In this document: one piece after another, positions 1 to 44,031 of the stretch
Layout: each line of letters starts with the position of its first letter
How positions within the stretch are numbered: position 1 is the stretch's first letter
Source of the DNA: an uncultured bacterium
GTDB taxonomy: Bacteria > Bacillota_I > Bacilli_A > RF39 > UBA660
Length of the DNA stretch: 44,031 nt
Direction of reading: 5' to 3'
Assembly: GCA_949291455.1 (NCBI GenBank)
Contig: CASEVQ010000011.1
Span: 1-44,031, forward strand
Notes under the pieces: generated by a model
The model's database searches: none
The model's input: only the letters and a program-made list of their open reading frames with translations
What the model was told of the DNA's origin: nothing
Translations under genes and position numbers: made by a program

Positions 1-24
1 ATTTTATTTATAATTTTAATTTTA

Positions 25-53
25 TTGAAAAGAAATGGATATTATTATATAAT
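25..53 (+). promoter_or_regulatory. Sigma-A-type promoter
   Basis: TTGAAA at 25-30 and a perfect TATAAT at 48-53, separated by 17 nt, about 34 nt upstream of the start codon at 87. It is placed to drive the anchored hypothetical gene. Confidence 0.7.
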
Positions 54-86
54 AATTACTATAGGATGCTAGGAGGATTTGAGAAG

Positions 87-587
87 ATGATTAATAATAA
101 AAGTGATAATAAAAAGAAGCTAAAGCAAGAGAAAAAAAACTATAAAAAAGTACAGAAAGAATTAAAGAAAATTACTTCTGACAAAGAAGAAATTATAGAA
201 ATAAGGAAAAAACGCTATATATTTGAAATAAGTATTATAATAATAATTATACTATTTTTGCTTTTGTTATTATTTAATAAAACTTTTTTTAGGGAAAATT
301 ATAAAAGTGATGTTGTTGATATTAATATTCCGTTGTTAATGTTTTTTGTTAAGGATGAAAATAATGAGATAATTTTTAAGACATTACGAAAATCAGAATT
401 TTTAAATAATTATTTTGATGCTTATTTATCTAATTTATCTCGTTATGATTGTGGAGATTCTATTTTTTATTATGATGATTCTAAAAAGATAGCAATACAT
501 GATATTGATATTAAAAAAAATATTGCTATTAAGACAGTTAAAATTAAATATTCGATGGGTAATCCAGATTTATTATGTAGTAATTAA
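87..587 (+). CDS. Membrane-anchored protein of unknown function
   Basis: I do not recognise this 166-aa protein. The first ~45 residues are highly charged, rich in Lys and Glu, and probably coiled coil. A single strongly hydrophobic Ile/Leu segment follows at about residues 47-65, and then an extracytoplasmic part of about 100 residues with two well-separated cysteines that could form a disulfide. The topology therefore suggests a type II anchored protein with a cytoplasmic N-terminus. The start at 87 is chosen because AGGAGG at 71-76 lies 10 nt upstream; the earlier in-frame ATG at 66 lies before that ribosome binding site. It has its own promoter, and the next gene also has its own, so it is probably monocistronic. 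Function unknown. Confidence 0.75.
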   Translation: MINNKSDNKKKLKQEKKNYKKVQKELKKITSDKEEIIEIRKKRYIFEISIIIIIILFLLLLLFNKTFFRENYKSDVVDINIPLLMFFVKDENNEIIFKTLRKSEFLNNYFDAYLSNLSRYDCGDSIFYYDDSKKIAIHDIDIKKNIAIKTVKIKYSMGNPDLLCSN

Positions 588-628
588 ACGTAATTTTGAA
601 ATATATTTTATTGATTATAATGATTAAT

Positions 629-657
629 TTGACAATCACCTCAATTTTTGATAAAAT
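629..657 (+). promoter_or_regulatory. Sigma-A-type promoter for the ankyrin gene
   Basis: A perfect TTGACA at 629-634, a 17-nt spacer and TAAAAT at 652-657. It is one of the best promoter matches in the window and lies 37 nt upstream of the ATG at 695. Confidence 0.8.
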
Positions 658-694
658 ACAAAAATGTCACGTGTAAAAAAGAGGTGTAATATTA

Positions 695-1378
695 ATGTTT
701 TATGACGAGATGAAGACAATAAATGCTTGTGATGATGAACCATCCCTGATTTTTGAATTGTTGAAGGAAGAACATGTTGATTTAATAGATAAGATATTAT
801 TTAGGAAAAGTTTTGATATTAATGTTGTTGATGAGCATGGCAATAATATTTTAACTAAACTATTAAAAAAAGGATATTATGATATTGTATTAAAACATAT
901 GAAGGATAAAAGATGGAATATAAATCAGCAAAACGAAGATGGAGATACTTTTGCACATATTTTAGTTTCATTAAATTATCTTAATGTTGTTGATATAATA
1001 AAAGCTTTGAAGAAAAATAAAAATTTCATGCCAAATATTAGAAATAATAATGGGGAAACAATTTTAGATAAGTCTATAAAAAATAGTTACATTTATACGA
1101 CTGCTAAAATTTTAGAAGATGAACGTTTTAATAATATAGGTATATTTTCTTTTAAAAAATTATATGATACATATATTAATAATAACAATTATGGAAAGTA
1201 TACTAAGTTAAATAATTTAGAAATGATTATTGATAATTTAGAAAATAAAGACGTTGCTCCTAAAGTAAGAAAGATTATCAATGATGTCAAAGAAAATTAT
1301 GATGTTATAAAAGAAGAATTTATTAATAATAAAACAGAATATATTGATAATATTATTAATGGAGTTTTGTTTAATTAG
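695..1378 (+). CDS. Ankyrin-repeat protein
   Basis: A 227-aa protein with no signal peptide or membrane segment, so probably cytoplasmic. About three degenerate ankyrin repeats can be read between residues 30 and 150. The recurring pattern is D-x-x-G-x-(N/T)-x followed by two short helices and an N-I-N or P-N-I turn (DEHGNNILTKLL, NEDGDTFAHILV, NNNGETILDKSI). The C-terminal ~75 residues are helical, charged and without a recognised domain. Ankyrin repeats bind other proteins; nothing here shows the partner. The start is supported by AGAGGTG at 680-686. It is flanked by its own promoter and a hairpin terminator, so it is likely a single-gene unit. Ankyrin proteins are often eukaryote-like effectors in host-associated bacteria, but without a secretion signal that is only a possibility. 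Confidence 0.8.
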   Translation: MFYDEMKTINACDDEPSLIFELLKEEHVDLIDKILFRKSFDINVVDEHGNNILTKLLKKGYYDIVLKHMKDKRWNINQQNEDGDTFAHILVSLNYLNVVDIIKALKKNKNFMPNIRNNNGETILDKSIKNSYIYTTAKILEDERFNNIGIFSFKKLYDTYINNNNYGKYTKLNNLEMIIDNLENKDVAPKVRKIINDVKENYDVIKEEFINNKTEYIDNIINGVLFN

Positions 1379-1404
1379 GAAGAATTTTCTTCTTTTTTTA
1401 TTTT
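1379..1404 (+). terminator. Intrinsic terminator after the ankyrin gene
   Basis: GAAGA (1379-1383) and TCTTC (1388-1392) form a short stem, followed by TTTTTTTATTTT. The stem is short but its position directly after the stop codon fits. Confidence 0.55.
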
Positions 1405-1441
1405 AAGTATGTTAAAATAACAAAGAAAGAAGTGATTAATT

Positions 1442-2848
1442 ATGTTATTACCAAATTATGCTGAAGCTAGGAAAAGAACAAAAAATAATGCTACTAAGGA
1501 GTTTTATAATAGAAATTCTGAGTTTTGTAATCTTGGCCTTGGTAAAAAGTATTTTGTGAAAACGTATGGTTGTCAAATGAACGAACATGATACAGAGAAT
1601 ATTAAAGCTATATTAGATGATTTAGGATTTACTGAAACAGATAATTATACTAATGCTGATTTAGTTTTGTTGAATACTTGTAGTATTAGAGAAAATGCTC
1701 ATAATAAGGCATTTGGTATGCTTGGAAGACTTAAGCATATTAAACAGTTAAATCATAACTTAATTGTTGGGTTATGTGGATGTATGGCTCAAGAAGAAGT
1801 GGTTATTGATGAAATTTTAAAAAAGTATAAATGGGTAGACTTTATTTTTGGTACTCATAATATTCATAGATTGCCATATATTTTGAATGATTTTTTGTCT
1901 GTTGGTAAGCAAAGAATAGAAGTCTATAGTAGGGAAGGAAATATTGTTGAGGGAATTCCAGTAAAAAGGGAAAATAAATTTAAAGCTTACGTAAATATAA
2001 TGTATGGTTGTGATAAGTTTTGTACTTATTGCATTGTACCATATACTCGTGGTAAACAACGAAGTAGAATTAAAGATGATATAATTAATGAAATTAATGA
2101 TTTAATAAAAAATGGTTATCAAGAAGTTACTTTATTAGGACAAAATGTTAATGCTTATGGTAAAGATTTTTCTTATGATTATAATTTAGAAAATTTATTG
2201 GAAGATGTGGCTAAAACGGGAATTCCTAGAATTAGATTTATGACTAGTCATCCTTGGGATTTTACCGATGGAATGCTAAACGTTATAAAAAAATATAAAA
2301 ATATTATGCCAAGTATTCATTTACCAGTTCAATCAGGTTCTTCAAAAATTTTAAAATTGATGGGAAGACGATATACTAAAGAGGAATATATTAAATTATT
2401 TGATAAAATAAAAAAGATTCCAAACGTTAGTGTGTCAACTGATATAATAGTAGGGTTTCCTAATGAAACAGAAGATGATTTTAATGAAACAATAGATTTG
2501 GTTAATTATTGTAAATTTGATAATGCTTTTACATTTATTTTTTCTCCAAGAATTGGTACTCCTGCATCTAAGTTAGAAGATTTGACTACTTTAGAGGAAA
2601 AAGAAAAAAGATTATATACTTTGAATGAAATAGTTAACAAGTATTTTTTAGAAAATAATCAAAAAATGATTGGTAAGATAGTAAAAGTTTTAGTTGATGG
2701 TATTAGTGATAAAAAAGGTATGCTTTGTGGTTATACAGAAACAAATAAATTAATTAATTTTATTGGAGATGAAGCTTTAATTGGTAAAATTGTTGAAGTT
2801 CAAGTAACGGATGCTAAAACTTGGAGTTTAGATGGTAAATTAATTTAA
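1442..2848 (+). CDS. miaB: tRNA-2-methylthio-N6-dimethylallyladenosine synthase MiaB
   Basis: A radical SAM methylthiotransferase that adds the 2-methylthio group to isopentenyl-A37 of tRNAs reading UNN codons. The 468 aa follow the family order. First comes the N-terminal MTTase domain with its cluster cysteines in TYGCQMNEHD, NTCSIREN and GLCGCMAQ. Next is the radical SAM domain with the CxxxCxxC cluster motif (YGCDKFCTYCIVPYTRG, about residue 185). Then come the conserved GQNVNAYG and HLPVQSGS segments, and last a C-terminal TRAM-like RNA-binding domain (about 400-468). Motif content separates it from MtaB and RimO. The start has a weak upstream AAGAAGTGA ribosome binding site. It is convergent with glmS and the two share a bidirectional terminator. 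Confidence 0.96.
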   Translation: MLLPNYAEARKRTKNNATKEFYNRNSEFCNLGLGKKYFVKTYGCQMNEHDTENIKAILDDLGFTETDNYTNADLVLLNTCSIRENAHNKAFGMLGRLKHIKQLNHNLIVGLCGCMAQEEVVIDEILKKYKWVDFIFGTHNIHRLPYILNDFLSVGKQRIEVYSREGNIVEGIPVKRENKFKAYVNIMYGCDKFCTYCIVPYTRGKQRSRIKDDIINEINDLIKNGYQEVTLLGQNVNAYGKDFSYDYNLENLLEDVAKTGIPRIRFMTSHPWDFTDGMLNVIKKYKNIMPSIHLPVQSGSSKILKLMGRRYTKEEYIKLFDKIKKIPNVSVSTDIIVGFPNETEDDFNETIDLVNYCKFDNAFTFIFSPRIGTPASKLEDLTTLEEKEKRLYTLNEIVNKYFLENNQKMIGKIVKVLVDGISDKKGMLCGYTETNKLINFIGDEALIGKIVEVQVTDAKTWSLDGKLI

Positions 2849-2883
2849 TAATAAATATAATAAATCAATATTAAAATAAAAAA

Positions 2884-2918
2884 GAATTGTCTTATTTTTA
2901 TAATAACAATTCTTTTTT
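2884..2918. terminator. Bidirectional intrinsic terminator between miaB and glmS
   Basis: GAATTGT (2884-2890) pairs with ACAATTC (2906-2912). A run of T follows on the plus strand and a run of A precedes, so the same hairpin has a U-tract on either strand. It can end both miaB and glmS. Confidence 0.8.
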
Positions 2919-2956
2919 ATATGTATATTTGTTATTTTATTCTCTGTAGTTTATAA

Positions 2957-4747
2957 TTATTCTACAGTAACTGATTTTGCTAAATTACGTGGTTTATCAA
3001 TATCACAACCTTTTAAATTTGCTGTTTCATATGAAATAAGTTGTAATATTATTGTTACTAAAATTGGTTGTAAAATTGGATTGATATTAGGAACTAATAT
3101 ATTTATATCACAATCATTTACTGTTTTGTTTGAAATTACTATATTAAATGAACCTCTAGCTTTTGTTTCTTTAATATTACTTATTGTTTTATCAAAAATA
3201 TGTTCTTTAGTAACGATAGAAATAACTGGCATATTTTTTTCTATTAGTGAAATTGTCCCATGCTTTAATTCTCCAGCTGGGTATGCTTCACTGTGTATAT
3301 ATGAAATTTCTTTTAATTTTAATGATCCTTCCATTGCAATTCCATAGTCAATATTTCTTCCTAAAAAGAATATGTTTTGTGCTTGATAAATTTTTTTAGC
3401 TATTTCTTTATATGAATTATTTAAGATGTTTTCAATTTGCTTTTTTAAGTTGTCAAAATTTGTTAGAATTTCATTTAAATCCTCTATTTTTATTTTTCCT
3501 TTTTTATTTCCCATATAGATAGTTATTAAATTCATAATTACTAATTGTGCTATGAAAGCTTTTGTTGTTGCTACAGCAATTTCTGGACCTGCTTCAGTGT
3601 ATATAACTTTGTCTGCTTCTCTAGCAATGCTACTTTCTTGTACATTTACAATTCCTAATGTATCAATTTTATCTTTTTTGACTTCTCTAAGAGATGCAAG
3701 TGTATCAGCAGTTTCTCCTGATTGCGAAATGAATATAGCTAAGCTTTTTTTATTTAAAAAGTTATTTTTATATCTGAATTCACTAGCAATTTCTATATTT
3801 ACTGGTATATTTGCATATTCTTCTAGCAAATATTTTGCAATTAATCCAACATGATATGCGCTTCCACATCCAATTATAGTGATATTGTCATATTTTGTTA
3901 GAAAACCTAATTTCTTTTCTAGTTTTTCTATGGTGTTATATTTTTTAATTATTTTTTCTATAATATCTTTTTCTTCAAAGATTTCTTTTAACATAAAATG
4001 TTTAAAATGACCCTTTTGAGCGTCTATACTGTTTCCTTTAAATGTTAACATTTTTTTCTTAATTGGTTGTAATTCATTATTAAAAAATGATATATCTTTA
4101 TTAGATAAGATAGCAATTTCATTTTCTTCTAGTATTGTATATTTGTTTGTATAATTTAAAATTGCCGGTACATCAGATGCAATAAAAGATGCATTTTCAT
4201 TTTTTGCTACAATTAATGGACTATCTTTTCTTATGGCATATATTTTATCATTAATATCTGCACATAAAATAGCAATAGCATAAGATCCTTTGATAATTTG
4301 TTTAGTTTTAATAATTGCTTTAATAATATCGTTATATTCTTCATAATATTTATTTAGTAAAACAGCAATTATTTCACTATCAGTCTCAGAAATAAGTTTA
4401 TAATTATCTTTTTGTAATTGTTCTTTTAATTCATCATAGTTTTCTATTATTCCATTATGAACAATAGTTATTTTTCCACATGAGTGAGGGTGTGCATTTA
4501 TTTTAGTTGCATCACCACAAGTAGCCCATCTTGTATGAGCAATACCGATATTGCTTTCAATAGAATAATCAATAATTTTTTCTAGTTTTTCTATTTTACC
4601 TTTTTCTTTTATTGTAATTATTTTATTTTTATTGAAATAAGCAATACCAGCAGAGTCGTATCCACGATATTCAAGCGCTTTTAATCCATTAATAAGTATG
4701 TTTAAAGCGTTTTTTTCTTTTCCAATATATCCTACAATTCCACACAT
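2957..4747 (-). CDS. glmS: Glutamine--fructose-6-phosphate aminotransferase (isomerizing)
   Basis: Makes glucosamine-6-phosphate from fructose-6-phosphate and glutamine, the first step toward UDP-GlcNAc and peptidoglycan. At 596 aa it is the usual length. The N-terminal class II glutamine amidotransferase domain begins with the processed catalytic Cys2 (MCGIVGYIG), followed by YRGYDSAG, the RWATCG segment, NAHPH and HNGIIENY. Two SIS sugar-isomerase domains follow (CGSAYHVG and SQSGETADT near residues 295-350; GRNIDYGIAMEGSLKLKEI and AYPAGELKHG near 465-500). The C-terminus ends in the family signature DKPRNLAKSVTVE. A GAAAGG ribosome binding site precedes the ATG. It is transcribed opposite to its neighbours and is controlled by the ribozyme in its leader, which fits a cell with a peptidoglycan wall. 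Confidence 0.98.
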   Translation of the reverse strand: MCGIVGYIGKEKNALNILINGLKALEYRGYDSAGIAYFNKNKIITIKEKGKIEKLEKIIDYSIESNIGIAHTRWATCGDATKINAHPHSCGKITIVHNGIIENYDELKEQLQKDNYKLISETDSEIIAVLLNKYYEEYNDIIKAIIKTKQIIKGSYAIAILCADINDKIYAIRKDSPLIVAKNENASFIASDVPAILNYTNKYTILEENEIAILSNKDISFFNNELQPIKKKMLTFKGNSIDAQKGHFKHFMLKEIFEEKDIIEKIIKKYNTIEKLEKKLGFLTKYDNITIIGCGSAYHVGLIAKYLLEEYANIPVNIEIASEFRYKNNFLNKKSLAIFISQSGETADTLASLREVKKDKIDTLGIVNVQESSIAREADKVIYTEAGPEIAVATTKAFIAQLVIMNLITIYMGNKKGKIKIEDLNEILTNFDNLKKQIENILNNSYKEIAKKIYQAQNIFFLGRNIDYGIAMEGSLKLKEISYIHSEAYPAGELKHGTISLIEKNMPVISIVTKEHIFDKTISNIKETKARGSFNIVISNKTVNDCDINILVPNINPILQPILVTIILQLISYETANLKGCDIDKPRNLAKSVTVE

Positions 4748-4764
4748 AAAAACCTTTCTATTAT

Positions 4765-4888
4765 GATATAATTTTTGTTACAATTTTGATTTTGTTTTTT
4801 GTATTATATCTAACGATTTATTAACCGTAACAGTATCCGCCGAAATTTCGATAACTGTTATCCTCGTCAACTATATAGTTCTGGCGCT
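4765..4888 (-). ncRNA. glmS ribozyme (GlcN6P-responsive self-cleaving riboswitch)
   Basis: Read on the minus strand, the leader of glmS contains the conserved core AGCGCCAGAAC, then GUUGACGAGG, then AUUUCGGCGGAUAC and ACGGUU in the right order and spacing. The expected cleavage site is between A (4888) and G (4887). A short P3 (ACG/CGU) and a P4-like helix (GATATAAT pairing with ATTATATC, distal end near 4765) can be drawn downstream of the core. The ribozyme ends just before the glmS ribosome binding site. In this family glucosamine-6-phosphate acts as a coenzyme for cleavage and so lowers glmS mRNA. A minus-strand TATAAT at 4926-4931 is a plausible -10 box for the transcript, but its -35 is poor. 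Confidence 0.93.
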
Positions 4889-4978
4889 AAGCAAATCTAC
4901 TCCTTTCATGATTTTGCTTTATTTAATTATATTCGATATTTAAATTATTTTATAGTTTTTATTAAAAAAAAATAAAAC

Positions 4979-5006
4979 TTTACATTTTATTTAATTGTGT
5001 TATAAT
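4979..5006 (+). promoter_or_regulatory. Promoter of the thrS leader
   Basis: TTTACA at 4979-4984, a 16-nt spacer and a perfect TATAAT at 5001-5006. Transcription would start near 5013, at the 5' edge of the T-box leader. Confidence 0.75.
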
Positions 5007-5012
5007 CTATTT

Positions 5013-5217
5013 TATAAATGCAGTTATGCAAGACAACAATTATATATGATTTTTTAAAGAGAGTTATCGTTTGGTGTAAGATAATAAAGATATATATAAT
5101 TTACTACTTGTTAGCAGAACTCGAAAGATGTTTCCGGTAATGTATCCGTTATATGAAAAAAGTTAAATTATGGATGGTACCGTGTTATGCACTCCTACAG
5201 TTATGTAGGAGTTTTTA
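5013..5217 (+). promoter_or_regulatory. T-box riboswitch, threonine-specific (thrS leader)
   Basis: Stem I is closed by AACAA/UUGUU and UUAUAUAU/AUAUAUAA, with an AGAGAG element and a GGTGTAAG distal segment. The specifier loop on the 3' side contains ACU (5103-5105) followed by A, a threonine codon. The T-box bulge sequence GGATGGTACCGTG is at 5172-5184. The terminator stem is ACTCCTAC (5191-5198) with GTAGGAGT (5205-5212), then TTTTT. Uncharged tRNA-Thr should favour the antiterminator and let thrS be transcribed. An in-frame ATG at 5153 lies inside this RNA and is not a credible start. Confidence 0.93.
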
Positions 5218-5236
5218 TATTAGGAGGAATTTTATT

Positions 5237-6982
5237 ATGGTAAATATTAAAGAAGATAGTAAATTAAATATTTTGAATCACAGTTGTGCTCATCTTTTGG
5301 CACAGGCAGTTAAACATCTTTATCCAAATGCAAAATTTTGGGTAGGGCCAGTAATTGATGATGGTTTCTATTATGATATTGATTTAGAAGGTAAATCATT
5401 AACGTTAGATGACTTGCCTCAAATAGAAAAAGAAATGAAAAAAATAGCAAAAGATGGAAAAAGAATAGTAAGAGAAGAGTTAACTAGAGAAGAAGCGCTA
5501 GAAAAATTTAAAAATGATCCATATAAAATAGATTTGATAAATAATATGGAAAAAGATTCAACTATTAGTTGCTATACACAAGGTGATTTTACAGATTTAT
5601 GTCGTGGTCCACATGTTGAATCAGTAAAATTTCTTAAATATTTTAAACTATTAAAGGTAAGTGGAGCATATTGGAAAAATGATAGTAAAAATCCAATGTT
5701 ACAGAGAATATATGGAGTTTGTTTTGAGACTCAAGAACAATTAGACGATTATTTGAATTTTTTAGAAGAAGCTAAGAAAAGAGATCATAAAAAATTAGGT
5801 CGTGAACTTGGATTGTTTATGATGAGTGAATATGGTCCTGGTTTTCCATTCTTTTTACACAATGGTATGATTCTTCGTAATGAGCTTGAAAATTTTTGGT
5901 ATCAAGAACATATTAAAGAGGGATATGAATTTATTAAAACTCCTTTAATGTTAAATAAAGATTTATGGGAATTATCAGGTCATTGGTATAATTATCGTGA
6001 GAATATGTATACAAGTGAAATAGATGATAAAGTATTTGCAATAAAGCCAATGAATTGTCCTGGCGGTATGCTTGTATACAAAAATAGTTTACATTCATAT
6101 AAAGATTTACCGCTTAGAGTAGGAGAACTAGGTCAGGTTCATAGACATGAAGCAAGTGGAGCATTAAATGGGTTATTTAGAGTACGTACTTTTACTCAAG
6201 ATGATGCACATTTATATATGAGGGAAGATCAAATCGAAGAAGAGATAATTAGACTTATAAACTTTATAGATAGAATGTACAAAGTATTTAATCTTACTTA
6301 TGATATAGAATTATCTACTAGACCTAGTGAGAAATATATTGGAGATATTGCCATTTGGGATAAGTCAGAGAAGGCTTTAGAAGATGCTTGTAAAAGGGCT
6401 GGTCATACTTGTAAAATTAATCCTGGAGATGGTGCTTTTTATGGCCCAAAATTGGATTTCCATATTAAAGATTCTTTAGGACGTGTATGGCAATGTGGAA
6501 CAATTCAACTTGATATGAATTTACCAGAAAGATTTGATTTAACGTATATCGATAAAGATGGTTCTAAAAAAAGACCAGTAATGTTGCATCGTGTTATATA
6601 TGGTTCTATAGAAAGGTTTATTGGAATATTAATTGAACATTATGCTGGTGCTTTTCCTTTATGGCTTGCACCTGTTCAAGTAAACATAATTCCTGTAAAT
6701 AGTGAATATCATAGTGAATATGCAAATAAGGTTAAAGAATGTTTAAGAAATAATAATGTTCGTGTTGAATTAGATGATAGAAATGAAAAATTAGGATATA
6801 GAATGCGTGAAAGTCAGACTAAAAAAATACCGTATACTTTGATAATAGGAGAAAATGAAAAAGAAAATAAGGTAATAAGTTATCGTAAATATAGAAAAAC
6901 TGATACAATGACAATTTCTTTAGAAGAATTTATTGAGTTAATAAAGAAAGAAATAGAAACAAAGAGTATATTAAATAGATAG
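5237..6982 (+). CDS. thrS: Threonyl-tRNA synthetase, TGS-less form
   Basis: Charges tRNA-Thr. The start is set at 5237 because AGGAGG sits at 5222-5227, just after the T-box terminator, giving 581 aa. The family is usually about 640 aa. The shortfall is at the N-terminus: the protein opens almost directly in the N2 editing domain (HSCAHLL HxxxH motif near residue 15, CRGPHV near 115), so the TGS domain is absent. The class II catalytic core is complete, with zinc ligands in MNCPGG (Cys), HRHEASG (His) and MLHRVIYGS (His), motif 2 around FRVRTFTQDDAH and motif 3 at GSIERF. An HGTP anticodon-binding domain ends the protein. The next gene starts 8 nt downstream and is probably co-transcribed under the T-box. 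Confidence 0.97.
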   Translation: MVNIKEDSKLNILNHSCAHLLAQAVKHLYPNAKFWVGPVIDDGFYYDIDLEGKSLTLDDLPQIEKEMKKIAKDGKRIVREELTREEALEKFKNDPYKIDLINNMEKDSTISCYTQGDFTDLCRGPHVESVKFLKYFKLLKVSGAYWKNDSKNPMLQRIYGVCFETQEQLDDYLNFLEEAKKRDHKKLGRELGLFMMSEYGPGFPFFLHNGMILRNELENFWYQEHIKEGYEFIKTPLMLNKDLWELSGHWYNYRENMYTSEIDDKVFAIKPMNCPGGMLVYKNSLHSYKDLPLRVGELGQVHRHEASGALNGLFRVRTFTQDDAHLYMREDQIEEEIIRLINFIDRMYKVFNLTYDIELSTRPSEKYIGDIAIWDKSEKALEDACKRAGHTCKINPGDGAFYGPKLDFHIKDSLGRVWQCGTIQLDMNLPERFDLTYIDKDGSKKRPVMLHRVIYGSIERFIGILIEHYAGAFPLWLAPVQVNIIPVNSEYHSEYANKVKECLRNNNVRVELDDRNEKLGYRMRESQTKKIPYTLIIGENEKENKVISYRKYRKTDTMTISLEEFIELIKKEIETKSILNR

Positions 6983-6990
6983 GAGATAAA

Positions 6991-7815
6991 ATGTCAAAAA
7001 GAAAAAAGATTGAGAAAAAAAATAAAATTATTGTTATATCAGTTATTAGTTTAATTTCATTAATAATTTTAATCATTTTTTTTAAATGGTTGTTATTTGA
7101 TAGAATAGTTGAAAGAATTAATCTTGATTTGAATTCTGAAGATGCAATAAACGTTGTATATAAAACTAATATGTATTCTTATTTTGATTATTTAGGAGAA
7201 TATAAATCTTCTTCATTATCAAATCAAGAAAAATTATGGTTTGTGGTTGAGACAGATGATTTATATGATAAAACTTTGAATTTTTACGCTGATGGTTCTT
7301 TAGTATCAGCAGAAGACGTTGTAGAATTTTATGAGCGTTATTTTGGTGATGATGAAATAAAAAATGAAGATATTTTATGTTCAATAGATAATAAGCCAGT
7401 ATTTGTATATGATTCAAAAGATGGATATTATAAATATAGTGATAATAGTCATTTACATGGAGGTATTTCTTATATTTATGATAAATATTCTTATCCAGTA
7501 TCAGTTAAAAAAGTTGAAAAAGCTAATGGGGATATTTTGTATGAAGTACAAATGAAGAAGATGTTTGGTGATTATTGTACTGATGTATGTGGGATAACTT
7601 CTAATTTTTATGGAACTTATGAAGATTCATTAAATAAAGAAAATGCTTTGATAAGCTCATATGAATATGAAAATTGGGAAGAATATTTTACTAGTAATGA
7701 AAAAATAGAAAGTTTATATAATAAAATAAAAGATAAATTACCTGTTTATGTTTATCAATTTTTATATGATGATAACAATTATTACTTATTAAGTGTAAAA
7801 ATAAAAGAAAATTAA
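6991..7815 (+). CDS. Membrane-anchored protein of unknown function
   Basis: A 274-aa protein I do not recognise. A basic N-terminus (MSKRKKIEKKNK) leads into one hydrophobic segment at about residues 13-33, followed by a 240-residue acidic, Tyr-rich exported part. Three cysteines are present, two of them close together (DYCTDVCG near residue 198). There is no lipobox, so the protein probably stays as a type II anchored or uncleaved signal-anchor protein. AGGAGAT lies 6 nt upstream of the ATG, and only 8 nt separate it from thrS, so it is likely in the T-box-controlled transcript. A hairpin terminator follows at 7876. Function unknown. Confidence 0.78.
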   Translation: MSKRKKIEKKNKIIVISVISLISLIILIIFFKWLLFDRIVERINLDLNSEDAINVVYKTNMYSYFDYLGEYKSSSLSNQEKLWFVVETDDLYDKTLNFYADGSLVSAEDVVEFYERYFGDDEIKNEDILCSIDNKPVFVYDSKDGYYKYSDNSHLHGGISYIYDKYSYPVSVKKVEKANGDILYEVQMKKMFGDYCTDVCGITSNFYGTYEDSLNKENALISSYEYENWEEYFTSNEKIESLYNKIKDKLPVYVYQFLYDDNNYYLLSVKIKEN

Positions 7816-7875
7816 TTTTCTTTGTGTATATTTTCAAATGAAGTTGATAAAAGAATAAATTAAAAAATATTAATT

Positions 7876-7916
7876 ATGAAGCTAAAATTACCATTTAGCT
7901 TCATTTATTTTCTTTC
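7876..7916 (+). terminator. Intrinsic terminator of the thrS transcript
   Basis: ATGAAGCTAAA (7876-7886) pairs perfectly with TTTAGCTTCAT (7894-7904) around a 7-nt loop. T-rich sequence (TTATTTTCTTTCTTT) follows. Confidence 0.8.
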
Positions 7917-8271
7917 TTTATCAGTATGGATATTAAGATGATGAGTAAGAGACAATGAAATTTATTAATAAAATATTTCTTAGGATCATTGAATTTTCAA
8001 TTTCCTATAAGTATTGAAAGTTTAGTGATATGATATTTCTACAAATATGATTAATGCTTCATTTTATCTATATAATCTGATAAAATAATTTTTTGTGTTT
8101 AAATCGATTAGTAAATATTTTTGGGATTGTGATATAATTGCTATAAGCAATAGTTCTTTCAATAAATTTTTTGCTTAATTAATATTTTATCGGATTTATT
8201 GATTTTTTATATAATTGAGTCACGTCAATTGTAAATTTACATTTATTTTACTATATCATTATTTAAATAAA
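7917..8271 (+). other. Intergenic region without a supported gene
   Basis: Extremely AT-rich sequence with stops in all frames. I see isolated TATAAT-like hexamers (for example near 8131) and a short inverted repeat TTGCT-ATA-AGCAA near 8138-8150. There is no RNA family that I can name and no credible open frame. It may simply be the upstream region of the prepilin/LRR gene. Confidence 0.5.
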
Positions 8272-8300
8272 TTGTTTTACAATAAACCTTATGCTATATT
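8272..8300 (+). promoter_or_regulatory. Probable promoter of the prepilin/LRR operon
   Basis: TTGTTT at 8272-8277, a 17-nt spacer and TATATT at 8295-8300, about 40 nt upstream of the ATG at 8340. Several other AT-rich hexamers nearby make the exact assignment uncertain. Confidence 0.5.
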
Positions 8301-8339
8301 TAGTTTGTATTATATATAATTGTTAGGAGTGTAAATATT

Positions 8340-9638
8340 ATGGTAAAAAAAAGAGTAAAAGGCTTTACTTTAATAGAATTATTAGCGGTAATAATAATAT
8401 TAGGTGTGTTGATGATAATAGCAATACCAGCAGTAACTGAATATATATCTAATTCTAGGAAAGAGACATATTTATTAACTGCAAAAGGCTTTATGGATGA
8501 AGTCGCAATAAAAACTAATCAAATGCAAACTTTTAAATTTACTAATCCGGACATAGCCTATTATGTTCCTGTCAGTAATATAGAAAGTAATAGCTGCATA
8601 AGTCTTGAAAGAGGAGGACAGAGTCCTTTTGGTGAGTGGGTTAAAGCTTACGTAGTTGTAATTTATGATAATGTTAATCAAAATTACAATTATTATTTTA
8701 CTGCTTTAGATACAGCAGGTTATGGTGTTGATTTGATTTCATATGCTGATTTTAATACTGATGACATAAAAGCATCGAGTGATGTTATCTTTCCAAAAAG
8801 TGGAGATATGATTTCTTTAGATAGACAATATGTTGTTGCATTAGGTAATCCATCTGATTGTTCTTCTTTTGAGATTGCTGATTATTCTGATGTTGTCACA
8901 ATTGATAAAAATGAACTTGTTTACGAAATAATTGATAATAAAGTTTATATTAATGGATATTTGGGAGATGATTTAAAAGTTAGAATTCCTGATTATATAG
9001 ATAATGCTCCTGTAGTAGGGATTGGTAATTATGCTTTTGAACGTAATTTGTTTACTAAGTTAATTTTGCCTAATAGCATAGAAAATATAGGGAATGGTGC
9101 TTTTAGAAAATCTAAATTAACAAGTCTTATTTTACCAGCTAATTTAAAGACAATAGGGGATGCTGCATTTAATGAATCTAACATATTGGCACTTAATATA
9201 CCATCTAAAGTTGAAACAATTGGTAACTATGCTTTTGAAGAATCTTCAATAAATAGTTTAGTATTAAATGAAGGCCTTATTACAATTGGAAATAGCACTT
9301 TTAAACGTTCAATTATCGATTCGTTAGATTTGCCAAGTACATTAACAAGTGTTGGTGATTTTTCATTTGAATATGCTCCAATTAGTAATTTGACATTAAA
9401 TGAGGGGCTTGTTACGATTGGGTTAGGTGCTTTTGCGCATACTTCCGTCGAGAAATTAATAATACCTAGTACTGTGACAACTATTAAGGATTATGCTTTT
9501 GGTAATTCAAAGCTTAAATCTGTAGTAATAAAAGGAAAGGGTACAAGTGATTGTTTATCTAAATTTGATTATTTAGGTTCAGATTCTTTTGATTTTGCTG
9601 ATGGTTACGGTGAAGAGAATATAATGTGTAGCGAGTAA
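8340..9638 (+). CDS. Prepilin-like protein with BspA-type leucine-rich repeats
   Basis: A 432-aa surface protein with two parts. The N-terminus is a type IV prepilin/pseudopilin signal: basic VKKRVK, the cleavage motif G|FTLIELLAVIII with the conserved Glu at mature position 5, and a hydrophobic helix ending near residue 40. The middle (40-180) is a pilin-like head with two cysteines. From about residue 215 there are roughly seven LRR_5/BspA repeats of ~23 residues, each with the pattern IGxxAFxxSxLxxLxLPxxLxx (for example NYAFERN, GAFRKSKL, AAFNESNI, YAFEESSI). BspA-like repeats are known for binding host or bacterial surface ligands, so an adhesive pseudopilin is the reasonable inference. 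The ATG follows TAGGAGTG. A membrane TIM-barrel protein starts 4 nt downstream. No prepilin peptidase or assembly ATPase is in the window. Confidence 0.88.
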   Translation: MVKKRVKGFTLIELLAVIIILGVLMIIAIPAVTEYISNSRKETYLLTAKGFMDEVAIKTNQMQTFKFTNPDIAYYVPVSNIESNSCISLERGGQSPFGEWVKAYVVVIYDNVNQNYNYYFTALDTAGYGVDLISYADFNTDDIKASSDVIFPKSGDMISLDRQYVVALGNPSDCSSFEIADYSDVVTIDKNELVYEIIDNKVYINGYLGDDLKVRIPDYIDNAPVVGIGNYAFERNLFTKLILPNSIENIGNGAFRKSKLTSLILPANLKTIGDAAFNESNILALNIPSKVETIGNYAFEESSINSLVLNEGLITIGNSTFKRSIIDSLDLPSTLTSVGDFSFEYAPISNLTLNEGLVTIGLGAFAHTSVEKLIIPSTVTTIKDYAFGNSKLKSVVIKGKGTSDCLSKFDYLGSDSFDFADGYGEENIMCSE

Positions 9639-9642
9639 TATT

Positions 9643-11178
9643 ATGAAAAAGAAGATTATATTAGTAATTTTATTATCTGTTATTGTGCTTTTTCTTTTTT
9701 CACTAGTATTTCCTACATCTAATTTAATAAATTTAGAGATAAATTATGATGAATCTACTGATATTATTGATAATCCAGAACGTGGAATGTATAAAGCAGT
9801 GTATACTACTTGTGATTTTGAAAAATGTAGTGAAGTCGATGAAATTGATTCTAGAAAATTAGTTCATTTACGTATTGGTCTTGGTGCATATGGTATTAAA
9901 TATAATAATGAATCTTCTAATTTTACCGATGAAATGTTGAACTCACTTGCAGATATTTTAGAATATTATCGTCAAAATAATAATAGTGTAATACTTAGAT
10001 TTGCATATGATGATTTCGAAGAAATTCCCAATGTTGAACCATCAATAGAACAAATTGAAAAGCATATTGAACAGTTAAAAAGAATATTTTTTGATTATCA
10101 AGATGTTATTGCTACAGTTGAAACTAGTATGATAGGTTTATGGGGAGAACAACATGGTAGTGATATTGTTACAAAAGAAAATATTATAAGGTTAATTTCA
10201 GCATATTTAAAAAATGTACCTGAGGATATGACTGTTTCTGTTCGACAACCAATTTATTATACTTATTATTGTAATGTTAATTATAATGATTTGTATAGCA
10301 ATATTTCTAATTATAATGAAGATTGTTATAGAATTGGAATTTTTAATGATGGTTATTTAGGGTCAGAATCAGACCGTGGTACTTTTAGGAAACATCCAGA
10401 ATTTGGATGGAGAAAAAATGAAGTGACTTGGCTTTCTAATCAAGCCACTCATACGTTTTATGGAGGAGAAGTTGTAAAGGATAAATCAACTACAGGTATA
10501 GTTTATAATACATCTGATTATATGATTGATGAAATGTTTCAAACTCATACAACTTATTTAAATAGTGGATGGAATCATGAAGTAATAGAAAGTTGGCAAA
10601 ATTCAAGATATTTAGGTGATAATCCTGTATATTTGAATGGAGACGCATATACGTATATATATAATCATTTAGGTTATCGGTTTGTGTTGAGAAATTCTAA
10701 TTATGTAATTGAAGATAATGACATTATTTTATCTGGATTAATAGAAAATGTGGGTGCAGGTAATGTTATTAATTCAAAAAAAATAGAAATTATTTTAGAT
10801 GATGGGAAGAAAGAATATAGTTATGTTGTTGATTATAATGTAAATGATATTTTATCTAAACAAACAAAAGAATATAAATTTTTTATTGAACTTCCAGAAA
10901 ACATAAAAGATTTTGATGTTTATATGCGTATAACATCAAAATATAATCCTAGTGATTTCCCGTTAAATAATTCTATTCGTTTTGGAAATTTGAGTACTTA
11001 TAGAATTAAAATGTGGAATGATGAAATTCAAGCTAATTATTTAGGCCATATTGTTATAACTAATAAAGAAGAGTTTTTTGTAAATATATATTGGTATATA
11101 ATTATAGTTATACTGATTATGATTTTACTTCTTTTGTATGAAATTTATAATGAAAAACGTAATAAAATGTTAGTGTAA
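9643..11178 (+). CDS. DUF4874/DUF4832-type TIM-barrel membrane protein
   Basis: A 511-aa exported protein. It has an N-terminal hydrophobic segment (about 4-24) and a C-terminal one (about 482-503) followed by a basic tail, so it is tethered at both ends or held by the C-terminal anchor after signal cleavage. After the signal comes DNPERGMY, the hallmark opening of DUF4874. Next are the ILRFAYDD strand, the WGEQHG segment near residue 168 and, in the second half, RIGIFNDGYLGS, typical of DUF4832. These domains resemble glycoside-hydrolase TIM barrels, but no reaction is established for them as far as I know. It starts 4 nt after the prepilin/LRR gene with little ribosome binding site of its own, which suggests translational coupling and a shared surface role. 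Confidence 0.82.
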   Translation: MKKKIILVILLSVIVLFLFSLVFPTSNLINLEINYDESTDIIDNPERGMYKAVYTTCDFEKCSEVDEIDSRKLVHLRIGLGAYGIKYNNESSNFTDEMLNSLADILEYYRQNNNSVILRFAYDDFEEIPNVEPSIEQIEKHIEQLKRIFFDYQDVIATVETSMIGLWGEQHGSDIVTKENIIRLISAYLKNVPEDMTVSVRQPIYYTYYCNVNYNDLYSNISNYNEDCYRIGIFNDGYLGSESDRGTFRKHPEFGWRKNEVTWLSNQATHTFYGGEVVKDKSTTGIVYNTSDYMIDEMFQTHTTYLNSGWNHEVIESWQNSRYLGDNPVYLNGDAYTYIYNHLGYRFVLRNSNYVIEDNDIILSGLIENVGAGNVINSKKIEIILDDGKKEYSYVVDYNVNDILSKQTKEYKFFIELPENIKDFDVYMRITSKYNPSDFPLNNSIRFGNLSTYRIKMWNDEIQANYLGHIVITNKEEFFVNIYWYIIIVILIMILLLLYEIYNEKRNKMLV

Positions 11179-11203
11179 ATTTACACTGATATTTTTTTTT
11201 TTT
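11173..11203 (+). terminator. Intrinsic terminator after the surface-protein operon
   Basis: GTGTA (11173-11177) and TACAC (11182-11186) form a compact hairpin that overlaps the stop codon. A run of about 12 T ends at 11203. Confidence 0.65.
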
Positions 11204-11214
11204 GAAAAAAAATA

Positions 11215-11243
11215 TTTACTTTAATTATTTTTAATAGTAATAT
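11215..11243 (+). promoter_or_regulatory. mraZp: Promoter of the mraZ-division operon
   Basis: TTTACT at 11215-11220, a 17-nt spacer and TAATAT at 11238-11243. Transcription would begin near 11250, immediately at the MraZ boxes. Because the ATG at 11242 falls inside the -10 box, it cannot be the mraZ start codon. Confidence 0.65.
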
Positions 11244-11251
11244 GATGATAG

Positions 11252-11280
11252 TAGTGGTTGAAAGTGGTGAAAAGTGGGGG
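11252..11280 (+). promoter_or_regulatory. MraZ operator: three 10-bp-phased boxes
   Basis: TAGTGG-TTG, AAAGTGG-TGA and AAAGTGG-GGG give three direct GTGG repeats at 11254, 11264 and 11274, exactly one helical turn apart. MraZ in Escherichia coli binds phased TGGG-type repeats, and in mycoplasmas AAAGTG-type repeats, in the same position upstream of its own operon. Here the last box also supplies the G-rich ribosome binding site of mraZ, so repressor binding and translation initiation share sequence. Confidence 0.85.
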
Positions 11281-11286
11281 ATTAAT

Positions 11287-11733
11287 ATGTTTATGGGTGA
11301 GTTTCATCATAGTATTGATGATAAAGGTCGCTTAATTCTTCCTGCAAAGTTTCGTGAAGATTTAGGGGATAATTTTATAATTACAAGAGGATTAGAAGAA
11401 TGTTTGTTCATCTATTCAATAGGTGAATGGGAAAAAATAACCCATAAATTAAATAATTTACCATTTACAAAAAAGGATGCTCGTAGTTTTATGAGATTTT
11501 TCCTATCAGGCGCTACTGCAACAGAGTTTGACAAGCAAGGTCGAATTAATATTACCTCTCCATTGATTTCCTACGCCAATTTAAAAAAAGAATGCGTGAT
11601 TATTGGTGTAGGAGATCGAATTGAAGTTTGGTCAAAAGAAAAATGGGATGATTTTTATGATAGTAATATGGAGAAATTAAGCGATATTGCTGAAACTTTA
11701 TTTGATTCTGATTGGACAAAAGGAGAAGAGTAA
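11287..11733 (+). CDS. mraZ: Transcriptional regulator MraZ
   Basis: DNA-binding regulator of the division/cell-wall cluster, a double-AbrB-like swapped-hairpin protein that forms rings. The 148 aa have the usual length and the two conserved halves: [22 protein letters not shown] (first, with DxKGR) and [17 protein letters not shown] (second). The start at 11287 is chosen because GGGGG at 11276-11280 is 6 nt upstream and because family members begin MFMGEF or similar. The longer in-frame version from 11242 would begin within the promoter. The gene is first in an operon with rsmH, ftsL and a PBP, and very likely autoregulates through the upstream boxes. Confidence 0.96.
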
Positions 11734-11735
11734 AT

Positions 11736-12659
11736 ATGCATATAAGTGTTTTGTTAGAAGAATCAATAAATGGACTAAATTTGAAGTCAGACGGTGTTTA
11801 TGTTGATTGTACATTGGGATATGCTGGGCATTCTAGTCGTATATTAGAAAGAATAAAAAGGGGTCACTTATTCGCCATTGATCAAGATCAAGATGCTATT
11901 GATTATAGTAAAAATAAACTAGATAAGATAGGTAAAAATTTTACTATAATAAAAAGTAATTTTTCAAATTTAAAAACGGAATTGCAGAAAAGAAATGTTG
12001 ATTATGTCGATGGATTCTTATTTGATTTAGGAGTTTCTTCTGTACAACTAGATAATGTAGAAAGAGGATTTAGTTATCATTATGATGCACCTCTTGATAT
12101 GAGGATGAATAAAGAGTCATCTTTTTCTGCATATAACGTTGTTAATGAATATACAGAAAAAGATTTAACAAGAATTTTTTTTGAATATGGCGAAGATAAG
12201 TATTCTAAAAGTATTGCTAGAAACATTATTAAATATCGTGAAAATAAAAAAATTGAAACAACATTGGAATTAGCACAAATTATATCTAATTCTGTTCCCA
12301 TGAAAGCAAAAAGAGATAAGCATCCTGCTCGCAAAATTTTTCAAGCAATTAGGATAGAAGTTAATCATGAATTGGATATTTTAGAAGAATCTATTAAGGA
12401 TGCACTTTTAATGTTAAAAGTTGGAGGTAGAATAGCTATAATAACTTTTCATTCTTTAGAAGATAGAATTGTAAAAAATGTATTTAAAGAATATACAGAA
12501 GTAGATAATAAAGTTAAGGGAATGCCTAATATTCCTACTTGTTATCTTCCTAATTTTAAACTGGTTAATAAAAAACCAATTGAACCTAGCGAAGGAGAAG
12601 TTAAAAGTAATAATCGTTCTAGATCGGCAAAACTTAGAATAATTGAGAGAATAAAATAG
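11736..12659 (+). CDS. rsmH: 16S rRNA (cytosine-1402-N4)-methyltransferase
   Basis: RsmH (MraW) methylates N4 of C1402 in the decoding centre of 16S rRNA using SAM. At 307 aa it has the typical length. Family motifs are visible: HISVLLEESI at the start, DCTLGYAGHS (SAM-binding motif I) near residue 25, FLFDLGVSSVQLD, RGFSY and PLDMRMN, the HPARKIFQAIRIEVN segment, and FHSLEDRIVK near the end. ATG 11736 lies 2 nt after the mraZ stop, with AAGGAGAAGAG upstream; the longer frame from 11712 overlaps mraZ and lacks a site. The order mraZ-rsmH-ftsL-pbp is the conserved start of the dcw cluster. Confidence 0.97.
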   Translation: MHISVLLEESINGLNLKSDGVYVDCTLGYAGHSSRILERIKRGHLFAIDQDQDAIDYSKNKLDKIGKNFTIIKSNFSNLKTELQKRNVDYVDGFLFDLGVSSVQLDNVERGFSYHYDAPLDMRMNKESSFSAYNVVNEYTEKDLTRIFFEYGEDKYSKSIARNIIKYRENKKIETTLELAQIISNSVPMKAKRDKHPARKIFQAIRIEVNHELDILEESIKDALLMLKVGGRIAIITFHSLEDRIVKNVFKEYTEVDNKVKGMPNIPTCYLPNFKLVNKKPIEPSEGEVKSNNRSRSAKLRIIERIK

Positions 12660-12668
12660 GGTGATAAA

Positions 12669-12965
12669 ATGAAAAAGAAAAAAATGAAGAAAGTTTTGAA
12701 AATAGGAAAATTTGAAAAGTTAATTTATACTTTTGCTTTTGTTCTTATGTTAGCATCACCATTTGCAGTTGTTTTTTTACAAGCTACTTTTTCTAAAGTA
12801 AATATTGAGGTAGAACAAATTAAAAGAGAAATAAAAACACAAGAGAAGAAAAATGAGAGTTTATCTATGAAAATAAATGAACTTGCTTCATTGGATAAAA
12901 TTATTGAAGTTGCACACGAACAGGGTTTAAGTTATAATAATGATAATATAAAGTCTGTTGAATAA
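12669..12965 (+). CDS. ftsL: FtsL-like cell-division protein
   Basis: A 98-aa bitopic protein with a very basic N-terminus (about 20 residues), one transmembrane helix at about 20-42 and an extracytoplasmic leucine-zipper-like coiled coil (about 45-85). FtsL sequences are poorly conserved. The assignment rests on size, topology and position between rsmH and the division PBP, where ftsL is found throughout Bacillota. FtsL works with FtsB/DivIC and the FtsW-PBP2B septal synthase. It starts 9 nt after rsmH with a GGGTGAT ribosome binding site. Confidence 0.85.
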   Translation: MKKKKMKKVLKIGKFEKLIYTFAFVLMLASPFAVVFLQATFSKVNIEVEQIKREIKTQEKKNESLSMKINELASLDKIIEVAHEQGLSYNNDNIKSVE

Positions 12966-12979
12966 GGTCGTGATATTAA

Positions 12980-15130
12980 ATGAAAGAAAAAAATGAGCTT
13001 AGAAATATTAAATTTAGTAAAATTTATATTTTCTTTGCTTTTTTAATTTTTTGTATAATTATTTGTCGAGTAGGTATTTTATCATTGAGTGATATTGTTG
13101 AAGGGGTGGATATTCAAAAATTAGCAAGTAGTAGAACTACTAGAAAAGAAGTATTGGAATCTAAAAGAGGTACTATATATGACGTTAAAGGTAATATTTT
13201 AGCTCAGAATGTTTCATCGTATACTTTAATTGCTTATCTTTCACCAACTAGGACAACTGATGAAAATAATCCTCAACATGTTGTAGATATTGAAAAAACT
13301 GCTGAGAATTTATCTACTGTTTTAGATATAAGTAAAGAGCAATTGATTAATTATATGTCTAAAGATGCTTATCAAGTTGAATTTGGTAGTAAAGCTAAAA
13401 ATTTAAGTGAACTTAAAAAAGATGAAATTTTAGCTTTAGATTTACCTGGGATAGATTTTATTGAAACACAACAAAGATATTATCCATATGGTAATTTTTT
13501 ATCTTATACAATTGGTTATGCTAAGAAAAAAGATGCTACTAATGAAGATGGGGAAACTTATCAAGAATTAGTTGGTGAAATGGGGATTGAATCTTATTGC
13601 AATGATAAATTAACTGGAGAAAACGGATATACTTTATATCAAAAAGATTTAACCGGCTATAAGATAGCAGGTACTAGTGAAGTTACAGTTGAAGCAGTTG
13701 ACGGAAATGATGTATATTTAACTATTGATAGTAATATTCAATTATTTGTTGAGCAAGCTATTGCTAAAATGTTAGAAGATTGTACTGTTGATTGGTTAGG
13801 AATAATGTTAGCAGATGCTAAAACTGGTGCAATTCTTGCTAGTGCAACATATCCATCATTTGATCCAAATAAAAAAGATATGGTATCATATCTTGATCAA
13901 AATATCTCTTATGCTTTTGAGCCTGGCTCTACTATGAAAATATTTTCTTATATGGCGGCTATGGAAAATGGTGTCTATAATGGTGATGAAACTTATTTGT
14001 CTGGTATTTTTACAGCACAAGATGGAACTCAAATAGGAGACTGGGATCGTAATGGTTGGGGACAGATAACTTATGATCAAGGTTTTGCTCTTTCTAGTAA
14101 CGTTGCTATTATGAATTTAATTGATAAATACATGGATGCTGATATGTTAAAAGCTTATTATAAAAGATTAGGATTTGGTAGTAAAACGGGGATTGAATTA
14201 CCTAATGAGTCTTCAGGAAAAATTGATTTTAAGTATGAAACGGAGATATTAAATGCCGGTTTTGGGCAAGGAATAACAACTACTTCAATACAAAATATAA
14301 AAGCTTTAACAGCTATTTCCAATAATGGTGTATTATTAAAACCTTATATAATTGATAAAATTGTTGACTCTGATACAGAGGAAGTATTATATCAAGGAGA
14401 AAAAACAGAAATAGAAAGAGTAGCTAGTCAAAAAACTGTCGAGAAAATAAAACAATTGATGCGCAATGTTATAAATGGTAACTCATCTACTTCTACTGGT
14501 TACTATTATTATATGGAAGGTTATGATTTTATTGCTAAAACTGGAACTGCACAAGTTGCTAATGAAAATGGTACGGGATATACAGATGGAATTGTTCGTG
14601 GATTAGCAGGAATGTTTCCAGGAGATGATCCAGAAGTAATAATTTATTTAGCAATAAAAAATCCGACAAATGGTACAAAGCCTACAAAACAATTAGTGCA
14701 AGAAATAATAAAAAATGTTAGTAAATATTTGGAAATATATGAAGAAGAAGAGAATACTTCTACAAAATTAGAAACTTTTGAAGTTGGATCATATCTTAAT
14801 AAAGATAAAAATTCAGTTATTTCAAAGTTAAATAGTTATGGCGTTGAAGTTGTTGCTCTTGGTGATGGTAATATAATTGTTGAACAATATCCTCAAAAAG
14901 GTTCTATTATAGATAAAACAGATAAAGTATTTTTATTAACTAATAGTACTAACATATTAATGCCTAATATTATTGGATATAGTGCCAAAGACTTTTATTC
15001 ATTAATGTTTTTAATGGATATACCTTATGAGATAGATGGAATAGGATATGTTATTTCGCAAAGTATACCAGCAAATACTATTATAGATGATAAGATGACA
15101 TTGAAAGTGGGATTTTCAGTTATATATTAA
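12980..15130 (+). CDS. Division penicillin-binding protein with PASTA domains (PBP2B/FtsI-like)
   Basis: A class B transpeptidase that cross-links septal peptidoglycan. The 716 aa comprise a short cytoplasmic tail and one transmembrane helix (about 15-37), the PBP dimerisation domain (RGTIYDVKGNILA near 57, then to about 215), and a transpeptidase domain with all three active-site motifs: S317-T-M-K320, S372-S-N374 and K520-T-G522. Two C-terminal PASTA repeats follow (about 595-655 and 656-716), as in PBP2B, PBP2x and SpoVD. It follows ftsL by 14 nt and ends the operon; mraY, murD, ftsW and murG do not follow. The residue pattern gives no sign of inactivation. Confidence 0.95.
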   Translation: MKEKNELRNIKFSKIYIFFAFLIFCIIICRVGILSLSDIVEGVDIQKLASSRTTRKEVLESKRGTIYDVKGNILAQNVSSYTLIAYLSPTRTTDENNPQHVVDIEKTAENLSTVLDISKEQLINYMSKDAYQVEFGSKAKNLSELKKDEILALDLPGIDFIETQQRYYPYGNFLSYTIGYAKKKDATNEDGETYQELVGEMGIESYCNDKLTGENGYTLYQKDLTGYKIAGTSEVTVEAVDGNDVYLTIDSNIQLFVEQAIAKMLEDCTVDWLGIMLADAKTGAILASATYPSFDPNKKDMVSYLDQNISYAFEPGSTMKIFSYMAAMENGVYNGDETYLSGIFTAQDGTQIGDWDRNGWGQITYDQGFALSSNVAIMNLIDKYMDADMLKAYYKRLGFGSKTGIELPNESSGKIDFKYETEILNAGFGQGITTTSIQNIKALTAISNNGVLLKPYIIDKIVDSDTEEVLYQGEKTEIERVASQKTVEKIKQLMRNVINGNSSTSTGYYYYMEGYDFIAKTGTAQVANENGTGYTDGIVRGLAGMFPGDDPEVIIYLAIKNPTNGTKPTKQLVQEIIKNVSKYLEIYEEEENTSTKLETFEVGSYLNKDKNSVISKLNSYGVEVVALGDGNIIVEQYPQKGSIIDKTDKVFLLTNSTNILMPNIIGYSAKDFYSLMFLMDIPYEIDGIGYVISQSIPANTIIDDKMTLKVGFSVIY

Positions 15131-15155
15131 AAAAAAGAGATTTTAGTCTCTTTTT
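15131..15155. terminator. Bidirectional terminator between the PBP gene and def
   Basis: AAAAAAGAGA (15131-15140) and TCTCTTTTT (15147-15155) form an A/U-flanked hairpin directly after the PBP stop, touching the end of def on the other strand. It can serve both converging genes. Confidence 0.7.
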
Positions 15156-15702
15156 ATATTGATCTATACATATTTTGATATTTAAAAGGATTTTTACTAT
15201 CAATATGATCAGTAAATAATATACCATTCAAATGATCAATTTCATGTTGAAAGACAATAGCTAATTCTTCACGTGCTCTAATTCTTATTTTTTTGCCATT
15301 GATGTCAAAACCTTCAACAGTCACTCTTGCACATCTAGGAACTATTCCAATTACTTCACGATTAACACTTAAGCAACCTTCACCATCTTCAACATATATC
15401 TTTTCTTCAGAAGAACTAACTATTTTAGGATTGATAACGATATAAGTATCGAAAACACCTTCTTCAACTTCATGGACAATAGTAATATATCTCTTTTTTA
15501 TTCCTAACTGTATTGCGGCCATTCCCATTCCTGGTCTAAGATTATATTTTTCAGCTAATTCATCTATTTGACTGTTAGTTAAATATTCGACCATTAAATC
15601 GATAGTTTTTTTATCTTCATCAGATAATGGAAATGTTACTTCTTCACTAATAGTACGTAATAATTTATTTTTCTCATCTAAAATATCTTTCGTTTTTAGC
15701 AT
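15154..15702 (-). CDS. def: Peptide deformylase
   Basis: Removes the N-formyl group from nascent proteins; a metalloenzyme. The 182 aa show all three family motifs: G58-M-G-M-A-A-I-Q65 (motif 1), EGCLS with metal ligand C110 (motif 2) and QHEIDH with ligands H153 and H157 and catalytic E154 (motif 3). The length and the insertion-rich N-terminal half resemble type 2 (Gram-positive) deformylases. GAGGTGAT lies just upstream of the ATG. It is convergent with the division operon, and the YjcZ-like small gene lies upstream on the same strand. Confidence 0.97.
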   Translation of the reverse strand: MLKTKDILDEKNKLLRTISEEVTFPLSDEDKKTIDLMVEYLTNSQIDELAEKYNLRPGMGMAAIQLGIKKRYITIVHEVEEGVFDTYIVINPKIVSSSEEKIYVEDGEGCLSVNREVIGIVPRCARVTVEGFDINGKKIRIRAREELAIVFQHEIDHLNGILFTDHIDSKNPFKYQNMYRSI

Positions 15703-15758
15703 GTTATCACCTCAACGTAGATATTTTATCACGATTTAGTTAATTTTTAAAGATATAT

Positions 15759-15917
15759 TTATCTATTATATCTAGATCCAAGTACAATTACTAGTAATAT
15801 AAATAGAACTAAAACTATTGCATATGAAGAATTATTACCACATCCACAAGATGGCATTGGCATAGGACATGTTTGAAAATTTGGAGTGCAAGAGTTTCCT
15901 CCACCACAGTAATACAT
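15759..15917 (-). CDS. Small YjcZ-like membrane protein
   Basis: A 52-aa protein. The N-terminus is rich in Cys, Gly and Pro (YYCGGGNSCTP, then MPSCGCGNNS), followed by a single hydrophobic helix with the sequence SYAIVLVLFILLVIVLGS and a short basic tail. This layout, and the helix in particular, strongly resembles the tiny YjcZ/SscA-type proteins of Bacillus, many of which are sporulation proteins. The start is placed at 15917 because AGGAGG (plus-strand 15925-15930) is 7 nt away; the ATG two codons earlier sits too close to it. It is upstream of def on the same strand. Its presence does not prove sporulation. I am fairly confident that it is a gene, less so of its role. Confidence 0.75.
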   Translation of the reverse strand: MYYCGGGNSCTPNFQTCPMPMPSCGCGNNSSYAIVLVLFILLVIVLGSRYNR

Positions 15918-16078
15918 ATTCATTCCTCCTTTTTCTAATATAGTTTATTAGTTAGTGATAAAAATGCTACTACATATGACCTAATTTTTCTTTTTGCATT
16001 TTTATAATTTAATTTCTATTTTAGTTAATTTTTATTATCTGTGTTATAATATTTTTATCTATTATTTTGAGGTGACTT

Positions 16079-18262
16079 ATGAATGAATATATAAAAGGAA
16101 ATATAAAGAGAATTATATATAAAAATGATAATGGATATACAGTTGGTACTTTTAAAATTAAAGAGTCCTCAAATAAATTTGAATATTTAATAAATCAACA
16201 AATATCTTTTACTGGTTATTTTCATGATATTAATGATTATGATACTTATATTTTTTATGGTAATATTGTTAATCATGCTAAGTATGGTGAACAGTTTTCT
16301 GTTGAACTTTTTGATAGAGCTATGCCAGAAGAAAAAGATTCTATTACAGAGTTTTTAGCAAGTGGAATTTTTAAGGGAATAGGAGAAAAAACTGCAAAAA
16401 AAATCGTTGATTTTTTAGGTAGTGATGCTTTAAAAATTATTATAGATAATCCTGATAATTTATTATTAATTCCTCAAATTACTAAAAAACAAATTGATAT
16501 ACTTCATAACACTTTATTAGAATATAATTCTAGTTATAATATTATATTGAATCTTAATGAATTAGGTTTTTTAACAAAGGATAGTATGCTTATCTATAAT
16601 AAATATAAAGCAAATACTAATTCAGTAATAGAAGAAAATCTTTATAAGTTAATAGAGGATATTAAAGAAATAACGTTTAAAAAAATAGATGCTGTTGCAT
16701 TAAAACATGATTATGAACGTTGCGATAAAAGAAGAGTAAAAGCTGCTATTATATATACAATGGAAGAATTGTGTAATACATTAGGTCATTGTTATTTAAG
16801 TATAGAAGAAATATATAAATATACAATAATGTTTTTAGGTAATAATATTATTGAAGAAGATTTTATCAAAATTTTAAATGAACTTATATTAGAGATAAAA
16901 GTAGTTAAAGAAGAAGACCATTATTTATTGATATCAATGTGGGATGCTGAGGAGAATATTACTAGAAGAATAAAATATCTTTCATTAAAAGATGACTTTA
17001 AGATTAATGATATCGATAGGTATATAGCTCAAATTGAAAAGGATAAAAATATAGTTTATAATGATGAACAGTTATTAGCAATAAAAAATGCTATTTTAAA
17101 AAATTTTTTAATTATAACTGGAGGACCTGGAACCGGGAAAACAACTATTGTATCATCAATAATTGATTTATATAAGGATGTCAATAAATTAACTTATGAT
17201 AAATTAAATGAAGAAATGGTTTTATTAGCACCAACTGGTAGAGCTAGTAAAAGATTGGCTGAGAAAACAAGATTTCCTGCTTATACAATACATAGTTTCT
17301 TAAAATGGAATAAAGATTTAGATAAATTTGCTATAAATGAGTATAATAAAAGCGATGCTAAAATAGTTATTATTGATGAAGTAAGTATGATGGATGTACC
17401 ACTTTTTAATAGTCTTTTAAAGGGATTAAGATTAGATACAAAGATTATAATGGTAGGAGACTATGATCAATTACCTAGTGTTGGGCCAGGACAATTATTA
17501 AAAGATTTGATTGAATCTAATTTATTAAATGTTATTAGCTTAAAAAAACTTTATCGCCAAGGGAATGATTCTAATATAATTACTATTGCCCATGACGTTA
17601 ATAAAGGAATAGTCGATGAATCTATTATGAATATAAGTGATGATTTGACATTTATAGATACAAAAAATAATATTTTAGAAAAAATAGAAAGTATTTGTTT
17701 TAAATATAAAGATTATGATTTTAGAAATTTTCAAGTGTTAGCACCAATGTATAAAGGATTAAATGGAATTGATAGTATAAATAAGTATTTACAAAATATT
17801 TTTAATCCAAAAAGTAATAATAAAAAAGAAATACAGATTGGTGAATTTACTTATAGAGAAAATGATAAAGTATTACAATTAGTTAATATGCCTGAAGAAA
17901 GAATTTTTAATGGTGATATTGGAATAATATCAAAGATTGATAATAAAGAAATTATTATTGACTTTGATACTAATCAAGTAAAATTTAGTCCAAGTAATTT
18001 TAATAAATTTAAACTTGGATATGCTATAAGTATACATAAATCACAGGGAAGTGAATTTGATGTCGTTGTTTTGCCAGTTGTAAAAGGTTATAATAAAATG
18101 TTATATAGAAAACTTTATTATACAGCAATAACGAGAGCTAAAAATAATCTTATAATACTTGGTGATATAGATGCTTTAAAAATTGCTAGTAAAAATAATT
18201 TACAAGATATTAGAAAGACTTCTATAAAAGAAAAATTAATTAAAAAATTTAGTATAGATTAA
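16079..18262 (+). CDS. recD2: ATP-dependent 5'-3' DNA helicase RecD2
   Basis: A superfamily 1B helicase of the RecD2/YrrC type, which works without RecBC in repair and replication-fork maintenance. The 727 aa start with an OB-like N-terminal domain, followed by helix-hairpin-helix elements (FKGIGEKTAKKIVDFLG near residue 100). The helicase core has Walker A GGPGTGKT (G348-T355), motif Ia PTGRASKRL, motif II IIDEVSMMD, motif III VGDYDQLPSVGPG, a late motif IHKSQGSEFD and motif VI YTAITRAK. RecD2 lengths around 730-800 aa are usual. GAGGTGA precedes the ATG and TATAAT occurs at 16045-16050. Possible partners in the window are AddAB and RuvAB. Confidence 0.96.
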   Translation: MNEYIKGNIKRIIYKNDNGYTVGTFKIKESSNKFEYLINQQISFTGYFHDINDYDTYIFYGNIVNHAKYGEQFSVELFDRAMPEEKDSITEFLASGIFKGIGEKTAKKIVDFLGSDALKIIIDNPDNLLLIPQITKKQIDILHNTLLEYNSSYNIILNLNELGFLTKDSMLIYNKYKANTNSVIEENLYKLIEDIKEITFKKIDAVALKHDYERCDKRRVKAAIIYTMEELCNTLGHCYLSIEEIYKYTIMFLGNNIIEEDFIKILNELILEIKVVKEEDHYLLISMWDAEENITRRIKYLSLKDDFKINDIDRYIAQIEKDKNIVYNDEQLLAIKNAILKNFLIITGGPGTGKTTIVSSIIDLYKDVNKLTYDKLNEEMVLLAPTGRASKRLAEKTRFPAYTIHSFLKWNKDLDKFAINEYNKSDAKIVIIDEVSMMDVPLFNSLLKGLRLDTKIIMVGDYDQLPSVGPGQLLKDLIESNLLNVISLKKLYRQGNDSNIITIAHDVNKGIVDESIMNISDDLTFIDTKNNILEKIESICFKYKDYDFRNFQVLAPMYKGLNGIDSINKYLQNIFNPKSNNKKEIQIGEFTYRENDKVLQLVNMPEERIFNGDIGIISKIDNKEIIIDFDTNQVKFSPSNFNKFKLGYAISIHKSQGSEFDVVVLPVVKGYNKMLYRKLYYTAITRAKNNLIILGDIDALKIASKNNLQDIRKTSIKEKLIKKFSID

Positions 18263-18327
18263 ATGAAAAATGTCATAATAATAATGGTATTATTAATACC
18301 ATATCATATTTTAAAGAGGTGAAACTT

Positions 18328-18483
18328 TTGGATAAGGCATGGAAAATACTAGCATTAATGGGTGTTGGATATGCTTCTTGGATGATTTATAAAAAATATA
18401 ATCCAGAATGTGTTCATGATATGAAAAACACTATTGAAAAAATGACCAAAAAAGCTAGTAATAAGATTGAAAATATGATGTAA
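18328..18483 (+). CDS. Small anchored protein with TTG start
   Basis: A 51-aa open frame starting at TTG 18328, preceded by AGAGGTG at 18315-18321, and ending at TAA. It has a short N-terminal hydrophobic stretch (about residues 5-20, ILALMGVGYASWMIY) and then an amphipathic Lys-rich tail (about 30-51). The composition resembles YtxH-like or other small membrane-anchored proteins but is too short to assign. It follows recD2 after 65 nt, which include a perfect palindrome ATGGTATT-ATT-AATACCAT at 18284-18302, and it is closed by a strong terminator. The ribosome binding site, coherent composition and terminator argue that it is real. Confidence 0.65.
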   Translation: MDKAWKILALMGVGYASWMIYKKYNPECVHDMKNTIEKMTKKASNKIENMM

Positions 18484-18505
18484 AAAATCAAAATTATTTT
18501 GATTT

Positions 18506-18533
18506 ACTGTTAACATAATAGTTAACAGTTTTT
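18506..18533 (+). terminator. Strong intrinsic terminator
   Basis: ACTGTTAAC (18506-18514) pairs perfectly with GTTAACAGT (18521-18529) around a 6-nt loop and runs into TTTTT. A weaker upstream hairpin, AAATCAAAA/TTTTGATTT, precedes it. Confidence 0.85.
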
Positions 18534-18609
18534 GAATGCTTAAAAAAGTTACTATTTAAATATAAAAGTAATATAATAATAGCATATAAAATAGAAAGAA
18601 GGCAAAAAA

Positions 18610-20091
18610 ATGAATAGAAAGAGGGTAGGAAAATATGATTGCTATTCTAATAAAGTAAAAGGATTTACTTTATTAGAACTATTAGCAGTAATAATAATAT
18701 TAGGAATATTAATGATAATAGCAATACCAGCAGTAACAGAGTATATATCATCATCAAGAAAGAGTGCTTATATAACAAAGAGTGCTTATATAACAACGGC
18801 ATTAAGATATATAGATGGCGTAAGAAATAAAGTAAATGCAGCAGAAATACCAATCTATGATAAAGAAGCAACATATTATATATCAGGAAGTTGTGTCTCA
18901 ATGGAAAAAGGAGGAACAAGTCCATATGGAGACTGGGAAGAATATTATGTAGTAGTAACATATGATGGAACAGGGTATGACTATTATTGAACAAGTAGAG
19001 ATGAGACAAATACTGGAATATATTTAACATATCAAGATTTATTAGATGTTGATAGAATAGAGAATAATGTAACAAGTATCTCAACAAGTATAGGAGTAGG
19101 AGATAGAGAAAAGATATTAGTATTAAAGGATAGTTGTGATATAAATGATGCCGAAGAATTAGTAGCAACAAGTAGTATACCAGAAAAGGGAACAAGCGAT
19201 GGAAGTGAAACAGAAAATCCAGGAAATATTAGTGTAGCAACAGATGAAAGCTGTTTTGAATTTGATTCTGCAACTGGAACTATAACTGAATATAATTGTA
19301 GACCTAATAAATTCAATTCTAATACTTATCAAATGTTAAATATAGATGAGTGCGCAAATTATATTTCAAGTATTGGAGAATTTTCTGAAACTGAAGCAAG
19401 ACTATATTGTGCGGATGATCCTAGTTTTGAAAAATCCTTAAAAGAAGATATTTTGTCTGAATATTATTTATCATCTGAAGTTGAACAAATGATAAATAAT
19501 AGTATAATAAAAATCAATACCTTTACTCCTGTTAAAGATGTAGTAATACCGGAGAAAATTAATGGAGTTACAGTTACAAAAATAGGTGAGTCTGCTTTTG
19601 CTGATAGTGATTTGCATACAGTAGAAATACCAAATACTGTAACAGAAATTGATGATTTTGCTTTTTACGATAATCTTCTTCTATATAATATTGTTAATAA
19701 AACAGGAAGAAGTTTTGATTGGAGTGATGTTTTTGGAAACAATTCTTCAGATTATAGTAATGATTTTATAGTCGGTGATTATAAAAAAAATAATTTTTAT
19801 AATGTTCTAGCTTTTTTTATAAAAATAACATCTTCTCCAATAGATAAAATTGATTTTGATAAAATGATTTTGATTGAAGATATGGGATTTGGTGTTCAAT
19901 CAGTAACTCTTAAAGATTCAATGGGATATGAGATATATTATAATGATTTGTTTACTTTGGATGAATGGCAAGAATTTAGAGTTGGAAGTAAAGTGGAAGC
20001 AAAAAGTTGTAATCCTGTTTTGATAAAAATTTTAAAAGATAATAATGTTATATTTATAGGGCCGGTAGCTTATATGATATGTGTGGAATAA
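18610..20091 (+). pseudogene. Prepilin/LRR protein gene interrupted by in-frame TGA
   Basis: One reading frame of 494 codons runs from ATG 18610 to TAA 20091 and is broken only by TGA at 18988-18990 (codon 127). The part before it is a full prepilin start: KG|FTLLELLAVIII, the hydrophobic helix and a pilin head with GDWEEYYVVVTYD. The part after it continues in the same frame to a Cys-containing linker, one BspA-like repeat (TKIGESAFADSDLHTVEIPNTVTEI) and an unrecognised C-terminal domain of about 140 aa. The paralogue at 8340 has Phe at the aligned position, so the TGA looks like a nonsense change, not a domain border. A re-initiation product from ATG 19333 would lack the secretion signal. 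It could also be a sequencing error or population variant. TTG and TGG are possible one-step ancestors, as is TTA. Confidence 0.8.
18763..18798 (+). repeat. 18-bp tandem duplication inside the prepilin gene
   Basis: AGTGCTTATATAACAAAG is followed directly by AGTGCTTATATAACAACG, differing at one base. It adds six residues (SAYITK) just after the pilin helix. Alignment with the paralogue at 8340 shows that only one copy is ancestral. Confidence 0.9.
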
Positions 20092-20144
20092 TATTACTAG
20101 TATTTTATATTATTTTTATATCTTTTATAATAAAAATTAATCAT

Positions 20145-20176
20145 GTCAATTGTTAACTTATACAATTGGCTTTTTT
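20145..20176 (+). terminator. Intrinsic terminator after the broken prepilin gene
   Basis: GTCAATTGT (20145-20153) pairs with ACAATTGGC (20162-20170) in a 9-bp stem with one G-U pair, followed by TTTTTT. Confidence 0.8.
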
Positions 20177-20285
20177 ATTAAATTAATATTTACATTTTAA
20201 TATTCAGATTTGTATTATTGATTTTATATTAATTTTATTGTTAAAAAGATTATCAAAATGTTATACTAAATGTATGGAGGTGCAT

Positions 20286-20933
20286 ATGAAAAAATATCAA
20301 TGTTCGATTTGTGGTTATATTTATGATGAAGAAAAAGAAGGGGTAAGATTTAGTGATTTACCTGATGATTGGAAATGTCCTTTATGTGGTGCTCCTAAGG
20401 ATATGTTTGTAGAAATTGCTGAAGAAAATAGTAATGTTAAAGAAGAAAGTAAGACTGAAGTAAATGATAATATAATTGAAGAAAGCGAAGATTTGAGAGA
20501 ATTAAGCAATGCTGAAATTGCTTATATATGTTCTAATTTAGCAAAATCTTGTGAAAAACAATATTTAGAAAATGAACAGAAAATGTTTCAAGAGTTATAT
20601 GAATATTTCAATAAAAAAGTAGTAGCTAAAGAGGGAAATATTGATAATGTTTCTGAAAAAATTGATAATGATATTAATATGTTTAATGAAGCTAGCAATA
20701 TTGCAGATGAAGTTAAAGATTCTGGTGCAAAAAGAGTTATTACATGGGCATCAAAAACTTCTAATCTTATTAAAACAATTTTAAATAAATATCAAAATAG
20801 TGGAGTAGATTATATAAAAAATACAAAAATATGGGTTTGTGATATTTGTGGGTTTATTTATGTTGGAGACGAACCTCCAAAAGTATGTCCAATTTGTAAG
20901 GTTCCTAATTTTAAAATAATGGAGGTAAAATGA
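20286..20933 (+). CDS. Double-rubredoxin protein with helical linker
   Basis: A 215-aa cytoplasmic protein with two iron sites. The N-terminal rubredoxin domain has C6-x2-C9 and C31-x2-C34 ([17 protein letters not shown]). The C-terminal one is the short rubrerythrin-type rubredoxin fold, with C185-x2-C188 and C201-x2-C204 ([20 protein letters not shown]). Between them, about 135 residues are acidic and helical, where a rubrerythrin would have its diiron four-helix bundle. I do not see the ExxH diiron signatures, so this middle part looks diverged or unrelated. The start is ATG 20286 with GGAGGTG at 20277-20283; the longer frame from 20238 has no site. The stop overlaps the ferredoxin start (TGATG). 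An electron-transfer or oxidative-stress role is inferred. Confidence 0.82.
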
Positions 20934-21421
20934 TGAAAGATTTTCATGCCTATAGAAATATAAAATTATGTAGTAAAGATTGTCTTTGCTTATTTGTTTG
21001 TCCGACAGGTGCTACAAATAATGAAACAGGACAAATAGATTTTTCTAAATGTATTGGTTGTGGTGCTTGTGCAGTATCGTGTCCTTCTAGAGCAATAACT
21101 ATGATACCTAATACTATGCCAGATTCACAGGTTAAATCAAAAAAAGTGATTGATAAATTATTTGAAATTGCTAATAATAAAATCAGTGAAATAGAAATAT
21201 TAAAATATATATTGGAAAATTCTAAAAATGAGGATAATCGTTTAATTAAAGCATTAATATACTCTAATAAGGTTGTTATAGAAGATTTAATGCGAGAAGC
21301 TGATTTTATGCTTCCACAAGGTAAAAAGTCATTGTTATTACTTTCAAGGCTTAATAAAAATGAAGACACAAAGGATATTGCTAATAAATTATTAAATGAT
21401 TTAAGTAATAGCGTTAAGTAA
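20933..21421 (+). CDS. Atypical 4Fe-4S ferredoxin-like protein
   Basis: A 162-aa protein with a ferredoxin-like N-terminal third and a helical C-terminal region. The second cluster motif is canonical: C40-x2-C43-x2-C46-x3-C50-P. The first is not: C13-x3-C17-x1-C19-x3-C23-P, still followed by TGAT as in ferredoxins. The remaining ~110 residues are helical, without a fold I recognise. The second of two adjacent ATGs (20933) is preferred because GGAGGT (20921-20926) is then 6 nt away. It overlaps the double-rubredoxin stop by one base, implying translational coupling and matched amounts. The pair probably passes electrons between them or to a shared partner; the actual substrate is not visible. 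Confidence 0.83.
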   Translation: MKDFHAYRNIKLCSKDCLCLFVCPTGATNNETGQIDFSKCIGCGACAVSCPSRAITMIPNTMPDSQVKSKKVIDKLFEIANNKISEIEILKYILENSKNEDNRLIKALIYSNKVVIEDLMREADFMLPQGKKSLLLLSRLNKNEDTKDIANKLLNDLSNSVK

Positions 21422-21439
21422 AAGTTTTTATTATTTAAC

Positions 21440-21467
21440 TTGCAAATATAAATCTTTATGTTATAAT
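21440..21467 (+). promoter_or_regulatory. Promoter of the pheST leader
   Basis: TTGCAA at 21440-21445, a 16-nt spacer and a perfect TATAAT at 21462-21467, directly upstream of the T-box leader. Confidence 0.75.
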
Positions 21468-21473
21468 TGGTTA

Positions 21474-21690
21474 TATATTTTTAATGCTGTGATTAGAAAG
21501 TAGTAATAAAGTTTTTGTTTTAAAGAGAGCTGTTGGTTGGTGAAAAATAGTAAACACTCTTTATGAATTCGTTCTATAGCTGTTATTAATAGTAAACGGT
21601 TAATTCCCGTTATAGATTAGAGAGTAGTTTTCTACTGAAATAAGGTGGTACCACGAGCATTTCGTCCTTTGGATGAAATGCTTTTATTTT
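21474..21690 (+). promoter_or_regulatory. T-box riboswitch, phenylalanine-specific (pheST leader)
   Basis: The leader has AAAGAGAG and GGTTGGTG elements of stem I and a specifier loop ATGAATTCG in which UUC (21568-21570) is the Phe codon. The canonical T-box AAGGTGGTACCACG is at 21642-21655. The terminator is AGCATTTCGTCC (21656-21667) with GGATGAAATGCT (21671-21682), followed by a T-run. Uncharged tRNA-Phe should release pheST transcription. Confidence 0.96.
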
Positions 21691-21705
21691 TGAAAGGAGA
21701 TTTTT

Positions 21706-22758
21706 ATGGATATTGAAAAAAAAGTATGTGAAATAAGAGATAATTTAAATAAAGAAATTGAAAGTGTTAACAACATGAATGATTTGTCTAATTTAAAAAT
21801 TAAATATTTAGGTAAAAAAGGAGAAATTACTCTTTTAACAAGTGATATGGCAAGTTTATCAATTGAAATGAAAAAAGAAGTTGGACGTGTTGCTAATGAA
21901 TTAAAGAAAGAAGCTACGGATATTATTTCAAAAATTGAGCAAGAAATTAAAGAAAAAGAGCTAAACGAAAAGTTAAAGAGTGAAAAAATTGATATTACTT
22001 TACCAAGTACTAAGATTAATGTTGGTAGTGCTAATATATTAGAAAGTCTTATTGAAGAAATAGAAGAATTATTTCTTTCAATGGGATATGATGTAGTAGA
22101 AGGACCAGAAGTAGAAAAAGATTTATATAATTTTGAGCTTTTAAATTTACCTAAAGGACATCCTGCAAGGGATGCTCAAGATACTTTTTATACTTTTGAA
22201 GATAGTCTTCTGTTAAGAAGTCAAACTTCACCTGTTCAAATAAGAACTATGTTAGCTAATAAAGAGAAAACACCTTTACGTGTAATTTGTCCTGGTAAAA
22301 CTTATAGAAGAGATGATGATGATGCAACCCATTCACATCAATTTACACAAATTGAAGGATTATTGGTAGATAAAAATGTATCTCTTGCAGATTTAAAAGG
22401 TACATTTGATATAGTAGCTAAAAAATTATTTGGTAATGAAAGGGAAACAAGATTTAGACCTAGTTTTTATCCATTTACTGAACCTTCTGTCGAGCTTGAT
22501 ATTTCATGTTTTAATTGTGGTGGTAAAGGATGCAATATTTGTAAAGGTACAGGATGGATAACTGTTGGTGGTGCTGGTATAGTTCATCATAATGTTTTAG
22601 ATAATTGTGGCTATGATTCTAATGTTTGGTCAGGTTTTGCATTTGGGTTTGGAGCAGAACGTTTAGCAATGCTTAAATATGGGATTACAGATATTAGAAC
22701 TTTTTATACTAATGATTTAAGAATAAAAGATATTTTTGATAGAAAAGAGGCTGAGTAA
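21706..22758 (+). CDS. pheS: Phenylalanyl-tRNA synthetase alpha subunit
   Basis: The catalytic subunit of the (alpha-beta)2 PheRS. The 350 aa carry an N-terminal coiled-coil arm (about 1-85, binds tRNA-Phe) and the class II core: GPEVEKDLYNFELLN, KGHPARDAQDTFY, LLRSQTSPVQIR (motif 2 side), THSHQFTQIEGL and the motif 3 region FGFGAERLAMLKYGI. A CxxC pair sits in SCFNCGGKGCNICKGTGW. AAAGGAGA is 6 nt upstream of the ATG. It is the first gene behind the Phe T-box, with pheT beginning 2 nt after its stop. Confidence 0.98.
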   Translation: MDIEKKVCEIRDNLNKEIESVNNMNDLSNLKIKYLGKKGEITLLTSDMASLSIEMKKEVGRVANELKKEATDIISKIEQEIKEKELNEKLKSEKIDITLPSTKINVGSANILESLIEEIEELFLSMGYDVVEGPEVEKDLYNFELLNLPKGHPARDAQDTFYTFEDSLLLRSQTSPVQIRTMLANKEKTPLRVICPGKTYRRDDDDATHSHQFTQIEGLLVDKNVSLADLKGTFDIVAKKLFGNERETRFRPSFYPFTEPSVELDISCFNCGGKGCNICKGTGWITVGGAGIVHHNVLDNCGYDSNVWSGFAFGFGAERLAMLKYGITDIRTFYTNDLRIKDIFDRKEAE

Positions 22759-22759
22759 T

Positions 22760-25138
22760 ATGGCAATAAGCATGAATTGGGTTAAAGATTATGTTAATCT
22801 TGATGGGATAGATTTAAAAGAATTAGCTATTAAAGTGACTAATGCTGGAGTTAATGTAGAAAAAGTAATCAATCATAATTTGAATAATTTAGTTGTTGGA
22901 AAAGTGTTAAAATGTAGTATGCATCCTGATTCAGATCATTTACATGTTTGTATTGTTGATACTAAAGATGAGAAAAGACAAATTGTTTGTGGTGCTTCTA
23001 ATGTAAGAGAAAATATTAAAGTAATAGTTTCTCTTCCCGGTGCTATTTTACCAGGTGGTATTGAAATTAAGTCTAGTGTAATACGTGGAGTTGAGTCTAA
23101 TGGTATGATATGTGCTTTATCGGAACTAGGATTGGAAGAGGAAACTCCAGAAAATAGAGCTAAGGGTATTTATATTTTGCCAGATGATGTAGAAGTAGGT
23201 AGTGATGCAGTTAAATATTTAGGTCTTGACGATACAATATATGAACTTGACTTAAATCCAAATAGAAATATTGATTGTACTAATCATATTGGATTTGCTT
23301 ATGAAGTTGCTAGTGTATTAGGAAAAAAAGTAAAGCTTCCAGAAATTGATTATAAAGCGATTAAAGATTCGGTTAAGAAACATTTTTCTATAGAAATAAA
23401 AACTCCAAATTGCACAATGTATAATGCAAAAATGGTAAAGAATGTTGTTATTAAGGAGTCTCCTAATTTTATTAAGAATAGACTTATTGCAGCTGGTATG
23501 AGACCAATTAATAATGTTGTCGATATTTCTAATTATGTTATGTTAGAGTTTGGACAGCCATTACATTTTTTTGATAAAGATAAATTAGGAGATAAAATCT
23601 TAGTTAGAATGGCTGGAGATAATGAGACAATTGTAACTCTCGATAAAAAAGAAAGACTTTTAACAAGTGATGATATTGTTATTACAGATGGTAAAAATCC
23701 AGTATGTATTGCAGGTGTAATGGGTGGTGAAAATACAGAAATAGATTATTCAACCAAAAATATTTTAATTGAAAGTGCAATTTTTAATCCTTATAATGTT
23801 AGATATACTTCTTTAAGACTAGATTTACGAAGTGAAGCTTCTCTTAGATATGAAAGAGGACTTAACTATGAATATTGTAGTCTTGCTATTGAAAGAGCTT
23901 GTTATTTGCTTCAGAAATATGCTGTTGGTGAAGTATTAAGTGATACGATAGTTTATGATAATATTGATAAAGTAAAAAAAGTTGCTAGTGTTACAAAAGA
24001 TGAAGTTAATAATGTTTTAGGACTTTCAATGACTAATGCTGATATTAAAAAAAGTCTTGATAATTTAGGTTTTGATTATAAATGTGATAAAGATATCTAT
24101 GAGGTCGAAATACCTAATAGAAGGTTAGATGTTGAAGCGCATAAACAGGATTTAATAGAAGAAATTGGAAGACTTTATGGATATGATAAAATTGTATCAA
24201 AACTTCCTGTTATAGAATCTACTGCTGGAAAATATGCTGATAATGTTAAATATAGAAAAATTGTATCTAAAAGACTTAGAAGCCTAGGACTTAATGAATG
24301 TAGAACTTATACTTTAGTTAGTGATGAGGATAATAATTTATTTAAATATGATAGAAAAGAAAGCATTGATTTGTTGCGTCCAATGAGTAATGATAAAAAG
24401 ACTCTAAGGCAAACAATAATTCCATCATTATTAAAAGTATATGAGTATAATAAAGCACGTAAAGTTAATGATATACTTCTTTATGAAATATCTAACGTTT
24501 ACTATGATATGGATAAGGAAGATACTAAAATAGCAGTTTTAATGAGTGGTAATTATTTAAATAATAATTGGCAAAAAATAGAAAATAAAGTAGATTTTTA
24601 TCTTATAAAAGGATTATTAGAAAATTTACTTAATTATTTAGGATTTAAAAATAGATATCAGTTAGTTGAAAAAATAGTTGATGGTATTCATCCAGGAATT
24701 TCTTGTGTTATTACGATAGATAAAGAAGAAATTGGATATATGGGTAAAATTCATCCTAATTTAGTTAAAGATGATATATATGTTTTTGAAATTAGTATTA
24801 ATAAATTAATTGATAAGAAAATTAAACCAATAAGATTTAAAGAAATTTCTAAATATCCATCAGTTGAAAAAGATTTAGCCTTTATTGTTAATGATGATGT
24901 AACTTCTTTTGAAATTATTGATACAATTAAAAAATCAGCAGGTCATATTTTAAGTAATATTGATGTTTTTGATTTGTATAAAGGGGAAAATGTACCTTCT
25001 GGTAAAAAGTCTATTGCATATAATTTAACGTTTACTGACTATAATAAAACTTTAAATGATGATGAAGTAATGAAAATATTTAATAAGATTATTAGTGATG
25101 TTGAAAGAAAGCATTCTGCAATTTTGAGGGATAAATAA
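22760..25138 (+). CDS. pheT: Phenylalanyl-tRNA synthetase beta subunit
   Basis: The structural and editing subunit of PheRS. The 792 aa follow the full-length bacterial layout: an EMAP-type tRNA-binding domain (about 40-150, SDHLHVCIVDT and IVCGASNVR), a B3/B4 editing domain (about 210-385, with IIEIG-like RPINNVVDISNYVMLEFGQPLH and GVMGG), the B5 domain (about 405-475, LDVEAHKQDLIEEIGRLYGYD), a catalytic-like core, and the C-terminal ferredoxin-fold anticodon-binding domain (about 700-792, KYPSVEKDLAFIV). The start is ATG 22760 with AGAGG at 22746-22750; the frame from 22736 overlaps pheS. A hairpin follows the stop. Confidence 0.98.
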   Translation: MAISMNWVKDYVNLDGIDLKELAIKVTNAGVNVEKVINHNLNNLVVGKVLKCSMHPDSDHLHVCIVDTKDEKRQIVCGASNVRENIKVIVSLPGAILPGGIEIKSSVIRGVESNGMICALSELGLEEETPENRAKGIYILPDDVEVGSDAVKYLGLDDTIYELDLNPNRNIDCTNHIGFAYEVASVLGKKVKLPEIDYKAIKDSVKKHFSIEIKTPNCTMYNAKMVKNVVIKESPNFIKNRLIAAGMRPINNVVDISNYVMLEFGQPLHFFDKDKLGDKILVRMAGDNETIVTLDKKERLLTSDDIVITDGKNPVCIAGVMGGENTEIDYSTKNILIESAIFNPYNVRYTSLRLDLRSEASLRYERGLNYEYCSLAIERACYLLQKYAVGEVLSDTIVYDNIDKVKKVASVTKDEVNNVLGLSMTNADIKKSLDNLGFDYKCDKDIYEVEIPNRRLDVEAHKQDLIEEIGRLYGYDKIVSKLPVIESTAGKYADNVKYRKIVSKRLRSLGLNECRTYTLVSDEDNNLFKYDRKESIDLLRPMSNDKKTLRQTIIPSLLKVYEYNKARKVNDILLYEISNVYYDMDKEDTKIAVLMSGNYLNNNWQKIENKVDFYLIKGLLENLLNYLGFKNRYQLVEKIVDGIHPGISCVITIDKEEIGYMGKIHPNLVKDDIYVFEISINKLIDKKIKPIRFKEISKYPSVEKDLAFIVNDDVTSFEIIDTIKKSAGHILSNIDVFDLYKGENVPSGKKSIAYNLTFTDYNKTLNDDEVMKIFNKIISDVERKHSAILRDK

Positions 25139-25152
25139 AACGTTTTACAATT

Positions 25153-25179
25153 AAAAGAAAATAACTTTTCTTTTTTTTC
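25153..25179 (+). terminator. Terminator after pheT
   Basis: AAAAGAAAA (25153-25161) pairs with TTTTCTTTT (25166-25174), followed by more T. The stem is AT-rich but well placed. Confidence 0.55.
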
Positions 25180-25220
25180 TATAATTGGTATAATAATTAT
25201 ATATATTTTGGGGTGATTTT

Positions 25221-26660
25221 ATGGAAATAGATAGTCGTTTATCTGAATTTCAAGTAAATGTTGGTAGCAAATTAAGCTTGATAGAAAATGAGAAAACTAA
25301 TCTTTTAAATGATATTTCTACATTAAAAAGTATAAATTCAACAATTAGTGATAATTTGTTTTCATCATTTAAAGGTGAAGCAGGTGATTCTATAAAGCCT
25401 GAAATAGAATATATAAATCAAACGGTATCCAAAGTTCAAGAAAGCCTTGAGACGGAATTGGCAACGGCAATATCTAGTGCTAGTGAATTAAATAGTGGCA
25501 TAGATGAATTAAAACAGTTTATCGATGAGTACAATAGTGCTAGAAGTAGATATAATAGTTTAAAAAATGATGAAAGTAATAAATCTCAAAAGTCTATGGC
25601 GTATAATAGTATGACAATTATCAGCAATAATTTTAATATTAAGCAAACAGAATTATTACAAAGATTTGATGAATTGAAAAGTTTAGATAGTAGTTTAACA
25701 ATTTTAGAACAATATGGTAAAACTGATTCTTCAACATCGTTTGCTAATGGAGAATTTACTGCTAAATATAATGGTAATATTAAATTTTCTAGTATTTATT
25801 ATGAAAGTGATGGGGTTATATATCAAAAAATAATTCCAATATGTAATAATGGAACAGCATATGTTCCTGATACGCAATTTGTAATTGTATATGATAAGGA
25901 TAATCTTTTAGCTGCTGATATTAATGCTGGACAAAGTGCTATTTCTTTTTTGGAAGGAAAAATGAATGGAACTATAACAAATCAGTATTTGTGGGACTAT
26001 TGTTATAATTCTTACGATAATTCAACATCTTTAGCAATTTCAAAAGTCATGAATCAAATACTAAAAGATACTTATAAAGCCAATAATGCTAGTAGCGTTT
26101 CAGATTATGCTGGACTTTCTGCTATGGTAGCAACTACTTCATTATTACATTTTGGGTATAGTGGAAATACTGCAGAGAAAACGTATGGCTATGAACAAGT
26201 TTTGGAAAGTGGTGGAGATTTGGACTGTATAGGTTTTGTTAGATGGTGTTATAGTCAGGGACTTTATAATACTGGTATCGTTAAAGCAGGCCAAAATGCT
26301 GAAGATTATTATGGGCAAGGGACTTCTATGACTCCCTTAAACTTGTTAAGTTATCATTCATATGATTTAAGTAAAATGAGTATTGATGAAAAAATGAATA
26401 TTGAAGTTGGTTCTGTTTTATCAAAACCAACTGATGGTAACTATCATGTTGGCATTGTCATAGGACATACAACTCTTAGTGATGGTAATCCTGCAATTAT
26501 AGTGGCTCAGTCAAGTAGTACTTCTCTTGGAACAAATACCAGAGTTTATTCTTTAGATTCTTTGGGAAAAGATGGTGAATGGAAAGGAGTATCTACGACT
26601 GATTTAATGTCAGCACGTGTTATGTATGGATCTACAGCATCGACACGTGTTAGTGGTTAA
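25221..26660 (+). CDS. WXG100/LXG-like protein with C-terminal NlpC/P60-like domain
   Basis: A 479-aa protein without signal peptide or membrane helix. Residues 1-165 are almost wholly alpha-helical and low in Cys. They contain F50-K-G52 followed by EAGDSIKPEI, which fits the W-x-G turn of WXG100/LXG proteins with Phe in place of Trp. Residues 175-230 look like a small beta domain. The C-terminal domain (about 255-470) has NlpC/P60-type cysteine peptidase features: GGDLDC(336)IGFVRWCY for the nucleophile, YH(409)VGIVIGHT for the histidine and IIVAQ(430)SSS for a third polar residue. A peptidoglycan-cleaving or other amide-cleaving type VII secretion substrate is the inference. GGGGTG precedes the ATG, and it sits alone between pheT and ruvA, with no immunity or EssC/YukAB gene nearby. 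Confidence 0.78.
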   Translation: MEIDSRLSEFQVNVGSKLSLIENEKTNLLNDISTLKSINSTISDNLFSSFKGEAGDSIKPEIEYINQTVSKVQESLETELATAISSASELNSGIDELKQFIDEYNSARSRYNSLKNDESNKSQKSMAYNSMTIISNNFNIKQTELLQRFDELKSLDSSLTILEQYGKTDSSTSFANGEFTAKYNGNIKFSSIYYESDGVIYQKIIPICNNGTAYVPDTQFVIVYDKDNLLAADINAGQSAISFLEGKMNGTITNQYLWDYCYNSYDNSTSLAISKVMNQILKDTYKANNASSVSDYAGLSAMVATTSLLHFGYSGNTAEKTYGYEQVLESGGDLDCIGFVRWCYSQGLYNTGIVKAGQNAEDYYGQGTSMTPLNLLSYHSYDLSKMSIDEKMNIEVGSVLSKPTDGNYHVGIVIGHTTLSDGNPAIIVAQSSSTSLGTNTRVYSLDSLGKDGEWKGVSTTDLMSARVMYGSTASTRVSG

Positions 26661-26669
26661 TTAAACTTT

Positions 26670-26705
26670 AGATATTTATAATTTATTTATAAATATCTTT
26701 TTCTT
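26670..26705 (+). terminator. Intrinsic terminator after the WXG-like gene
   Basis: AGATATTTATAA (26670-26681) pairs with TTATAAATATCT (26687-26698), followed by TTTTTCTTTTT. The 12-bp stem is perfect. Confidence 0.8.
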
Positions 26706-26717
26706 TTTAATGATTAG

Positions 26718-26746
26718 TTGAAAACATTTGTTTGATTTGTTATAAT
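26718..26746 (+). promoter_or_regulatory. Promoter of the ruvAB operon
   Basis: TTGAAA at 26718-26723, a 17-nt spacer and TATAAT at 26741-26746, just ahead of the ruvA ribosome binding site. Confidence 0.8.
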
Positions 26747-26762
26747 TATTTTGGAGGAATTT

Positions 26763-27320
26763 ATGTATAATTATATTATTGGAAAAATAACGGAAATAAC
26801 AGGTACTTATATAGTACTTGATAATAATGGTATAGGTTTTTTAATATATACTCCTAATCCATATGCTTTTAATGAAAATAGTGAATATAAAGTATATATA
26901 TATCAGCAGGTAAAAGAAGATGAAGAATGTTTATTTGGTTTTAAAACTATAGAAGAAAAAAGCTTGTTTTTAAAGCTAATTTCAGTAAAAGGTTTAGGTC
27001 CTAAAATGGCGTTACCAATACTTGCTACAGGAAGTGTTTTAGGAGTTATTGATGCAATTGAAAGGGAAAATCTTTTATATTTAAAAAAATTTCCTAAAAT
27101 AGGTGATAAAGTAGCTAAACAGATGATTCTTGATTTAAAAGGAAAATTAGGAAATATCGATGCAGTTGAATCGAATGAAAATAATTATGACGAATTGATA
27201 GAAGTTCTTAAAGGGCTTGGTTATAAAGAAAAAGAATTTAAAGCAGTTATTCCAAAAATTGATAATAGTCTTTCAATTGAAGAACAAGTAAAAGAAACTT
27301 TAAAATTATTGCTAAAGTAA
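26763..27320 (+). CDS. ruvA: Holliday junction branch-migration protein RuvA
   Basis: Binds Holliday junctions and loads RuvB. The 185 aa match the family: an N-terminal OB fold (IIGKITEITGTYIVLDNNGIGF), two helix-hairpin-helix motifs (VKGLGPKMALPIL near 75 and FPKIGDKVAKQMILDLKGK near 110) and a short C-terminal RuvB-binding domain (about 140-185, LIEVLKGLGYKEKE). GGAGG at 26753-26757 sets the start at ATG 26763; the ATG at 26751 overlaps that site. ruvB follows after 51 nt, starting what looks like a run of co-directed genes to 31698. Confidence 0.97.
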   Translation: MYNYIIGKITEITGTYIVLDNNGIGFLIYTPNPYAFNENSEYKVYIYQQVKEDEECLFGFKTIEEKSLFLKLISVKGLGPKMALPILATGSVLGVIDAIERENLLYLKKFPKIGDKVAKQMILDLKGKLGNIDAVESNENNYDELIEVLKGLGYKEKEFKAVIPKIDNSLSIEEQVKETLKLLLK

Positions 27321-27371
27321 TTACCAGTAATTTTATTTTTATGTATTATAATAATTAATGGAGGTAATATT

Positions 27372-28382
27372 ATGAACAAAAATGAAATTTTTAAAGATGA
27401 AGAAATTAATGATGATATTGCTTTAGAGAATATAAGGCCAGAAACTTTAGATGAGTATATAGGGCAAAAGGATGTAAAAGATAATATTAAAGTATTTATT
27501 GAATCTGCAAAGCTTAGAAATGAAAGTTTAGATCATGTTCTTTTATATGGTCCACCAGGTTTAGGAAAAACGACACTTGCACATATTATTGCTAATGAGC
27601 TTGGCAGTAATATAAAAATGGCTAGTGGTCCTAGTATTGAGAAGTCTGGTGATTTAGCAGCTATTCTTTCATCACTTGAGCCAGGTGATGTATTGTTTAT
27701 TGATGAAATTCATAGAATACCATCTTTTGTTGAAGAAATATTGTATTCGGCAATGGAAGATTTTGTCCTAGATATAATAATTGGAAATGAAGGAAATTCT
27801 CGAAATATTAGAATAAATTTACCCCCATTCACATTGGTTGGTGCAACGACTAGAGCAGGTGATTTAACAGCACCTCTTCGCGATAGATTTGGAATAGTAG
27901 CAAAAATGCAATATTATACTCCTGAAGATTTAAATTTAATTGTAAAGAGAACAGCACGAGTGTTGGAATCTCCGATAACAGATGAAGCAGCTTTTGAATT
28001 AGCATCAAGAAGTAGAGGAACTCCAAGAATTGCCAATAGAATGTTTAAAAGAGTAAGAGATTTTGCTATTGTTGATGGCAAAGACGTAATAGATTTAGAT
28101 GTTACTAAACTTGCTCTTGAAAGATTAAAAGTTGATAGTATGGGATTAGATGATGTGGATTATCAATTATTAAAAACAATAGTTGAAAAATTTAATGGTG
28201 GTCCTGTTGGTGTTGAATCAATTGCTAGTGTTATTGGAGAAGAAGTTACAACAATTGAAGATGTTTATGAACCTTATCTTTTGCAAACAGGACTTTTAAA
28301 AAGAACGTCTCGTGGTAGAATGGTTACCGATAAAGGTTATAAGCATTTGAATATATCACATCAAAATAGTTTATTTGATTAG
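27372..28382 (+). CDS. ruvB: Holliday junction branch-migration helicase RuvB
   Basis: The AAA+ motor of RuvAB. The 336 aa include the typical lead [11 protein letters not shown], Walker [13 protein letters not shown] (near residue 60), Walker B LFIDEIHR (near 113), sensor 1 [10 protein letters not shown], the arginine finger in LRDRFG, sensor 2 RGTPRIANR and a C-terminal winged helix ([15 protein letters not shown] to [16 protein letters not shown]). AATGGAGGTAA precedes the ATG. No ruvC is present, as expected in Bacillota, where RecU takes its place. Confidence 0.98.
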
Positions 28383-28397
28383 AAAAGAGAAAAGATT

Positions 28398-28814
28398 ATG
28401 GAAAATATGGATGAATTAACAAAACATTTAATGAGTGTTGCAATGTTTTCTTTAAAATATCAAGAAGCGTTAAATTTAGATGAAAAGAAAATATCAAATA
28501 CATTAGGAATAATATTTAGAAGAAATCAAAATCAAATTAAAAATTTTACTGCTCAAGAGTTGGCTCTCGTTACAGTGTTTTTATCTAATATAAATGAACA
28601 ATATTTTTCTGATTATTTGAAATTATTTAATAAAAATGTTGTTGAATATGCTATAAAAAATGCTAAGAGTATAGAAGAACAAATAGCTTTTTTAAATAGC
28701 ATTGAATATTTTTCATTGACATTTTATAGAGATTTTAGTAGTATATCTGATATTATTGATATAGTTAAAAATTTTGATATATCATTATTTATAAAAATAG
28801 TGTGTGGTGATTAA
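28398..28814 (+). CDS. Small helical protein of unknown function
   Basis: I do not recognise this 138-aa protein. It is predicted to be mostly alpha-helical and has no signal peptide or membrane segment. The ribosome binding site is weak (AAAAGAGAAAAG), which suggests translation coupled to ruvB, whose stop is 15 nt upstream. The next unknown gene starts one base after its stop (TAA-T-ATG). Such tight spacing argues that the two unknowns are made together. The position between ruvB and queA is the only clue to role and is weak. Confidence 0.72.
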   Translation: MENMDELTKHLMSVAMFSLKYQEALNLDEKKISNTLGIIFRRNQNQIKNFTAQELALVTVFLSNINEQYFSDYLKLFNKNVVEYAIKNAKSIEEQIAFLNSIEYFSLTFYRDFSSISDIIDIVKNFDISLFIKIVCGD

Positions 28815-28815
28815 T

Positions 28816-29436
28816 ATGTTGTCATTTAGTAATAAAACAAAATATGAGGAATTTGTTAGAACAATTGGTAATGGAATGAGATCTGATACCTTTGAGTTTT
28901 ATTCCGGGTTTGTTCATGAAAGAGGCTTCTATTATTTAGTTGCATGTCAAAATAAAGAAATGCAAGAAAAAATTATGGAAGTATTGAAAACAGTAGATAA
29001 AGATTTAAATTTTGCTAAAGAAAAAGATGGAATGTATAGAAAATTAACTTATTTTTTAAAAGCTGGAATATTTTTCGGAGAACATACTGATTATGCAGAG
29101 CTACTTTCTCCAAAAGCTATTGCTACTTTTTTAACGGAAACTTATCTTGCAATGGATGAAGATGATAGTAAATATATAACTTTGTTAGCAGATAATGATA
29201 TGCTTTTATATTTGCGAGATAATTATGCTAATCCAGAAAAGGTTTTATTGGCTATGGAACAGCATTATGATAATAATCCTTTTGATGTAGAAAATAAAGA
29301 TAAAGCAAAAGAATTTCGGGCAAATGAAATAGAAAGATTAAAAGCAGATGAAAAAGAATTTTTTAGTGATGTTAAAACTATTGACCAGTTATATTATGAA
29401 TCAATACAAGAGAAAGAAAGTGTATGTAAAAAATGA
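28816..29436 (+). CDS. Cytoplasmic protein of unknown function
   Basis: A 206-aa soluble protein I cannot assign. The first ~80 residues have mixed alpha/beta character with several aromatic patches ([19 protein letters not shown]). The rest is helical and acidic, ending in a charged tail. The start is ATG 28816 with GGTGAT at 28806-28811; the GTG at 28804 falls inside the preceding gene. It lies one base after the 138-aa unknown, and its stop overlaps the queA start (ATGA). The tight spacing on both sides implies an operonic role alongside ruvB or queA, but the sequence shows no catalytic motif. Confidence 0.75.
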
Positions 29437-30470
29437 AGTTAGATGATTTTGACTATGTATTACCGGAGGAATTAATTGCTCAAACACCACTTGTAGATAG
29501 ATCTGCTTCAAAACTTTTAGTTCTTAATAAAAATGATGGTTCAATAGAACATAAATGTTTTAAAGACATTATTAATTTCTTCGATGAAGGAGATTCAATT
29601 GTACTTAATGATACTAAAGTGATACCTGCTCGATTAATTGGTGAAAAAGAAGACACTTCTGCTATTATAGAAGTATTACTTTTAAGAAATATCGAAAATG
29701 ATTTATGGGAGGCTTTAACTAAGCCAGCTAAAAGAGTAAAAATTGGTACAGTTGTTTCATTTGGTAATGGATTATTAAAAGCTAGATGTGTAAATGTAAA
29801 AGAAGAAGGAATACGAATCTTTAAACTTATTTATGAAGGCATACTTTATGAATTATTAGATAAACTTGGGACAATGCCACTTCCACCTTATATCCATGAA
29901 AAGTTAGAAGATCAAAATAGGTATCAGACCATATATGCTAAAAATTTAGGTAGTGCGGCGGCACCAACAGCAGGTTTGCATTTTACTGAAGAAATATTAA
30001 ATAAATTAAAAGAAAAAAAAGTTAACATCGTATATGTTACATTGCATGTTGGTCTTGGAACATTTAGACCAGTTAATACAGAAAATATTTTAGAACACCA
30101 TATGCATAGTGAATATTATGAGTTAAAAGAAGATGCTGTAGATATCTTAAATAAAACGAAAAAAAATAATAAAAAAATTGTTGTTGTTGGAACTACTTCT
30201 GTAAGAGTTTTAGAGACAGTAATGAGTAAGTATGGTAAATTAATGCCATGCAGTGGCTTTACAGATATTTTTATATATCCAGGTTATGAATTTAAAATAG
30301 TTGATAATTTAATTACAAATTTTCATTTACCTAAATCTACTTTAGTTATGTTAGTTAGTGCTTTAGCAGGTAGAGAAAATATCTTGAATGCATATAAAGT
30401 TGCAATAGAAAAAAAATATCGTTTCTTTTCGTTTGGTGATAGTATGTTTATAATTAATAAAAAAAAATAA
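29433..30470 (+). CDS. queA: S-adenosylmethionine:tRNA ribosyltransferase-isomerase
   Basis: Transfers and isomerises the ribosyl part of SAM onto preQ1 at position 34 of tRNA to make epoxyqueuosine. The 345 aa contain the family blocks: [13 protein letters not shown] and RSASKLLVL at the start, [23 protein letters not shown], the [14 protein letters not shown] segment near residue 175, [19 protein letters not shown] and [17 protein letters not shown] near the end. It starts in an ATGA overlap with the preceding gene. tgt, its usual partner, is not in this window. In Bacillota queA often sits near ruvAB, as here. Confidence 0.97.
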
Positions 30471-30510
30471 TAAAAAAATAAGACAAGCATATAGTTTATT
30501 GGTGATAATT

Positions 30511-31698
30511 ATGAAAAAAATAATATTAATAGCTATAGTACTTGTTTTTCTTTTTTTTACATTTATGATTATAGGAGCAAAAGCAACAGAAAATGGTAGA
30601 GTTTCTAATGTTGATGAGACAAGAGCTGTTTATTTTTCTTATATTGAATTTAATTCTTATATTAAAGGAAAAAAAAGTGAAGAAAGTAAGAATAATATAA
30701 AAAATATTTTGGATAATATTAAAAACATGAATTTAAATACAATTATTGTTCATGTTAGGCCTTTTGCTGATTCAATATATAAATCAAAATATTATCCAAT
30801 AAGTGATACGGTTTTAAATGATAATAATCAAGTACCAGATTACGATATTTTAAACTTTTTTATTACAGAAGCACATTCGCGTAATTTAAAGATAGAAGCT
30901 TGGATAAATCCTTTTAGAATAAGTAATGATACAAAATTAGATAATATTTCTGTCGATAGCATATATTATAAATTTATAAATAGTAGTGATGCAATGATTA
31001 TCAATGATAAAGGAATTTATTTAAATCCTGCTAGTGTTGAAGTAAGGAGTCTTATAATTGATGGTATAAAAGAAATTGTAACAAATTATGATATTGATGG
31101 TATTCATTTTGATGATTATTTCTATCCAAATGAATCTATAGATTTAAAATCATATGATGAATATATAAAAAATGGTGGTACTATGTCACTTAACGAATAT
31201 AGATTAAATAATATAAGTATTTTAATAAAAGATACTTATTCCAGTATTAAAAATATAAAATCAGATGTTAAATTTGGAATAGCACCTGAAGGAAATATTG
31301 AGAACAACTATGATAAAAGCTTTTTAGATATAAATAAAATTCTTAGTAATGAGGGATATATTGACTATATAATGCCACAATTATATTTTGGTTTTGAAAA
31401 TGAAACAAAGCCTTTTATTGATACTATTAATATTTGGAATTCTTTAATAGAAGTTGATAGTATTGATTTAATACCAGCTTTAGCATTTTATAAGATTGGA
31501 ACAGTAGATACATACGCTTTGAGTGGAAAAAATGAATGGATAGAAAATAGTGATATAATAAAAAAACAGATCGTTATAAGTAGAAATGTTAGTAATTATG
31601 ATGGCTTTTCTTTATTTAGATATGATTATATTTTTAATAAAGACAAATTAAATGAAAATATTGAGAAAGAAATTATGGGTTTAAAAGAAGTATTATAA
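30511..31698 (+). CDS. Exported GHL10/DUF187-type glycoside hydrolase-like protein
   Basis: A 395-aa exported protein with a hydrophobic signal or anchor at about residues 3-24 and a TIM-barrel domain afterwards. The sequence fits the glycosyl-hydrolase-like 10 (YngK/DUF187) family: TRAVYFSYIEFNSY at the start, NTIIVHVRPFADSIYKSKYYP, IEAWINPFR, LNPASVEVRSLIIDGI, the acidic strand GIHFDDYFYP and DYIMPQLYFGFE. The DD in HFDDYF is where such enzymes carry an acidic catalytic residue. ATG 30511 follows GGTGAT; upstream in-frame TTG and GTG codons are rejected because they overlap that site. It lies 40 nt after queA. The substrate, probably a cell-wall or host glycan, is not determined. Confidence 0.85.
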   Translation: MKKIILIAIVLVFLFFTFMIIGAKATENGRVSNVDETRAVYFSYIEFNSYIKGKKSEESKNNIKNILDNIKNMNLNTIIVHVRPFADSIYKSKYYPISDTVLNDNNQVPDYDILNFFITEAHSRNLKIEAWINPFRISNDTKLDNISVDSIYYKFINSSDAMIINDKGIYLNPASVEVRSLIIDGIKEIVTNYDIDGIHFDDYFYPNESIDLKSYDEYIKNGGTMSLNEYRLNNISILIKDTYSSIKNIKSDVKFGIAPEGNIENNYDKSFLDINKILSNEGYIDYIMPQLYFGFENETKPFIDTINIWNSLIEVDSIDLIPALAFYKIGTVDTYALSGKNEWIENSDIIKKQIVISRNVSNYDGFSLFRYDYIFNKDKLNENIEKEIMGLKEVL

Positions 31699-31769
31699 TT
31701 CATAATTTTTTTTAATTATGTAAGTAAATTTTAATTTAATATGTTAAAATATTGCTAGGATGTGGTTAG

Positions 31770-34178
31770 ATGAATTTTCTTGAAAATATTAAAGAAGAAA
31801 CTTTACTTGTAATTCCTTATAGTATTAAAGATAAAATTTTAAATGAAATAAATAAAGCTAATCATTTGATTAATGTAAAATTAATTACTTTAGAACAGAT
31901 GAAAAAAAATGTTTATTTTGATTATGATGAAAGGGCAATTCTTTATTTAATTCATAATTATAATTATCAATATGAAGTAGCTAAAAATTATATTGATAAT
32001 ATGTATTATATTGAAGATAAAAACTATAGCTCTTTAAAATTAAACCAATTATTAAATTTAAAAAAGGAATTAGATTATAATAAACTTTTAATTTATAATG
32101 AAGGTTTTAAACAATATTATCAAAATAAAAAAATAATTGTGTTTGGCTATGATGAAATAGACAAATTTAACAAAAATATGTTAAACAAATTTACTAATGT
32201 CCAAATAACTCCAAAAAATAATAATAACTTTATTAAAAAAGTTTATGAATTTAATACTTTGGAAGAAGAAGTTATATTTGTCTCTAAAAGAATAATAGAT
32301 TTAATAGAACAGAAAGTTAGTTTGAATAAGATATTTTTAGTAAATGTATCTAGTGAATATAATAATGAAATTATAAAAATATTTAATATGCATAAAATAC
32401 CGATAGATTTAATAAATATTTCTAGTATTGCTACTATTCCTATGGTTAAAAATATTATAAGTTATTTAAAAAATAGTGAATCTTTTATAGATACTATTAA
32501 TATGATAAAAGAAAATTTTGATTTAAAAGATGAAAGCATATATTCAATTTATATAACAATTTTAAATTTGTTTAATAAGTATAATTTTTTAGATTATTCA
32601 TTTGAAGATAAAATTTCAGCTATAGAATATGAAATCAATAAGATATATCTTAAGCCTAAAATTAATACTAATTGTGTTCAATTAACTAATTTAATTGATA
32701 ATTATTTTTATGATGATGAACATGTATTTTTATTAGGTTTTAATCAAAGTAGTGTTCCTTTTATATATAAAGATGAAGATTTTATAAGTGATATTATTAA
32801 AGATGAAGTATGTATTGAAAAATCTAATGAATTAAATGAGCTTGAAAGAATTAAAACAATAAATGCTATTAATTCAATTAGAAATATAGTAATAACTTAT
32901 AAGCTACATTGTTTAGATTTAGAATATTATCCATCTGATTTAATTGATAATAAAACTTTTATAAAAGAAAATGTAGAAATTAATTATTTGAAAAGTTATT
33001 CAAAAGTTTTAACTAGTATTAAGTTAGCAGAAATGATAGATGATTTAATTAAGTATGACAAGAAAAATGAATTATTACCTATATATTTTAATACAATAGA
33101 TATACCATATTTAAAATATGATAATAGTTTTAAATCGATTAATAAAGACAATTTAATTAAGTATATTAATAATTCATTAGTTTTATCTTATACTAGTCTT
33201 GATTCTTTTTATAAATGTCAGTTTAGATATTATTTAGATAATATTTTAAAGTTAAATAAATATGAAGAAACTTTTAATACTATTGTTGGTTCGTTGTTTC
33301 ATTATGTTTTATCAAAAGTTTATAATAAAGATTTTGATTTAGATAAAGTTTATGATCATTATTTAAAAGATAAAACATTTACATCTAAAGAGCATTTTTT
33401 CTTAAACAAATTAAAAAAAGAATTAAAAATAGTGTGTAATCAATTAAAAAAGTTTAGTTTAGCTACAGGGCTTACTAATGTTTTTTTAGAAAAAAATATA
33501 TCTATTGATAAATCAACTTCTATTAATGTTCTATTTAAAGGAATTGTCGATAAGATTATGTATAAAGAATATGATGGGCAAACTTTAATTTCTATTATTG
33601 ATTATAAGACAGGATCTACTGAAATAGATATTCTTAATTTGCCATATGGTATTGGAATGCAATTAGTAATTTATCTTTATTTAATAAGTAAAAGTAATAT
33701 TTTTGAAAAATATACTTTTGTTGGTTTTTATTTACAAAGAATATTAAGTGGTGAAGTCAATATAGAAGAAGGGAAAAGCTATTTAGATATTAAATATAGT
33801 AATTTAAAATTTTATGGGTATTCTACTAAAGATACTTTATCCTTAGAAAGATTTGATCCTACTTATGAAAATAGTCAGTATATAAAAGGAATGAAATATG
33901 GTAAAAATGGATTTTATCATTATTCGAAAGTAATTGATAATGATACTATGAATAAATTAATAGATATTGTAGATAAAAAAATAGATTATGCTCGTGATAA
34001 TATTTTAAATGGTAATTTTGCTATAAATCCTAAAGCGTTTATTAATGATAAAGAAGTAATAGGTTGTAAATATTGTAATTACAAAGATATTTGCTTTAGA
34101 AAAAACGATGATATAGTTAATTTGAAAAAATATAGTGATTTAAGTTTTTTAAATGAAGAAGGTGATGAAAGTGCCTAA
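31770..34178 (+). CDS. addB: AddB/RexB-like exonuclease subunit, reduced form
   Basis: Subunit of the AddAB helicase-nuclease that processes double-strand breaks for RecA. The C-terminal half has the AddB nuclease (GIVDKI, then IIDYKTGS) framed by the four cysteines that hold the [4Fe-4S] cluster: one in FYKCQFRYY and three in CKYCNYKDIC, with the exact C-x2-C-x5-C spacing. The protein is only 802 aa against roughly 1150 for Bacillus AddB. The N-terminus has no Walker A motif and much of the helicase-like part is missing or strongly diverged. It overlaps addA by a few bases. Gene order and the cysteine signature make the assignment firm despite low similarity. Confidence 0.9.
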   Translation: MNFLENIKEETLLVIPYSIKDKILNEINKANHLINVKLITLEQMKKNVYFDYDERAILYLIHNYNYQYEVAKNYIDNMYYIEDKNYSSLKLNQLLNLKKELDYNKLLIYNEGFKQYYQNKKIIVFGYDEIDKFNKNMLNKFTNVQITPKNNNNFIKKVYEFNTLEEEVIFVSKRIIDLIEQKVSLNKIFLVNVSSEYNNEIIKIFNMHKIPIDLINISSIATIPMVKNIISYLKNSESFIDTINMIKENFDLKDESIYSIYITILNLFNKYNFLDYSFEDKISAIEYEINKIYLKPKINTNCVQLTNLIDNYFYDDEHVFLLGFNQSSVPFIYKDEDFISDIIKDEVCIEKSNELNELERIKTINAINSIRNIVITYKLHCLDLEYYPSDLIDNKTFIKENVEINYLKSYSKVLTSIKLAEMIDDLIKYDKKNELLPIYFNTIDIPYLKYDNSFKSINKDNLIKYINNSLVLSYTSLDSFYKCQFRYYLDNILKLNKYEETFNTIVGSLFHYVLSKVYNKDFDLDKVYDHYLKDKTFTSKEHFFLNKLKKELKIVCNQLKKFSLATGLTNVFLEKNISIDKSTSINVLFKGIVDKIMYKEYDGQTLISIIDYKTGSTEIDILNLPYGIGMQLVIYLYLISKSNIFEKYTFVGFYLQRILSGEVNIEEGKSYLDIKYSNLKFYGYSTKDTLSLERFDPTYENSQYIKGMKYGKNGFYHYSKVIDNDTMNKLIDIVDKKIDYARDNILNGNFAINPKAFINDKEVIGCKYCNYKDICFRKNDDIVNLKKYSDLSFLNEEGDESA

Positions 34179-37100
34179 ATGGACTGAAGAACAGCAATTA
34201 GCAATAGATAAAGAAAATACTAATATTATTGTTTCAGCAGGAGCAGGTAGTGGGAAAACAGCAGTATTAACAGCACGAGTAATTAGAAAATTAAAAGATA
34301 ACATTAGTATAAACCAATTATTAATTTTAACATTTACTAAGAAAGCTGCTCACGAGATGAAAGAAAGAATAAGGCTTGAAATTTTAAAGGATGATTCTTT
34401 AAAAAAAGAATTAAATTATATTGATAGTAGTTATATAACAACTTTTGATTCTTTTGCTTTATCAATGGTAAAAAAGTATAATTATCTTTTAAATATAAAT
34501 AAAAATATTAAAATTGCTGATTCTTCAATAATATATTTGAAAAAAAAGAAAATTTTAGATGATATTTTTGATAATTTATATAAAGAAAATAATTCTTTAT
34601 TTTTAAAATTAGTTGCTGATTTTACTGTAAAAGATGATAATGATTTAAAAAAATATATTTTAGATATTAATGATAAACTAGACTTAAAATACGATAAAAT
34701 TAGTTATTTAGATAGCTATATAGATAATTATTATTCTCATTTAAATATAAATAGTTTGCTTGATGAATATAATAAGTTACTTATTGATAAAGTTAAAAAG
34801 ATTGATTTTTTGTTGACTGAATTTAGTAATTTTGTTGAAACTGATTATTATTTGGAGGTTCAAAATAATTTTTTAATGCTATTACAAAGTACTAATTATG
34901 ATGATATTAAGAAAAATGTAGTAGTAAAATTTCCTAGTTTACCTAAGAATTCTTCTGAAGAAGCTAAAGATTTAAAGAAAGAAATAACAGAAATGCTGAC
35001 TAGAATTTCTGAATTAGTAAGATTTTCTGATAGTTTAAAATTAAAAGAATATTTATTATCGACTAAAGATTATGTTTCTATTATTATAGATATAATAAAA
35101 AAGTTAGATTTAGAGATTAATAAATTTAAAAATACTAATTTTATTTATGAATTTAATGATATCAGTAAAATGGCTATTGATATTTTAAAAAATAATAACG
35201 AAGTATTGTTAGAATTAAAAAATAGTTTTAAAGAAATTATGATTGATGAATATCAAGATACTTCTGATTTACAGGAAGAATTTATTTCTCTTATTGAAAA
35301 TAATAATGTTTATATGGTTGGAGATATTAAACAGTCTATTTATAGGTTTAGAAATGCTAATCCATATTTATTTAAAAATAAATATGATATGTATTCTAAA
35401 AATCTTCAAGGATTTAAGATAGATTTGACTAAGAATTTTAGATCTCGTATGGAAGTTATTGATAATATTAATCTTTTATTTTCTTTAATTATGAATGATG
35501 ATTTAGGTGGTGCTGATTATAAAAAAACACATAGAATGATTTTTGGAAATAATATTTATTTTGAGAAAGGTAAGACTGAACAAAACAATAATATTGAAAT
35601 ATTTGATTATGAATATGATTCTTCATTGGGGTATACTAAAGAAGAAATAGAAGTATTTTTTATTGCTACTGATATAAAAAATAAAATTAATAATAAATAT
35701 AAAATTTTTGATAAAAATGACAATGTTTTAAGAGATGCTAAATATAGTGATTTTGTTATATTGTTAGATAGATCTACTAATTTTGATCTATATAAAAAAA
35801 TATTTGAATATATGTCAATTCCCATGACTAAGTATACTGCAACTAATATAACTAATGAAATTGAAATTTTGTTGATAAAAAATATTTTAAAATTAGTTTT
35901 ATGCGTTAAAGATAAAAAGTATGATATTGAGTTTAAGTATGTTTTTATGTCAATTGCTAGAAGTTATTTGTTTGAGTTTTCTGATAGTGAAATATTTTCT
36001 TTCTTTTATAATAATAATTTTAAAGATAATAAGTTATATGAGGTTATTTATGCAATTGCAAGTAAGATTGATTATTTATCGTTAAATGAATTAATTAGTA
36101 TAATTATAGATGATTTTGAATTTTATTCTAAACAAGTATTGATTGGTGATGTAAAAAATAGAATAAATCGTTTGCAGGCAATTATAGATATTTTTAATAA
36201 TTTAGCAGAAATTGGATATGATGTTTATGAAGCATACGAATATTTAGAGAATCTTATTGAAGAAAAATATAAGCTAGAAATTAAAGAAACAGAAGAAGAT
36301 AATGATAGTGTTAAAATTATGACAATTCATGCTTCAAAAGGTTTAGAATTTCCAATTTGTTATTTTGCTTCATTACATTCAACTTTTAATATTAGAGAAT
36401 TGAATGAAAAATTTTTATATAATAATAAGTATGGAATTATAGCACCATATTTTGATGAAGGAATAGGAAAAACATTTGTAAAGGAGTTAGTAAAAGAAGA
36501 ATATATTAAAGAAGAGATTAGTGAAAAAATAAGGCTTTTCTATGTAGCTTTGACAAGAGCTAAAGAAAAAATGATTGTTGTTACATCATATAAGGAGAAT
36601 AATAAAAGTAGAAATTTAGAAAATTGTAGGAGCTTTTTAGATATGCTTTCTTTTGCTAAAGGAAATATGAAAGATTATATTTTTAATGTCGATTTAAGTA
36701 AAATAAATTTAACTAAAAATTATAATTTAATAAAAGAATATAATTATCGTGAAAATATTGAACATACTGATTTAAAAGTTTCGTTTTTCGAGTTAGATAT
36801 TTTAAATAATATTTTGAATAAAGAGAGAATATCTAAAGAAACTAAAGATTTATTAGATAAAGATATTAAAGAAAAAATGGAATTTGGGAAATATATACAT
36901 AAAGTCTTAGAGTATATTGATTTTAAAAATTTTGATGTTTCTTTATTATCTATTCCAGAGTTTTATAAAACTAGAATAGATAAGTTTGTAAATATAGTGA
37001 ATAAAGAGAAAATTATTAACGCTTATAAAGAATATGAATTTTCTTATATAAATAATAATATTTATGAGCATGGAATAATAGATCTTATTTTAGAATACGA

Positions 37101-37263
37101 TAATCATATTAAAATTATAGATTATAAGTTAAAAAATATTAAAGATGTTGATTATAAAAGACAAATAGAAAAATATAAAGAATATTTATCTAATAAAACT
37201 AATAAAAAAATAGATACTTATTTATTTTCAATTATTGATGGAAGTTTAGAAAAAATAGAATGA
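34171..37263 (+). CDS. addA: ATP-dependent helicase/nuclease subunit AddA
   Basis: The UvrD-like helicase and 3'-strand nuclease subunit of AddAB. It opens with KWTEEQQLAI (Q motif) and Walker A SAGAGSGKTA. Further motifs are LTFTKKAAHEMKERI, DEYQDTSDLQ (motif II), VGDIKQSIYRFRNA (motif III), LTKNFRSR (motif IV), MTIHASKGLEFP (motif V) and VALTRAKEKM (motif VI). The C-terminal RecB-type nuclease shows GIIDLI and IIDYKLK near residue 990. It has about 1030 aa, shorter than the ~1230 of Bacillus, in keeping with the small AddB. The likely start is GTG 34171 (AGAAGG 8 nt upstream), overlapping addB; ATG 34165 is possible. The stop is TGA. Confidence 0.95.
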   Translation: MPKWTEEQQLAIDKENTNIIVSAGAGSGKTAVLTARVIRKLKDNISINQLLILTFTKKAAHEMKERIRLEILKDDSLKKELNYIDSSYITTFDSFALSMVKKYNYLLNINKNIKIADSSIIYLKKKKILDDIFDNLYKENNSLFLKLVADFTVKDDNDLKKYILDINDKLDLKYDKISYLDSYIDNYYSHLNINSLLDEYNKLLIDKVKKIDFLLTEFSNFVETDYYLEVQNNFLMLLQSTNYDDIKKNVVVKFPSLPKNSSEEAKDLKKEITEMLTRISELVRFSDSLKLKEYLLSTKDYVSIIIDIIKKLDLEINKFKNTNFIYEFNDISKMAIDILKNNNEVLLELKNSFKEIMIDEYQDTSDLQEEFISLIENNNVYMVGDIKQSIYRFRNANPYLFKNKYDMYSKNLQGFKIDLTKNFRSRMEVIDNINLLFSLIMNDDLGGADYKKTHRMIFGNNIYFEKGKTEQNNNIEIFDYEYDSSLGYTKEEIEVFFIATDIKNKINNKYKIFDKNDNVLRDAKYSDFVILLDRSTNFDLYKKIFEYMSIPMTKYTATNITNEIEILLIKNILKLVLCVKDKKYDIEFKYVFMSIARSYLFEFSDSEIFSFFYNNNFKDNKLYEVIYAIASKIDYLSLNELISIIIDDFEFYSKQVLIGDVKNRINRLQAIIDIFNNLAEIGYDVYEAYEYLENLIEEKYKLEIKETEEDNDSVKIMTIHASKGLEFPICYFASLHSTFNIRELNEKFLYNNKYGIIAPYFDEGIGKTFVKELVKEEYIKEEISEKIRLFYVALTRAKEKMIVVTSYKENNKSRNLENCRSFLDMLSFAKGNMKDYIFNVDLSKINLTKNYNLIKEYNYRENIEHTDLKVSFFELDILNNILNKERISKETKDLLDKDIKEKMEFGKYIHKVLEYIDFKNFDVSLLSIPEFYKTRIDKFVNIVNKEKIINAYKEYEFSYINNNIYEHGIIDLILEYDNHIKIIDYKLKNIKDVDYKRQIEKYKEYLSNKTNKKIDTYLFSIIDGSLEKIE

Positions 37264-37368
37264 TTTTATAAGAAATTGTTTATATTATTATCGTTAAATA
37301 TAGTTTATATTTGATATATATTTATTTTCTTATAAAATTACATAAAAGATTAAATAATATATTTTCTT

Positions 37369-37397
37369 TTGTATCATTATATTTTTTTTGTTATAAT
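37369..37397 (+). promoter_or_regulatory. Promoter upstream of the AI-2E-family gene
   Basis: TTGTAT at 37369-37374, a 17-nt spacer and TATAAT at 37392-37397. AGGAGG at 37405-37410 follows, 7 nt before the ATG. Confidence 0.7.
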
Positions 37398-37417
37398 ATA
37401 GTTTAGGAGGTTATAAG

Positions 37418-38566
37418 ATGCTTAGATTGAGAACTAAAGATGAAAAAATAGATGTTACTTCATTAAATGAGCTTATTAGGATTGGCAAGTATTTGTTAAA
37501 AATTCTTTTTGTTGTTAGTGTTGCTAGTTTAATATTTTTGGGAAGTTATCTTTTGAAAGATTGGGGAATATTAAGAGGTATATTGAATATTTTAAAAATA
37601 ATATCACCATTTTTTATTGGCATTATAATAGCTTGGTTACTTGACCCAATTGTTACTTTTTTACAGAAAAAGGGTGCGGGTAGAGCAATAAGTGTTGCTG
37701 GAGTATTTACTGTATTTATATTTTTAATTATATTGTTTTTTTGGATGGTTATACCTACTTTGGTTGATCAATTACAGGATGCAATTGGTATAGTTCCTAG
37801 TATTGTTGATAACATGAATAATTGGATTGATAATTTGTTTAATGATTTAAATAATTTATATAATTATGATTTTTCTAGTATTCAAGCAAATATTTATTTA
37901 GCATTTGAAGAATTTAGCACTTCTATAACTGTTGGTCTTCCTACAATCTTAGTAAATGCTGCTTCAAATATAATATCTGGAGGATTAAATGTTATTATTG
38001 GCCTTTTTATTGGATTTTATATGCTATTTGATTTTAATAATGTTAGAAAAGAGTTATTAAATTTTATTCCTAAAAAAGCTCACAGCGATACTATTGAGTT
38101 AACGGATAGACTTAATAATTCATTGAAAAGTTATGTTCAAGGAACGTTATTTGTAACTTTAATTTTATTTACAGTACAGTCAATTGGTTTTACTTTAGCG
38201 GGATTAAAAGCTCCTGTAGTATTTGGGTTAATTTGTGCTATTACTAATATTATACCTTATGTTGGACCGTATATAGGTGGTGTTCCTGCAGTCGTAGTTG
38301 GTTTTACAATAAGTCCACTTGTTGGATTACTTTCTTTAATTGCAGTTGTTGTATCACAATTTTTAGAAAGTTATGTTTTAACACCTGTTGTTATGAGTAA
38401 AACAATGAAATTACATCCAGTAACGATTATTATAGGATTATTAATATTCGGTTATTTCTTTGGTATTTTGGGAATGATTTTATCAACACCTATAATTTCG
38501 TGCTTAAAGATAATATTTAATTTTTTCGATGAAAAATATGAATTTTTTGAAAAAATTCAAAATTAG
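37418..38566 (+). CDS. AI-2E family transporter
   Basis: A 382-aa polytopic membrane protein with seven or eight hydrophobic segments: about 25-45, 60-80, 90-112, 170-200, 240-265, 268-300, 305-330 and 335-365. A long extracytoplasmic amphipathic stretch runs from about 115 to 165. Family features include the N-terminal IISPFFIGIIIAWLLDPIV, the SLKSYVQGTLFV segment, NIIPYVGPYIGGVPAVVVG, and VLTPVVMSKTMKLHPVTIIIGLLIFG near the C-terminus. AI-2E proteins export autoinducer-2 in some bacteria, act as Na+/H+ antiporters in others, and are mostly uncharacterised. It has its own promoter and a perfect AGGAGG site. No luxS or lsr gene is present to argue for AI-2. Confidence 0.92.
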   Translation: MLRLRTKDEKIDVTSLNELIRIGKYLLKILFVVSVASLIFLGSYLLKDWGILRGILNILKIISPFFIGIIIAWLLDPIVTFLQKKGAGRAISVAGVFTVFIFLIILFFWMVIPTLVDQLQDAIGIVPSIVDNMNNWIDNLFNDLNNLYNYDFSSIQANIYLAFEEFSTSITVGLPTILVNAASNIISGGLNVIIGLFIGFYMLFDFNNVRKELLNFIPKKAHSDTIELTDRLNNSLKSYVQGTLFVTLILFTVQSIGFTLAGLKAPVVFGLICAITNIIPYVGPYIGGVPAVVVGFTISPLVGLLSLIAVVVSQFLESYVLTPVVMSKTMKLHPVTIIIGLLIFGYFFGILGMILSTPIISCLKIIFNFFDEKYEFFEKIQN

Positions 38567-38668
38567 TAATATACAATTTAATATTTTAATAGAACTTTTG
38601 TTAGAATATAATGATGTTCGTAGAAATTTGATCCTATGTTTTGGGTCTTTTTCTATAAAGGAGAATTT

Positions 38669-39895
38669 ATGAAATTATATTTAATATGTGGGAAAGCTCG
38701 TTCTGGGAAAAATACTTTAGCAAATTTATTAAAAGAAAATCTAGAAAAGTATAATAAAAAAGTGTGCCTTTTAAAAATAACTTCGCCACTTTATTTGTAT
38801 GCGAAAGAATATTTTTCTTGGGATGGAAGTGAAGATAATAAGCCTAGGTCACTTTTGCAATATTTAGGAATAGATTTAATAAAGAATAAATTAAAAATGA
38901 ATAATTTTTTAATTAATCGGCTTAAAGAAGATATTAAAATTTTAAGTGAATTTTTTGATATTGGTATTATAACTGATGGAAGATTAAAAGAAGAATTAGA
39001 TGAATTAAAAAAAGAATATAATGATATAATAATAATTCATATAGAAAGAAAAAACTGTGATAATGGTTTAACAATTAAAGAAAAATCTCACATTACAGAA
39101 ACTGATTTAGATTTTGGATATAATTATAACTATTCTATTTCGAATGATAATATATTCAATTTAAAATTAAAAGTACAGGATATAGTAAAAAAGGAGGAGA
39201 ATTTTATGAATTATAAAATAGCAATAGATGGGCCAAGTTCATCTGGAAAATCGACGATAGCAAAATTGTTAGCAAAAAAGCTTTCTTTTGTATATGTTGA
39301 TACTGGTGCGATGTATCGTGCAATGGGGTTATATTTTATTAGAAATAAAATTTCTTGTGAAGATAAAGAAAGTATTGAAAAAGAATTGTCTAATGTTAAT
39401 ATAAATATTAAATATGAAAATGGTGAACAACAAATTTATTTAAATGATGAAAATGTTACTAATTTAATTAGAACTGATTTAGTATCAAAATATGCTTCTG
39501 TTACTAGTACTTATTTAAAGGTTAGAGAAAAGCTTGTTGCTATGCAGAAAGATTTAGGTAATAAAAATAATGTTATTATGGATGGAAGAGATATAGGTAC
39601 TGTGGTTTTACCTGATGCAACATTAAAAATATATTTAACTGCTACACAAGAAGAAAGAGTAAAAAGACGCTATAAAGAATTAAAAGAAAAGGATAGTAAT
39701 ATATTAAAAGAAGATGTTGAAAAAGAAATGATAGAGCGTGATTATCGTGATTCACATAGAGATAATAGCCCTTTAAGGAAAGCTGAAGATGCAATTGAAG
39801 TAGATACAACATATTTAAATATTGAAGAGGTTGTAGATGTTATTTTAAAATTATTTAATGAAAAAAGAGGTAATTGCAATGAAGAAATTAAGTAG
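38669..39895 (+). CDS. Fusion of a P-loop (deoxy)nucleotide kinase-like domain with cytidylate kinase
   Basis: One uninterrupted frame of 408 codons encodes two kinases. Residues 1-178 form a P-loop domain with Walker A G8KARSGK14NT, a TDGRLKEELDELK segment and IIIIHIERK. It resembles phage-type deoxynucleoside monophosphate kinases or dephospho-CoA-kinase-like proteins, but I cannot fix the substrate. Residues 180-408 are a complete Cmk: AIDGPSSSGK194ST, VDTGAMYRA, MDGRDIGTVVLPDA and the RDYRDSHRDNSPL loop. The start is ATG 38669 with AAGGAG 6 nt upstream; the longer frame from 38636 lacks a site. No stop separates the domains, but a perfect ribosome binding site and ATG lie at the junction. 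The alaS start overlaps the end by 17 nt. Confidence 0.85.
   Translation: MKLYLICGKARSGKNTLANLLKENLEKYNKKVCLLKITSPLYLYAKEYFSWDGSEDNKPRSLLQYLGIDLIKNKLKMNNFLINRLKEDIKILSEFFDIGIITDGRLKEELDELKKEYNDIIIIHIERKNCDNGLTIKEKSHITETDLDFGYNYNYSISNDNIFNLKLKVQDIVKKEENFMNYKIAIDGPSSSGKSTIAKLLAKKLSFVYVDTGAMYRAMGLYFIRNKISCEDKESIEKELSNVNINIKYENGEQQIYLNDENVTNLIRTDLVSKYASVTSTYLKVREKLVAMQKDLGNKNNVIMDGRDIGTVVLPDATLKIYLTATQEERVKRRYKELKEKDSNILKEDVEKEMIERDYRDSHRDNSPLRKAEDAIEVDTTYLNIEEVVDVILKLFNEKRGNCNEEIK
39206..39895 (+). CDS. cmk: Cytidylate kinase (internal in-frame start of the fusion)
   Basis: From ATG 39206 the frame encodes 229 aa, the normal length of Cmk, which phosphorylates CMP and dCMP. AAGGAGGAG at 39191-39199 is an excellent ribosome binding site 6 nt upstream. 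It encodes KKEE of the fused protein, so an independently translated Cmk is likely in addition to, or instead of, the long product. All catalytic segments lie within this part. It is listed separately because the sequence cannot tell which product predominates. Confidence 0.8.
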   Translation: MNYKIAIDGPSSSGKSTIAKLLAKKLSFVYVDTGAMYRAMGLYFIRNKISCEDKESIEKELSNVNINIKYENGEQQIYLNDENVTNLIRTDLVSKYASVTSTYLKVREKLVAMQKDLGNKNNVIMDGRDIGTVVLPDATLKIYLTATQEERVKRRYKELKEKDSNILKEDVEKEMIERDYRDSHRDNSPLRKAEDAIEVDTTYLNIEEVVDVILKLFNEKRGNCNEEIK

Positions 39896-42578
39896 TACAG
39901 AAATTAGAAATATATGGTTAGATTTTTTTAAATCAAAAGGACATACAGTTATAGAGAGTGCATCTTTGATTCCAGAGGATGATGATAGTTTGTTTTTTAT
40001 AAATGCTGGAGTTACACCATTAAAAAAATATTTTGATGGAACAATTGTACCTGATAATAAACGTCTAACTAGTATTCAGAAATGTATAAGAACTAATGAT
40101 ATAGAAAATGTAGGAGTTACTAAAAGACATCAGACTTTTTTTGAAATGATGGGTAATTTTTCAATAGGTGATTATTTTAAAGAAGAAGCTTTAGAATTTG
40201 CTTATGAGCTTTTAACAAGTGTTGATTATTTTGATATTCCAAAAGATTTATTATATGCTACTATTTATATGACTGATGAAGTAGCATATAACAAATGGGT
40301 AAGTCTTGGTTTAGATCCTAGTCATATTGTTAGACTTCCCGGTAATTTTTGGGAAATTGGTAGTGGACCATGTGGACCGGATTCAGAGATTTTCTTTGAT
40401 CGCGGAGAAAAATATGATCCAGATGGAACTGCGTTAGTAAAATTTAAAAATGATGAAGAGCAAGAAAGATTTGTTGAAATTTGGAATAATGTTTTTAGTC
40501 AGTATAATTCAGAACCGGGGGTAGATAGAAGTCTTTATAAAGAACTTCCTCATAAAAATATAGATACTGGTGCAGGTCTTGAAAGATGGTGTTGTATTTT
40601 TCAGGGAGTCGATTCTAATTTTGATACAGATTTATTTGTACCAATAATTAAAAGAATTGAAAGTATTTCTGGTAAAAAATATAATGGAGAAGTTGCATTT
40701 AAAGTTATTGCAGACCATATTAGAGCAATTACTATGGCATTGTCTGATGGTGCTATATTTGAAAATAGTAACAGAGGCTATGTACTTCGTAGATTACTGC
40801 GTAGAAGTGTAAGAATGGGAAGAAAACTTGATATTAATGAACCATTTATGTATAAATTAGTTGATGATGTTGTTGAAATAATGAAAGATTCATATCCTAA
40901 ATTATTGGATACAAAAGGGTTTGTAAAAACATTAATATTAGATGAAGAAAATTTATTTAATGATACATTAAGAGCAGGTGAGAAAAAACTAATTGAGCTT
41001 ATAAATGAATCAAAAGATGGAACAATTAGTGGATATGATGCTTTTAAGTTATACGATACTTATGGATTTCCATTTGAACTTACTGTTGAATATTTAAATG
41101 ATGAGAATATGACAGTTGATGAAGAAGAATTTAATAAATACATGGAAGAAGCCAAAAAAGTAGCTAAAGAGAGTAGAAAACAAGAAGCTAATATGAATAT
41201 ACAAAATGAAGAATTATTATCTTTTGTTGCACCAAGTGTATTTTCTTATGATGATTTTGAGCTTGATAATTGTAAGGTCATCGGAATTTTTAAAGATGGA
41301 AAATTTGTTAATGAAATAAGTGATTATGGATATGTTATTTTTGATAGGACTTGTTTTTATGCTGAAAGTGGAGGTCAAGTTAGTGATATTGGAGCAATTA
41401 AAAATGATAATTTGAAAGCTAAAGTTTTAGATGTAAAAAAAGCTCCTAATGGACAACATTTGCATAAAGTTGAAATTATTGAAGGGACATTAAGAGTTGA
41501 TGATTTATGTATAATGAAAATAATGGATGAGCGCAGGAAAAAAATTAGAGTTAATCATAGTATGGTTCATATTATTCAAAAAGCTTTACAAGATAATTTA
41601 TCTTCTACTATAAAGCAAGCAGGTAGTTATGTGGATGATGAAAGAATGCGCTTTGATTTTACTTTTAGTGGAAAAATATATGATGAAGATGTAATTAAAA
41701 TTGAAAATAAAGTTAATGAGATTATTAAGGAACATTTAAAAACAGAAATATCTAATATGAGTTTAGAAGAAGCAAAAAGAATGGGTGCAATGGCATTGTT
41801 TTCTGATAAATACAAAGATGTAGTTAGAGTTGTTAAAATTGGAAGTTCTATAGAATTATGTGGAGGTACACATATAGAGTCAACTGATGAAATTGAAAAG
41901 TTTGCTATATTAAAAGTTGAATCAAAAGGAAGTAACTTATATAGATTAGAAGGATGTACTAATGATATGGTACCTATTCTTATATCAGAAGCAGTTTCTA
42001 AATATGTAGAAGAAATTAAAAAACTTTTAGAAAAAGCAAATAATATAATAAATTTAGCAGAAAAAGAAAATATTTCTTTAGATTTTAATGTTATCTTTGA
42101 TGAAAGAGGAGTAAATTCATATCAAGATATTATCTATAATAAAAATCAATTAGAGTATATTCAAACAGAGGTAAGAAATTTAGAAAAAAAATATAATGAA
42201 GAAAAAAGTAAAAAGATAAGTTATGATTTAGATAAATATTTAGATAAAAAAATAAAGATAAATGAAATTGATACTATTATAATGCAAACTTCTAATATTG
42301 ATTTAAATGTTTTAAAGGATATTTGCGATAAATTAATTAATAATATGAAAAAAGGTATTGTATTTTTTGCTAATGTTAGAGATAAAAATGTTAACTTTGT
42401 TTGCAAGTGTAGTAGTGATATAAATCTTTCTGCTGGTCTTCTTGTAAAAAAAGCTTCAATAATGGCAAATGGAAATGGTGGTGGAAGTGCTACTTTTGCG
42501 CAAGGTGGAGGCACTACTATAAACAATTTAGATAAGGTTTTAAAAACAATAGAGAATGATATAAAAGAAAGTAATTGA
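39879..42578 (+). CDS. alaS: Alanyl-tRNA synthetase
   Basis: Charges tRNA-Ala and edits mischarged Ser and Gly. At 899 aa it is full length. The class II catalytic core begins LSSTEIRNIWLDFF and includes SLIPEDDDSLFFINAGVTPLK, CIRTNDIENVG, TFFEMMGNFSIGDYF and NIDTGAGLERW. The editing domain retains H560-x3-H564 (NHSMVH, with Met-Val where Ala-Thr is common) and C661-x3-H665 (CGGTHIES). A helical linker and the C-terminal DHHA1 domain follow (NGNGGGSATFAQGGG). ATG 39879 with AAGAGG 8 nt upstream is chosen over ATG 39858, which has no site. It overlaps the end of cmk and is probably co-transcribed. The stop is TGA. I see no T-box in front of it. Confidence 0.97.
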   Translation: MKKLSSTEIRNIWLDFFKSKGHTVIESASLIPEDDDSLFFINAGVTPLKKYFDGTIVPDNKRLTSIQKCIRTNDIENVGVTKRHQTFFEMMGNFSIGDYFKEEALEFAYELLTSVDYFDIPKDLLYATIYMTDEVAYNKWVSLGLDPSHIVRLPGNFWEIGSGPCGPDSEIFFDRGEKYDPDGTALVKFKNDEEQERFVEIWNNVFSQYNSEPGVDRSLYKELPHKNIDTGAGLERWCCIFQGVDSNFDTDLFVPIIKRIESISGKKYNGEVAFKVIADHIRAITMALSDGAIFENSNRGYVLRRLLRRSVRMGRKLDINEPFMYKLVDDVVEIMKDSYPKLLDTKGFVKTLILDEENLFNDTLRAGEKKLIELINESKDGTISGYDAFKLYDTYGFPFELTVEYLNDENMTVDEEEFNKYMEEAKKVAKESRKQEANMNIQNEELLSFVAPSVFSYDDFELDNCKVIGIFKDGKFVNEISDYGYVIFDRTCFYAESGGQVSDIGAIKNDNLKAKVLDVKKAPNGQHLHKVEIIEGTLRVDDLCIMKIMDERRKKIRVNHSMVHIIQKALQDNLSSTIKQAGSYVDDERMRFDFTFSGKIYDEDVIKIENKVNEIIKEHLKTEISNMSLEEAKRMGAMALFSDKYKDVVRVVKIGSSIELCGGTHIESTDEIEKFAILKVESKGSNLYRLEGCTNDMVPILISEAVSKYVEEIKKLLEKANNIINLAEKENISLDFNVIFDERGVNSYQDIIYNKNQLEYIQTEVRNLEKKYNEEKSKKISYDLDKYLDKKIKINEIDTIIMQTSNIDLNVLKDICDKLINNMKKGIVFFANVRDKNVNFVCKCSSDINLSAGLLVKKASIMANGNGGGSATFAQGGGTTINNLDKVLKTIENDIKESN

Positions 42579-42739
42579 TTTTGAGATATTATTATTGTAA
42601 TGATTTTTATATATAAAAAATTAAAAAATAGATAATCATAATTAAAAATTAAATTCTTTATTACATTGTTGTTTTTTGTGTTGATTACAAGGTAAAAGAA
42701 AATTTTAACTATAAATTAATAAGTATATTATTATTAAAA

Positions 42740-42768
42740 TCTTCCATATTATAAATGGAGGATTTTTT
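42740..42768 (+). promoter_or_regulatory. Hairpin that contains the ribosome binding site, followed by T6
   Basis: TCTTCCAT (42740-42747) pairs with ATGGAGGA (42755-42762) through 8 bp with one G-U pair and a 7-nt loop. The 3' arm contains GGAGGA, the ribosome binding site of the gene at 42769, and TTTTTT runs directly into the ATG. The element could act as an attenuator or hide the ribosome binding site. Confidence 0.6.
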
Positions 42769-43206
42769 ATGGATGAAACAAATGAATTATTAGAGTATAT
42801 TTACCAGGATTGTGAAATGGCTAAAACAACACTTACAGAATTGTTAAAGCAATTACAAGGAAAAGATAATAAAATTAAAAGGCCATTAGAAGATATTTTA
42901 AAAGAATATGAAAAATATTTAAAGGAAACAAAAAGAATTTTAAAGAATCATAACGTAAAGCCTAAAAAAATTGGTATGATGGCTAAAATAGGTGCAAAAG
43001 TTGGAATTAAAACTAATGTAAAAAATGACAATAGTGACTCTAAAATTAGTGATGTTGTGATTCAAGGGCTAGTAATGGGGATTGTTGATATAAGTAAAAA
43101 AATAGATTCATATAAAAAAGAAGCCAGCAAAGATGTTATAGATTTGTCAAACAAAATATTAACTTTTCAAAAAGAAAGTGTTGAGAAATTAAAAGAATAT
43201 TTATAG
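42769..43206 (+). CDS. Small helical protein of unknown function
   Basis: A 145-aa Lys/Glu-rich protein that should fold as a bundle of long helices: residues 1-60 one or two helices, 85-110 a more hydrophobic helix (VVIQGLVMGIVDISKKI) and 112-145 a last helix. The arrangement suggests a ferritin-like or DUF2383-like four-helix bundle, but I see no metal-binding motif and would not assign it. There is no signal peptide. The ribosome binding site GGAGGA lies in the 3' arm of a hairpin. A perfect hairpin terminator overlaps the stop. The alaS stop lies 190 nt upstream, so it may have its own promoter; none is clear. Confidence 0.72.
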   Translation: MDETNELLEYIYQDCEMAKTTLTELLKQLQGKDNKIKRPLEDILKEYEKYLKETKRILKNHNVKPKKIGMMAKIGAKVGIKTNVKNDNSDSKISDVVIQGLVMGIVDISKKIDSYKKEASKDVIDLSNKILTFQKESVEKLKEYL

Positions 43207-43235
43207 TGTTTTCTATAAATATTCTTTGTTTATTT
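43195..43235 (+). terminator. Intrinsic terminator overlapping the stop codon
   Basis: GAATATTTATAG (43195-43206) pairs perfectly with CTATAAATATTC (43213-43224), followed by TTTGTTTATTT. The last codons and the stop of the helical-protein gene form the 5' arm. Confidence 0.8.
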
Positions 43236-43508
43236 GTTAAAATATTGTAAATATACAAATTTTATTTTAACTTTTATAGTATTTAATATTAAAAAGAATA
43301 AAGATAAAGTTTTTTAAATTAAAATTGAAAATTAACTTTCTTTAATATTTATATTTTCAAATTTATAAAAATTTAAGTATTTTCAAACTGGTAATCTAAG
43401 TGAAAAAGTATAATAATTACTAGGCGTGAATTTATAAGTAGTAATAACTGCTAGCTAATCAGAACAAGCTATATTTTATTAAAAATATAATTAAAATTTA
43501 TAAAATAA

Positions 43509-43709
43509 TTATTTGTAGGTGGACCACAAATTTTTGTTCAAATTTCTGATAATATAATTTTGAATCAATGGGGTTCATATATGCAAATTGCAGCTGGTAG
43601 TTTTATCAACATTACTAATGTTGATGATATGTATGGTATTTCTCAAAGAGATTTTGAAGATACATATAAATTTACTGACGAATTAGAAAAAAAAGTACCT
43701 AAATTATAA
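43509..43709 (+). pseudogene. Orphan C-terminal gene remnant
   Basis: An open frame runs from just after TAA 43506-43508 to TAA 43707-43709 with protein-like content: GGPQIFVQISDN, QWGSYMQIAAGS, then NVDDMYGISQRDFEDTY and a charged C-terminus. There is no ATG or ribosome binding site at its 5' end; the first ATG, at 43581, would give only 42 aa. Upstream, 43240-43500 is stop-rich but has further coding-like scraps in another frame (FQTGNLSEKV at 43381-43410). The best reading is the 3' end of a decayed or truncated gene. I do not recognise the parent family. A hairpin with T-run follows the stop, as behind a real gene. Confidence 0.55.
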
Positions 43710-43712
43710 TCA

Positions 43713-43776
43713 AAAAAAGTCATGTCAACTTTTGTAGAAATAAAGTTTCAATCAAATTGTTGATAGACTTTTTTAT
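43713..43776 (+). terminator. Long hairpin with T-run after the gene remnant
   Basis: AAAAAAGTC (43713-43721) pairs with GACTTTTTT (43766-43774) and an inner TCAAC (43725-43729) pairs with GTTGA (43759-43763). It looks like a terminator of the former gene. Confidence 0.6.
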
Positions 43777-43854
43777 AAAAAAACATAGATAAAATAAAAG
43801 TATAATTTTATTTGTTTTATACTTTTATATAGTCAGTAATATATATATATTAAA

Positions 43855-43871
43855 AGTCGATTAATTCGACT
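43855..43871 (-). terminator. Terminator of the tRNA-Thr gene
   Basis: On the minus strand AGTCGA-ATTAA-TCGACT forms a 6-bp hairpin followed by TTTAATA, 13 nt beyond the CCA end of the tRNA. Confidence 0.65.
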
Positions 43872-43883
43872 AATTTCTTTATA

Positions 43884-43957
43884 TGGTGCCGAATGCCGGG
43901 ATTGAACTGGCCTCTAGTCATTACCAATGACTTGTTTTACCACTAAACTAAATCGGC
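43884..43957 (-). tRNA. trnT: tRNA-Thr (anticodon GGU), CCA encoded
   Basis: The 74-nt minus-strand sequence folds as a cloverleaf: acceptor GCCGATT/ATTCGGC, D-arm GTTT-AGTGGTA-AAAC, anticodon arm AGTCA-TTGGTAA-TGACT and T-arm GCCAG-TTCAATC-CCGGC. It ends in discriminator A and an encoded CCA. The anticodon is GGU (plus-strand 43923-43925), reading ACC and ACU. Two stem positions are unpaired: U6-U67 in the acceptor and an A-C pair in the T-stem. Both a promoter and a terminator flank it, so it is probably expressed. It would be the ligand sensed by the thrS T-box. Confidence 0.93.
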
Positions 43958-43970
43958 AAGTTATGTAAAT

Positions 43971-43999
43971 ATTTTAACAATATTAAATATTTTTGTAAA
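43971..43999 (-). promoter_or_regulatory. Promoter of tRNA-Thr
   Basis: On the minus strand TTTACA (43994-43999), a 17-nt spacer and TAAAAT (43971-43976) end 13 nt before the first base of the tRNA. Confidence 0.7.
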
Positions 44000-44031
44000 A
44001 TATTTTATAGTAATAATTTAATAATTTTTTA

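What the first reader, a model, noticed from the sequence alone, without database searches (positions are those of the whole stretch)
38669..39895. Unidentified P-loop kinase fused in frame to cytidylate kinase, with a perfect internal start
The sequence shows a single open frame holding two Walker A motifs (GKARSGKNT and GPSSSGKST). The second half is a full Cmk. The first half looks like a small nucleotide kinase of unclear substrate. At the junction, AAGGAGGAG and an ATG are placed as for a free-standing Cmk, so one frame may yield both a bifunctional kinase and Cmk alone. Cmk is known in fusions with other proteins in some bacteria (for example RpsA or PanC), but I do not know this pairing. 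The N-terminal kinase could act on dNMPs or a related salvage substrate, giving a coupled nucleotide step.
Basis: partly seen in the sequence, partly recalled or inferred. Interest (0 to 1): 0.62.

Follow-up and report, generated by a model that had tools for sequence, protein, structure and literature searches.

The report
Phage-type dNMP kinase fused to Cmk
In one uncultured gut bacterium a phage-type nucleotide kinase gene has run into the neighbouring cytidylate kinase gene, probably by a one-base change; the fusion itself looks accidental, but across the bacterial family three different kinases take turns in this operon slot, which suggests that they can do one another's job.

Summary
In detail: 38669-39895 is one 408-codon frame holding two complete P-loop kinases. 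The N-terminal half (38669-39205) is identified: a deoxynucleotide monophosphate kinase of the phage T4 gp1 type (PF21448, phrog_139; fold match 1DEK), with nearly all T4 substrate-binding residues kept. The C-terminal half (39206-39892) is a full Cmk with its own Shine-Dalgarno and ATG.

The fusion is not a conserved architecture. In 15 other loci with both genes they overlap by a few bases in different frames; only this genome has them in frame, and one A fewer in the A6 run at 39187-39192 would give the usual ATGA overlap. dnk-alaS and cmk-alaS fusions occur in relatives at the same locus.

The larger finding is the slot. Between an AI-2E permease and alaS, relatives carry dnk, cmk or a UPF0200-type kinase, alone or as dnk plus one. 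Of 242 family genomes 131 have dnk alone, 20 cmk alone, 16 UPF0200 alone; cmk and UPF0200 co-occur once. Within-genus swaps and decayed dnk copies beside cmk suggest partial interchangeability. I infer that dnk covers (d)CMP phosphorylation in Cmk-less relatives. Substrate, fusion protein and the A-run are untested.

The parts
38669..39205 (+). dnk: T4 gp1-type deoxynucleotide monophosphate kinase domain, 179 aa
   Evidence: PF21448 3.2e-12; phrog_139 8.8e-26; profile hit to 1DEK 2.6e-13; AlphaFold2 pLDDT 95.4, best PDB fold match 1DEK 6.9e-8
39206..39892 (+). cmk: complete (d)CMP kinase, 229 aa, with its own ATG; stop TAG 39893-39895
   Evidence: PF02224 6.7e-73; TIGR00017 244 bits
39191..39199 (+). 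internal Shine-Dalgarno AAGGAGGAG for free-standing Cmk
   Evidence: read directly; nearly the same sequence stands before cmk in the nearest relative G009
39187..39192 (+). A6 run at which dnk and cmk come into one frame; one A fewer gives ...TTA TGA, an ATGA overlap with the cmk start
   Evidence: G009 has A5 here
38657..38663 (+). Shine-Dalgarno AAAGGAG before the dnk start
   Evidence: read directly
38567..38668 (+). leader in which relatives carry a T-box; here only the terminator-like end (38630-38653) is left
   Evidence: T-box RF00230 in L003 and L030; none in the window; alignment with G009 and absence of the antiterminator core
37418..38566 (+). AI-2E family permease, conserved upstream neighbour
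   Evidence: PF01594 2.9e-60; same position in relatives
39879..42578 (+). alaS, conserved downstream neighbour; starts inside the cmk 3' end (longest frame from 39858; 39879 is the inferred start)

Best explanation
The frame is two kinases of one tight operon (permease-dnk-cmk-alaS) joined by a small indel. The first is a T4 gp1-type dNMP kinase that is widespread in the family. In other species its stop overlaps the cmk start out of frame; here one more base in an A-run puts them in frame. Ribosomes starting at 38669 should make a 47 kDa fusion with hardly any linker, and ribosomes starting at 39206 should make free Cmk; both products are inferred. The dnk domain is still functional (shown only as selection). 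In the family, dnk, Cmk and a UPF0200-type kinase replace one another in this slot, so I infer that they share a task, most likely phosphorylation of CMP and/or dCMP; in Cmk-less relatives dnk would do it alone.
For: Family and fold of dnk. T4 substrate residues R132, Q136, D175, R177, E181, H206, T208, E209 correspond to R60, Q64, D103, R105, E109, H141, T143, E144 (residue roles from PMC10653934). Separate overlapping genes in all 15 other dnk+cmk loci measured, never in frame; one A fewer restores that state. Slot swaps read on both sides: dnk against UPF0200 in genera g17, g78, g147, g154; cmk against UPF0200 in g1, g13, g67, g75, g98, g120, g138; by genome content also g70 and g79 (cmk against UPF0200) and g63 (dnk against cmk). 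Counts in 242 genomes: dnk only 131, dnk+UPF0200 32, dnk+cmk 15, all three 1, cmk only 20, UPF0200 only 16, none 27; dnk against cmk odds ratio 0.21, p 4.6e-5; cmk against UPF0200 0.094, p 0.003. Decayed dnk beside intact cmk in G009 and G020. All 23 sampled genomes of other families of the class have Cmk. Tmk is found in 191 of 242, so dnk is not a general Tmk replacement. Precedent: a T4-type dNMP kinase replaces Tmk in Pseudomonas putida KT2440 (PMC10653934).
Against: Sixteen genomes keep both dnk and cmk, so the two are not simply exclusive. About 18 genomes have an alaS with readable upstream DNA but none of the three kinases, so the shared task is either dispensable or has a fourth solution. 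[quoted passage not shown] only the T5 relative is said to take all four dNMPs (PMC10653934). The counts are not corrected for a species tree. The window's dnk stays intact next to cmk, which implies some non-redundant use there.
Confidence: 0.6

Rival explanations
1. The fusion is an artefact: a one-base error in the A-run of a metagenome assembly, and the real genes overlap as ATGA.
For: Only this one genome shows it; the difference is one base in a homopolymer; one A fewer gives the overlap typical of relatives.
Against: A6 is short for a short-read error; in-frame fusions of neighbours at this locus occur in five other genomes, so such events happen here.
Confidence: 0.15
2. The fusion is an evolved bifunctional enzyme that couples dNMP and CMP phosphorylation.
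For: Both domains are complete and dnk is under selection.
Against: No other genome shares the architecture; hardly any linker between the last dnk helix (162-177) and the Cmk start at residue 180; the internal ribosome site is kept.
Confidence: 0.1
3. dnk here is a dying relic that lost its stop because cmk made it superfluous, as in G009.
For: Nearest relative G009 has only fragments of dnk beside cmk; G020 has an 87-codon remnant.
Against: The window's dnk keeps all invariant residues of the family and a stop-free frame that neutral drift would have broken.
Confidence: 0.1
4. dnk serves DNA-precursor salvage (dGMP, dTMP) as in T4 and has nothing to do with Cmk; Cmk is simply dispensable and was lost often.
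For: T4 base-contact residues are conserved; some genomes have none of the three kinases; E. coli can live without cmk (own knowledge).
Against: Same-slot swaps within genera and decay of dnk beside cmk; Cmk is not lost in the sampled genomes of other families of the class.
Confidence: 0.3
5. Ribosomal slippage on A AAA AAG (39187-39193) makes a free dnk as well as the fusion.
For: The heptamer stands in frame, and the -1 frame ends within a few codons (read directly).
Against: No upstream stimulator or stem was seen, and the motif is made by the same run that makes the fusion; not tested further.
Confidence: 0.04

Closest known systems
Phage T4 gp1 deoxynucleoside monophosphate kinase (PF21448, phrog_139, 1DEK)
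   Same: Same family by profile and by fold; phosphate-, pocket- and base-contact residues mostly identical
   Different: 179 residues against 241: the T4 stretch roughly between its residues 47 and 128 is mostly missing; chromosomal operon gene of a bacterium; T4 Asp15 is Asn
PP_1964 of Pseudomonas putida KT2440 (T4-type dNMP kinase replacing Tmk)
   Same: T4-type kinase that takes over a cellular NMP kinase (PMC10653934)
   Different: There Tmk is replaced, in one strain, from a genomic island; here the partner is Cmk, at a fixed operon slot and family-wide, and the function is inferred only
Known Cmk fusions (PanC-Cmk NF010004, AroA-Cmk NF008816, Cmk-Der NF007071)
   Same: Complete Cmk in one protein with another enzyme; these NCBIfam models are hit here only by their Cmk part
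   Different: Other partners; those are established fusion families, this one is seen in a single genome
UPF0200 family (SSO1041, 3H0K; 3LW7)
   Same: The kinase that takes the cmk slot in relatives matches it at 7.5e-20 over nearly full length
   Different: Not in the window; no paper with an assigned substrate was found in the held library

Membership tests
Deoxynucleotide monophosphate kinase (PF21448, T4 gp1 type) | Profile match over the curated cut-off | tested here: met
   47 bits against 27.1; phrog_139 8.8e-26
Deoxynucleotide monophosphate kinase (PF21448, T4 gp1 type) | Substrate-binding residues of 1DEK | tested here: met
   R132, Q136, D175, R177, E181, H206, T208, E209 all have identical counterparts; Asp15 is Asn15; Lys37 and Arg68 not aligned
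Deoxynucleotide monophosphate kinase (PF21448, T4 gp1 type) | Fold | tested here: met
   1DEK is the best PDB match, E 6.9e-8, TM 0.69 by query
Deoxynucleotide monophosphate kinase (PF21448, T4 gp1 type) | Phosphorylates dNMPs | not testable with these tools
   needs an enzyme assay
(d)CMP kinase Cmk (TIGR00017) | Full-length match over the curated cut-off | tested here: met
   244 bits against 135.55, profile positions 1-216 of 217
Phosphomevalonate kinase (PF04275) | Profile match over the curated cut-off (considered for the N-terminal domain) | tested here: not met
   19.3 bits against 33.8
Established bifunctional Cmk fusion | Architecture shared by related genomes | tested here: not met
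   dnk-cmk in one frame only in the window genome
Functional replacement of Cmk | Complementary distribution at the same locus | tested here: inconclusive
   Strong swaps within genera, but 16 genomes have both and about 18 have none

The most novel reading that the evidence does not exclude
In a large family of gut Bacilli three different P-loop kinases (Cmk, a T4-type dNMP kinase of probable phage origin and a UPF0200 kinase) are interchangeable (d)CMP kinases in one operon slot, so that Cmk has been displaced in most species, and the window genome shows two of them joined; this would also give UPF0200 a function.
Probability: 0.45. Interest if true: 0.7.

Novelty: new variant of a known kind. 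Interest (0 to 1): 0.45.

Why it matters
Cmk is present in all 23 sampled genomes of other families of the class, yet most of this family lacks it. If a phage-type dNMP kinase and a UPF0200 kinase stand in for it, this would be a family-wide case of what has been shown for Tmk in one Pseudomonas strain, and it would give a testable substrate for UPF0200, a protein with solved structures for which I found no assigned function. The fusion by itself matters little.

Tried and rejected
Phosphomevalonate kinase for the N-terminal half: below the Pfam cut-off, although the fold is related. dnk as a Tmk replacement: Tmk is present in 191 of 242 genomes. PF13189 cytidylate kinase-like proteins as the missing Cmk: in only 58 of 242 genomes and mostly in frames of about 660 aa. 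A single-protein scan of genome contigs found nothing, the 22-row alignment was too diverse for it, and a 3-row alignment worked. Papers on Cmk displacement or UPF0200: none found in the held library. Reads and other strains were not available, so the A6 run could not be confirmed.

Full report
What is there. Window 38669-39895 is a single frame of 408 codons. Residues 1-179 form a T4 gp1-type deoxynucleotide monophosphate kinase (dnk below): PF21448 at 3.2e-12, phrog_139 at 8.8e-26, profile hit to the T4 enzyme 1DEK at 2.6e-13, and a confident AlphaFold2 model (mean pLDDT 95.4) whose best PDB match is again 1DEK. Residues that a published analysis lists as forming the T4 substrate pocket (PMC10653934) have identical counterparts: T4 R132, Q136, D175, R177, E181, H206, T208 and E209 are R60, Q64, D103, R105, E109, H141, T143 and E144 here. 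T4 Asp15 is Asn15, as in some relatives. Residues 180-408 are a full Cmk, with AAGGAGGAG and ATG placed for independent initiation.

Relatives. The dnk protein is found in 182 of 242 genomes of the same family (three of these are remnants or fragments). With the Pfam model, which is a weaker probe, it was not seen in any other family in a 149-genome sample of the class. Record titles name the carriers only as uncultured Bacilli, Tenericutes or Erysipelotrichaceae and the like; order RF39 is my guess. Phages carry relatives of about 28-32% identity over most of the length, many annotated as the same enzyme, so a phage origin is plausible but not shown.

The fusion. In 15 other loci with dnk and cmk side by side, the dnk stop ends from 1 base before to 20 bases past the cmk start, always out of frame. 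In the window the frames agree because of an A6 run at 39187-39192; with one A fewer the frame ends TTA TGA, the usual ATGA overlap. The nearest relative, G009, has A5 there. Fusions of neighbours also occur at this locus as dnk-alaS (G064, G192, G145) and cmk-alaS (G201, G115). The fusion therefore looks like a private event of a kind common in this tightly overlapping operon. Whether a fusion protein exists is not known.

Is dnk alive here? Synonymous divergence from G009 is 0.45-0.75 (NG86). With 0.2 neutral changes per site no stop-free copy survived in 4000 simulations, and all 14 family-invariant residues are kept. So dnk has been under selection in the window lineage, whereas G009 has lost it.

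The slot. The order is permease, T-box leader, dnk and/or cmk or UPF0200-type kinase, alaS. In 242 genomes of at least 80% completeness: dnk only 131, dnk+UPF0200 32, dnk+cmk 15, all three 1, cmk only 20, UPF0200 only 16, none 27 (cmk counted at E below 1e-40, dnk remnants left out). dnk and cmk avoid each other (odds ratio 0.21, p 4.6e-5), as do cmk and UPF0200 (0.094, p 0.003); these tests ignore phylogeny. Stronger are contrasts within genera at the same place before alaS, read on both sides: dnk against UPF0200 in g17, g78, g147 and g154, and cmk against UPF0200 in g1, g13, g67, g75, g98, g120 and g138. Genome content alone adds g70 and g79 (cmk against UPF0200) and g63 (dnk against cmk). 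Beside cmk, dnk is decayed in G009 and G020. The Cmk tree shows at least two Cmk lineages in the family; the window's belongs with g1, g118 and g75, apart from the main one (a quick tree).

Interpretation. The simplest reading is that the three kinases overlap in function and that the overlap is (d)CMP phosphorylation, because Cmk's function is known. A T4-type enzyme has been shown to replace Tmk in Pseudomonas putida KT2440 (PMC10653934), and the T5 relative is said to act on all four dNMPs. Against it stand 16 genomes with both, and about 18 genomes with a readable alaS context and none of the three. Tmk is present in most genomes. I hold the shared task at about 0.45-0.6 and the identity of dnk as a dNMP kinase at about 0.9.

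Regulation. Most relatives have a T-box leader ahead of this operon (RF00230 in L003 and L030; antiterminator core in most loci). The window has lost it: only a terminator-like end at 38630-38653 is left.

Noticed in passing
L003, L004, L012, L106-L127 and others, between dnk and alaS: A bacterial UPF0200-type kinase (about 185 aa, A3; matches 3LW7 and 3H0K at about 8e-20) takes the cmk slot and swaps with cmk within several genera.
   Followed up: partly
window 38567-38668: The T-box leader that relatives carry before this operon is deleted; a promoter-like TAGAATATAAT and the terminator-like end remain.
   Followed up: partly
L068, L148, L150; L185, L186: In-frame dnk-alaS and cmk-alaS fusions in other genomes at the same locus.
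   Followed up: partly
alaS in L128-L143 against L106-L127: Two kinds of alaS occupy the same place: frames of about 590 aa (about 40% identical to the window's) and of about 900 aa.
   Followed up: no
G009:C7:50954-51442: PF13189 cytidylate kinase-like domains mostly lie in frames of about 660 aa; the G009 copy has four stops inside.
   Followed up: no
L025 1402-1662: In G020 dnk is cut down in frame to 87 codons, keeping the P-loop and the C-terminal part, next to an intact cmk.
   Followed up: partly
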